The position numbers were made by a program, and so were the translations under genes. Below are positions 1 through 43,867 of a DNA stretch of 43,867 nt, one piece after another. Source of the stretch: an uncultured Clostridia bacterium (GTDB lineage: Bacteria > Bacillota > Clostridia > Oscillospirales > Acutalibacteraceae). Position 1 is the first letter of the stretch; each line of letters begins with the position of its first letter. Location: contig CAMHJC010000006.1 of NCBI GenBank assembly GCA_946185345.1, positions 1 to 43,867 of the forward strand. The letters are read 5' to 3'. The notes beneath the pieces were generated by a model, which saw only the letters and a list, made by a program, of their open reading frames with translations, did not search any database and was not told where the DNA came from.

Positions 1-24
1 GCGCTTGCTTTTTTCTTTTTATTA

Positions 25-966
25 TCAATATTTAGTTGCCGGAGTAATAATCCGGCAACCATCCTCACCTGAGGAAATTTCAGCCGTCATTCCGAGCGGA
101 AGCGACGTTGAAGGGACGCTGTGTCCGCATTGCAGGCCGGAAATCACGGGGATATTCAGGTCTCCGAACCCCCTTAAAAACACCTCTCTCAGCGAATAAT
201 CCGCCGGCGCGGCGCAGTCCTTCCATGTGCCGAGAATGATTCCGCGGCAGCCGTCCAGTATTCCGCTGTGCCTGAGATGAAGTATCGAACGGTCGATGGC
301 ATAGGCGTATTCGCTCACGTCCTCCAGAAAGAGGATTTTTCCGTGACAATCAAGCTGATACGGCGTGCCTGCCGTGGAGGCAATAATGGTCAGATTGCCC
401 CCCGTGAGCATTCCCTCGCCGCTTCCTGCGCAGAGACATTCCAGCGGAACTCCGGCGTTGTCCGATTCGCTGTCCGATGAAATTGACCTGCACCAACCGC
501 CGGACAGAACATCCGCAAGAGAATCACGCATCCATCTGTCCTCAGGGAAATTGGCCGCCGCAGGCATCGGCGCATGGAATGTTACCAGTCCGCATCGCTG
601 ATTGATCAGCAGGTGCAGCACCGTCGCATCGCTGAATCCGCAGAAAATCTTGGGATTTGACTGTATTATATCATAATCCAGCAAATTTGCAAGTCTCGCT
701 CCGCCGTATCCTCCCCGGATGACAACCACCGCCCCTATCGCCTTGTCAGCAAATGCGCGATTGATATCGCCGGCACGCAGTCGGTCATCTCCTGCGAGAA
801 ATCCCAGGCGGCCCCCGCAGGAGGGGAATATTTCGGGTATGTAGCCTGAATCTTCGATAAATTTGGCCGCATAGGCGAGCCGTTCCGGGAGAACCGGCGA
901 ACAGGGCGCCACCAGCGCCACCTTATCTCCCGGACGCAGCGGTTGGGGAAGTATCATTTCATTCAT
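25..966 (-). CDS. LD-carboxypeptidase (peptidase family S66, LdcA/MccF-like)
   Basis: Predicted serine peptidase of the S66 family. Members cleave the L,D-bond before the terminal D-Ala of murein tetrapeptides during wall recycling, or inactivate microcin C-like compounds. The N-terminus carries the family block LRPGDKVALVAP. Counting from the chosen start, the nucleophile is Ser112 in GFSDAT, with Glu215 in FLEDVSE and His282 in CGHS completing the triad. About 313 residues is normal for the family. The reading frame opens seven codons earlier at 987, but the ATG at 966 has AGGAAACGG just upstream while the earlier ATG has no ribosome site. There is no signal peptide, which suggests a cytoplasmic recycling enzyme. 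It is transcribed alone. LdcA and MccF activities cannot be told apart from sequence. Confidence 0.88.
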   Translation of the reverse strand: MNEMILPQPLRPGDKVALVAPCSPVLPERLAYAAKFIEDSGYIPEIFPSCGGRLGFLAGDDRLRAGDINRAFADKAIGAVVVIRGGYGGARLANLLDYDIIQSNPKIFCGFSDATVLHLLINQRCGLVTFHAPMPAAANFPEDRWMRDSLADVLSGGWCRSISSDSESDNAGVPLECLCAGSGEGMLTGGNLTIIASTAGTPYQLDCHGKILFLEDVSEYAYAIDRSILHLRHSGILDGCRGIILGTWKDCAAPADYSLREVFLRGFGDLNIPVISGLQCGHSVPSTSLPLGMTAEISSGEDGCRIITPATKY

Positions 967-1044
967 TCCGTTTCCTATCGTAATCATTGCGTTATATCTA
1001 TTATATCACATGTTTACGGAAATTGATGAAGGATTATGAAAAAA

Positions 1045-1093
1045 TGCAAAATATAAAAATATCCGTCCGGGCAAAATATTGCCCCGGACGGAT
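1045..1093 (-). terminator. Rho-independent terminator of the first TIR gene
   Basis: The arms ATCCGTCCGGG (1061-1071) and CCCGGACGGAT (1083-1093) form an 11-bp perfect stem. On the minus strand the stem is followed by a T-rich tail (1045-1060). It lies 22 bases after the stop of the TIR gene at 1116. Confidence 0.85.
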
Positions 1094-1115
1094 GGGAGAA
1101 TCGGTTGATCTGTTA

Positions 1116-1865
1116 CTAAAATTTCCAGGTGATAAAGAGCAGGACTCCGCCAAGGATAATACTTGCCGCTGATACGAAAGTGAATTGATCGATGAAAATT
1201 GACAGAATCGACCACGAAAAAAACAGAACCAAAACCAGCACCGTTACCAATATCCGCCCCAGCAGCGTCGTTACAGGCGTATGAGCGCTCATAAGAGAAT
1301 ACAGCTGTTGTTCCATCCCGTTTGGTTCGTTATCCGAATCCTGCTCGGCTTCCGTTTCCCGGGAAAACTCCTGTTTCCCCTGAAACGGCTGACTGAATGC
1401 AGCCGCATCCGCTGGTTTTTCCTCCTTATTCGCTTCGGTTTTGCCTAAATTCTGCAGGATTCTCTCAACAAGCTTCGACTTCTCACCCGAATCAAATGAC
1501 TGGCGGTTGTAAAGCTCCGGAGGCAGATCATTCGTGGACATGCCTTCCAGATATGTGTAGATTTCTCCTCCGCTCTTGCGCTTGCCGAGTATCGCCGTCA
1601 GAAAAAACTCCCACTCGCTGTGCACCCATTCGGATTCTATATATTCCGGTCTGGTGCCCACTACAACGATTATTTTCGCCTGATCCAGCGCTCTGTAAAT
1701 TTCCCGTACAAATGCCGATCCGGACAAATCCTTTTCGCTGAAAAAGACCTGAACGCCGTTTCCCACCAGCGTCCGGTGCAGATCGGAGGCCAGATAATAA
1801 TCTCTGGTCAGTCCGCCTCCGTCATTCCTCCCTCGTTTAAATGAAATGAAAACCTCGCATGCCAT
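1116..1865 (-). CDS. TIR-domain protein with C-terminal membrane anchor
   Basis: A 249-residue protein. Residues 1-140 read as a TIR domain: EVFISFKR at the first strand, FFSEKD near residue 42, and WVHSEWEFF around 80-88. Glu84 in WVHSE aligns by eye with the catalytic Glu of NAD-cleaving TIRs such as SARM1 (WVHKE). Residues 145-195 are a charged, low-complexity linker. Residues about 203-224 and 228-247 are two hydrophobic segments, probably a hairpin membrane anchor leaving the TIR domain in the cytoplasm. It starts at an ATG preceded by ACGGAG and lies downstream of a paralogous TIR gene on the same strand. TIR domains act as NADases or signalling adaptors; which applies here is unknown. 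No recognised defence partner (Thoeris ThsA, short Argonaute, CBASS cyclase) adjoins it. Confidence 0.82.
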   Translation of the reverse strand: MACEVFISFKRGRNDGGGLTRDYYLASDLHRTLVGNGVQVFFSEKDLSGSAFVREIYRALDQAKIIVVVGTRPEYIESEWVHSEWEFFLTAILGKRKSGGEIYTYLEGMSTNDLPPELYNRQSFDSGEKSKLVERILQNLGKTEANKEEKPADAAAFSQPFQGKQEFSRETEAEQDSDNEPNGMEQQLYSLMSAHTPVTTLLGRILVTVLVLVLFFSWSILSIFIDQFTFVSAASIILGGVLLFITWKF

Positions 1866-1935
1866 TTTGCTTCACTCCGTTGAGATGATTATTTTTCCGT
1901 CGTAGAGCATCGTTCTGTCTCTGAGTATAATTGAT

Positions 1936-1990
1936 CCGAATAGTCCATAGTCCCCTTCGTCTCTGAATTCCGGCGAAGAGGACTATTCCG
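1936..1990. promoter_or_regulatory. Overlapping alternative hairpins between the two TIR genes
   Basis: The 130-base gap between the TIR genes contains ATAGTCCCCTTCG (1947-1959) facing CGAAGAGGACTAT (1974-1986), a 13-bp stem with wobble pairs. A second copy of AATAGTCC at 1939-1946 can instead pair with GGACTATT at 1980-1987. The two pairings exclude each other. Neither is followed by a T-run on the minus strand, so a plain terminator is unlikely. Function is unknown. Confidence 0.45.
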
Positions 1991-1996
1991 TTAATG

Positions 1997-3280
1997 TTAT
2001 TTTGTTTTCACCCACATAGCCGGACGCACAGAACCGTTATTGAGATTGACAAAATCACCCTCGTCATAAACCGAGCCGCCGCTTGTTACATGTGAGGAAC
2101 GAGTCCCCGAAGAACCAGGCGTGCGCAGATACCACCAGCTTGCGGGCATGCCGTTGACCGTTTCCGTCGCATGCACAAAGCTTCCTCTGCTGATGGCATA
2201 AGATGTCACTTCCGCCTTTCTGTCGTCATTTCCGCTGAAATATTTTCTCGCTTCCTGTGCGCTAAGAGCGAAAATCTTATCCTGCGTTGACTCGCCGCCG
2301 TAGGTATTGAATTTGGAGTTTGACGGCGTGGTAACGGTTGAGGTCAGAATCAGCGACTGGTCACCCGAGGAAAAGGCCGTATTCAAAAATGTACCGTTCA
2401 TCCATGTCCTCAGTGAACAGTTACTCCATGTGACACTGGATCTGCTGCTGTTGTATTTGACGCAGTCAAGCGATTTTTCCGAAATAACCAGCGCCCTGCC
2501 GTTCTCCACCGCGAGCACACGCCATTCTATCGACTCCGGCGAACTCGAATTCTGCGGATAGCTGCCAAAGGAAAAATGCGTTCCGACGAAAAGATCGGAA
2601 AATCCTTCGGAAGATGACGAATCCGAGTCATCCTCATTGTCATATGTTTCGGTATCGTCATCATATAGTTCGGTATCATCATACGTTCCGTAGCCGTTAT
2701 TGTCGGAAAAATCCGAACCGCGGGACTGATTGGATATCACCACCGAGGCAAAAATGATTCCTCCAATCAGCAAAGCCACCGCTGCGACCGAGATGGCGGC
2801 CAGCTTTGCCTTTGCGGACTTCGGTGCTGGAGCCACATTCACCTGAGGCGATGTGTGCCTGAGATTGTAGAAAATCCTCTGCACCAGCTTTTCTTTCTGA
2901 GAAACATTGAATGAATCCAATCGACGCAGTGTCAGAGGCGCTTCACGGGGATCCATTCCCTCCAGATATGTGTAAATCTCACAGCCGGATTTGTTGCCGT
3001 TAAGAATTTCATTGTGGAACGAGCCCCATTCGTATTGGACGTACTGTGATTCCATATTGGCGCAGCTTGTTCCGACAACAATCAGAATTTTCGCCTCACT
3101 CAATCCCTGATTGATCTGATTGATAAATACGGCGGTCGAGATATCCTTCTCACTGAAAAAAACCTTCAGCCCCAGATCAGTAAGCGTCTGATACAAATCC
3201 TTGGCCAGATAGTAATCACGCGTCACTCCTCCGCCGCCTATTTTATTGCGCTTAAAGGAAATAAAAACTTCATATCCCAT
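1997..3280 (-). CDS. TIR domain - transmembrane - DUF6273-like protein
   Basis: A 427-residue protein in three parts. Residues 1-140 form a TIR domain closely similar to that of the neighbouring gene, sharing EVFISFKR, TRDYYLA, FFSEKD and EIYTYLEGM; Glu84 in YVQYEW occupies the catalytic-Glu position. Residues about 159-183 are one strong transmembrane helix after a lysine-containing stretch. Residues 186-228 are an acidic, Ser/Asp/Tyr-rich linker. Residues about 229-427 resemble DUF6273: FGSYPQ, IEWRVLAVENGRALVISE, LRTWMNGTFLNTAF, WWYLRTPG and a final VRPAMWV. The positive-inside rule suggests TIR inside and DUF6273 outside. The frame opens at GTG 3289, but ATG 3280 has AGGTG at good spacing. 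It could be a surface sensor signalling through TIR. No function is known for this architecture as far as can be told from sequence. Confidence 0.82.
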   Translation of the reverse strand: MGYEVFISFKRNKIGGGGVTRDYYLAKDLYQTLTDLGLKVFFSEKDISTAVFINQINQGLSEAKILIVVGTSCANMESQYVQYEWGSFHNEILNGNKSGCEIYTYLEGMDPREAPLTLRRLDSFNVSQKEKLVQRIFYNLRHTSPQVNVAPAPKSAKAKLAAISVAAVALLIGGIIFASVVISNQSRGSDFSDNNGYGTYDDTELYDDDTETYDNEDDSDSSSSEGFSDLFVGTHFSFGSYPQNSSSPESIEWRVLAVENGRALVISEKSLDCVKYNSSRSSVTWSNCSLRTWMNGTFLNTAFSSGDQSLILTSTVTTPSNSKFNTYGGESTQDKIFALSAQEARKYFSGNDDRKAEVTSYAISRGSFVHATETVNGMPASWWYLRTPGSSGTRSSHVTSGGSVYDEGDFVNLNNGSVRPAMWVKTK

Positions 3281-3312
3281 GTTAATCACCTGCTCATCGT
3301 AATTTTATCCAT

Positions 3313-3341
3313 ATTTTACCATAGAATATAGAGAATTGCAA
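3313..3341 (-). promoter_or_regulatory. Promoter of the TIR-DUF6273 gene
   Basis: On the minus strand, TTGCAA (3336-3341) and TAAAAT (3313-3318) are separated by 17 bases. The start codon lies about 30 bases further on. The site faces the two TIR genes and lies beyond the metK terminator, so the pair has its own transcription start. Confidence 0.6.
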
Positions 3342-3359
3342 GCTGATTCAACAAATAAT

Positions 3360-3393
3360 ATCCCTTCAGCGACTTTTTTCTCGCCAAAGGGAT
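3360..3393 (-). terminator. Probable terminator downstream of metK
   Basis: ATCCCTTCAGCGA (3360-3372) faces TCGCCAAAGGGAT (3381-3393). The stem has an internal mismatch and a loop of eight bases. On the minus strand it is followed by ATTATTTGTTG, a moderate T-rich tail, 27 bases after the metK stop. Confidence 0.6.
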
Positions 3394-3419
3394 AAACACT
3401 CATCACAATTTGAAAAAAA

Positions 3420-4616
<1,197 letters not shown>

Positions 4617-4651
4617 GCTTCAAAATTCCTTTCATTGTCAGATTAATCATA

Positions 4652-4679
4652 AGAAAACCCGGTATCGTGAGATACCGGG
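4652..4679 (-). terminator. Riboswitch-controlled terminator before metK
   Basis: CCCGGTATC and GATACCGGG form a 9-bp stem with a GTGA loop (4658-4679), followed on the minus strand by TTTTCTTAT. It lies between the SAM-I aptamer and metK, the usual position of the expression platform. Confidence 0.9.
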
Positions 4680-4699
4680 GAAATCGATTGCTTCCGCCC

Positions 4700-4804
4700 C
4701 TCATCTCTCGGCTTTCGCCGCAGGAATTGGCACCTTGCCGCACTGTACAATGAAGCAGGTTGCCGGACTTCACAGGGCCTGAACCCTCCGTCACTCTTGA
4801 TAAG
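4700..4804 (-). promoter_or_regulatory. SAM-I riboswitch (S-box) aptamer
   Basis: Read on the minus strand, the element opens with CTTATCAAGAGTGACGGAGG, continues through CCGGCAACC and AAGGTGCCAATTCCTGCGG, and closes with GAGAGATGAG. The first CTTATC pairs with the final GATGAG to form P1. These are the conserved core segments of the SAM-I class. With the terminator that follows, high SAM should stop transcription before metK. Confidence 0.95.
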
Positions 4805-4838
4805 GTGTTTATTTTTTACAATTTACTATTATAATATT

Positions 4839-4866
4839 ATTATACTTTTTTTGGGCGAGATGTCAA
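4839..4866 (-). promoter_or_regulatory. Promoter of the metK leader
   Basis: TTGACA (4861-4866) and TATAAT (4839-4844) on the minus strand are 16 bases apart. Transcription would begin near 4832, about 28 bases before the SAM-I aptamer. An 8-bp hairpin (CTGACAGA with TCTGTCAG) lies just upstream after the smsB stop; it lacks a T-run. Confidence 0.7.
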
Positions 4867-4895
4867 TGCACATTCCTGACAGATTAATGTCTCTG

Positions 4896-5831
4896 TCAGC
4901 TGATAAATCCGTTGATTATGCGGTCTTCCGCTTCCTTTTCGGTAAGTCCCAGGGTCATCAGCTTGGTGAGCTGCTCGCCCGCGATTTTTCCGATAGCCGC
5001 TTCGTGTATGAGCGAAGCATCTGTGGAATTGGCGCTGATCTTCGGCACGGCGCTGACCGACGCGGTGTCCATAATGATGGCGTCACATTCGGTGTGTCCG
5101 GAGCACTTGTTGTTGCCGTTGACATTGGAAATATAGAGCTGTTTGGAATGATCCCTTGCCACTGAACGGGAAATGACGTGCGTGCCTGAATCCTCGCCTT
5201 CCAAATCCACCTCGAAGCGTGTCTCAGCGTACTGATCCCCGTCGGTCATGATTCTTTCGGTTATTTTCAGCACGGCCTTGTCCCCCAGCTTGCCCTTGGT
5301 GGTGCGTATGGTATTGTCAACGCCCTGTATCTGAACGGTGTCCATCTCCATATATCCGCCCTCGGCAATTTCAACGATGGTTGTGGGATTCATGATATTC
5401 CTGCCGGCCTGCGGCGCCGATTCTCCGTAATGCTTTTCGGAGTAGAATACCTTTGAGTTTTTGCCGATGTGGAAAGAGTGGATTCCGTCGTGTGCGCTGT
5501 CCTCGTGACCGTGGTTGTGAATGCCGCAGCCCGCCACGATCTCAATGTCACAGTTTTCCCCGATATAGAAATCATTGTAAACCAGGTCTTTGATTCCGCT
5601 CTGTGTGAGAATAACCGGAATATGAATCTTCTCGCCGACGGTGCCGTCCTTGACCCGGATGTCAATGCCGGGAAGGTCCTTTTTGGCGGTAATGGTGACA
5701 TTGGCGCTGGATCCTTTGGCATAAGGGCTGCCGTCCACTCTCAGACTGAATGCGCCGGAGAGATTCTCCGCCATCACGCTGATTTTGCCCAGCATGTCCA
5801 GCTTGTCGCTGCTGATATTAAGTCCGTTCAT
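4896..5831 (-). CDS. smsB: SufB/SufD-like Fe-S cluster scaffold subunit SmsB
   Basis: SufBD-family beta-helix scaffold protein that would assemble Fe-S clusters with the ABC-type ATPase encoded just upstream. The length of about 311 residues matches short SmsB-type proteins rather than full SufB. The C-terminal half has the family core: ISRSVARDHSKQLYISN, then KCSGHTECDAIIMD, then SLIHEAAIGKI; the Cys, His and Glu residues here are candidate cluster ligands. The frame opens at 5867, overlapping smsC by 32 bases, but ATG 5831 is preceded by AAGGAGGGG at nine bases spacing and lies right after the smsC stop, so I chose it. No sufS, sufU, sufD or sufR is nearby, fitting the minimal SMS (SmsC-SmsB) system. 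Assignment as SMS rather than reduced SUF is by size and gene order. Confidence 0.88.
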   Translation of the reverse strand: MNGLNISSDKLDMLGKISVMAENLSGAFSLRVDGSPYAKGSSANVTITAKKDLPGIDIRVKDGTVGEKIHIPVILTQSGIKDLVYNDFYIGENCDIEIVAGCGIHNHGHEDSAHDGIHSFHIGKNSKVFYSEKHYGESAPQAGRNIMNPTTIVEIAEGGYMEMDTVQIQGVDNTIRTTKGKLGDKAVLKITERIMTDGDQYAETRFEVDLEGEDSGTHVISRSVARDHSKQLYISNVNGNNKCSGHTECDAIIMDTASVSAVPKISANSTDASLIHEAAIGKIAGEQLTKLMTLGLTEKEAEDRIINGFIS

Positions 5832-5835
5832 AGCA

Positions 5836-6546
5836 TCAACCCCTCCTTGAACATTCGTATCTGACATTGCTGTCCAGCAGCAGGGGCATAATTTCGTCCT
5901 TGCCGCCGACCGCAGCGATTTTGCCGGCAGTCAGCAGAATGATCTGTTCGGCAAAGGAGAGTATCCTCTCCTGATGGGAAATGATCATAATGCTGCCGTT
6001 TGTCTTTTCGTACATGCGCTCAAAAACCTTGATGAGACTCTGGAAGCTCCACAGGTCAATGCCGGCCTCCGGCTCGTCAAATATCGTAAGCTTGGTGGAA
6101 CGCGCAAATGCCGTGGCAATCTCAATGCGCTTGAGTTCGCCGCCTGAAAGTGATTCGTTGATTTCACGGTCAATATAATCCCTGGCGCAGAGTCCGACTT
6201 CCGAGAGATATTCGCAGGCTTCATCGAGGGACAATTCACGACCGGCCGCTATTGAAATGATATCACTCACCGTGATGCCTTTGAAACGGACAGGCTGCTG
6301 AAAGGCAAAGCTCACTCCGTTCCTGGCTCGCTCGGTGATGGACATGCCTGTGATGTCGGTGCCGTCAAGAATAATGCTGCCCCGGGTAGGGGTAATGATT
6401 CCCGCGATGATCTTGGCCAGAGTGGATTTGCCGCTGCCGTTCGGGCCGGTGATTGCGACAAATTTCTGATCGACTTTAAGATTTATGTCGTCGAGTATCG
6501 TCTTACCTTCCGATGTGACGTAAGACAGGTTTTTGATTTCGAGCAT
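5836..6546 (-). CDS. smsC: Fe-S assembly ATPase SmsC (SufC-like)
   Basis: ABC-type ATPase of the SufC family, 236 residues, without membrane segments. It shows Walker A GPNGSGKST near residue 35, the signature LSGGELKR, Walker B LTIFDEPEAGID, and the switch His in ISHQER. SufC-type ATPases drive conformational change in the SufB-like scaffold rather than transport. The ATG at 6546 follows AAAGGAAG. It is the first gene of a two-gene unit with smsB, with its own promoter. Confidence 0.93.
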   Translation of the reverse strand: MLEIKNLSYVTSEGKTILDDINLKVDQKFVAITGPNGSGKSTLAKIIAGIITPTRGSIILDGTDITGMSITERARNGVSFAFQQPVRFKGITVSDIISIAAGRELSLDEACEYLSEVGLCARDYIDREINESLSGGELKRIEIATAFARSTKLTIFDEPEAGIDLWSFQSLIKVFERMYEKTNGSIMIISHQERILSFAEQIILLTAGKIAAVGGKDEIMPLLLDSNVRYECSRRG

Positions 6547-6582
6547 TCATCCGAACTTCCTTTTGTCAATACTTTAACAAAT

Positions 6583-6612
6583 ATTATATCATAACCCCCG
6601 GTCGCTTTTCAA
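6583..6612 (-). promoter_or_regulatory. Promoter of smsCB
   Basis: TTGAAA (6607-6612) and TATAAT (6583-6588) on the minus strand are 18 bases apart, about 37 bases before the smsC start. No clear regulator site (such as an IscR- or SufR-like palindrome) was recognised. Confidence 0.6.
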
Positions 6613-6669
6613 TACCTTTTTTGCAATAATTCATAAATCTATTCTTAATAAAATATACAAAATAATCAG

Positions 6670-6698
6670 TTGATTTTATCCCTGATATGTTATATAAT
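6670..6698 (+). promoter_or_regulatory. Promoter of the NCS2 permease gene
   Basis: TTGATT (6670-6675) and TATAAT (6693-6698) are separated by 17 bases. The predicted transcript has a leader of about 60 bases. The promoter diverges from smsC. Confidence 0.7.
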
Positions 6699-6703
6699 GA
6701 CAA

Positions 6704-6736
6704 TAGATAATTGTTTTGTATTTGTGCGATTATCTA
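6704..6736 (+). repeat. Inverted repeat in the permease leader
   Basis: TAGATAAT (6704-6711) and ATTATCTA (6729-6736) are perfect inverted copies separated by 17 bases, starting at about +1 of the predicted transcript. It may be an operator or a weak leader hairpin. It does not match the purine riboswitch core. Confidence 0.45.
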
Positions 6737-6767
6737 AATATCTTCAAAATTAAGGAAGGGAATTACA

Positions 6768-8138
6768 ATGAAAGTTTTTGACTTGCAGGGCAACGGAACC
6801 AACTTCGTGGCTGAAATACTGGCGGGAATCACCACATTCATCACCATGAGCTACCTGCTTGTGCAGTATCCCGCACTGCTGGGCGGAAATAATCCTTCCG
6901 CCGGAACGGCTCACATCGCCATGTGCCTTACCTGCTTTATCGGATGCATGGTTATGGGATTCTTGGCCAAGCAGCCCTTTGTTGTAGGCCCGAGCGTCGG
7001 TCTGACGGTATTCTTCATTTCCACGCTGATGAAGGACTTGGGATACAGCTATTCCCAGGCGCTGACTATCTGTTTTGTCGCCGGTCTGATTTTTGTGGGT
7101 CTTTCTTTTGCCGGAATTAACGACATGATTTATTCATCCCTGCCGGGCAGCATGAAAAACAGCATTTCTGCCGGTCTGGGCATCTACATAGCCATGATCG
7201 GTCTGAAGAATTCCGGTTTTCTCACCGTGAATGACTCGGGAAGCTGGCAAATTGCCGATCTGTCAAAAATCAGTCTGACTTCATTCACCGTCCTGGTCAT
7301 GTTCGCAGGCCTGATTTTCATCGGACTGTTTAAAAAGCTGTCACTTCCTTTTCCGCCGCTGCTTGGCCTGCTGGCTTCCGGAGCCATTTATTTCGGCGGA
7401 GGATATTTTCTCAAGCTGGTGGATCCCATTTCGCTCAAGCCGGCCTTCGGCAGCTTTAACGATCAGTTCGGAAGCTGGTATTCACAGGGTTTCCTGGTCG
7501 GTCTGACCAAAGGCATCGGCGACATTATCAAGGGAATGTCCCTTAGTGTAAAGCCGATTCTCACCATTGTCCTGACCGTGCTTGTCTGTGCAATGCTCAA
7601 CGCCACCGAATCCGTGAGCGTCGTCTACGCCATCGCCAAAAACAACGGCAAACTTGACGACAAAGGCAATTTCGGCAAGCTGAAAACCACCGTTGCGTCC
7701 AATGCCATCGCCACCACCGTGGGTTCGCTTGTGGGTTCTCCCATGGTTTCCGTGGTTCCCGAATCTTCAGCCGGTATCTGCGCCCAGGGCAAATCAGGAC
7801 TTACCGCCGTTACCGCCGGTGTGTTCTTCCTGCTGGCAGCATTCTTTACCCCGGTTGCCACTGTGATTCCTGCGGCTGTTACCGCATGTGTCATGGTCTA
7901 TCTCGGCGTTACCATGCTTGGAACCGTCAAGGAAATCGACTTCGGCAATCTCGGCGAAAGCATCCCCGCTCTTATCACCATTATCCTTATTCCGTTTACC
8001 TCTTCCATCATTGACGGAATCGCGCTTGGCCTAATCGCTCATATTGTCATTAACCTGATTTTATTCAATTTCAAAACAATCAAGCCCCTGGAACTGGTGA
8101 TTGCCGCTCTGTTTTCGCTGAGTTATTTTCTTGTCTGA
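6768..8138 (+). CDS. NCS2-family purine permease (AzgA/PbuG-like)
   Basis: Inner-membrane nucleobase transporter of 456 residues with roughly 12-14 hydrophobic segments. The N-terminus, AEILAGITTFITMSYLLVQ, is characteristic of the AzgA-like branch of NCS2, whose members import guanine, hypoxanthine or adenine with protons. Further family marks are GPSVGLTVFF near residue 73, ATESVSVVYAI near residue 282, and VGSPMVSVVPESSAG near residue 322. The start follows AAGGAAGGG. It is transcribed alone, with a strong promoter before it and a strong terminator after it. The exact substrate is an inference. Confidence 0.92.
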   Translation: MKVFDLQGNGTNFVAEILAGITTFITMSYLLVQYPALLGGNNPSAGTAHIAMCLTCFIGCMVMGFLAKQPFVVGPSVGLTVFFISTLMKDLGYSYSQALTICFVAGLIFVGLSFAGINDMIYSSLPGSMKNSISAGLGIYIAMIGLKNSGFLTVNDSGSWQIADLSKISLTSFTVLVMFAGLIFIGLFKKLSLPFPPLLGLLASGAIYFGGGYFLKLVDPISLKPAFGSFNDQFGSWYSQGFLVGLTKGIGDIIKGMSLSVKPILTIVLTVLVCAMLNATESVSVVYAIAKNNGKLDDKGNFGKLKTTVASNAIATTVGSLVGSPMVSVVPESSAGICAQGKSGLTAVTAGVFFLLAAFFTPVATVIPAAVTACVMVYLGVTMLGTVKEIDFGNLGESIPALITIILIPFTSSIIDGIALGLIAHIVINLILFNFKTIKPLELVIAALFSLSYFLV

Positions 8139-8178
8139 TTGTATGCTTCAACAGGCATTGATGACGGAATCATTCCCG

Positions 8179-8223
8179 CAGCCGTCTGTTTCATTCCATG
8201 TGAAACGGACGGCTGTTTTTTCT
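8179..8223 (+). terminator. Terminator after the NCS2 permease gene
   Basis: CAGCCGTCTGTTTCA (8179-8193) pairs with TGAAACGGACGGCTG (8201-8215), a 15-bp stem with one wobble pair and a seven-base loop. It is followed by TTTTTTCTT. It closes the permease gene 40 bases after its stop. Confidence 0.95.
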
Positions 8224-8352
8224 TATGAAAAAGATTATGGAAAAATCCAGAAAAATTAACGAGTTGTACTGGAATTTTCTCTGTCGATGTGTTATCATAT
8301 ATTTAATATGTAAGTTTTTGTCTGCAAAGATCGTCCGGAGGGTTGTTTTATC

Positions 8353-9729
8353 ATGCGCATTTCTGCTTTGGCAAAACTGATTGCCGCTATGCTAGCCGTC
8401 AGCTGTCTTTGCGGCTGCAACGCTCATCTGTTCAATGGAGACAGACAGCTCATGCGGCCGCCATATCCCGCAGGCGAAGAAAGAAGTATCCAGGATGAGC
8501 TGACCAAAAACCTGGGCAGCTTCACTCTGAAATATCCCAAAAGCGGCAGCTATCGTTCGGCCATCCTGCGGGCCGATCTCACCGGAGATCAGCGCAACGA
8601 CGCGCTTGTATTTTACCGGCAGGACGAATCCAAGCCGATATCCCTTGCCGTTCTCTCTCAGGATGACGGAAAGTGGAAGTTCCTCTCCAAAAAGGAAGGC
8701 GAAGGCGGTGAAATCGACCGAGTTCTTTTCGGCGATGTCAATTGCGACGGCCTGAACGAAATTATTGTGGGATGGACCATCTACAGCAGCGGATTGAATA
8801 TTATTTCCGCCTACAGTCTTCAGGACAATACGCTCACTTCCATAGACGTCAAAGAATACTCCGAATCAAAGGAGGCAAATATTTCCGTTGCCTACACCGA
8901 CATGCAGATTTACGATTTTGACAACGACGGCTCGGACGAAATAATTGCATCCTACCTCAATCTTTCCGAAGTCACCGCAACCGCCAAACTGATTGAATGT
9001 CACAGAGGCGTGGACAATGCCTACACCATGAGCGTCACGGATACGGCTCCGCTCGACGGGCATGTGCTCAATTACGCCGAGACAAAGGTCGCCAAGCTCA
9101 CTGACGACAGAATCTTCGGAGTCGTGCTCGACGGCTATAAGGACAATTCAACCATGATCACCGAGTATGTCTACTGGAACAGCACCAACGGAGATCTGGA
9201 AACGCCGTTTTACGACGTTGAGGAACAGGCGGTGCTCAACACCGTCCGCAATGTAAATATTACCTCACGTGACATTGATTCTGACGGCGTGATGGATATT
9301 CCGGTCACTCAGTTTCTGCCGGGATACGACTCAACTTCCGAAAATCCGATGTATTTGACACTCTGGTTCAACGCCGATTTCGGATCAAACGGGTACACAT
9401 TTTTAAACAAGAAGAAAAACATCATTAATCTGTCGGACGGCTACAGCATCACATGGCAGTCGGCCTGGGACAATAAAGTGACCTGCCGCATTGATGAAAA
9501 AAACAGGATTCTGTTCTTTTACAAATATCAGAAAAACCGGTTTGCTTTCAGCGAAGAGCTGTTCCGCATCAAGGTATTCACCGTCAAGGAGTGGAAGGAA
9601 GACGCTCACAATCCCGATTACACCGTAGTGCTGAACACCACCGAGGAAACCGTCATAGCCGCTATTTTCTCAAGTGAGCAGACTATTGTCGATCAAAATA
9701 CCATCAATTCTTCTTTTTCATTGATTTAA
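8353..9729 (+). CDS. Lipoprotein with FG-GAP/VCBS-like repeats
   Basis: A 458-residue predicted lipoprotein. The signal sequence ends in lipobox LCGC with Cys22 as the lipidated residue, so it should sit on the outer face of the membrane. Beyond it are at least three motifs like calcium-binding loops of FG-GAP/VCBS propeller repeats: DVNCDG (about residue 132), DFDNDG (about 192) and DIDSDG (about 312), with an earlier DLTGDQRND copy. A beta-propeller-like fold is likely. The start has GGAGGG upstream. It is the first gene of a same-strand run with a two-component system beginning 50 bases later, so it could modulate or respond to that system. The true role is unknown. Confidence 0.75.
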   Translation: MRISALAKLIAAMLAVSCLCGCNAHLFNGDRQLMRPPYPAGEERSIQDELTKNLGSFTLKYPKSGSYRSAILRADLTGDQRNDALVFYRQDESKPISLAVLSQDDGKWKFLSKKEGEGGEIDRVLFGDVNCDGLNEIIVGWTIYSSGLNIISAYSLQDNTLTSIDVKEYSESKEANISVAYTDMQIYDFDNDGSDEIIASYLNLSEVTATAKLIECHRGVDNAYTMSVTDTAPLDGHVLNYAETKVAKLTDDRIFGVVLDGYKDNSTMITEYVYWNSTNGDLETPFYDVEEQAVLNTVRNVNITSRDIDSDGVMDIPVTQFLPGYDSTSENPMYLTLWFNADFGSNGYTFLNKKKNIINLSDGYSITWQSAWDNKVTCRIDEKNRILFFYKYQKNRFAFSEELFRIKVFTVKEWKEDAHNPDYTVVLNTTEETVIAAIFSSEQTIVDQNTINSSFSLI

Positions 9730-9779
9730 ACAATGATTTGACTTTTTCCTAATAACATATACCGAAGGGGCGATTTCAA

Positions 9780-10478
9780 TTGAAAAAAATACTTGTAGCA
9801 GAAGACGAAGACGCCATCAGAGAGTTCGTGGTCATCAATCTGAAGCGTTCGGGGTATGACGTATTTGACGTGGCCAACGGAACCGACGCAGTTGAGGCTT
9901 ATGACAAAGCCAACGGCGGATTTGACATTGCGCTGCTTGACGTTATGATGCCCGGCATGGACGGCATCTCTGTCTGCCGTGAGCTTCGCAGACGCAACAG
10001 CAATCTCGGCATTATCATGCTCACCGCCAAGTCACAGGAAATGGACAAGGTCAACGGTCTGATGAACGGCGCAGACGATTACATTACCAAGCCGTTCAGT
10101 CCCAGCGAACTGATGGCCAGAGTGGACGCTCTTCACCGCCGTGTTTCGCTGAGCGAGACCAGCGAACATTCATTCCGTGAGGAATTACATTCGGGCAATT
10201 TCGTGCTCAATCTGCGCAACCGTACTCTCAGCAAAAACGGAGAACTGGTGGAGCTTACGCAGGTTGAATTCCAGATAATGGAGTATTTCTTTTCCAATCC
10301 AAGGACGGCTCTCAGCCGCGACGATATTCTCAAGCATGTCTGGGGAGACGGCTTCTTCGGAGAGGAAAAAATCGTGGACGTCAACATCCGCCGACTTCGC
10401 ATGAAGATAGAGGAAAAGCCTTCTTCTCCCAGACACATCGTCACCGTCTGGGGTCTGGGCTACAAATGGGAAGCTTAA
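9780..10478 (+). CDS. OmpR/PhoB-family response regulator
   Basis: DNA-binding response regulator of 232 residues. The receiver domain (1-120) has acidic residues at 8-9, phospho-acceptor Asp54 in LLDVMMPGMDG, Thr82 in MLTAK and Lys104 in TKPF. Residues about 130-230 form a winged-helix domain ending in the typical VWGLGYKW. The start codon is TTG at 9780, preceded by AAGGGG. It is followed 49 bases later by its likely partner kinase. The target genes are unknown. Confidence 0.95.
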   Translation: MKKILVAEDEDAIREFVVINLKRSGYDVFDVANGTDAVEAYDKANGGFDIALLDVMMPGMDGISVCRELRRRNSNLGIIMLTAKSQEMDKVNGLMNGADDYITKPFSPSELMARVDALHRRVSLSETSEHSFREELHSGNFVLNLRNRTLSKNGELVELTQVEFQIMEYFFSNPRTALSRDDILKHVWGDGFFGEEKIVDVNIRRLRMKIEEKPSSPRHIVTVWGLGYKWEA

Positions 10479-10527
10479 TGCGTTGGATGTTTAATGCGAA
10501 GTAAACCACCATCAGGAGGAGAATCAA

Positions 10528-12168
10528 TTGCCTGATATTTCAAACAATACTCCCGAAACCAAGCAAAGCCTGTCGGAGAGATTCAAAAAATCCAGACTTT
10601 ATGACAAGCTCAGCTCATTTCCCGAAACATTCAAAAGAATGACACGGCACCTTTTCCTGCCTTACAAGGAAATGATTATGGGCAAGGGGATTACCCGCCG
10701 CTGGCTTTTTACCACCTTTTCACTCTTAGGAACGATGCTGGTGGCGATATTTATCATCTCTGTGTCGCTGATCAACAGCTATTATTACAACAATATTCAG
10801 CAGATCCTGGATCAGAGAGCTTCCGTCACATCCGATTATTTTGCGCAGACGGCTTTCAATTCCAACTCCGCCATGAGTGAAAACGATTACAGACTTGCCG
10901 CCCAGTCGTTTGTCGAAGGTTTCGCCGACAAGGACAAAATGGAAATACAGTTCATCAACGGCAGAGGAACCACCATTGTCACCTCCTCCGGCTTTGAACC
11001 GCCCGCCGGTCAGCCGAAGCCGGATTACGATGAAGCCTGCAAAAACGGTGAACACGGCAGCTGGAACGGCAGAAACGAAAACAAGGAGCATTGCTACGCA
11101 GTGACCTACATTCTGGCGCTTCCGAATTACAAAGGCTACCGGGCCATCCGTCTGATCGTCTCTCTGGAACCAACCGATGAAACCGTCAGAGGCAATGTCA
11201 TCCTCATCTCGGCCATCATGCTGATTGTGCTTCTCTTTATCTCGCTGTCAAGTTCCTACTTCATACGCTCGATCGTCAATCCCGTCAAAACCATCACCAA
11301 TATCGCCGGCAATATCGCGGGAGGTGACTTTTCCATCCGACTGGAAAAGCAGCACGACGATGAAATCGGCGATCTGATGGATTCCATCAACGCCATGGCG
11401 GCCGAATTGGCACTGAGCGAAAACGCCAAAAACGACTTTATCTCCTCTGTCTCCCACGAGCTGCGCACTCCTTTGACCGCCATCAAGGGCTGGAGTGAAA
11501 CCATGCTCATGTGCGGCCCGGAGGATGAAGCCATGATCAAGCGAGGCATGGGCATTATCATCAATGAAACCGAACGGTTGAGCGGTCTGGTGGAACAGCT
11601 GCTCGATTTCTCCCGCATGCAGAGCGGCCGCATGGTAATGAATTTCCAGATGCTCGATATCATTGCGGAAATCGACGATGTTGTCTTTATGTTTGCCGAT
11701 AAAGCCCGCAAAGAAGACAAACGTCTTACCTTCTACGAGCCGGAACAGGCCATTCCTGTCATGGGCGACCGTGACAAACTCAAGCAGGTCATCATTATCG
11801 TGATTGACAATGCCATGAAATACAGCGAATCCGGCGGAGAAATCTATGTTTACACTTCGGTCGAAAACGAAATGCTGACGATAGGCGTTCGTGACCACGG
11901 CTGCGGTATTCCCGCCGATCAGCTGCCTAAAATCAAACAGAAATTCTACAAAGCCAATACTTCAAAGGGCGGCTTCGGAATCGGTCTGGCCGTGGCGGAT
12001 GAAATTATCCGCAAGCATAACGGTGAATTGATGATAGACAGCGTTGAAGGCGAAGGCACCAATGTCAGCATTCTGATTCCCATAGCCAGACAAAACAGCA
12101 ATATCGAAATCGCTTCGGTTGCCTCCGCTTCCGAAAAAAATACAACAGATAATGACACATTGGAGTAA
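10528..12168 (+). CDS. Membrane sensor histidine kinase (HAMP-HisKA-HATPase)
   Basis: A 546-residue sensor kinase. An unusually long cytoplasmic N-terminal stretch of about 58 residues precedes the first transmembrane helix (about 59-83). An extracytoplasmic domain of about 130 residues follows, then a second helix (about 222-246), a HAMP region, and the HisKA box with phospho-acceptor His310 in SSVSHELRTP. The ATPase domain shows Asn428 in IDNAMKYSE, DHGCGIP at 456, and GFGIGLAVA at 482. A short Ser/Asn-rich tail follows. It starts at TTG 10528 behind AGGAGGAG. It pairs with the regulator upstream, and the following DUF1385 gene begins six bases after its stop, so all are probably co-transcribed. 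The stimulus is unknown. Confidence 0.94.
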   Translation: MPDISNNTPETKQSLSERFKKSRLYDKLSSFPETFKRMTRHLFLPYKEMIMGKGITRRWLFTTFSLLGTMLVAIFIISVSLINSYYYNNIQQILDQRASVTSDYFAQTAFNSNSAMSENDYRLAAQSFVEGFADKDKMEIQFINGRGTTIVTSSGFEPPAGQPKPDYDEACKNGEHGSWNGRNENKEHCYAVTYILALPNYKGYRAIRLIVSLEPTDETVRGNVILISAIMLIVLLFISLSSSYFIRSIVNPVKTITNIAGNIAGGDFSIRLEKQHDDEIGDLMDSINAMAAELALSENAKNDFISSVSHELRTPLTAIKGWSETMLMCGPEDEAMIKRGMGIIINETERLSGLVEQLLDFSRMQSGRMVMNFQMLDIIAEIDDVVFMFADKARKEDKRLTFYEPEQAIPVMGDRDKLKQVIIIVIDNAMKYSESGGEIYVYTSVENEMLTIGVRDHGCGIPADQLPKIKQKFYKANTSKGGFGIGLAVADEIIRKHNGELMIDSVEGEGTNVSILIPIARQNSNIEIASVASASEKNTTDNDTLE

Positions 12169-12174
12169 AGTCAA

Positions 12175-13143
12175 ATGAGTAAAAAGAATAAGACAAAATA
12201 CACTTCCATAGGCGGCCAGGCTCTCATTGAGGGCGTTATGATGAGAGGCCCGAAAAATACGGCGATGGCCGTCCGAGGTCCTAAAGGCGATATTGTGGTG
12301 GAGAATGTGAATTGCACTCTGCCGGCTGACCGCCCTTGGATTTTCAAAATTCCTATGCTGAGGGGGATTTATTCCTTCTTTGACTCCATGAAGGTCGGTT
12401 CCAAGACGCTCATGCGCTCTGCGGAGCTTTCCGGAGAAGTCGAGGAGGAGGAAGAACTGACTCCCTTCGAGCAGAAGTTAAACAAGATTTTCGGTGAAAA
12501 GCTCTTCGGCGCCCTGATGACGCTGGCGATGCTTCTCGGCGTGGCCATTGCCGTGCTGCTTTTCATGTTCGTGCCTACCGCCTCATACACCGGACTTGCC
12601 ATGCTGTTCCCGAAGCTTGACGGCGATACACCGACTCATTTGCTGATGCGTTCGGTGTTTGAAGGCGTCATGAAAATACTCATATTTGTTGTTTACATCT
12701 TCCTCTGCACCAGGATGAAGGATATGCACAGAGTCTTTGAGTATCACGGAGCCGAACACAAAACCATCTTCTGCTATGAGGCCAAGCAGGAACTGACAGT
12801 GGAAAATGTGCGTCAATTCAGGCGCTTCCATCCCCGCTGCGGCACCAGTTTTCTGATTGTGATGCTGATCATCGGCATTGTTGTCGGATTATGCATTCCT
12901 ATCAAAGAGCCGCTGCTGCGCACTCTTATCAGACTTTGCTGCCTGCCTCTCGTCATGGGATTCGGTTACGAAATCATCCGGTTCTGCGGCAAACACGACA
13001 ATCTTCTTACCAAGATCCTCTCGGCGCCCGGCATGTGGATGCAGCACATCACCACCTTTGAGCCGAGCGACGATCAGATCGAATGTGCGATCGCTGCGCT
13101 TAAGGCAGTTATTCCCGATAATACCGAAGGAGAAATTGTCTGA
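12175..13143 (+). CDS. DUF1385 membrane protein (YqhQ-like)
   Basis: A 322-residue member of DUF1385, the family of Bacillus YqhQ. The signature IGGQALIEGVMMRGP stands near the N-terminus, and the second conserved block is EYHGAEHKTIFCYE near residue 190, followed by RFHPRCGTSFL. Four or so transmembrane segments lie at about 115-135, 160-180, 222-242 and 250-270. The molecular function is not established. Its stop overlaps the prmC start by one base, a common pairing in Clostridia, and it directly follows the sensor kinase. Confidence 0.9.
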   Translation: MSKKNKTKYTSIGGQALIEGVMMRGPKNTAMAVRGPKGDIVVENVNCTLPADRPWIFKIPMLRGIYSFFDSMKVGSKTLMRSAELSGEVEEEEELTPFEQKLNKIFGEKLFGALMTLAMLLGVAIAVLLFMFVPTASYTGLAMLFPKLDGDTPTHLLMRSVFEGVMKILIFVVYIFLCTRMKDMHRVFEYHGAEHKTIFCYEAKQELTVENVRQFRRFHPRCGTSFLIVMLIIGIVVGLCIPIKEPLLRTLIRLCCLPLVMGFGYEIIRFCGKHDNLLTKILSAPGMWMQHITTFEPSDDQIECAIAALKAVIPDNTEGEIV

Positions 13144-13997
13144 TGGACTCCATTTCAATCAGAAAAGCTTACGAACAGGGAAAATATACATTGTCACGGG
13201 CAGGACTGGATAGTCCTGCCTTTGATGCGTTGTGCCTGCTGGAATCTGTATTTAATGTGAAAGGCCGAAACGGATTGGCCGTTCACGGTGAAGAAACAGC
13301 TGACCTTTCCAAACTGGAGCAGTTCAATGAACTGATAATACGTCGCACACGTGAACCGCTGCAATACATTCTCGGCAGATGGGAATTCGACAACATGGCG
13401 CTGCGTGTCGGAGAAGGCGTACTCATACCCAGAGAGGACACCCTGACACTGGTGGAAACGGCATGCGCACATATGCAGGACAAGCCTTCTCCGCATATTC
13501 TTGACCTATGCGCCGGAAGCGGAGCGGTCGGTCTGGCCATCGCCCGCAGAATCCCGGATGCAAGTGTGATCTGTGCGGAAAAATCCCCGCAGGCAATGAA
13601 CTATTTATCACGCAACATCGCTGAATTCGGCGGCGGCAGAGTGGAAATGATGGCATGTGATGTGCTTCAGCCGCCCGAAACGGATCAGAAATTCGACTGC
13701 ATCGTCTCCAATCCTCCTTATATTCCTTCGGAGAACATTGAGCGGCTCGCCTGGGAAGTTCACTGCGAACCCAGAATGGCTCTTGACGGAGGAAGCGACG
13801 GATTGGATTTTTACAGGGCTATTTGCGGACAATGGAAAAAACTGCTGAACAGCAATGGATTGATGGCCTTTGAAATCGGGTATGATATCTGCGACGGTGT
13901 CATTGAGATAATGAAGCAGTCAGGCATACATCGGATTGGCTTAGTGAAGGACCTTAACGGAATCAATAGGTGTGTTTTCGGTACAGCAGTTTCATAA
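13143..13997 (+). CDS. prmC: Peptide chain release factor N5-glutamine methyltransferase
   Basis: SAM-dependent methyltransferase, 284 residues, that methylates the GGQ glutamine of release factors RF1 and RF2. An N-terminal helical domain precedes the Rossmann methyltransferase fold. Motif I is ILDLCAGSGAVGLAIA near residue 120 and the catalytic loop is IVSNPPYIPSE near residue 190, matching the NPPY family mark. The ATG overlaps the stop of the DUF1385 gene (TGATG). The usual neighbour prfA is not here; recA follows from its own promoter. Confidence 0.95.
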   Translation: MDSISIRKAYEQGKYTLSRAGLDSPAFDALCLLESVFNVKGRNGLAVHGEETADLSKLEQFNELIIRRTREPLQYILGRWEFDNMALRVGEGVLIPREDTLTLVETACAHMQDKPSPHILDLCAGSGAVGLAIARRIPDASVICAEKSPQAMNYLSRNIAEFGGGRVEMMACDVLQPPETDQKFDCIVSNPPYIPSENIERLAWEVHCEPRMALDGGSDGLDFYRAICGQWKKLLNSNGLMAFEIGYDICDGVIEIMKQSGIHRIGLVKDLNGINRCVFGTAVS

Positions 13998-14012
13998 ATG
14001 CGTTTTTTGTAC

Positions 14013-14041
14013 TTGCATTTTTCGCATAAATGATATATACT
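14013..14041 (+). promoter_or_regulatory. Promoter of recA
   Basis: TTGCAT (14013-14018) and TATACT (14036-14041) are 17 bases apart and 35 bases before the recA start. No LexA-type palindrome of the Gram-positive form (GAAC-N4-GTTC) overlaps it. Confidence 0.6.
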
Positions 14042-14075
14042 ATATTCAGAAATTAAAGCAAAGGAATGATTTTTC

Positions 14076-15272
14076 ATGGCAGTAGATAAGAAAAAGGCGC
14101 TGGAAACAGCTCTGGCAAGCATAGAAAAGCAGTTCGGCAAAGGCGCCGTAATGAAGCTTGGGCAGAATTCAACACTCAACGTGGAGGCAATATCCACAGG
14201 CTCTCTCGGACTTGACCTCGCCTTGGGAATAGGCGGCCTGCCCAGAGGCAGAATTATCGAGATGTACGGCCCGGAATCCTCCGGCAAGACCACTCTTGCA
14301 CTGCATTGTATAGCCGAAGCACAGAAGCTCGGCGGCGACGCAGCCTTTATCGACGTGGAGCACGCACTCGATCCGGTCTACGCTCAGGCACTGGGCGTGG
14401 ACATCGACAATCTGCTCGTTTCTCAGCCGGATAACGGAGAACAGGCACTGGCCATCACCGAGGAACTTGTCCGTTCGGGCGCCATTGACGTCATTGTCGT
14501 CGACTCGGTCGCCGCACTCGTGCCTCGCGCCGAGGTGGAAGGCGACATGGGCAGCACCTTCGTGGGAATGCAGGCGCGCCTTATGAGCCAGGCACTTCGC
14601 AAGCTCACAAGCGCCATCGGCAAATCCAACTGCGTGGCGATTTTTATCAACCAGCTGCGTGAAAAGGTCGGCGTTGTTTACGGCAATCCGGAAGTCACTC
14701 CCGGCGGACGCGCGCTGAAATTCTACAGCTCTGTCCGCATTGAAATACGCAAGGGCGAGCCTCTTAAATCCGGCTCCGAAATCATCGGCAACCGCACAAA
14801 GGCAAAGGTCGTCAAAAACAAGATCGCTCCTCCCTTCCGCACGACTGAATTTGACATTATGTACGGCGAAGGCATCAGCCGCACAGGCGAGCTGCTGGAT
14901 CTTGCCGTGGAACTCGGTATCGTCAAAAAAGGCGGCGCATGGTTCTCCTACGGTGAAACAAGGCTCGGCCAGGGACGTGACAACGCAAAGAATTACTTTT
15001 TGGATCATCCCGAGATAGCGGAGGAAATCGAAAAGCAGGTCAGGGAAAACGCAGACAAGCTCATCAGCAAGAAAAAGCCCGTAAAGGGAACAAAAAAGAA
15101 GGATGACGGGACAGACGAAACCGAATCCAGAACTTCTGACGACAGTTCCTCCGATCATGCTTCCGACGAGGCCGATGACATGATGATTGACGACATTCCG
15201 ATTCCGGACGAATTTCTGGACGAAGTGAGATTTTCCAAGAGCAAGAAAAACATCGACATTTCGGTTGACTGA
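14076..15272 (+). CDS. recA: Recombinase RecA
   Basis: DNA strand-exchange and SOS co-protease protein, 398 residues. It carries the Walker [10 protein letters not shown] near residue 66, DVEHALDP near residue 93, [15 protein letters not shown] (Walker B), and the DNA-binding loop region ending in [11 protein letters not shown]. The C-terminus has a long Lys-rich then Asp/Ser-rich acidic tail (about residues 330-385), longer than in E. coli, ending in a short basic stretch. Start ATG 14076 follows AAAGGAATG. recX follows two bases after the stop, so the two are co-transcribed and RecX can modulate RecA filaments. Confidence 0.98.
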
Positions 15273-15274
15273 CC

Positions 15275-15907
15275 ATGCTGATTACCGAGATCAAACCGCA
15301 GAAAGGTCATCTGACCGGACTGTATTCAGATGGTGAACTGATTGTTTCGCTCGACAGCGAGCTTGCGGCGGAAAAGAATCTGAAACCGATGCGGGACTAT
15401 CCGGTGGAAGAATTGCAGGCTCTTCTAGCACAGTCGCAAATCAGGCGGGCCAAATCCAAGGCGCTCTATCTGCTTGAATTCAGGGACTATTCCAGCCGGG
15501 ACCTCGCAACACGGCTGCACAAGGACTTCGACGCCGACTCCGCCGAAGCCGCTGTGGAATACATGACCGAGATCGGAGCGATTGACGATTCCCGATACGC
15601 GGAAAATATGATCCGCCACCTCATCAACCAGAAACACTACGGCAGGAGGCGGATTATTCAGGAACTGGGCCTGAAGGGAATTGACCGTGACACAGCCGAA
15701 ACGGCAATGGAGGAATTCGAGAACGACGAACCGGACGCCATTCTTGATCTGCTTCAAAAGAAATTCAGCCGTGACCTGCGCGACGACAAGGGCATCAGGC
15801 GAACCATCGCATCTTTGCTGAGATACGGCTACGAAATGGGCGATATCAGGGACGCTCTGAGGACATATGCCGAAAGCGTGGAAGAATCCGGAGATGAATG
15901 TGACTGA
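15275..15907 (+). CDS. recX: RecA regulator RecX
   Basis: RecX family protein of 210 residues that binds RecA filaments and limits or modulates strand exchange. The all-helical three-repeat region begins about residue 50 with RRAKSKALYLLEFRDYSSRD and contains IRHLINQKHYGRRRI, typical of the family. The N-terminal 45 residues form a small strand-rich extension often seen in Bacillota RecX. The ATG lies two bases after the recA stop with no separate strong ribosome site, suggesting translational coupling. Confidence 0.92.
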   Translation: MLITEIKPQKGHLTGLYSDGELIVSLDSELAAEKNLKPMRDYPVEELQALLAQSQIRRAKSKALYLLEFRDYSSRDLATRLHKDFDADSAEAAVEYMTEIGAIDDSRYAENMIRHLINQKHYGRRRIIQELGLKGIDRDTAETAMEEFENDEPDAILDLLQKKFSRDLRDDKGIRRTIASLLRYGYEMGDIRDALRTYAESVEESGDECD

Positions 15908-15954
15908 GAGAATCCAAAATCATACCGGGTCAGTCAATTCATTTCTTTGAACTA

Positions 15955-15980
15955 TTTTGACACGCTTCAGCTTGTCAAAA
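15955..15980. repeat. Short inverted repeat after recX
   Basis: TTTTGACA (15955-15962) and TGTCAAAA (15973-15980) are perfect inverted copies around a ten-base loop, 48 bases after the recX stop. There is no clean T-run after it, so it is only a weak terminator candidate. Confidence 0.35.
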
Positions 15981-16044
15981 ACAATGATAGAAAAGAAAAA
16001 ACAAGGCACAATCTTTGAATGGGCCATTCAAAGATTGTGCCTTG
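15981..16044 (-). terminator. Strong terminator of the argJ operon
   Basis: Two perfect 20-base arms (16002-16021 and 16025-16044) flank a GGC loop. On the minus strand the stem is followed by TTTTTTCTTTTCTATC, a good tail. On the plus strand the tail is weak, so it mainly serves argJ but may also stop recX readthrough. Confidence 0.93.
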
Positions 16045-16064
16045 CTGTTATTTCAGGGAAATGA

Positions 16065-17312
16065 TTATGTTCTGTAATCGCCGTTGATCTTCACGTAATC
16101 ATAGGTGAGATCACAGCCCCAGGCCTTAGCCGATGCGTCACCCTGATGCAGATCAATCAGGACAGATATCTCATCCGCCGCAAGCACCCTGGCCGCTTCT
16201 TCCTCTGAGAAGGCGACACCTGCGCCGCTGCGACAGACAGCCACCTTGCCGCCTGTGGAGGACATATCCACATCAACCTTATCAATGTCAAAATCCGCTT
16301 CGGCGTATCCGATGGCGCAGAGAATTCTGCCCCAGTTGGCGTCCTCGCCGAACATGGCACACTTGACCAGCGGTGAACGAATAACGCTCTTGGCGACAAT
16401 AATAGCCGTCTCAAGATCGGGTGCGCCTTCGCAGGTACATTCAATCAGCTTGCTTGCGCCTTCGCCGTCCTTGGCCAGCATGCGAGTCATGTTCATCATC
16501 ACGAAATACAGCGCAGATTTAAAATTCTCGTAATCCTCGCCTTCAGAAGCAATCACGGCATTGTCTGCCAGACCGCTCGCCATGAGAAGCACACAGTCGT
16601 TGGTGGATGTATCGCCGTCAACACTCAGGCAGTTGTATGTCACCTTTACCACGTCACTCAGCGCTTTTTGGAGCAGCTCGGAACTGACCGCCGCATCGGT
16701 GGTGATGAAATTCAAGGTGGTGGCCATATTCGGGTGAATCATTCCGCTGCCTTTGGCCATGCCGCCCATCCGGCAAAGCACGCCGCCAACTTCAAATTCC
16801 ACGGCGATTTCCTTCATCACCGTGTCGGTGGTCATAATGGCATTGGCCGCCTTCTTGTGATTTTCGGGTGAAAGTCCTGCCGCCAGTTCCTCCACATGTT
16901 CGGCAATCGGCTCGATGGGAAGAATCTCGCCGATCACGCCCGTGGATGCGACTACCATTTCATTGGCGTCCACTCCGATGGCTTTGGCAGCGAGTGCGCA
17001 CATCATTTCAGCCTTTTCCACTCCGTCGGCATTGCAGGTATTGGCATTCTTGCTGTTGGCGATGAAGCCCCGTGTCTTTCCGCCCATTGCCGCAAGGTGC
17101 GCCTTCGTAACCAGAAGAGGAGCGCCCTTGACCTTGTTGGTGGTATAGACCGCCGCAGCGTTGCAAAGAACATCGCTCACCACCATGCCGAGGTCATTTT
17201 TGTTTTTGTCCTTGTTCAGACCGCAATTCAGGCCATTGGCGCTGAATCCTTTTGCGGCACAGACGCCGCCTTCCAACGTCTTGAATTGTTTTTCTTCGAT
17301 TCCGTTTATCAT
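16065..17312 (-). CDS. argJ: Ornithine acetyltransferase / N-acetylglutamate synthase ArgJ
   Basis: Arginine biosynthesis enzyme that transfers acetyl from N-acetylornithine to glutamate; bifunctional forms also use acetyl-CoA. It is full length at 415 residues. The self-cleavage region reads GGMAKGSGMIHPNMATTL, with Thr198 as the expected nucleophile created by cleavage after Ala197; the usual ATML is ATTL here. Strong family blocks include STGVIGE near 123 and GEDANWGRI near residue 320. Start ATG 17312 follows GAGG. It stands apart from other arg genes and is the last gene of the minus-strand run beginning at lepB. Confidence 0.96.
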   Translation of the reverse strand: MINGIEEKQFKTLEGGVCAAKGFSANGLNCGLNKDKNKNDLGMVVSDVLCNAAAVYTTNKVKGAPLLVTKAHLAAMGGKTRGFIANSKNANTCNADGVEKAEMMCALAAKAIGVDANEMVVASTGVIGEILPIEPIAEHVEELAAGLSPENHKKAANAIMTTDTVMKEIAVEFEVGGVLCRMGGMAKGSGMIHPNMATTLNFITTDAAVSSELLQKALSDVVKVTYNCLSVDGDTSTNDCVLLMASGLADNAVIASEGEDYENFKSALYFVMMNMTRMLAKDGEGASKLIECTCEGAPDLETAIIVAKSVIRSPLVKCAMFGEDANWGRILCAIGYAEADFDIDKVDVDMSSTGGKVAVCRSGAGVAFSEEEAARVLAADEISVLIDLHQGDASAKAWGCDLTYDYVKINGDYRT

Positions 17313-17318
17313 GTTGTC

Positions 17319-18257
17319 TCATTCCTCAAAAATATATTTTCTGAAATATTTTTCCGCATTGTGCGAAAAGATGTTATTCACCAGCGCTTCGCTGTAGTTC
17401 AGTCTGAGAAAAGCCTCGTACAGCTCACTCATTGATTCAATTCCCGTCATGTCGGGCGGAATATCACAGCCGTCAAAATCGCTTCCAAGGCACAGACAAT
17501 CCTCACAGCCGAGCGAAAGCATATATTCCGCAAGGCGCAGAATATCCGTCATATGCGCATTTTCGTCATCACGCAGAAAACCGACATAAAAATTCAGGCC
17601 GATCAGGCCGCCTCGTGATTTGATGATATTGATCATATCGTCGGTCAGATTTCTCCTATGACCGCACAGTTTTCGGGCGTTGGAATGACTTGCCACAAAC
17701 GGCGCATCGCTTATTTCGGCAACATCGTAAAAACCGGCGTCCGACAGGTGAGAAACGTCCACCGCCATGCCCAGTCTGTTCATCTCACGCACGGCATCAC
17801 GTCCGAACGGAGTAAGTCCTCTCCCCTGCTCGGCCAGAATTCCGTCGCCCAGCTCATTGGCTTCATTCCATGTCAGCGTGACAAGCCGCACTCCGTCGTC
17901 GTAAAGAGACTGTACACGCTCAATCCTTCCGGCCAGCGCCGAACCGCCTTCCACCGAGAGGATGGCGCCGCATTTTCCTCCGGCATCGCGGAATTGTGCC
18001 GCGTCAGTGACAATGCGGAATTCATCCGGAAAAAGATCCGCCTGGCTGTAAATATAATTCCGCACCCTTTCATAGTGCGCAATGGCGCTGTCTCCCCGGT
18101 ATTCATCCGGCATGAAGATCGCAAAAACCTGCCGCCAGTGCGCAATGGCTTCACCCCGTGGAATGGAGATGTGCCATGCGCCATTCATTAAATCAACGCA
18201 TCCAAGCCGAACGGCACATTCAAAGGCAGTGTCGCAATGTAAATCAAATATATCCAT
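17319..18257 (-). CDS. Membrane dipeptidase family protein (peptidase M19)
   Basis: Zinc metallopeptidase of the renal dipeptidase family, 312 residues. The N-terminal DIFDLHCDT carries the first metal ligands (HxD). Other blocks include ILSVEGGSAL with the bridging Glu, VDVSHLSDAGF and APFVASHSNARKLCGH with further His ligands, and a C-terminal CLGSDFDGCD with an Asp ligand. Bacterial members hydrolyse dipeptides, including D-residue ones. The frame opens at GTG 18266; I chose ATG 18257 because family members begin just before DLHCD. The start overlaps the yraN stop by 14 bases, indicating coupling. No signal peptide is seen, so it is likely cytoplasmic. Confidence 0.9.
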   Translation of the reverse strand: MDIFDLHCDTAFECAVRLGCVDLMNGAWHISIPRGEAIAHWRQVFAIFMPDEYRGDSAIAHYERVRNYIYSQADLFPDEFRIVTDAAQFRDAGGKCGAILSVEGGSALAGRIERVQSLYDDGVRLVTLTWNEANELGDGILAEQGRGLTPFGRDAVREMNRLGMAVDVSHLSDAGFYDVAEISDAPFVASHSNARKLCGHRRNLTDDMINIIKSRGGLIGLNFYVGFLRDDENAHMTDILRLAEYMLSLGCEDCLCLGSDFDGCDIPPDMTGIESMSELYEAFLRLNYSEALVNNIFSHNAEKYFRKYIFEE

Positions 18258-18645
18258 CATAATCACTCGCTGTTATGGCATTTTGGTACCAGTTGAGCTG
18301 ATCCACCGCAAATTCCTCTTTATCCTCCACCACCAGCCAGTGGCCAAGAATGTCAACCACGTCAAATCTCGGCTGAAGCTTGAATTTGTTTTCCTTCAGA
18401 AAAGTGAAGGCGGTCTTGAATAGCTTTTGCTTTTTGCTGTGATTGACGGCGGCATATCCCTTGTAATAGGAAGCCCTGGTTCTGGTTTTGACCTCAACGA
18501 ACACCAGAAATCTGTCGTTTCTGACGATGATATCAATCTCTCCGTATCTGGTCTGATAATTGCGCGCGACCAGTTCAAATCCCTTGCTCAGGTACATCTG
18601 AAGAGCGGCATTTTCTCCCGCACTTCCGGTTGCGCCGATATTCAT
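18244..18645 (-). CDS. yraN: UPF0102 / YraN family nuclease-like protein
   Basis: A small protein of about 133 residues with a restriction-endonuclease-like fold expected from its family. The core reads RYGEIDIIVRN followed by LVFVEVKTR, the conserved E...D...ExK arrangement; AALQMYLSKGFELVARNYQ precedes it. The biochemical role is unsettled. The frame opens at GTG 18654, but ATG 18645 has AAGGGG at eight bases. It follows rnhB closely, the usual order in Bacillota. Confidence 0.9.
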   Translation of the reverse strand: MNIGATGSAGENAALQMYLSKGFELVARNYQTRYGEIDIIVRNDRFLVFVEVKTRTRASYYKGYAAVNHSKKQKLFKTAFTFLKENKFKLQPRFDVVDILGHWLVVEDKEEFAVDQLNWYQNAITASDYDGYI

Positions 18646-18650
18646 GCCGG

Positions 18651-19301
18651 TCACCCCTTGTATTCCGGAATTCCCTCGATTTTTTTCAGGAAGCTTCTCC
18701 GATGCACAGGCGACGCGCCGTACTGCCTGAGCAGGTCAATATGAAGCTGTGTGCCGTATCCTTTGTGCTTTGCGAAATGATACTGCGGATACTGCCTGTC
18801 AAGCTCCGTCATGAATCTGTCCCTGCTCACCTTTGCCAGGATTGACGCACAGGCAATGCTCATGGAAAGGGCGTCTCCCTTGACAATCGTTCGGCAGGGA
18901 ATCTCTATCTGAGGAGGCCTGCGGTTGCCGTCAATCAGGCAGATGTCAGGCCGTTTCTTAAGGCCTTCCACCGCCTTGGCCATCGCAAGATAGGTCGCCT
19001 GCAATATGTTGATTTCGTCGATCGTTTTTTCATTCACCGAAGCGATACAATAATCGGCCGCCTGAGAAACAATGACGTCAAACAAAGCTTCCCGTTTTTT
19101 TTCGCTCAGCTTTTTGGAATCATTGGCGCCCTCGATGATCTGATCCTTGTGAAGCACGACCGCCGCCGCAAATACCGGCCCGGCTAAAGGACCTCGTCCC
19201 GCCTCGTCCACGCCGCAGACAATTAGGCTGCCCTCGGAGAATGCCTCGTTTTCATATTTCAGCCAGTCAACAGGCTCTTTGTTTTCATTTTTTTTCGGCA
19301 C
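18651..19301 (-). CDS. rnhB: Ribonuclease HII
   Basis: RNase HII, 216 residues, which removes RNA from RNA-DNA hybrids and single ribonucleotides in DNA. The active-site strand reads GVDEAGRGPLAGP with Asp32 and Glu33, and later acidic residues stand in CLIDGN and in the SRDRFM helix. The start is GTG 19301, preceded by GGGAGG at eight bases spacing. It lies between rbgA and yraN, the expected order. Confidence 0.96.
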   Translation of the reverse strand: MPKKNENKEPVDWLKYENEAFSEGSLIVCGVDEAGRGPLAGPVFAAAVVLHKDQIIEGANDSKKLSEKKREALFDVIVSQAADYCIASVNEKTIDEINILQATYLAMAKAVEGLKKRPDICLIDGNRRPPQIEIPCRTIVKGDALSMSIACASILAKVSRDRFMTELDRQYPQYHFAKHKGYGTQLHIDLLRQYGASPVHRRSFLKKIEGIPEYKG

Positions 19302-19322
19302 GATAAGCGCCTCCCGCTCAGT

Positions 19323-20219
19323 TTATTGATCTTTGCCGGCAAAATCCTCCGGCGCTTCAAGCGTGATCCTGCCCAGCTTGCCGCCACGGTATTCGTCCAT
19401 TATCATCACTGAAACACGTTCGTAATCAATCTCTCCGCCGCGCATGATCATGCCGCGTTTTTTGGCGATCAGCTCCATTGTGTCAAGCGGCTGCATGCCT
19501 TCAATCAGATCAATCCTGTATCTCTCACAGAGTCTTTCGGGATAGTATTTGGTCATATAGCCCAGCAGGTCGAGACACAGTGTTTCCAGATCCACCACGG
19601 CATCCTTCACCGCGCCGGTAAAGGCAAGCTTGCGACCCACTTCCATGTCGTCGAATTTCGGCCAGAGAACGCCCGGTGTGTCGAGCAATTCGATTCCGCC
19701 GCCTATGGTGAACCATTGATTTCCGCGGGTAATGCCCGGACGGTCGGCCACCTTCGCTTTGCCGCCCTTTGCCATTCGATTGATAAAGGACGATTTGCCC
19801 ACATTCGGAATTCCAACCACCATCAGTTTAATGCTCCTGCCGCCCATGCCCTTTGATTCCCATTGGGCAATCCTGTCGGCAAGCAGCCTGCGCACGTCGT
19901 CGGAGAAGCGGTTGAGTCCTTTGCCTGTCTTACAGTCGCAGGCGATTGCCTTGGCGCCATGTTTGGTGAAATAATCAATCCATCTGGAAGTGGCCGCTCC
20001 ATCGGCGATATCCGCCTTATTGAGCAGAACGATTCTCGGACGGTGCGCCGTAATGGAATCAATTTCGGGATTGCGGCTGCTCATCGGAATGCGCGCGTCA
20101 ATTATTTCAACAACGCCGTCAACCAGTTTGATACATTCCTCCATACGGCGGCGTGTTTTGGTCATATGACCCGGGTACCAGTGAATCGTCTGCGTGCTCT
20201 GAGAGTCAAATTCGCTCAT
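19323..20219 (-). CDS. rbgA: Ribosome biogenesis GTPase RbgA (YlqF)
   Basis: Circularly permuted GTPase needed for late assembly of the 50S subunit. Motif order is permuted as expected: LNKAD (G4) near residue 67, then GIPNVGKSSFINR (G1) near residue 137, PGITRG (G2) and LLDTPGVLWPK (G3). The N-terminal IHWYPGHMTKT is also characteristic. It is full length at 298 residues. Its ATG overlaps the lepB stop by one base. Co-location with rplS, lepB and rnhB is the ancestral Bacillota arrangement. Confidence 0.96.
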   Translation of the reverse strand: MSEFDSQSTQTIHWYPGHMTKTRRRMEECIKLVDGVVEIIDARIPMSSRNPEIDSITAHRPRIVLLNKADIADGAATSRWIDYFTKHGAKAIACDCKTGKGLNRFSDDVRRLLADRIAQWESKGMGGRSIKLMVVGIPNVGKSSFINRMAKGGKAKVADRPGITRGNQWFTIGGGIELLDTPGVLWPKFDDMEVGRKLAFTGAVKDAVVDLETLCLDLLGYMTKYYPERLCERYRIDLIEGMQPLDTMELIAKKRGMIMRGGEIDYERVSVMIMDEYRGGKLGRITLEAPEDFAGKDQ

Positions 20220-20788
20220 CAGTCCATACCTCCGACTCTTTCAAAAGGATAGATTCTGAATATCGCCTTGCCCATGATGTATTTTTCCTCAACCATGCCC
20301 AGTCCGGGATTCCGGCTGTCGAATGAGTCGTTTCTGTTGTCGCCCATGACGAATACTTTGCCTTTCGGAATGGTCAGCGGATATTCATAAGCCTCGCCGG
20401 CATACTTGATATCCTGATCCAGAATATACGGCTCGTTGATCTGAACGCCGTCCACCATCACTACATCGTTTTCCGCGTCAACAACGATCGTCTGTCCCTC
20501 TACGCCTATCACACGCTTGATAAGCGGCTCGTTGTCGTGTGAATTCGGCTGTGTGATGACCACAATATCGCCGTTCTGAGGCGAATAGAAAAGGCTGTTG
20601 AGCACTATGCGGTCTCCCGATTGCAGCGTCGGCTGCATGGACGGCCCGGAAACGCTTACCACACGGAACAGGAAGGTAAACAAAATAACCACTATTGCCA
20701 GAGCAAACGCGACAGCTTCAAGCCACTCGTATATTTCAACGACAAAACCTCCGGTTTTATTTTCATTGTTTGTTTTGTTTTCGCTCAT
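20219..20788 (-). CDS. lepB: Signal peptidase I
   Basis: Membrane serine protease that removes signal peptides from secreted proteins. One N-terminal transmembrane helix (about residues 22-42) is followed by the catalytic Ser in SGPSMQPTL, the general-base Lys in LIKRVIG, and the conserved GDNRNDSFDSR box near residue 145. The length of 189 residues is normal for the Bacillota form. The frame opens at 20824, but ATG 20788 has GGAGG seven bases upstream, so I chose it. A TATAAT lies upstream, after the rplS terminator, so lepB heads its own unit with rbgA. Confidence 0.95.
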   Translation of the reverse strand: MSENKTNNENKTGGFVVEIYEWLEAVAFALAIVVILFTFLFRVVSVSGPSMQPTLQSGDRIVLNSLFYSPQNGDIVVITQPNSHDNEPLIKRVIGVEGQTIVVDAENDVVMVDGVQINEPYILDQDIKYAGEAYEYPLTIPKGKVFVMGDNRNDSFDSRNPGLGMVEEKYIMGKAIFRIYPFERVGGMD

Positions 20789-20912
20789 GATAATCCTCCG
20801 TTGCATATGAATTTTAAACTGCATTTATATTATTATACTACTTTATTATCAGTATTGGAAGATGGTTTGAAATATTTTTTCAGAAAAAGCGCAAAATTAA
20901 TGATTCAGTCAT

Positions 20913-20957
20913 CAAAAATAAAAAGGAAACCGCTGAAATCAAAATACAACAGTTTCC
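20913..20957 (-). terminator. Terminator of rplS
   Basis: GGAAACCGCTG (20925-20935) and CAACAGTTTCC (20947-20957) form an 11-bp stem with two wobble pairs. On the minus strand TTTTTATTTTTG follows. It separates rplS from lepB. Confidence 0.85.
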
Positions 20958-20992
20958 TTTTTTGAAGCTTTTTTGATGTACTGATAGACAGA

Positions 20993-21349
20993 TTACTTCT
21001 TGATGAGCTCCTTGACCTTGGCAGCCTTGCCCACACGGTCACGCAGATAGTAGAGCTTGCTTCTTCTGATCTTACCGTGGCGAACTACCTCGATGCGATC
21101 AACGGCAGGTGCATTCACGGGGAAAACTCTCTCTACACCTACGCCGTAGGATACACGACGGACGGTGAATGTCTCGGAAACGCCGCTGCCTCTGCGGGCA
21201 ATGACGGTACCTTCGAACATCTGGATTCTTTCCTTCTCGCCTTCACGGATCTTGACGTAGACCTTGACGGTATCACCGATCTCAAACTTGAGCGGTTCTG
21301 CCTTCATGCTTTCTGCCGCGATGGACTTAAGTGCTTCTGTTGCGTTCAT
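20993..21349 (-). CDS. rplS: Ribosomal protein L19
   Basis: 50S ribosomal protein L19, 118 residues. It has the family core [20 protein letters not shown] and [10 protein letters not shown] near residue 50, and ends with the typical [13 protein letters not shown] block. The frame opens at 21388, but ATG 21349 is directly preceded by AGGAGG and begins the standard L19 N-terminus, so I chose it. It has its own promoter, a long leader and a terminator, so it is monocistronic here; trmD and rpsP are absent. Confidence 0.97.
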
Positions 21350-21361
21350 AAAAAAACCTCC

Positions 21362-21535
21362 TGATAATTTCAGACATTCATACGACACACCCGGTGAGTC
21401 CAGAGGAATATCCGCTTTGATAAATGCGGCTCAAAGTGTTGAATTTTTGCGCCGCCAAACCCCAAACGCACACCGAAGAAGAACGTTGCGCGCCGGATAG
21501 AAATGCCTTCTGTCTGTGTGATGCAGTCGGCAACT
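21362..21535 (-). promoter_or_regulatory. Long structured leader of rplS, possibly an L19-type autoregulatory leader
   Basis: The predicted transcript start lies about 180 bases before the rplS start codon. Close to the ribosome site, GGATATTC and GAATGTCT (21372-21413 overall) pair around a small inner hairpin. Ribosomal protein leaders, including an L19 class, are known in Bacillota. I cannot confirm the match to that consensus by eye. Confidence 0.4.
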
Positions 21536-21540
21536 TTGAT

Positions 21541-21569
21541 ATTATATCATATGCCGGAAAAAAATGCAA
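21541..21569 (-). promoter_or_regulatory. Promoter of rplS
   Basis: TTGCAT (21564-21569) and TATAAT (21541-21546) on the minus strand are 17 bases apart. They lie in the gap just after the ricT stop. Confidence 0.65.
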
Positions 21570-21603
21570 TAGTTTTTTTATATTTTTTTACGGCAATGGC
21601 ATT

Positions 21604-22857
21604 TTACTGTTCGGTCGTGTCGGGCTTGCGTTCGGGAGGCTTGCCTCCGCCCTTTTTCCTGTTGTAATTCGGACGGTTTCTGTTGGGTCTCGGTTTCTGA
21701 CTGCCGCCCTTGCCTCCCTTTGGCGCCTGGTTTTCGTTGGCCGCATTGGCTTCACGCTTTTCCGACGGCCTGTCATTGGTCTTCTCATGTGTATTTTCGG
21801 GTTTGCCGCCGCCGTTGCGGTTGTGATTCCGACGGTCGGACTGTCTGCCGTGACGGCGTGAATTGCCCTGATCATTCATCGGTTTGCGAGAGGGACGGAT
21901 ATCCTCCTCAAACTGCTCAGGAGAATCTATCTTTCCTATGGATGAAATATTCTCCTCGAAATCGACGTCGGAATAATCACCGCGTGACTTTTTGTCGCCG
22001 TGTCGGATTTCACCTGCTTCTTCCTTTTTCTGAACCGGCTGCGGCGTCTGTCCCGGCTTCAGGACATCAGACGCACGGTAAACTTTCGGAGGCGCATCGG
22101 ATGTTCCGTCAAGACGCACCTTCAGCCTGCCCGCAATCAGTTCCCTGTCCACAATGACGCCCGGCCCGTCGGGAGTGACAACCGCAGAACCGACCTGAGG
22201 CAGGGTGCACATCAGATCTTCGTATGCGTCCTGCTCGTGCTTGAGGCAGCACATAAGCCGGCCGCATGTACCTGAAATCTTCACCGGATTCAGCGACAGG
22301 CCCTGCTCTTTTGCCATCTTGATGGACACTGACTGGAAGTCTCCCATGAACTGCTTGCAGCAGAACGGACGGCCGCATACGCCAAGGCCGCCCAGCATTT
22401 TGGCCTCGTCACGCACTCCGATCTGACGAAGCTCTATTCTGGCGCGGAACACGCTGGCGAGATCCTTAACCAGTTCACGGAAATCCACTCTGCCTTCCGC
22501 AGAAAAATTGAATACGATCTTGCTGTTGTCAAAGGTACATTCCACCTCAAGCAGATTCATATCCAGTCCGTGCGCTTTGATTTTCTGACTGCAGATTTCA
22601 AAGGCTTTCTTTGCCTTTATCCTGTTTTCCTTGAGTCTGTTCAGATCGGCGGCATTCGCCTTGCGGATAATGGTCTTTATCTCGCGGTTGAATTCGCCTT
22701 CCTCCAGCTCACGGCGGCCCATCACTACTTCACCGCACTCCGTGCCTCTTACCGTCTCTACCACCACGTGGCAGCCCGGCTCGAGTTCCTCGTCATTCGG
22801 GCGGAAGTAATAGATTTTGCCGCCTTCTTTAAATCTTACACCTATTATTTCAGACAT
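21604..22857 (-). CDS. ricT: PSP1-domain protein RicT (YaaT)
   Basis: Homologue of Bacillus RicT/YaaT, a PSP1 C-terminal domain protein that works in the RicAFT complex on RNA processing and developmental control. Residues 1-265 hold the PSP1 domain, with the Cys cluster LGVCGRPFCCKQF near residue 160 and SGTCGRLMCCLKHEQ near residue 195, candidate Fe-S ligands. Residues about 270-417 are a long, charged, low-complexity tail rich in Arg, Asn, Gly and Lys, probably disordered and nucleic-acid binding; the Bacillus protein is much shorter. The start overlaps the holB stop by one base. ricF and ricA partners are not in the window. Confidence 0.9.
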   Translation of the reverse strand: MSEIIGVRFKEGGKIYYFRPNDEELEPGCHVVVETVRGTECGEVVMGRRELEEGEFNREIKTIIRKANAADLNRLKENRIKAKKAFEICSQKIKAHGLDMNLLEVECTFDNSKIVFNFSAEGRVDFRELVKDLASVFRARIELRQIGVRDEAKMLGGLGVCGRPFCCKQFMGDFQSVSIKMAKEQGLSLNPVKISGTCGRLMCCLKHEQDAYEDLMCTLPQVGSAVVTPDGPGVIVDRELIAGRLKVRLDGTSDAPPKVYRASDVLKPGQTPQPVQKKEEAGEIRHGDKKSRGDYSDVDFEENISSIGKIDSPEQFEEDIRPSRKPMNDQGNSRRHGRQSDRRNHNRNGGGKPENTHEKTNDRPSEKREANAANENQAPKGGKGGSQKPRPNRNRPNYNRKKGGGKPPERKPDTTEQ

Positions 22858-23885
22858 TATTTCCTCCGTTGCAGTATGATCGCCAGTCTTGTATTGAAAA
22901 GCGGCATACTGATGTTTATCCTGAGCATCTCGCTCAGCTCATTAATCCTGTCAATCTGCTCAATAACGGTTTCCGCCGGAAGCTCTGCTCCCAGGCGCAT
23001 TACCTCCTGACCCGGAGATTCGAGGGTGTCCTGCGCTCCGATCGAAACCATCATCGCGCGGCGGAGATATTCACAGAGCAGGCCGCAGACCATGCCGCCG
23101 AGTGCTCTGTCCTTGCCTATGGCGGCGCATTTTACCGCCAGTTCCAGTTCGCTGCCGGAGCACATCGCTTCCAGAATGCCGCGGGTGACTTCATCGGCCT
23201 TTTCTGCCGCCTGCGAAGCATTTTCGCTGCCCAGCAGGCGCAAGGCCTCCCCGATATTTCCGCCGCTCCTCAGACAGGCCGCCGAAGCCGATTCCGGATC
23301 CGCCATATGCAGCTCATTGGCAATATATTCGGCGCCCTCTGATATATCCACCGGATTCAGTGTGATGATTCTGCCGCGGGAACGAATGGTCGTAAGCAGA
23401 TTCATTGCGGAACGGCAGGTCATGATGAACACGACATGCGGCGGAGCCTCCTCAAATATCTTGAGAAAGGCATTCTGTGCTGCGGGAAGCATATTGTCAC
23501 AATCCTCCAGCACAAAAACCCGCTTGTCCGCCTCATTCGGCGCAATCATGGCATCCTTGCGCATGGCACGCACCGACTCTATCGAAATGGCATTAATCTT
23601 GCCGCTGCCTGTCACCAGCATCAGATCGGGGTGAATATTCTCCCTGACCTTGCGGCAATGCTCACACTCCCCCAGAAGCGGCTCACGGCAGCTGCACATT
23701 GCGCCCCGGGCGATGATTCTGGCAAAGGTGGATTTGCCTGATCCGTCCGCACCTTCGATAATGAAGGCGTGAGGTATCCTGCCGCTCTCGATCATGTTGC
23801 CGACGGCATCCACCGCTTCACGGTTGCCGCAGAATTCCCGGGATATTCTCCGTGCTGTCGGACAGGAATCGACCGTACTCAGCAT
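22857..23885 (-). CDS. holB: DNA polymerase III delta-prime subunit
   Basis: Clamp-loader subunit of about 342 residues that helps load the sliding clamp. The AAA+ N-terminal domain has HAFIIEGADGSGKSTFARII near residue 38, a zinc-binding cluster (CSC then CEHC) between about residues 64 and 79, and VFVLEDCDNMLPAAQNAFLK near residue 123, the Walker B and sensor region. Its start overlaps the darA stop by seven bases. The darA-holB-ricT order matches Bacillus yaaQ-yaaR-holB-yaaT without yaaR. Confidence 0.92.
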   Translation of the reverse strand: MLSTVDSCPTARRISREFCGNREAVDAVGNMIESGRIPHAFIIEGADGSGKSTFARIIARGAMCSCREPLLGECEHCRKVRENIHPDLMLVTGSGKINAISIESVRAMRKDAMIAPNEADKRVFVLEDCDNMLPAAQNAFLKIFEEAPPHVVFIMTCRSAMNLLTTIRSRGRIITLNPVDISEGAEYIANELHMADPESASAACLRSGGNIGEALRLLGSENASQAAEKADEVTRGILEAMCSGSELELAVKCAAIGKDRALGGMVCGLLCEYLRRAMMVSIGAQDTLESPGQEVMRLGAELPAETVIEQIDRINELSEMLRINISMPLFNTRLAIILQRRK

Positions 23886-24202
23886 TTAATGAAATTCTCC
23901 ACATCGAGCACGAATATGGCCGCACCGCCAACCGTGACTTCGACCGGAACGCTCTTGAAGAGAGCGAAGTCAAATTCGGTTTCGTCTCCGACCACCTGCT
24001 TTCTCTTGTGCGAGAATGTCTTGATGATACCGATGACATCATCCACTTTCTCATCGTCGGTGCCGATGAGGAATGTGGTGTTGCCGGCCTTGAGAAAGCC
24101 GCCTGTCGTGGAAAGCTTTGTCGCAATAAAACCCTTGGCGGTCAGATTGTTGGCCACAGCGGCGCTGTCGTCGTTGTTGACTATTGCAAGTAAGAGTTTC
24201 AT
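23879..24202 (-). CDS. darA: Cyclic-di-AMP receptor DarA (PstA/YaaQ)
   Basis: PII-like signalling protein of 107 residues that binds c-di-AMP as a trimer in Bacillota. The N-terminus MKLLLAIVNNDD, then LSTTGGFLKAGNTTFLIG with the ligand-contacting Thr/Gly/Phe residues, and the glycine-rich VTVGGAAIFVLDVE at the end are all characteristic. The frame opens at 24313, but ATG 24202 with AAAGGGG upstream gives the normal family N-terminus. The downstream target of DarA is still unclear in general. It is co-transcribed with holB. Confidence 0.93.
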   Translation of the reverse strand: MKLLLAIVNNDDSAAVANNLTAKGFIATKLSTTGGFLKAGNTTFLIGTDDEKVDDVIGIIKTFSHKRKQVVGDETEFDFALFKSVPVEVTVGGAAIFVLDVENFIKC

Positions 24203-24258
24203 AAATCTATAACCCCTTTGTGTATTTCGGTTGAATATACGCTCACGGCGTACACCGT

Positions 24259-25614
24259 TTATTCTATCACATTTATCCGCTGAATTCCAGTCTTTAACAG
24301 AATGTTTACGCATTTTTCGTCAATTATTTCTCCCGGCATGACTACCGGCACTCCGGGAGGACACGGACAGGCGGCTTCAGCGGCAATGCGTCCCGCAGCG
24401 TTTTTCAGCGGAACGGACGTCCTTCTCCGGAAAAGCACCTCTCCGGGTGACATCGCCTGTTCCGGCAGATAATAGGCTTCACCGTCTGCGCAAGTCATTT
24501 CAGGATGATTGACGGGAAATCGCTCAATGGCTCTCTTAAGGCAATCGATATCCGATTCTGTGTTGAACGGCGTGAGGATAAATACAACGGCGGCAGCGTC
24601 ACTGTGTTCACATTCGGCTCCGCATGATCTGAAATAGGCGGCGGCCTCTTCTCCTGTCACTCCGAGAGAATGAGTGAGCAATGTCAGCCGCACCGGATCA
24701 CATTCGCCGCAAGGCAGCACGAATCCGATTTCGGCGGCCAGCCGCCGGAGTTCCGACACGGTACGTGAAAGCCGGACAAAGGCGGATTGTCCCTGAGACG
24801 CCATCCAGGCACGGGCAAGGTCAAGCGAGACCATTGTCAGATAAGACGGACTGGTGGAACCGAAGAGCGCCATGGATGATTTGATCCTTTCGGCGGCGCT
24901 TTCGTCATTGCAGTTCAGCCACGCACCGCCGGTCAGCACCGGGAGCGTCTTGTGGGCGGAACAGGCCGAAGCCGCCGCGCCAAGCGTTATCGGGTGCTTT
25001 CCGAAGGCAATCAGGTGCGTGCCGTGGGCATTATCCACCAGCAGCGGCAGACCGAACTCACCGCACACCGCCGATATGCCGGAAATATCCGACATGCATC
25101 CGTAATAATCGGGCGACGTGATGTACACGGCCGCGGCATCCGGATGAGCGGCCAGCGCCTTCCGGACGTCCTCGGGAAATATTCTGCCGGGAAGTCCCGG
25201 GCCGCAGTCCTTCCGGTGCATGATCCAGACCGGCTGTAAATCCAGCAGCATTGCCGTGTTGACGGCGCTTCTGTGAATGTTGCGGCTGAATATCACTTTG
25301 CTTCCCGCTCCGGCAAACGCCGCGAGCATTCCCTGAATGGCAAGCGTACAGCCGCCTGAGGAAAGCGCCGTATATTTGGCCCCGAATAATTCCGCCGCAC
25401 GCTCCTCCGACTGCCTGATGCAGCCGGTACATTCAAACAGCGAATCCGTTTCGGGCAGTTCGGTCAGATCCAGCTTCGATGAAAGGGGCAGGAATCCGCA
25501 TTGCCCTTTGTGTCCCGGCGTGTGAAATGAGGAGCAATTCTTTTGGACATACTGCGTGAGAGCCGAATACAGCGGCGCATCGCTGCGGATTTCTTCAAAG
25601 GAAAACTCATTCAT
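24259..25614 (-). CDS. Orn/Lys/Arg decarboxylase family PLP enzyme (YaaO-like)
   Basis: Fold-type I PLP enzyme of 451 residues related to Bacillus YaaO. Near the N-terminus stands SSFHTPGHKGQ, the classic family opening. The pyridoxal region includes LLVDNAHGTH, and SAHKTLPVLTGGAW carries the lysine expected to hold PLP. Family members decarboxylate ornithine, lysine or arginine; the substrate here cannot be read off. The frame runs upstream to 25860, deep into the next gene, but ATG 25614 overlaps its stop by only eight bases and begins the usual N-terminus. In Bacillus the same gene also stands near yaaQ-holB; here tmk is missing from the cluster. Confidence 0.92.
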   Translation of the reverse strand: MNEFSFEEIRSDAPLYSALTQYVQKNCSSFHTPGHKGQCGFLPLSSKLDLTELPETDSLFECTGCIRQSEERAAELFGAKYTALSSGGCTLAIQGMLAAFAGAGSKVIFSRNIHRSAVNTAMLLDLQPVWIMHRKDCGPGLPGRIFPEDVRKALAAHPDAAAVYITSPDYYGCMSDISGISAVCGEFGLPLLVDNAHGTHLIAFGKHPITLGAAASACSAHKTLPVLTGGAWLNCNDESAAERIKSSMALFGSTSPSYLTMVSLDLARAWMASQGQSAFVRLSRTVSELRRLAAEIGFVLPCGECDPVRLTLLTHSLGVTGEEAAAYFRSCGAECEHSDAAAVVFILTPFNTESDIDCLKRAIERFPVNHPEMTCADGEAYYLPEQAMSPGEVLFRRRTSVPLKNAAGRIAAEAACPCPPGVPVVMPGEIIDEKCVNILLKTGIQRINVIE

Positions 25615-28225
25615 CGCTTTCTGTCTCCGCTTCCTCATCGGCAAAATCATTTGTAAAATCATCGGCCGATTCATCGGACAAACCATCGGTTTCCTCCCTG
25701 CCGAATTCATCCGTGTGGCCAAGCCGTTCCATCTGCTGAGAAGCAGGAACATTGATGCGGCAGGTTCTGCGCAAAGCGACCGCAAAGCGACGGAATTTCT
25801 CCCTGCGTCCTCTGCTGATATCATAAGCAAAGAACAAGGCATACACCGCAAACGCCGCAATGCAGACGATGGAAACGGCGGTGCCTAGACCCAGCATGGG
25901 AGTCTCAAATTCAAATCTGATTTCGGAACGTCCCGCGTCGCACGCCACGGCCATGAATCCGACATTCACCTTTTCAATCACCGCCGGTTTTCCGTTGACA
26001 AACGCCTTCCAGCCTTCATGATACGGCACGCTGAAAAACACCAGATTGCGCTTTTCGGTTTCAATGGATGCCGTGAAGCCGTTGCGGTCTGTTGTAAAGC
26101 TGTCGCAGCTCATTCCGGCACGGTCACGGCAATCGGAAATGTAGCTGTCCTCGTTGAACGAGGTTTTTTCAGCGGGCAGAGGCTCCAGGATATCACCGTA
26201 ATCCAGCTCCTGTTCATCGCTGAGAACCATGGCACGGAGCATAAGATTGCCTCTTTCGTTTTTTGTAAAGCCGCTCTCGAATTCTCTTTCGGTGATGTAG
26301 TAGTCATAGGTGAAACCCATCGGAATATAGCAGTCGTTCTGCCAGATATTGTAGCCGCTCTCTGTTTTAAGATAAGACCAGCCCGGCATATTCGGGTCTG
26401 TCAACGTCTTCTGGCCGGCATGGTCTATGCTGTATCCGCCTTTTTCGGCATTGTCAAAGAGGTATTTCACACTCAGCAGCGAACGGATCGCGTATTTGTC
26501 GGTATCCGGCCGGCTGCCCACACCTCTCTGAACACCTACTGAATAGTAAAAATCAATGACCGATTTCGGAACAATCGAATGAAACGCCTGAATACAGGAA
26601 GTGTCCCAGAACATGCCGATATTATCCATATCCTTATAAAAATCGACACGGTATTCTGCGTCATGCAGCCCGTCAAGGTCAATTCCTTCGGCTCGGCTGA
26701 GCGCATTCGGAATGACATACTCCCTGCTGTCGTAAGAAAGCGTTTTTCCCTGACCGATAAATATGAAAAGCGTACAGAAATATACGGTCACAATGCCGAG
26801 CAATCCCAATGAATAAACCGCCCCGCGGTTATTCGCCCTGATGAATCTGATGATCAGTGAAACCATCATCAGGGAAAGCATCACAATGGCGACGTAGATC
26901 CAGAATCTGTCCTTGTAGGCGATAAGACCGTATTCGGCCTCCACCTCATTTGCCGGATCGGCCTCGGTTTTCAGCAGACAGCCAAGCGGCAGCGCTATGG
27001 CAAGGGTAATTCCAAGTGACCAGCGGAAGGCTCTGACCCAGTCGATATCCCTGTTGCTGACGGCCATTACGGTCGCAAGCGAAGTCATCAGAGTGAACAT
27101 GAAAAACCATCTTGCGTAATAGGTGGCGCTGAACAGCTGAAACGCGGAATTCAGCAGCGGAATAAACGCCATGAAGAAGCAGATAATCAACATTCTGCGC
27201 AGCCAGTGGCCTTTGCGGCATTGCAGCCAGCCGATGACTCCCGTCATGCCGAAGAGAGGCAGCCACGCCGCAAGCGATCCCCATTTGGTGTTGGAATCGG
27301 GGGTGAAATTCGGACGCGCAGGCAGATCCGGCGGAAAGAAAAACGCCTCGAGAATATTCAGATATCGCTGCGAATTCGGATATACTACAGCGCTCCAGCC
27401 GTAGAGCTTTGTCTCGGCTCTGGGATTCTTTGCCACCTCCCAGACGGAAGGCAGTACCATGATGCCCGCCATGCCGAAGCCAAGCACGGATTCAAATGCG
27501 ATGGCGGCGAATTTCCGGGGAGTGACCTTCCATTCGCTGCACAGAGCCATCCGCACGAAGAAGTAAATGATGATGAAGACAACTTCCGCCACAAAGAAGT
27601 AGTAATTGACAAAGGAATTGACCGCCACCGTCACGGCAAACCAGCCCTTGCGGTCATTGACCATCAGTTCCTCCAATGCGATGAGCATCAGCGGAAAAAA
27701 CACCATCGGCTCGTGAAAATGATTGAAGAACATATTGAAAACGGAAAAGCCGGAGAAGGCGTACATCAATCCTCCCAGCACGGCGTAATCGTCATACCGT
27801 GTGAACCGCCGGATATAGGCGTATCCGGTCATTGCGCAGATGCCTACCTTCAGAGCGAGCAACGGGCCTACGGTATAAGGCACCGCTCCCGACGGCAGCA
27901 GAAGCGTCAGCAGAAAGAAGGGCGAGCCGAGATTATAAAAGCTGTAGGAACCGATGAAATTCACGCCCAGATCGGTCTTGAAATCCCAGCCGGTGGCCCC
28001 GTTCCAGATGGCATCATGTGCGTGCATGTAAAACGGATACTGCTGCACGTTGAAGTCGCCGTACATGAGAAAATATCCGCTGTCATAAATGATATACGGC
28101 AGCATGACGGCAAATGCGGTCACAAAGCCTATTCCCAGCACAAACAGGTACCTCGCACGGTCGCCTGTGCAGGGTGATGAAAACAGCCGTGACGCAAACG
28201 CCGGTTTTCTGTTTTTGACTTCCAT
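25607..28225 (-). CDS. YfhO-family membrane protein (GT-C-type)
   Basis: A large polytopic membrane protein of 872 residues. About 12-13 hydrophobic helices occupy residues 25-510, a soluble region with RNLVFFSVPYHEGWKAFVNG follows near residue 760, and one more helix lies near residue 820. This layout and the FFSVPYHEGW motif are typical of YfhO proteins, which act late in sugar decoration of cell-envelope polymers such as teichoic acids. An acidic tail of about 30 residues ends the protein. The frame opens at 28282, but ATG 28225 has AAAGGAGG upstream. The next gene upstream encodes another GT-C-like protein, suggesting a shared envelope task. Confidence 0.85.
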   Translation of the reverse strand: MEVKNRKPAFASRLFSSPCTGDRARYLFVLGIGFVTAFAVMLPYIIYDSGYFLMYGDFNVQQYPFYMHAHDAIWNGATGWDFKTDLGVNFIGSYSFYNLGSPFFLLTLLLPSGAVPYTVGPLLALKVGICAMTGYAYIRRFTRYDDYAVLGGLMYAFSGFSVFNMFFNHFHEPMVFFPLMLIALEELMVNDRKGWFAVTVAVNSFVNYYFFVAEVVFIIIYFFVRMALCSEWKVTPRKFAAIAFESVLGFGMAGIMVLPSVWEVAKNPRAETKLYGWSAVVYPNSQRYLNILEAFFFPPDLPARPNFTPDSNTKWGSLAAWLPLFGMTGVIGWLQCRKGHWLRRMLIICFFMAFIPLLNSAFQLFSATYYARWFFMFTLMTSLATVMAVSNRDIDWVRAFRWSLGITLAIALPLGCLLKTEADPANEVEAEYGLIAYKDRFWIYVAIVMLSLMMVSLIIRFIRANNRGAVYSLGLLGIVTVYFCTLFIFIGQGKTLSYDSREYVIPNALSRAEGIDLDGLHDAEYRVDFYKDMDNIGMFWDTSCIQAFHSIVPKSVIDFYYSVGVQRGVGSRPDTDKYAIRSLLSVKYLFDNAEKGGYSIDHAGQKTLTDPNMPGWSYLKTESGYNIWQNDCYIPMGFTYDYYITEREFESGFTKNERGNLMLRAMVLSDEQELDYGDILEPLPAEKTSFNEDSYISDCRDRAGMSCDSFTTDRNGFTASIETEKRNLVFFSVPYHEGWKAFVNGKPAVIEKVNVGFMAVACDAGRSEIRFEFETPMLGLGTAVSIVCIAAFAVYALFFAYDISRGRREKFRRFAVALRRTCRINVPASQQMERLGHTDEFGREETDGLSDESADDFTNDFADEEAETESDE

Positions 28226-28333
28226 TATGATAAATCCTCCTTTGGATGTCACTTCCAGGTGACGGAAAAATGAACTGCTCAATCAGATAATTATCCTCAT
28301 TCAAGGGATTTCCCGACTTTTGCGATCGTGCGA

Positions 28334-29815
28334 TTACGCCTTTTTCCTGCGCTCAAAGAGCTCAGTCAGACGCTTCAGGAGTGATTGATCGCTGAATTCA
28401 TCCGCGAAATACCTTACGGCAAAGACCATCGCAGCCGCAAACAGACAAACATTCAGCAGCGAATTGACGGACGAATACACCTTTGTATGGTTCAGCCATT
28501 CTGCGCCCCTGTAGTAAATGTTCCGCACCGATTCTCTGTTGACCATATTGGTATTCTTGTAATAATGCCACCATCCGCTCTTTTCACGTACCCGGCTGAG
28601 CACTCTGAACTGATTGAAAAATATGACAAGCGAATTCAGGCTGAAAAGGGTGAGCAAGCGTTTGTCGGCAATCTGAACGAACGCTCCCATGAGCAGCACC
28701 AGGGTAAGAATCTGATACCGTTCGTGCTGCCGGCAGGTAAGCATGAAAATACATTCCATAAAGATGAATGACGCAAGCCAGTGCGAGCGTCTCCTGCCGA
28801 AGAGATAAACAGCCACCACGAGTACCACAGAAAGCAGCAGAAATAGGCTTCCGATCGTGGAAACACTGATGCCGGGAAGGATGGAGAGCTTGTCCCTGAC
28901 GCCGTTGAGTCCGAAAAGCATATAGATGTTGTCGGCGTTTAATGTGGCATAAGGATATTTGGCGACGCCTTCCGAATAGACCGTGACAGGCTTGAAAAAT
29001 CTCTCCCAAAAGCTCATTTCCGGCGCATTGCGGTACAGTCCCGCACCGATCATAAAAGGAAGATAGACTGCGGCAAGCGTTCCGGCCGCCGCCCCTGCGA
29101 ATCTGACAAACCGCATGACGGCAGGCTTTTTTATCTTTGCCAGAGAAAACTCCCCGGGCGAAAGTCTGCCGAAGCAGATGGTCAGCACTTCCATGCCTAC
29201 AACGGGAGTCAGATAGAGTCCTTGTAGCTTGGTGGAACACATCGCCGCCCACAGTATTCCGGCGGCGGTCACATGCTTGTCTTCCAGCGCCAGCATGAGA
29301 AGCGACGCCATGAACATCAGCACACAGTCGGTCTGTCCCCAGCAGGCGCAGTTGAAAACAGACGCAGGATTGACAGCCCACAGCACGGCCGCCAGTAATC
29401 CAAGCTGCTTGCTTTTTTTGGAGGCAAGCCTGTACATTACCGCGCAGGTAAGGCTGTCGGTCACACAGGGGATCAGCTTGATGGCCAGCATTCTGAAGGG
29501 CGGATAGCCGCCGATGCCTTCAACGCTGATCAGTCTGCCCACAAAATACAGCGGATAAAGATACAGCGGCGGATAATCCAGATCGGACACATGACAGTGC
29601 GCGGCAAAAAAATGCTTTCCCAGCTGAACAGCCCACATAATATTCCACTCGGTATCGTATGAGTTGAGATAGGATACGGCAATCATCAGCCTGAGCATCA
29701 GCGCAAATAACACAATCGTCCTGATCGCTTCGGAATAAGAAAACTGAATCCGGCGAATCCTGCCATCCTGTCTCCCGGCTTGATTGTCCCATTGAACCTG
29801 TAAATTCAAATCCAT
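28334..29815 (-). CDS. GT-C-type membrane glycosyltransferase (GT39/mannosyltransferase-like)
   Basis: A polytopic membrane protein of about 493 residues with roughly ten to eleven hydrophobic helices. The first loop holds SYLNSYDTEWN followed by DLDYPPLYLYP, an acidic arrangement usual in polyprenyl-phosphate-sugar-dependent GT-C enzymes, and WAVNPASVFNCACWGQTDC resembles the GQ-D region of mannosyltransferase-like families. Donor and acceptor cannot be told. The frame opens with GTG 29818 next to ATG 29815; the ribosome site is weak. The YfhO-type gene follows after 108 bases, so the two are probably one operon. Confidence 0.78.
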   Translation of the reverse strand: MDLNLQVQWDNQAGRQDGRIRRIQFSYSEAIRTIVLFALMLRLMIAVSYLNSYDTEWNIMWAVQLGKHFFAAHCHVSDLDYPPLYLYPLYFVGRLISVEGIGGYPPFRMLAIKLIPCVTDSLTCAVMYRLASKKSKQLGLLAAVLWAVNPASVFNCACWGQTDCVLMFMASLLMLALEDKHVTAAGILWAAMCSTKLQGLYLTPVVGMEVLTICFGRLSPGEFSLAKIKKPAVMRFVRFAGAAAGTLAAVYLPFMIGAGLYRNAPEMSFWERFFKPVTVYSEGVAKYPYATLNADNIYMLFGLNGVRDKLSILPGISVSTIGSLFLLLSVVLVVAVYLFGRRRSHWLASFIFMECIFMLTCRQHERYQILTLVLLMGAFVQIADKRLLTLFSLNSLVIFFNQFRVLSRVREKSGWWHYYKNTNMVNRESVRNIYYRGAEWLNHTKVYSSVNSLLNVCLFAAAMVFAVRYFADEFSDQSLLKRLTELFERRKKA

Positions 29816-29843
29816 CACCTATTGAAAAATTCTTGGTACAATC

Positions 29844-29872
29844 ATCATACCACATTTTTTTCCTCAATACAA
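29844..29872 (-). promoter_or_regulatory. Promoter of the GT-C/YfhO operon
   Basis: TTGTAT (29867-29872) and TATGAT (29844-29849) on the minus strand are 17 bases apart and about 30 bases before the glycosyltransferase start. Confidence 0.55.
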
Positions 29873-29923
29873 CTAAACTAAAAATTCTTTTCAAATTTTA
29901 ATTATCTTTGGCGGCTAAAGGCA

Positions 29924-29952
29924 TTTACAACCGTTGCCGCTTTATGTATAAT
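29924..29952 (+). promoter_or_regulatory. Promoter of the SCP2-like gene
   Basis: TTTACA (29924-29929) and TATAAT (29947-29952) are 17 bases apart and 35 bases before the ATG at 29987. Confidence 0.6.
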
Positions 29953-29986
29953 AATCGTAAAACACACCTTGAAGGGAAACGGCGAT

Positions 29987-30319
29987 ATGACATTTGAAGA
30001 AATTTACAGCATGACAAAGGAATATTTTGAACAGAAGGACTTTGAAGCCATGGGCCAGGGCGTGTATGCTTACGAATTTGACGTGACCGGTGAAGGCGAA
30101 GGAAAGTTTTTCATGGAGGTTCGTGACGGTCAGCTCGACATGCAGCCCTTCGATTACAAAAACAGTCTGTGTTCTTTTACCCTCAGTTCCGCCAGTCTGT
30201 GCGCACTCATCGGACGCAGTCTGACTCCTACGGAGGCATATTCCACCGGCAGGCTTACGATTCACGGCGATGTATCGGCGGCATTCCGCCTTGCCGACGC
30301 TTTGGAAATGGCAATGTGA
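29987..30319 (+). CDS. Small SCP2-like (sterol carrier protein fold) protein
   Basis: A 110-residue protein with the layout of a stand-alone SCP2-type lipid-binding domain: an N-terminal helix, a strand region YAYEFDVTGEGEGKFFMEV near residue 28, then LDMQPFDYKNSLCSFTLS, and the final strand-helix GRLTIHGDVSAAFRLADAL. SCP2 domains bind hydrophobic ligands; the ligand and partners here are unknown. The frame opens at TTG 29969, but ATG 29987 has GAAGGG at ten bases spacing. It is transcribed alone, diverging from the glycosyltransferase genes. Confidence 0.72.
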   Translation: MTFEEIYSMTKEYFEQKDFEAMGQGVYAYEFDVTGEGEGKFFMEVRDGQLDMQPFDYKNSLCSFTLSSASLCALIGRSLTPTEAYSTGRLTIHGDVSAAFRLADALEMAM

Positions 30320-30449
30320 CGCCACGCACCTGCCCGAATGGTTGTCCTGCGGCCCTTCAGCCTGCATCCGGCAGCATGGCGGGAAATCTTTTTCACCCGG
30401 CATGGCGGCTTCCTCCCCCGCCTGTGAATTCTCCTATTACGCTTGTTTA

Positions 30450-30497
30450 GAACAAAAAGACGACCGGCACTTTGCAGCGCTGATCGTCTTTTTGTTC
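30450..30497. terminator. Bidirectional terminator between the SCP2-like and VWA genes
   Basis: GAACAAAAAGACGA (30450-30463) and TCGTCTTTTTGTTC (30484-30497) form a 14-bp perfect stem around a 20-base loop. A and T tracts inside the stem give either strand a T-run. The genes on both sides converge on it. The stretch between the SCP2-like stop and this hairpin (30320-30449) shows no gene. Confidence 0.7.
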
Positions 30498-30536
30498 AGG
30501 TGATTACGGTAATGCCTGCCGTGTTATCGGAAGAGA

Positions 30537-31199
30537 TTACTTCTGGTTGCGTTTTTCGGGTTCTCTGCTGTTGTAGTCCCTATTGATGCTGTCGTTCCAG
30601 CCTTCGATTTTGTTGCCGGATCTCATGCTGCCTACGGTACAGCTTACAGCGTCAAACACGACTGATGTTCCCTTTCTGTCAGCGTGATAGTTCACCGCAC
30701 GGTCTGCGCCGATTCCGATGCGTCCGGCCGTCTGTACAGCGTCAATGTTGGCGCCGATAAAGAGAAATTCCCAGCCGTATTTCTCCTTTTCGTGCTCGAT
30801 CATCTTCTTGACCTTGTCTCTGCTGTAGCGGTGGCTGGCATTCTCCATGCCGTCAGTGGTAATGACAAACATCGTATGCTCCGGCACATCTTCCTTGCGG
30901 GCGTATTTGTGGATGTTGCCGATGTGGTGAATGGCGCCGCCGATGGCGTCGATCAACGCCGTGCAGCCTCTCACTGTGTAATCTTCCTCTGTCATCTTTC
31001 TGACTTCGCTCAGCTTCACCCGGTCATAAAGCACTTCGCTCTCGTTGTCAAAAAGGACAACCGATACATAGCACTCGCCTTCCTGTTTGCGCTGTTTCTC
31101 AATCAGGGAATTGAATCCTCCGATGGTGTCGCTCTCAAGTCCTGCCATTGAGCCGCTCCTGTCCAGAATGAATACCAGTTCCGTCATGTTGTTTTTCAT
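30537..31199 (-). CDS. VWA-domain protein (TerY-like)
   Basis: A cytoplasmic von Willebrand factor A domain protein of 220 residues. The metal-ion site is intact: VFILDRSGSMAG (DxSxS at 13-17), the Thr in RGCTALIDAIG near residue 92, and VITTDGMEN near residue 131. It has no signal peptide or transmembrane segment. Such stand-alone VWA proteins resemble TerY of tellurite/stress gene sets, which assemble complexes through metal-dependent contacts. The frame opens at TTG 31202, but ATG 31199 has GGAGG at eight bases spacing. It lies 155 bases downstream of a macro-domain gene on the same strand, with a TATAAT at 31281-31286 that may give it its own start. The actual function is unknown. Confidence 0.88.
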   Translation of the reverse strand: MKNNMTELVFILDRSGSMAGLESDTIGGFNSLIEKQRKQEGECYVSVVLFDNESEVLYDRVKLSEVRKMTEEDYTVRGCTALIDAIGGAIHHIGNIHKYARKEDVPEHTMFVITTDGMENASHRYSRDKVKKMIEHEKEKYGWEFLFIGANIDAVQTAGRIGIGADRAVNYHADRKGTSVVFDAVSCTVGSMRSGNKIEGWNDSINRDYNSREPEKRNQK

Positions 31200-31354
31200 C
31201 AATAAAACCTCCGTATGATAATATTTGTGCGGTCTTTCGGAAAAGCTCTCTGCTTACCGTTCCCTTGACCTTGCTCCATTATTATACACGCAGAGGAATC
31301 GTATTTGGTCGCCTGCCGGGCGACATCTTCGCTTTTTTGAAAATCAATCATCCG

Positions 31355-32386
31355 CTAGGCTCCCAGCATCACCTGATCGAAGGAGAACAGCACCTCGTTG
31401 ATTTCGAATATGTCATATTTCTTGTTTTTAATGAAATATTCCACAATTACATCAAATTTATTGCTGTGCGAAAGAGCAAAACCTGCCTTCATGAGCATGT
31501 CTCTGGTCTCGTCCAAAGAAAGCTCCAGCGCTATGGCAAAGGCCAGAACCGTGGCTTTACTGGGTTTGTAATTGACATTGCTGCGGATCTTGGAAAAGAG
31601 TTTGCGGTCGATATTCGCCTTTTTATAGCACTGGGCGTCGCTCATGCCGCGCTCGTCGATCTTGCGGAGCAGCATCTGCGAAAAACTCTCGTCTAGAGTG
31701 CTGAGCATCTCATCCAGACTTGGCTCGCCACAGGGAGCGCTTTGACACAACGCTTTTTCCTCCGGAGCCTGACCTGCGACCGACCGGAAATGCATGCCGT
31801 GCATTCTCTGCGGAGCGGCGTCAAGAACCACAGAGGAATTTCTCGGCAGAAAATGAGTTTCGATATAGTGCTCGTCAATATATTCCTCCACATCGCTGAT
31901 CAGTTTCTTGCTCGCCTGAAAACCCAGTTTGTCATAAACGACCAGGTAAACCGTCATTTCGTTCCTGAGAAGAAAATCGGTTATCTCGCTGACCGCAATC
32001 TGAAGCGCCTCTTCCTTGGGATATCCGTATGCACCGGTTGAAATCAGCGGAAAGGCCACCGATTCGCATTTGTATTTCACCGCAAGGCGCAGGGATTCGC
32101 GGTAGCATGACGCCAGCAGTTCGGATTCTCCCGACCTGCCGTTCTGCCAGACCGGCCCGACCGTGTGAATGATGTACTTGCAGAGCATGTTGCAGCCTTT
32201 TGTCACCTTTGCTTGTCCGACTTCACATCCGCCCAGCTTACTGCATTCCCTGTCAAGCTCCGGCCCTGCTGCCCTGTGTATGGCGCCGTCCACGCCTCCG
32301 CCTCCGGCAAGCCATCGGTTGGCTGCGTTCACCACTGCGTCGCACTGTATTTTTGTGATGTCGTTGCGAATGATTTTCAGCGGCAT
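31355..32386 (-). CDS. Macro domain protein with C-terminal HTH-like domain
   Basis: A 343-residue protein. Residues 1-170 form a macro domain of the MacroD/YmdB type: VVNAANRWLAGGGGVDGAIH with Asn20, Asn22 and Asp33, then IIHTVGP, and the phosphate loop PLISTGAYGYP near residue 113. Members remove ADP-ribose from proteins or deacetylate O-acetyl-ADP-ribose. Residues about 225-340 are helical, and RKIDERGMSDAQCYKKANID followed by LFSKIRSN and ALELSLDETRDML read like a helix-turn-helix (XRE-like) region. The fusion hints at an ADP-ribose-responsive DNA-binding protein or a docking module. The frame opens at 32494, but the promoter and GGGGTGAAAG support ATG 32386. A VWA gene follows. Confidence 0.85.
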   Translation of the reverse strand: MPLKIIRNDITKIQCDAVVNAANRWLAGGGGVDGAIHRAAGPELDRECSKLGGCEVGQAKVTKGCNMLCKYIIHTVGPVWQNGRSGESELLASCYRESLRLAVKYKCESVAFPLISTGAYGYPKEEALQIAVSEITDFLLRNEMTVYLVVYDKLGFQASKKLISDVEEYIDEHYIETHFLPRNSSVVLDAAPQRMHGMHFRSVAGQAPEEKALCQSAPCGEPSLDEMLSTLDESFSQMLLRKIDERGMSDAQCYKKANIDRKLFSKIRSNVNYKPSKATVLAFAIALELSLDETRDMLMKAGFALSHSNKFDVIVEYFIKNKKYDIFEINEVLFSFDQVMLGA

Positions 32387-32422
32387 TCTTTCACCCCGTT
32401 CTGTTGTCTTTCTTTCATATGA

Positions 32423-32451
32423 ATTATATCCCGTCGATAAACAAAAGTCAA
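32423..32451 (-). promoter_or_regulatory. Promoter of the macro-domain gene
   Basis: TTGACT (32446-32451) and TATAAT (32423-32428) on the minus strand are 17 bases apart, putting the transcript start near 32416, 30 bases before the chosen start codon. Confidence 0.7.
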
Positions 32452-32581
32452 TCGTGAAATGACGCTGCGGATGCTTAACAGAATATTTTTTCATTTTTTC
32501 TCAAAGCTCTTTTAATTTCCGGCGGCATGGTATATAATAGTATTTGTATGTAATTATTTGTCAATATCGGAGATGATAGCC

Positions 32582-35188
32582 ATGAAACTGCTGGTGCTCG
32601 ACGGCAACAGTATTATAAACCGGGCTTATTACGGCGTTCGTCCGCTCACCACCAAAGACGGTTTTTTCACCAACGCCATTTACGGCTTCCTGACCATGTT
32701 CCAGAAGATTTACGCCGACACGCAGCCCGACTGCATTGCAGTTGCCTTTGACATGAAGGCTCCGACCTTCCGCCACCTCAAATACAGCGATTACAAAGGC
32801 AAGCGCAAGGGAATGCCGCCGGAGCTTGCCATGCAGCTTCAGCCGCTCAAAGAACTGCTTACCGCCATGGGCATCCGACTTCTCTCGGCGGAAGGCTGGG
32901 AAGCGGATGACATTCTCGGCACGCTGGCCGAAGCCTGCCGAAAAAATCCGGAGGACACCTGCGTAATCGCAACCGGAGACAGAGACACCCTTCAGCTGGT
33001 CGGTGACGGCGTTGCGGTGCGAATGCTCACCACCAAACAGGGAAAGGCCGAGGCGGTCATCTACGATGAACAAAAGATAATGGAAACCTACGGTGTCAAG
33101 CCTGTTCAGCTCATTGAGGTCAAGGCCATTCAGGGCGACACCAGCGACAATATTCCCGGCGTGCCGGGCATCGGCGAAAAGGGAGCGCTGGACTTGGTCA
33201 GCCGCTTCGGGAGCCTTGACTATATTTACACCCACATCGACGAAATCGACATCAAACCCGGCACACGCAAAAAACTCATTGAAGGCAAGGAAAGCGCCTA
33301 TTTAAGCCGCTGGCTCGGCACAGTCAGCACCGAGGCGCCTGTTCCGACGGATTTGAAAGAGTACATTCCTTCCAAGCCGGACGCCGAAAAGGTCACGGAA
33401 ATCATGCTCCGTCTGGAACTTTTCCGTCAGCTCGAAAAAATGAAAAAGGATTGGCTCAGAGACAGCGGCACTGCCGTTCCCCGGGCGGAGACGGCAGACA
33501 AGGAAACCGCTTCCGCCGCCACGGATGTAGTGTTCTGCAAGGATATCGACACACTTGTTTCGGAAATCAGAGCCGGCGGCGAGGTCTGTTTCATGCTCAC
33601 CGGTGATTTAAAGCAGGCTTATACGGCTAAAAACGGCTGTGTCACTGTCATCACCGAAGAATCGGTCGAAAAATTCTGTCGTGAGATTCTCGCGGACGAT
33701 TCAGTCAGAAAATTCACCTACGACATCAAATCGGCCATTCATACACTCGAACCACTGGGAATTATTCCCCAAAATGTGGCTTGTGACGTAATGCTGGCCG
33801 CCTATGTGCTCAATCCCTCCTCCGACTGCGAGGATCTGGAGAAGCTCGCCGCGCAGTACGCTTCCGCTCTGCCCGACAATGTTCCCTCCGAGCTGCGCAA
33901 TACCATGCTCTGTCTGAGAATTCCCGTCATGTGCGCCAAAATCATGGCGGAAATCGAGCGCAACGGCCAGCAGAATCTGCTCGGTCAAATCGAGACTCCT
34001 CTGGCCTATGTGCTTGCCGACATGGAAAGCGCAGGTTTTTCCGCCGATGCTCACGCTCTGGACGAATTTGAGAAGCGGCTTTCCGTCCGCATTGACGAAA
34101 TCACCTCGAAGATTTACGAACTGGCCGGCGAGGAATTCAACATCAATTCACCAAAGCAGATCGGAACGGTTCTCTTTGAAAAACTGAAGCTTCCGGGCGG
34201 CAAAAAGACCAAAACAGGCTATTCCACCAACGCAGAGGTGCTGGAAAGACTCAGCGCCGAATACGAAATAGTCGCTCTTATTCTGGAATTCCGCACGCTC
34301 TCCAAGCTGACATCCACCTACTGCCAGGGTCTGAAAAAGACAATCGCCGAGGACGGACGGATTCACACCAGATTCCGCCAGACCGAGACACGCACCGGCA
34401 GAATCAGCTCTGTCGAACCGAATCTGCAGAATATTCCTGTGCGAACCGAGCTTGGCAGCGAACTGCGCAAGTTCTTCCGCGCAGGAGAAGGCATGACGCT
34501 TGTGGACGCCGACTACAGCCAGATCGAACTGAGAGTGCTCGCCCACATTGCGGGTGACCAGACCATGACCGACGCCTTCAAAAACGGCACCGATATTCAC
34601 GCCGTCACCGCTTCGCAGGTTTTCGGCATTCCGCTGGAGGAGGTCACTCCCCTGATGAGAAGCAACGCAAAGGCGGTCAACTTCGGCATTGTCTACGGCA
34701 TTTCGGCATTTTCGCTCGCAAAGGATATCGGCGTAACCAACGCCGAGGCTTCGGCCTATATCAACAGCTACATGCGCAAATATTCCGCTATTGCCGACTA
34801 CATGAAGAAGGTGGTCGAGCAGGCCAAGGCGACAGGCTACGCCGAGACGCTCTATGGCAGGCGCAGATATCTGCCGGAACTGACCGCTTCCAATTTCCAG
34901 ATGAGGTCATTCGGAGAACGTGTCGCCAGAAATATGCCCATTCAGGGAACAGCCGCCGACATCATTAAAATCGCCATGATAGCCGTTCACAACCGGCTTG
35001 CGAAAGAAGGAATGAAGTCACGACTCATCCTGCAGATTCACGACGAGCTGATTCTGGAATGTCCTACCGATGAAGCCGAAAAGGCCTCCGCACTCCTCAA
35101 GGAGGAAATGGAAAACGCAGTAAGTCTTTCGGTGCCGCTCACTGTGGACGCCCACATCGGAGAAAACTGGTATCTGGCCAAAGGATGA
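32582..35188 (+). CDS. polA: DNA polymerase I
   Basis: Repair and Okazaki-maturation polymerase of 868 residues. The 5'-nuclease domain (1-290) has ATGDRDTLQLV and GDTSDNIPGVPGIGEKG. The middle exonuclease-like domain (about 310-475) lacks the usual DxE catalytic pair at its first strand, so proofreading is probably lost, as in Bacillus-type Pol I. The polymerase domain has motif A DADYSQIELRVLAH, motif B RSNAKAVNFGIVYG and motif C LQIHDELILE. The frame opens at TTG 32558, but ATG 32582 begins the family N-terminus and follows GGAG. A TATAAT at 32533-32538 probably drives it. The phosphatase gene follows after 30 bases. Confidence 0.97.
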   Translation: MKLLVLDGNSIINRAYYGVRPLTTKDGFFTNAIYGFLTMFQKIYADTQPDCIAVAFDMKAPTFRHLKYSDYKGKRKGMPPELAMQLQPLKELLTAMGIRLLSAEGWEADDILGTLAEACRKNPEDTCVIATGDRDTLQLVGDGVAVRMLTTKQGKAEAVIYDEQKIMETYGVKPVQLIEVKAIQGDTSDNIPGVPGIGEKGALDLVSRFGSLDYIYTHIDEIDIKPGTRKKLIEGKESAYLSRWLGTVSTEAPVPTDLKEYIPSKPDAEKVTEIMLRLELFRQLEKMKKDWLRDSGTAVPRAETADKETASAATDVVFCKDIDTLVSEIRAGGEVCFMLTGDLKQAYTAKNGCVTVITEESVEKFCREILADDSVRKFTYDIKSAIHTLEPLGIIPQNVACDVMLAAYVLNPSSDCEDLEKLAAQYASALPDNVPSELRNTMLCLRIPVMCAKIMAEIERNGQQNLLGQIETPLAYVLADMESAGFSADAHALDEFEKRLSVRIDEITSKIYELAGEEFNINSPKQIGTVLFEKLKLPGGKKTKTGYSTNAEVLERLSAEYEIVALILEFRTLSKLTSTYCQGLKKTIAEDGRIHTRFRQTETRTGRISSVEPNLQNIPVRTELGSELRKFFRAGEGMTLVDADYSQIELRVLAHIAGDQTMTDAFKNGTDIHAVTASQVFGIPLEEVTPLMRSNAKAVNFGIVYGISAFSLAKDIGVTNAEASAYINSYMRKYSAIADYMKKVVEQAKATGYAETLYGRRRYLPELTASNFQMRSFGERVARNMPIQGTAADIIKIAMIAVHNRLAKEGMKSRLILQIHDELILECPTDEAEKASALLKEEMENAVSLSVPLTVDAHIGENWYLAKG

Positions 35189-35218
35189 CCGACCTTCATA
35201 AAGGAGATATTCTACACA

Positions 35219-35671
35219 ATGCATATTACTTTCATCTGCACTGGCAACACATGCCGTTCCCCCATGGCGGAAGGCATTGCCCGTGAGCTGATTCGGAAGC
35301 GATACCCGGACAGCCGCATTACCGTATCCAGCGCCGGACTGTCAACCTTCAACGGTATTCCGGCAAGTCAGCATTCCGTTGATGTATGCGAGGAAATCGG
35401 CATAGATATTTCAGCCCATCGCAGTCAGCGGCTCAATCCGGAAATTGCGTCCGATACCGATTTATTTGCGGTCATGACCCGGTCACATGCGCAGATTCTG
35501 GAACAATACGGAATTCCCCGGGAGAAAACTGCCGTGCTGGGCGGCGAAATATCCGACCCTTTCGGCGGCGATGAGGAAACCTATCGCGGATGCCGTGACG
35601 AAATACGTGAGGCGGTGGATCAGCTGCTGCAAAATGTCGCCTCACAAAATGAATCCAAAGGAGGTGATTGA
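35219..35671 (+). CDS. Low-molecular-weight protein tyrosine phosphatase family protein
   Basis: A 150-residue protein of the LMW-PTP/arsenate-reductase-like fold. The P-loop FICTGNTCRSPMAEG gives Cys7 and Arg13 of CX5R right at the N-terminus. The general-acid Asp stands in SDPFGGDEETY near residue 117. Relatives include the arginine phosphatase YwlE and tyrosine phosphatases of capsule systems; the Thr after the catalytic Cys (Cys-Thr-Gly) favours the YwlE type. The ATG at 35219 follows AAAGGAG. It stands between polA and rimI in one run. Confidence 0.9.
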   Translation: MHITFICTGNTCRSPMAEGIARELIRKRYPDSRITVSSAGLSTFNGIPASQHSVDVCEEIGIDISAHRSQRLNPEIASDTDLFAVMTRSHAQILEQYGIPREKTAVLGGEISDPFGGDEETYRGCRDEIREAVDQLLQNVASQNESKGGD

Positions 35672-35672
35672 G

Positions 35673-36125
35673 GTGGGCGAAATTTCCATTGCTGCGATGA
35701 CAGCCGAACATCTCCCGATGATTGCCGAAATGGAAAGGCAATGCTTTTCCACTCCCTGGAGCGAAAAGGCCCTTGCCGAAGAGCTGAATGTGCCGTCCGC
35801 CGTATTCCTCACGGCATTGATGGACGGACAGGTGGCAGGATACATGGGCGTGCATCATCTGGGCGACTGTGCCTATGTCTGCAACGTGGCTGTTTTCCCT
35901 GAATTCAGGCGCAATTCGGTGGCGTCGTCACTCATTGCCGCACACATTCAAAAGGCCAGAGAACACGGCATGAACGAAATATCTCTGGAAGTGCGCACTT
36001 CCAATATTCCTGCCAGAGCCTTGTATGAAAAATTCGGCTTTGAGCATCTCGGCACACGCCCGAATTTCTACAGTTCTCCCAGGGAAAACGCCGAAATCTA
36101 CACATTATATCTCACAAAAAACTGA
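35673..36125 (+). CDS. rimI: Ribosomal protein S18-alanine N-acetyltransferase RimI
   Basis: GNAT acetyltransferase of 150 residues. The acetyl-CoA site lies around CNVAVFPEFRRNSVASSL near residue 70, and LEVRTSNIPARALYEKFGF near residue 107 is the typical RimI block. The start is GTG 35673, preceded by AAAGGAGG at eight bases and one base after the phosphatase stop; the longer frame back to 35487 overlaps that gene and has no ribosome site. RimI and TsaD genes are commonly adjacent in Bacillota. tsaB and tsaE, usually next to them, are not in this window. Confidence 0.93.
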   Translation: MGEISIAAMTAEHLPMIAEMERQCFSTPWSEKALAEELNVPSAVFLTALMDGQVAGYMGVHHLGDCAYVCNVAVFPEFRRNSVASSLIAAHIQKAREHGMNEISLEVRTSNIPARALYEKFGFEHLGTRPNFYSSPRENAEIYTLYLTKN

Positions 36126-36141
36126 CGAAGGGAACATACGA

Positions 36142-37149
36142 ATGACAATTTTTGCTATAGAATCCTCCTGCGACGACACAGCCGCCGCCGTTGTGTCGGA
36201 CGGCAGAAAGGTGCTTTCCTCCGTGGTGGCTTCACAGGTCTTCCGCCATGTGGAATTCGGCGGAGTGGTGCCTGAAATTGCCGGAAGAATGCACTGCGAG
36301 GCAATTTCCGCCGTTGTTCGTGAGGCACTTGACAAGGCGGAAACCAAAATCGAGGAGGTTGACGCCATCGCCGTCACCGCTTATCCCGGACTGATCGGCT
36401 CTCTGCTCGTGGGAGTCAATTTCGCCAAGGGTCTTGCGATGACTTCCGGCAAACCGCTCATTCCGGTGCATCATCTGCGTGGACACATCGCCGCCAATTA
36501 CTTATCTCACCCCGGACTGGAACCTCCTTTTCTCTGTCTTGTTGTTTCGGGCGGACACAGCCACATCGTGGAGGTAAGGAATTACACTGACATGCGCATT
36601 ATCGGCCGCACCCGTGACGATGCGGCCGGCGAGGCCTTCGACAAAACCGCACGCACGATGGGACTTCCCTATCCCGGCGGCGTTCACATGGATAAACTGG
36701 CTGAAGGCGGCAATCCGGACGCATTCACATTCCCGGTGCCGAAGGTCAGCGGTTCTCCGTACGATTTCAGTTTTTCAGGGCTGAAAACCGCCGTCATCAA
36801 CACGATTCACCATATGCAGCAGAAAGGCATTGAACTGCCTCGGGAAGACCTGGCGGCTTCCGTAAGGCAATCTGTTGTGAATATTCTCACAGACAGATTC
36901 ATGCTGGCTGCCAGGGACACCGGACACAAAAAACTGGTGCTTGCCGGCGGCGTCTCCGCCAATTCACTGCTTCGCAGAAGGATGAACGAAATCTGCGCAT
37001 CAGGTGATTACGAGCTGTATTACCCTGAACTGTCGCTCTGCGGCGACAACGCAGCGATGATCGGCGCCCAGGGATATTATGAATTTCTCAACGGAAACAC
37101 CGCCGACATGAGCCTGAACGCCCGTGCCGAGCGAAGCATTGAAAAATAA
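36142..37149 (+). CDS. tsaD: tRNA N6-adenosine threonylcarbamoyltransferase TsaD
   Basis: Kae1/TsaD protein of 335 residues that transfers threonylcarbamoyl to A37 of ANN-reading tRNAs, with TsaB and TsaE as partners. It begins with FAIESSCDDTAAAVV, then FGGVVPEIAGRMHCEAI and VHHLRGHIAANYL with the two metal-binding His (HLRGH), SGGHSHI and CGDNAAMIG. The frame opens at 36025 inside rimI, but ATG 36142 has GAAGGGAAC upstream. It is the last gene of the polA run. Confidence 0.97.
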   Translation: MTIFAIESSCDDTAAAVVSDGRKVLSSVVASQVFRHVEFGGVVPEIAGRMHCEAISAVVREALDKAETKIEEVDAIAVTAYPGLIGSLLVGVNFAKGLAMTSGKPLIPVHHLRGHIAANYLSHPGLEPPFLCLVVSGGHSHIVEVRNYTDMRIIGRTRDDAAGEAFDKTARTMGLPYPGGVHMDKLAEGGNPDAFTFPVPKVSGSPYDFSFSGLKTAVINTIHHMQQKGIELPREDLAASVRQSVVNILTDRFMLAARDTGHKKLVLAGGVSANSLLRRRMNEICASGDYELYYPELSLCGDNAAMIGAQGYYEFLNGNTADMSLNARAERSIEK

Positions 37150-37164
37150 CCCTTCAAAGCACAT

Positions 37165-37204
37165 CATAAAAAAACGGCTGCTGCACCTTCTGGTACAGCA
37201 GCCG
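37165..37204 (-). terminator. Terminator of the sugar transferase gene
   Basis: CGGCTGCTGCACC (37175-37187) and GGTACAGCAGCCG (37192-37204) form a 13-position stem with one mismatch and a TTCT loop. On the minus strand TTTTTTTATG follows. It lies between the converging tsaD and sugar transferase genes and may serve both. Confidence 0.88.
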
Positions 37205-37245
37205 TAAATCATTTGTATACTGTTTGTCTGAAAAACCGGAAAAGA

Positions 37246-37902
37246 TTAATTTCTGCGGCCTTCCACATATCCCTGACCGCCGATAACAACCGAAACAGTC
37301 TTGGCAAAAATGATCATGTCAAACACAACCGAACGCTTGATGACGTATTCCTTGTCAAAATATACCTTTTCCTCAGCCGGAACACAGTCACGTCCGTTGA
37401 CCTGCGCCCAGCCTGTAACACCGGGACGCACATCGTACACGCCTTCACGCATGCGGAGCTTGTGAACATCGGATTCTCCCATGATCAGAGGACGAGGGCC
37501 AACAAGACTCATATCGCCTTTCAGCACATTGAAAAGCTGCGGAAGCTCATCAATGCTGGTCTTTCTGAGGAAACGGCCGACGCCGGTGATATGCGCATAA
37601 GGATCCGAAAGATCGGATGTGGCCATTTCGTGAGGCGCATTGACCTTCATGGTGCGGAATTTGTATACTTTGAAAAGATTGCCGTTTTTGCCAACACGAT
37701 TTTGACTGAATATGACCGAGCCTTCCGAATCGAGCTTGATCATAACGGCTACCAGAGCGAAGAGCGGAAGAAGTACCGCCAGAGCAACTGCGGAAACGCA
37801 GATGTCAAATGTCCTTTTGAGAAAAGTGTAAACAGGCTTTGTCTTGATTCGCGTGTCATCAAAATAAAGATTGCCTACATAATTCTCACGCACATTAACC
37901 AT
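37246..37902 (-). CDS. Bacterial sugar transferase (undecaprenyl-phosphate phosphoglycosyltransferase)
   Basis: Monotopic phosphoglycosyltransferase of 218 residues that would attach the first sugar phosphate to undecaprenyl phosphate for an exopolysaccharide or glycan. It has one N-terminal membrane helix after [13 protein letters not shown], then FRTMKVNAP, the active Asp-Glu pair in [20 protein letters not shown], and GPRPLI followed by [15 protein letters not shown]. This is a short PglC-like form without the long membrane N-terminus of WbaP. The frame opens at 37947, but ATG 37902 has AAGGGGG upstream. No other glycan gene adjoins it; the two GT-C genes lie 8 kb away. Confidence 0.93.
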
Positions 37903-37949
37903 GACAAAAGACCCCCTTAAATCCATTAATAATCCACAAACACTCAATC

Positions 37950-38015
37950 AATAGTGTGATTAACACTGACACACACATATCTCCTATTTGCTTATTCATA
38001 GTATATCACACTATT
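37950..38015. repeat. Eleven-base inverted repeat flanking the sugar transferase promoter
   Basis: AATAGTGTGAT (37950-37960) and ATCACACTATT (38005-38015) are perfect inverted copies, 55 bases centre to centre. The right copy overlaps the spacer and -10 region and the left copy lies in the leader. This looks like a pair of protein-binding half-sites. Confidence 0.5.
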
Positions 38016-38028
38016 TATCGAATTTCAA
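38000..38028 (-). promoter_or_regulatory. Promoter of the sugar transferase gene
   Basis: TTGAAA (38023-38028) and TATACT (38000-38005) on the minus strand are 17 bases apart, giving a leader of about 90 bases. Confidence 0.6.
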
Positions 38029-38242
38029 TATATTTTTTTTGTTTTTTGTATTTTTATCAAAATTTTCAAAAAATAATCACCGTGGAGCGATAAATGTTTA
38101 TTAAATAACGATAAGGGCAGCATTTTTGTTGTGTTTTGTTGAATTTTGTCCGGCAGTATGTTAATACATTAAAGTGCGATAGTTCAAAATGACCTATCCA
38201 AAAGAAGATTTTTGTGCATTTAGCGTTCGGGTCATAAAAAAT

Positions 38243-38809
38243 TTACATCTCGTAAATTCTTATACACTTCATCATTTCACATTCACTGCGGTCATGCGTC
38301 ACCAGAATAACGGTGCGGTTGCGGCAGTATTCGTCAGTGCGCATAATTATTCTTTCTCTCAGTTCCGGGTCGAGTCCCTTGAAAGGCTCATCCATCAGAA
38401 TGACCGCCGAATCAAAAGCAAGCGCCCTGGCAATATTCAGACGCTGCTTCATTCCTCCCGAAAATTCGTCCGGGTAGCTTTTCGCCTCATTTCCAAGCTC
38501 CACCGCTTCAAGCCATCTGCGAGCGGCTTGCTTGTCGCAGCCGGCGGCGGCTACAATGTTTTCCTCGGCCGTCAGCCATGGAAGCAGGCGGTTCTCCTGA
38601 AAAATGTAGGATATCTTCCCCTCCGGCAGCTCCACTTCACCGCTGTCCGGCAGGATCAGTCCGGCGATGATGTTAAGCAGAGTGGTCTTGCCTCCGCCCG
38701 AAGGACCCAGAATACACGCTCTTTCTCCTTCCGGCACTTCCATGGAGAAATCACAAAGCACCTGCTTGTCACCAAACGATCGGCAGATATTACTTAACCG
38801 AAGCGGCAT
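38243..38809 (-). CDS. ABC transporter ATPase (SsuB/TauB-like)
   Basis: Cytoplasmic ATPase of 188 residues, short for the nitrate/sulfonate/taurine class (usually about 240). It has Walker A GPSGGGKTT near residue 36, signature EFSGGMKQR near 115, Walker B VILMDEPFKGLD near 135, and the switch His in LVTHD. The C-terminal part after the H-loop is very short but the catalytic core is complete. The start, with GGGAGAACA upstream, overlaps the permease stop by 20 bases. It is the last gene of a three-gene importer operon. Confidence 0.9.
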   Translation of the reverse strand: MPLRLSNICRSFGDKQVLCDFSMEVPEGERACILGPSGGGKTTLLNIIAGLILPDSGEVELPEGKISYIFQENRLLPWLTAEENIVAAAGCDKQAARRWLEAVELGNEAKSYPDEFSGGMKQRLNIARALAFDSAVILMDEPFKGLDPELRERIIMRTDEYCRNRTVILVTHDRSECEMMKCIRIYEM

Positions 38810-39590
38810 TGTTCTCCCTCCTGACCAGATGAAATTTTTTGCCGATGGCTCCCATCGCCCAGATAAAGGTCTTTTCCAGTGCGATGCTCATGATGATCAC
38901 CACAGCCGTCCAGGCAAAGAGGTCGGCCGTCTCCAGATAGATCTTGGAATAATACAGCTTGCGGCCTATGGAATCCTTGGTAACGCCGATAACCTCCGCC
39001 GCAACGCCGGCCTTCCATGAAAGACCCAGCGCCGTGCGGCAGGCCGCCATCATATAAGGCAGCACCGACGGAATGTAAATTTTTGTCACTCTCTTTTTGC
39101 GATTCATGCCGTACACCCTCGCCATTTCAAGCAGCTTCGGATCGACTTCGCTGATTCCCTGACTGACGTTGCCGTACACCACCGGAAGCACCATCAGAAA
39201 CGAAATGAATACGGGAACCCTCTGTCCCGTCAGCCAGACAAGCGCCAGAATGATAAACGAAGCCACGGGCGTGGATTTGATGAGGACGATCGCAGGAGAA
39301 AAAAATTCTCTCGCAAATGAAAACTGATGGCAGAGCATTGCCAGAACCGCTCCTGTCACACTTCCCAGCAGGAATCCCTCAGTGATTCTGCCGAGAGAAC
39401 CGAGCGAGCAGAGCCAGAATTCTCCCGTGGCGGCCAATTCCGTCAGCCGGCGCAGCATTGTTAAGGGAGAAACCACGAGCAGCTCCATATTCACGATAAT
39501 ACAGACAAGCTGCCACAGCACAAGCCAGAGTGCCGCGACAGCCGCCTTAATCGTGAATTGTTTTATTTTGCCCCGTCTATCAGCCGACAT
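38790..39590 (-). CDS. ABC transporter permease (SsuC/TauC-like)
   Basis: Inner-membrane permease of 266 residues with about six hydrophobic helices. The coupling EAA-type loop, VYGMNRKKRVTKIYIPSVLP near residue 160, and the following GLSWKAGVAAEVIG are typical of the nitrate/sulfonate/taurine importer class. The frame opens at 39653, but ATG 39590 overlaps the stop of the binding-protein gene by 11 bases, the usual coupling. The imported compound cannot be told. Confidence 0.9.
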   Translation of the reverse strand: MSADRRGKIKQFTIKAAVAALWLVLWQLVCIIVNMELLVVSPLTMLRRLTELAATGEFWLCSLGSLGRITEGFLLGSVTGAVLAMLCHQFSFAREFFSPAIVLIKSTPVASFIILALVWLTGQRVPVFISFLMVLPVVYGNVSQGISEVDPKLLEMARVYGMNRKKRVTKIYIPSVLPYMMAACRTALGLSWKAGVAAEVIGVTKDSIGRKLYYSKIYLETADLFAWTAVVIIMSIALEKTFIWAMGAIGKKFHLVRRENNAASVK

Positions 39591-40623
39591 AGTAGAATTC
39601 GTCGTCGGGAGCGGCGCCGCCCACGGACTGAGGATCCGCCTCGAGCAGCACATTGATGAAGCCGGAAACAGATGTCTTCATATCACCGCCTGTGACACAT
39701 ACGATATTGCAGTTGGGAATCGCCTGCTTGGCAAGCGCTTCGTTGGGAATGACGCCCAGCTCAACAACAGCCGCAACGGTATTGTCAATGTCATTGAGGG
39801 CCGCGTCGGAGGAAGCGGCAAAGTCATTGAGGAATGTCTTGAACGCACCTTCGTTTTCTTTGAGCCAGTCGGTGCGGACTACCACAACGCCCTGAGCGAT
39901 CGGCGTATCGCAGACCTTGTTCCACTCAGCCTGAATATCGGTCACGGCAAATTCCTTCTCGACCTTCTTGAGCTGGCCATTAATGGCTGTTGCCTTCGGT
40001 TCGGGAACCATGATGGTCTGCACATCGCCGCTGATGATCTTTGCGGTAAGCTCGTCAACCGTGAAATCAAAGCTGACCTTGGTATCTGTCAGGCTGTTCT
40101 TGGCGATGACGTAATTGAGAATATACTCGGGATTGGAGCCCTGTACGGAAGAAGGCGCATAGATGGTCTTGCCCTGGAGGTCAGCAACCGACTTGACCTC
40201 ACCGGAGGTGTCGATCATATACAGAACGCCGAGTGTGCTGACCGCAGCCACCTTGATATTGCCGTTGGTTACCTTGTACAGCTTTGCGGCAAGATTGGTG
40301 GGAACACACGCAATGTCAACCTCACCGGAAGAGATCTTCGCAACCATCTGGGTCGGTTCATCCACATAATCTGCCGCATAGGTGTTGACATACTCATTGG
40401 CGCCGTCGGAATAGGCATCGGCAATTGTTGCCTTTTCCTTGGCGAGCTTCGCCATTGACACACCTGTCGGGCCGAAAAGCGCGCCGACTTTAACCTCGGT
40501 GGATACAGTTTTGACTTCCGCTGACGAAGAGACTTCGTCCTTTTTCTCTGAACCGCATGCGGCAAGAGATACGACCATTGCCAGCGACATGAATATCGCT
40601 GAGATTCTTGAAATTGTTTTCAT
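39580..40623 (-). CDS. ABC importer substrate-binding lipoprotein
   Basis: A 347-residue solute-binding lipoprotein. The signal peptide ends in lipobox LAAC with Cys23. The mature part shows the layout of NMT1/SsuA/TauA-type proteins: VKVGALFGPTGVSMAKLA near residue 46, SGEVDIACVPTNLAAKLY near residue 97, and VADLQGKTIYAPSSVQGSNP near residue 144. Related proteins bind sulfonates, nitrate, pyrimidine precursors or other small ligands, so substrate assignment is open. It is first in the operon, downstream of a Crp/Fnr-type regulator gene on the same strand. Confidence 0.9.
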   Translation of the reverse strand: MKTISRISAIFMSLAMVVSLAACGSEKKDEVSSSAEVKTVSTEVKVGALFGPTGVSMAKLAKEKATIADAYSDGANEYVNTYAADYVDEPTQMVAKISSGEVDIACVPTNLAAKLYKVTNGNIKVAAVSTLGVLYMIDTSGEVKSVADLQGKTIYAPSSVQGSNPEYILNYVIAKNSLTDTKVSFDFTVDELTAKIISGDVQTIMVPEPKATAINGQLKKVEKEFAVTDIQAEWNKVCDTPIAQGVVVVRTDWLKENEGAFKTFLNDFAASSDAALNDIDNTVAAVVELGVIPNEALAKQAIPNCNIVCVTGGDMKTSVSGFINVLLEADPQSVGGAAPDDEFYYVG

Positions 40624-40708
40624 TGTGACAATTCCTTCCTAAAATAAAGATAATATATTGTGAGAGTCTTTGATGAGACCCGCAGCAAGCGCCATTCATT
40701 GAGAACGT

Positions 40709-41398
40709 TCAAATGCTCTGAAGAGCTGCGACATCGACAAGCTCTATCTGCTTGCCTTCTCTCGCAATCAGGCCGGATTCCTCCAGCGTACCGAGCGCAC
40801 GGTAAAGCGATGCCCTCGAAAGATTCAGACGATCGGCAAGTTCCACGCAGCTTTTAATCCTGACGGCAGGCTTTCCTCCGTCCGTGCTGAATTCGCTCAG
40901 CAGGAAATCGGCCAGCTTCTGCTCGGCTGTGGCTCTGGAAAGCGTGTGGATCTTTCTGTTGAGAAATGCAATTCTTCCGCAGAAAAAAGCCATGCAGTTG
41001 GCGGCAACCTTCGGATAGTCTGACATAAGGCGCATCGGTTCCATGACACCGATAAATACGACCCGGCACTTTCCGGCGGCCTTCACTTCCGACATGACCG
41101 GGCTGCCATGACAGCCCGCAAGCGATGAAATGTCAAACGGCTGACCGCTCGCCACCACATTGATCAGCATGGAGCCGCCGCTCTCGCCGCCGGAGAATAT
41201 TCTCACAGAACCCGAAATGACGATGGCCCAGCATTCCGACCGGACTTCCTTCCCTATGCTCTCGCCGCCATGGAACGAAAACACATTCACACCCGAATCA
41301 CTCAGAAAGCTCTTAATGACATCTTCGGCGCAGCCTTCAAACAGTCGGCATTTTACAGCGGCGTCAAAATCATCGGCGCTGAAATTTTCCCTGTTCAA
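40709..41398 (-). CDS. Crp/Fnr-family transcriptional regulator
   Basis: A regulator of about 229 residues. The N-terminal cyclic-nucleotide-binding-like sensory domain is followed near residue 140 by a long dimer helix and by a winged helix with ELADRLNLSRASLYRALGTLEE as the recognition region. There is no clear four-Cys Fnr cluster. The frame opens at ATG 41437, but that lies only about 12 bases after the predicted transcript start with no ribosome site; TTG 41398, preceded by GGGAGG at eight bases, is the likelier start. It lies directly upstream of the ABC importer operon and probably controls it. The signal is unknown. Confidence 0.88.
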   Translation of the reverse strand: MNRENFSADDFDAAVKCRLFEGCAEDVIKSFLSDSGVNVFSFHGGESIGKEVRSECWAIVISGSVRIFSGGESGGSMLINVVASGQPFDISSLAGCHGSPVMSEVKAAGKCRVVFIGVMEPMRLMSDYPKVAANCMAFFCGRIAFLNRKIHTLSRATAEQKLADFLLSEFSTDGGKPAVRIKSCVELADRLNLSRASLYRALGTLEESGLIAREGKQIELVDVAALQSI

Positions 41399-41429
41399 TT
41401 GCTTCGCCTCCCATGAATCATTAAAAAAG

Positions 41430-41445
41430 TGTATCATTTAATACA
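41430..41445. promoter_or_regulatory. Candidate Crp/Fnr operator, TGTAT-N6-ATACA
   Basis: A perfect palindrome with TGTAT at 41430-41434 and ATACA at 41441-41445. It has the spacing of Crp-type sites (TGTGA-N6-TCACA) and lies at about +4 to +19 of the regulator's predicted transcript, suggesting autorepression. Confidence 0.5.
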
Positions 41446-41455
41446 GTTTTATTTG

Positions 41456-41484
41456 ATTATACATGCACCATGATCATTTGTCAA
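41456..41484 (-). promoter_or_regulatory. Consensus promoter of the Crp/Fnr-type regulator gene
   Basis: TTGACA (41479-41484) and TATAAT (41456-41461) on the minus strand are exactly 17 bases apart, a full match to the vegetative consensus. The transcript would start near 41449. Confidence 0.8.
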
Positions 41485-41568
41485 GAGGTTAAAAGAAATT
41501 TTTGTTAATATTTTAACGGAATTATTAAGGGAACCGGTAGTATTATTTCCTGAAGGCTCAAATCAATG

Positions 41569-41615
41569 CAAAATAATAAATCGCTCCCGATGGTTATTGC
41601 TGCCAGCGAGAGCGA
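41569..41615 (-). terminator. Terminator after dgkA
   Basis: TCGCTCCCG (41581-41589) and CGAGAGCGA (41607-41615) pair over nine positions with one wobble. On the minus strand TTTATTATTTTG follows. It ends the phoH-ybeY-dgkA unit 20 bases after the dgkA stop. Confidence 0.7.
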
Positions 41616-41634
41616 ATATTTAAAAAATATTGAA

Positions 41635-42096
41635 TTAATGCTTTCTTCCGTTCGGCTTCCAAAGGAATACAAACCAGAGCCAGACTGCCGCCAAAATCAC
41701 CTGCACAGCCGCAGCCGCCGGATTTCTCACAAAGAAACGAATTATCGCTGTGAAAGCGGCAGGCTGCCAGAGCAGTAGAATTCCGCAGATCACTGAGGAT
41801 ATGGCCGCCAGAAGCACTCCTCCTGCGGCCATATCCTTGGCAGCTCCGGCTGTAGGACTGACAACTTCGGTACAGTCCACGGCTCTTTCCACAGCACTGT
41901 TCAATGCTTCAGACGAAAGTACCAGTGCGCACAAAATGACAATCAGGCAGTATTCTCCTCTCGAAAGAGTGAAAAAAGGCAGATAAACAAAAAGATGAAA
42001 CGCAACGCCCAGATGAAATCGGAAGTTGCGTTCCTCCTTGATACAGGTGATCAATCCACGAAAGGCGTAGACAAATCCCTTGAAAAATCCATTCAT
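41635..42096 (-). CDS. dgkA: Diacylglycerol/undecaprenol kinase family protein
   Basis: Small integral-membrane kinase of 153 residues. It has the family marks GFVYAFRGLITCIKEERNFRF's first part at the N-terminus, SSEALNSAVERAVD with the catalytic Glu residues near residue 62, and AAKDMAAGGVLL near residue 85, within three core helices; a further hydrophobic stretch at about 115-145 extends the C-terminus. In Gram-positive bacteria the enzyme phosphorylates undecaprenol, supplying lipid carrier for wall synthesis. It is preceded by ybeY with a 12-base gap. Confidence 0.92.
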   Translation of the reverse strand: MNGFFKGFVYAFRGLITCIKEERNFRFHLGVAFHLFVYLPFFTLSRGEYCLIVILCALVLSSEALNSAVERAVDCTEVVSPTAGAAKDMAAGGVLLAAISSVICGILLLWQPAAFTAIIRFFVRNPAAAAVQVILAAVWLWFVFLWKPNGRKH

Positions 42097-42108
42097 GATG
42101 TCAAACCG

Positions 42109-42624
42109 TCAGCCGGGAAAATCATCGGAATTGGTCACATAGCTGGCATCACGGGGAAGTCCGAGCGACGCCATGACCGCTTCTTCCTTTTCTCTCATGC
42201 GCACCGCTTCTATGCCGCCCTGCTCATGGTCGTAGCCCAGCAGATGAAGCATCGAATGTGCCGTGAGATAGCCGATTTCACGCTGGAAGGAATGGCCGTA
42301 TCTCTTGGCCTGTTCCAGAGCAATAGGAACACAAAGTACGATATCGCCCAGCTGCTTTGCGTTGGTTGCGGGATTTATGTCGTAATTGCCGTCTATGCCC
42401 AGAGGGAACGACAGTACGTCTGTGGGATTGTCGTTGTTGCGAAATCTTGCGTTGAGCTGCTGAATTTCGTCAACATCCACAAATGAGACGCAGACTTCAC
42501 ACGAGCCGGAAATCTTTTCCATCTGGAGCACGGCATTGCAGCACCTTCTGATGAGCAGCCTGATGCCCGTTGGAATCCTGACCGCCTTCTGGCGATCCTC
42601 AATAATTACTTTTGTTCTGTCCAT
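42109..42624 (-). CDS. ybeY: Endoribonuclease YbeY (16S rRNA maturation)
   Basis: Single-strand-specific metal-dependent RNase of 171 residues acting in 16S 3'-end maturation and ribosome quality control. The zinc site AHSMLHLLGYDHEQ gives the HxxxHxxxxxH pattern near residue 130, and NPTDVLSFPLG near residue 65 is another fixed block. Start ATG 42624 has GGAGG upstream at a somewhat long 11-base spacing. It lies between phoH and dgkA, the standard Bacillota order. Confidence 0.96.
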   Translation of the reverse strand: MDRTKVIIEDRQKAVRIPTGIRLLIRRCCNAVLQMEKISGSCEVCVSFVDVDEIQQLNARFRNNDNPTDVLSFPLGIDGNYDINPATNAKQLGDIVLCVPIALEQAKRYGHSFQREIGYLTAHSMLHLLGYDHEQGGIEAVRMREKEEAVMASLGLPRDASYVTNSDDFPG

Positions 42625-42639
42625 TTTGTATATTGCCTC

Positions 42640-43632
42640 CTAACTTCCGTTATTGCGGTTCATTTTTTTCTCGTTTTTCTCGTTTTTCTCGTTTTTTTCA
42701 TATGCCTTAATGATATCCTGAACCAGTTTGTGACGCACCACATCACGTCCGTCAAATCTGACGATGGCAATGTCGTCTATGCCGTTCAGAATACGGATGA
42801 CCTGCGACAGGCCCGATTTTTTACCGTCGGGAAGGTCAATCTGAGTGACGTCGCCGTTAATGACCATTTTGGAACGGAATCCCAGACGTGTGAGAAACAT
42901 CTTCATCTGTTCACGGGAAGTATTCTGCGCTTCGTCCAGAATGATAAAGCTGTCGTCCAGCGTGCGGCCTCTCATGTAAGCCAGCGGAGCGACCTCAATG
43001 GTGCCTCTTTCCAGATGCCTCTGGTAACTTTCAGAACCAAGCATATCAAAAAGGGCGTCATAGAGCGGTCTGAGATACGGGTCAATCTTGGATTGCAGGT
43101 CGCCCGGCAAAAAACCGAGCTTCTCGCCTGCCTCCACCGCAGGCCGGGTCAGAATGATCCTGTCCACTTCTCCTCGCCGGAACGCGGCAACCGCCATTGC
43201 GACGGCGAGATAGGTTTTTCCGGTGCCGGCCGGCCCGACTCCAAAGGTGATGGAGTGTCCGGCAATGGCTTTTGCGTAATTGCTTTGTCCGATGGTCTTT
43301 GGCTTGATCGGCTTACCCTTGGATGTGATGCAGATACATTCGTCCGGCATGTTTTCCCATTGCCCTTCGATATTATCCTCAACAAGCGAAATGCAGTATC
43401 TCACAGACTGATCGTTAAGCGTGTCTCCCCTGTTCAGAAGGGCAAGCATGGCGTTGATAGCCCTCACCGCCTTTTTCACATTGCTCTCCTCGCCTGAGAT
43501 TCTGATCTCAGAGCTGCGTGTCACAATGCTTATGCGGAATGTTCTCTCAAGCAGCCTGATGTTTTCGTCATAGCTGCCGAAAAGACTGACGGCTTGATCC
43601 AGCCTGTCAATATGCACGGTTTCCTCGTACAA
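42640..43632 (-). CDS. phoH: PhoH-family ATPase (YbeZ-like)
   Basis: PhoH-like NTPase of about 330 residues, linked to RNA metabolism and co-transcribed with ybeY. An N-terminal KH-like region precedes Walker A GPAGTGKTYLAVAMAV near residue 130 and FIILDEAQNTSREQMKMFLTR's Walker B portion near residue 225, with TRPAVEAGEKLGFLPGD between them. The C-terminus carries a threefold Glu-Lys-Asn repeat. The frame opens at ATG 43668, but a TATAAT at 43677-43682 would start the transcript almost on that ATG, whereas TTG 43632 has GAGAGGAG ten bases upstream and still begins before the conserved region. The choice of TTG is moderate; 43668 remains possible. Confidence 0.93.
   Translation of the reverse strand: MYEETVHIDRLDQAVSLFGSYDENIRLLERTFRISIVTRSSEIRISGEESNVKKAVRAINAMLALLNRGDTLNDQSVRYCISLVEDNIEGQWENMPDECICITSKGKPIKPKTIGQSNYAKAIAGHSITFGVGPAGTGKTYLAVAMAVAAFRRGEVDRIILTRPAVEAGEKLGFLPGDLQSKIDPYLRPLYDALFDMLGSESYQRHLERGTIEVAPLAYMRGRTLDDSFIILDEAQNTSREQMKMFLTRLGFRSKMVINGDVTQIDLPDGKKSGLSQVIRILNGIDDIAIVRFDGRDVVRHKLVQDIIKAYEKNEKNEKNEKKMNRNNGS
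42665..42691. repeat. Tandem nine-base repeat in the 3' end of phoH
   Basis: Three exact copies of TTTTTCTCG run from 42665 to 42691, followed by a diverged T-rich unit. On the coding strand each copy encodes Glu-Lys-Asn. Copy number could change by slippage without a frameshift. Confidence 0.85.
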
Positions 43633-43676
43633 TGTCCAAAGACTCCTCTCACAAATACAGCGATTCATGTGATATG

Positions 43677-43682
43677 ATTATA
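43677..43682 (-). promoter_or_regulatory. -10 element of the phoH-ybeY-dgkA operon
   Basis: TATAAT on the minus strand, 45 bases before the TTG start. The -35 region is poor. The remaining stretch to the window end (43683-43867) is AT-rich with long T-runs and shows no gene. Confidence 0.4.
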
Positions 43683-43867
43683 TTTCATCGACAGGCAAAC
43701 TGTGCCGAATGAGCGAAAAGACGACAGAATATTCACCTTCGATGAAGTATAATCATCACATTTACCAATGTATTATAACACAGTATTTTAAAATAGTCAC
43801 TATTTTTTTTTAAAAAAACACAAATTTTTATAATTTTTTCATATTTTTTTAATTCTCCGGTGGAAAC

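Follow-up and report, generated by a model that had tools for sequence, protein, structure and literature searches.

The reverse strand of the window (the whole 43,867-nucleotide stretch of Clostridia DNA analysed here) carries two adjacent TIR genes, TIR-A and TIR-B, and TIR-B joins its TIR domain to a DUF6273 domain through a single membrane helix. At slightly better than even confidence, we read TIR-B as a receptor with its TIR domain inside the cell and a lectin-like domain outside, whose binding face would descend from a target of a diversity-generating retroelement (DGR), which would act through NAD+ cleavage or signalling and have a putative role in defence, and from which TIR-A is independent. 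The evidence for this reading was computed: the domain architecture, a charge-based topology, the linkage of other family members to DGRs, a codon footprint across the genus and a conserved Glu.

Domain architecture and membrane anchoring

TIR-B (1997..3280, minus strand) is a protein of 427 aa when translated from its ATG and consists of a TIR domain, a single transmembrane helix, an acidic linker and a DUF6273 domain. The mechanical ORF begins at a GTG three codons 5' of this ATG. The TIR domain spans approximately residues 1-142 (2855..3280, minus strand), as indicated by a Pfam TIR_2 match at residues 5-128 and by a modelled alternation of strands and helices. Hydropathy places the helix at residues 163-181 (2738..2794, minus strand), with a basic flank on the TIR side and an acidic flank on the other, where the linker has 16 acidic residues and 1 basic residue among 47. 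The DUF6273 domain covers approximately residues 226-426 (2003..2605, minus strand) by Pfam and model, and the Pfam match itself (PF19789, residues 260-425) scores 99.4 bits against a cut-off of 23.5. TIR-A (1116..1865, minus strand, 249 aa from an ATG), defined by its ORF, Pfam and hydropathy, has a TIR domain followed by a C-terminal anchor of two transmembrane helices at residues 205-223 and 228-246 (1128..1253, minus strand); no sensor domain was found in it. Both TIR_2 matches exceed the cut-off of 28 bits, with 44 bits for TIR-A and 29.8 bits for TIR-B. These results bear out a sequence-only reading of this DNA, which had assigned the TIR and DUF6273 domains and had described a two-helix anchor in TIR-A and one helix with an acidic linker in TIR-B.

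The TIR parts of the two proteins share 50% identity across 156 residues (E = 6e-47), so their similarity is not due to chance, and both have Glu at residue 84 (codon 3029-3031, minus strand, in TIR-B), confirming the kinship and the shared Glu noticed earlier. We take this position to be that of the catalytic Glu of NAD-cleaving TIRs, located in the helix after the third strand. Glu84 is present in 31 of 31 aligned TIR-DUF6273 rows, one of which is a partial copy of another, and among all 63 TIRs position 84 is Glu in 50, Asp in 11 and a gap in 2.

An AlphaFold model of TIR-B, based on a 30-row alignment, has a mean pLDDT of 76 and a pTM of 0.55. The DUF6273 domain, from residue 231 onwards, reaches pLDDT 94-99 per ten-residue block; long stretches of the linker are below 50, and the TIR domain (residues 1-140) ranges from 38 to 89 by ten-residue block with strands and helices alternating. 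Glu84 falls within a modelled helix at residues 79-93. The strand-helix order is TIR-like, which is the outcome of a structure prediction that the sequence-only reading had suggested as a check.

A helix between the two domains is present in 18 of the 31 TIR-DUF6273 rows (14 in the genus). The TIR side of this helix is the more positively charged in 17 of the 18 helix-bearing proteins (the exception is L073), a charge bias that suggests that the TIR is inside and DUF6273 outside, the topology that had been conjectured for TIR-B. The other 13 rows, one of them a partial duplicate of another row, lack a membrane helix, so the outside sensor is not a general property of TIR-DUF6273 proteins. Domains, anchoring, charge topology and Glu84 together support the earlier proposal that TIR-B may be a receptor with an intracellular TIR effector.

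DUF6273 is reported to be C-type-lectin-like in an excerpt of PMC10743442, and on the strength of that report the DUF6273 of TIR-B is probably C-type-lectin-like by analogy. A sequence-profile comparison with solved structures (E up to 1) gave an IgA protease as the sole match; the N-terminal domain of such an IgA protease is called DUF6273 in excerpted text of PMC12402451.

The TIR-A/TIR-B site in other genomes of the genus

TIR-A and TIR-B lie 131 bases apart on the same strand and may form one transcript, to judge from their arrangement. They are flanked by an S66 peptidase gene (25-987) on the TIR-A side and by metK (S-AdoMet synthetase, 3420-4616) on the TIR-B side. A promoter-like site 5' of TIR-B (TTGCAA-17-TAAAAT with a TG, 3313..3341, minus strand) is a consensus match only, and seven such sites were found in the region against 4.0 expected by chance.

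The gap of 131 bases, the common strand and the 50% identity of the TIR domains would fit a two-part system of receptor and amplifier, as the sequence-only reading had proposed, and one other tandem, of two TIR-DUF6273 genes, occurs in the genus (G011:C17). We consider such a system improbable on the evidence of the other genomes. The S66 gene was found in all 18 genomes of the genus. Of the 17 others, 12 have metK at a distance of 57-513 bases from it, and no TIR match falls in the gap; in the remaining 5, metK is outside the fetched stretch. A TIR-A search of all 18 genomes found no second genome with both genes together. The claim of a conserved tandem pair therefore failed in this genus, both at the site itself and in the co-occurrence check that the earlier reading had named beforehand as refuting. 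Within the genus, TIR-A is closer to the TIR of a TIR-DUF6273 gene of genome G005 (68%) and to a TIR on contig C43 of its own genome (66%) than to TIR-B (50%). In a tree of 46 TIR sequences TIR-A groups with the G005 and C43 TIRs, whereas TIR-B falls in another group (support 0.85 for the latter; the deeper nodes are weak, at 0.69 and 0.15), in one clade with the TIR of a DGR-linked gene of genome G006. The TIR-A anchor has no convincing relative among the fetched loci (best other E 0.07). Given that 12 genomes have no TIR gene at this site and that the closest TIRs of the two differ, TIR-A and TIR-B look like two family members inserted here; the genus search, the empty sites and the TIR tree do not support a conserved two-gene system.

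The TIR gene on C43 looks broken. Direct repeats that would mark mobile-element ends at the borders of the pair were not found with the settings used. A phage or plasmid origin was rejected: an IMG/VR scan with TIR-B, which detects close relatives only, gave no match, and the two phage records and one plasmid record that were matched align with the DUF6273 part only.

TIR-DUF6273 genes in the genome, genus and order

The host genome, a 2.5-Mb draft in 176 contigs that is 93% complete, has 18 TIR_2 matches (16 above cut-off) on many contigs and 10 DUF6273 matches. It encodes a TIR-DUF6273 protein without a helix (contig C42), a TIR-transmembrane-leucine-rich-repeat protein (C102), TIR proteins with several helices (C50, C57) and two kinase-DUF6273 proteins (C46). 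At least 27 TIR-DUF6273 genes were identified in the genus, spread over 13 of the 18 genomes: 22 belong to 12 other genomes and 5 to the host genome, where 3 of the 5 are interrupted (C50, C79, C115). This count is based on fetched regions and on profiles that we built and that overlook some TIRs; L045 and C42 came in once Pfam had detected their TIR domain, and L068 (G005) is, by eye, likely one more. The recurrent unit is the TIR-DUF6273 architecture alone, not the pair.

When the L185 protein (described below) was compared with 394 genomes of the order, 38 had a match at 1e-60 in either the TIR chassis or the sensor part. The chassis at this level is a zinc ribbon or TPR with a TIR, usually followed by a helix and then by varied C-termini. 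In 20 fetched regions, DUF6273 is found on 11 of 22 TIR ORFs, and the other C-termini are RCC1 repeats (by Pfam in L409, L410 and L417), leucine-rich repeats (L418), other or cut. The 20 regions gave no match to the RT or Avd queries and no template repeat, and the third-base test (see below) on their DUF6273 domains gave 38/55 versus 494/863 (p = 0.09). Both results weaken a general link between these genes and DGRs, and we so read DGR linkage as the minority state in the TIR-DUF6273 family.

DGRs linked to TIR-DUF6273 genes

In phage DGR targets, DUF6273 is the place of the variable region, according to excerpts of PMC10743442 and PMC11792537. Of the 18 genus genomes, 8 had matches (7 above cut-off) in a search with the reverse transcriptase (RT) model RVT_1. 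At G006:C81 a 350-aa RT (P0003) lies downstream of a TIR-DUF6273 gene, and the ORF before the RT matches bAvd weakly and in part (23.7 bits, cut-off 40). Remnants of this RT or of Avd also lie beside TIR-DUF6273 genes at G017:C322, G002:C1 and G011:C27; with G006 included, DGR remnants adjoin 4 of the 27 genus TIR-DUF6273 genes within the fetched flanks. Neither G006:C81 nor G017:C322 yielded a template repeat, so these two DGRs look dead.

Scanning genome contigs with an RT alignment yielded 76 loci, G006 among them. A repeat finder that allows mismatches between template and variable repeats at template adenines only found repeats in 39 of the 76 loci, or 37 at stricter limits. As a control on the same 76 loci, the allowed base was varied, giving 37 for A, 0 for C, 1 for G and 3 for T. 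Three of the loci have a TIR-DUF6273 target with both a variable versus template repeat and an RT, the test for a DGR variable protein. In L185 (uncultured Eubacterium) and L187 (Clostridiaceae), each with a TIR-transmembrane-DUF6273 gene, the variable repeat is within the gene, with 21 mismatches all at A in the first and 16 at A and 1 other in the second. In L189 (Erysipelotrichaceae) two TIR-DUF6273 targets without a helix lie around the RT, with 21 mismatches at A and 3 others in one and 18 and 5 in the other. Pfam confirms TIR_2 and DUF6273 in all four targets. In L252 (Emergencia sp. 1XD21-10) a gene of the L185 plan stands beside an RT that is split over two reading frames.

TIR-DUF6273 genes occur in 5 of the 76 genomic RT loci, and no TIR gene was found in 80 viral RT loci (80 kept of 83; our TIR profile misses some TIRs). 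Apart from G006, the relatives of the TIR-linked RT reach 60% identity on genome contigs versus at most 46% on viral contigs (best segments). At other RT loci Pfam finds DUF6273 joined to SIR2_2 (L190), a YobI-ATPase (L206) and a KAP_NTPase (L214). SIR2, KAP and YobI NTPases and TIR form a set known from conflict systems.

A DGR of its own genome acting on TIR-B was considered and rejected: RVT_1 has no match in this genome, 93% complete, and no Avd or RT remnant was found within the window.

Codon footprint expected of DGR mutagenesis

Columns of DUF6273 were counted as DGR codons when at least 3 of 7 intact DGRs have a template-adenine codon there; the resulting 20 were examined in 38 non-redundant genus DUF6273 domains, none of which comes from those seven DGRs. 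Entropy averages 3.24 bits at the 20 DGR codons, versus 1.53 at the 173 others and 0.73 at 20 interleaved columns (nominal p = 4.5e-12, ignoring relatedness). Glu, Lys, Gln, Met and Trp make up 9.8% of residues at the DGR codons, as compared with 29.5% in those 20 of the other columns that vary most (mean entropy 2.93 bits). Pyrimidines occupy the third base of fourfold boxes in 174/242 DGR codons versus 1541/3005 elsewhere (nominal p = 4.7e-10, again ignoring relatedness). Among 67 domain pairs that are less than 30% different outside the 20 sites (from all loci fetched by then, one pair being a gene fetched twice), codon positions 1, 2 and 3 differ at.61,.59 and.25 in the 20 sites versus.18,.13 and.35 elsewhere. 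To judge from these sequences, the DGR-mutable codons of genus DUF6273 domains are the hypervariable ones, with the marks expected of AAY-templated mutation.

In TIR-B, the 20 codons mapped from the seven intact DGRs lie at residues 390-416 (2033..2113, minus strand), the equivalent of the DGR variable repeat, and fall on a modelled loop-strand-turn-strand-loop. One of the 20 sites is Glu. The third base of TIR-B itself is a pyrimidine in 6/10 fourfold codons at these sites versus 42/91 outside, which is not significant.

Ordinary positive selection, or recombination, acting on a lectin binding site could also have made such a hairpin hypervariable, with no DGR in the lineage of the window, and the non-significant signal of TIR-B taken by itself and the want of a reverse transcriptase match in its genome agree with this. 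We find that explanation hard to credit, given that across the genus codons vary at positions 1 and 2 and keep position 3, third bases favour pyrimidines, Glu, Lys, Gln, Met and Trp are few, DGR remnants adjoin four members, and the TIR of TIR-B shares its clade with that of the DGR-linked G006 gene. Descent from a DGR target is the preferred account of the TIR-B face. From the missing RT match and the non-significant signal, we read TIR-B as a frozen descendant: probably it descends from a DGR target and is not a target itself.

Other copies in the genus also look frozen: of the variable sites, 0% and 5% differ in the near-identical G001/G017 pairs L064/L065 and L094/L095, respectively, and on these two pairs we rejected recent DGR activity in the genus. 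Outside the genus, L160 and L161 differ at 47% of variable sites versus 1% elsewhere.

Neighbouring genes and a putative role in defence

No NCBIfam defence model came near its cut-off for TIR-A or TIR-B, with ThcB4 matching at 23 bits against a cut-off of 220, and the best PADLOC match of the TIR proteins is to ThsB, over 46 residues at 26 and 24 bits. We checked six neighbouring genes (S66 peptidase, S-AdoMet synthetase, SufBD core, ABC ATPase, permease and FG-GAP protein). Five of the six have no PADLOC match. The sixth, the ABC-type ATPase (5839-6546), which adjoins the SufBD-core gene, matches 17 PADLOC models, the best being mad3 at 86.7 bits, and we read these matches as a shared ATPase fold. 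ThsA, the Thoeris partner, has no PADLOC match among the six; the window stops 1.1 kb past TIR-A, with one gene there. This agrees with the earlier remark that no known TIR defence partner is adjacent, in so far as a ThsA-type match among the six neighbours is concerned.

These results also suit a signalling receptor without a defence role, one that would sense the envelope of its own cell, glycans or the surface of a host and whose TIR would be a scaffold or give a housekeeping signal. The same is true of DUF6273 on protein kinases of the same genome, of the match between DUF6273 and the N-terminal region of a solved IgA protease (PMC12402451, as excerpted), and of the spread of the 18 TIR matches over many contigs. 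We hold this alternative to be rather unlikely, given that DUF6273 is joined to SIR2, KAP and YobI NTPases and TIR at RT-related loci and that Glu84 is kept in 31 of 31 rows; hypervariable faces, we infer, also fit a moving target better than a self ligand.

Under the preferred reading of TIR-B as a putative defence receptor, the protein would be a single-pass membrane receptor with a cytosolic TIR effector and with DUF6273 as the ligand binder outside. Its binding face would be the hairpin at approximately residues 390-416, which corresponds to the DGR variable repeat in position and largely in make-up. In this lineage, a DGR on TIR-DUF6273 genes would have randomised such faces, leaving the TIR-B copy frozen. 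Candidate ligands are a phage particle, envelope damage or a neighbouring cell. Ligand binding would cluster the TIR domains, which could then cleave NAD+ or produce a nucleotide signal through Glu84, and this output would stop cell growth. TIR-A would be a separate, independent member of the same large family, a membrane TIR that lacks a sensor and was inserted next to TIR-B.

More tentatively, and as a possibility rather than an expectation, Clostridia of the gut or rumen type may hold a diversifiable counterpart of Toll-like receptors, with a lectin-like face randomised by a retroelement and a repertoire that became frozen after the retroelement was lost. That repertoire, up to a handful of paralogues per genome, might be likened to a germ-line receptor repertoire.

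Comparison with known systems

To our knowledge, little is known of how bacteria sense phage at the surface, before DNA entry, and the best-studied TIR systems sense from inside. If our reading is correct, a membrane TIR with a sensor shaped by hypermutation is a testable surface immune receptor, DGR-diversified conflict sensors reach past the multicellular bacteria and cyanobacteria of the papers cited below, and DUF6273 may serve as an exchangeable recognition module in phage proteins and bacterial receptors.

Excerpts of three papers describe related systems: DGR-diversified putative antigen sensors of multicellular bacteria, with TIR among the target domains (Dore et al. 2024, PMC10907252), variable proteins of cyanobacteria, DGR targets that include kinase, TIR and other domains (PMC7517822), and FGS domains tied to DGRs in ternary conflict systems (PMC7159879). 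As excerpted, these systems share a C-type-lectin-like variable domain on conflict-type effectors, a DGR as the source of diversity and a putative sensing of invaders, with TIR among the effectors in PMC10907252 and PMC7517822. In the proteins described here, which come from Clostridia and relatives, DUF6273 instead serves as the lectin-like domain, a common form is a single-pass membrane TIR with no STAND or MoxR in the chain, and many genus copies look frozen. Term searches found no 'firmicutes', 'clostridi' or 'duf' in the searchable text of PMC10907252, no 'tir' or 'duf' in that of PMC8144416 and no 'TIR' in that of PMC10053308. Tentaclins (PMC10743442) and the Faecalibacterium prophage proteins (PMC11792537) are, in the excerpts, phage proteins, whereas DUF6273 here is the sensor of a cellular TIR protein. 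Our literature searches returned no paper joining a TIR domain with DUF6273 and no listed title on TIR-DUF6273 receptors; judged by these searches only, cellular TIR-DUF6273 receptors with a DGR-shaped sensor are new and DGR-diversified conflict sensors are known.

TIR-B presumably resembles ThsB and ThcB of Thoeris and the bacterial TIR NADases in having a TIR with Glu at the catalytic position, and the matches to ThsB (26 bits) and ThcB4 (23 bits) are weak. It differs from Thoeris in that the anchor and the sensor are in one chain and no ThsA-type match is found among the six neighbours. Like animal Toll-like receptors, TIR-B would have its sensor outside, one membrane helix and its TIR inside; unlike them, it has the reversed domain order, another sensor and a TIR that is probably an enzyme. 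The TIR-transmembrane-leucine-rich-repeat protein on C102 of the same genome is a further case of this likeness. The resemblance to Toll-like receptors is probably one of plan, not of descent.

TIR proteins and a macro-domain gene

A distant N-terminal TIR was found in proteins encoded by open frames of ~535-626 aa in many genomes of the genus (loci L007, L060, L061, L085-L090 and L097-L101). These TIRs match TIR-A, one of the two TIR proteins of the window, at about 25-34%. Of the 63 TIRs examined in all, 11 have Asp at the position of Glu84, the glutamate present in both window proteins; these may be the same proteins.

The window also contains a macro-domain protein gene (31355-32494; Pfam, 153 bits), which has a possible ADP-ribose link to the TIR products. 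It adjoins a gene that, judged by eye, resembles von Willebrand A (30537-31202), whose product had no match in a Pfam search at 0.001.

Effectors joined to DUF6273 and varied C-terminal domains

At locus L190 (91-4430) a diversity-generating retroelement (DGR) has two DUF6273 targets, one of them joined to a SIR2-like domain; the targets exhibit 15 and 19 adenine mismatches, with 1 and 2 other mismatches, respectively. DGR targets that combine a YobI- or KAP-type P-loop NTPase with DUF6273 are located at L206:2001-4586 and L214:2304-4571. The cluster at L198:713-12034 looks like a multi-gene conflict system: genes for kinase, von Willebrand A and PP2C phosphatase proteins adjoin a reverse transcriptase of the DGR type, and several genes with DUF6273 lie there as well. 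Two kinase-DUF6273 genes that lack a membrane helix reside side by side on contig C46 of the window's own genome (L041:1726-6005), and one of the two contains two DUF6273 domains.

The 20 regions from the order-level search (L402-L421) exhibit a chassis with a zinc-ribbon-like start, assigned by eye, followed by TPR, TIR and, in most, a membrane helix. The C-terminal parts on this chassis differ, being DUF6273, leucine-rich repeats or RCC1 repeats. One of these regions, L418, encodes TIR, helix and BspA-type leucine-rich repeats, as does a gene on contig C102 of the window's own genome (L029:1-1317), in the order TIR, membrane helix, repeats; the C102 gene is truncated by the contig end. Its plan is like that of a Toll-like receptor, but with the domain order reversed.
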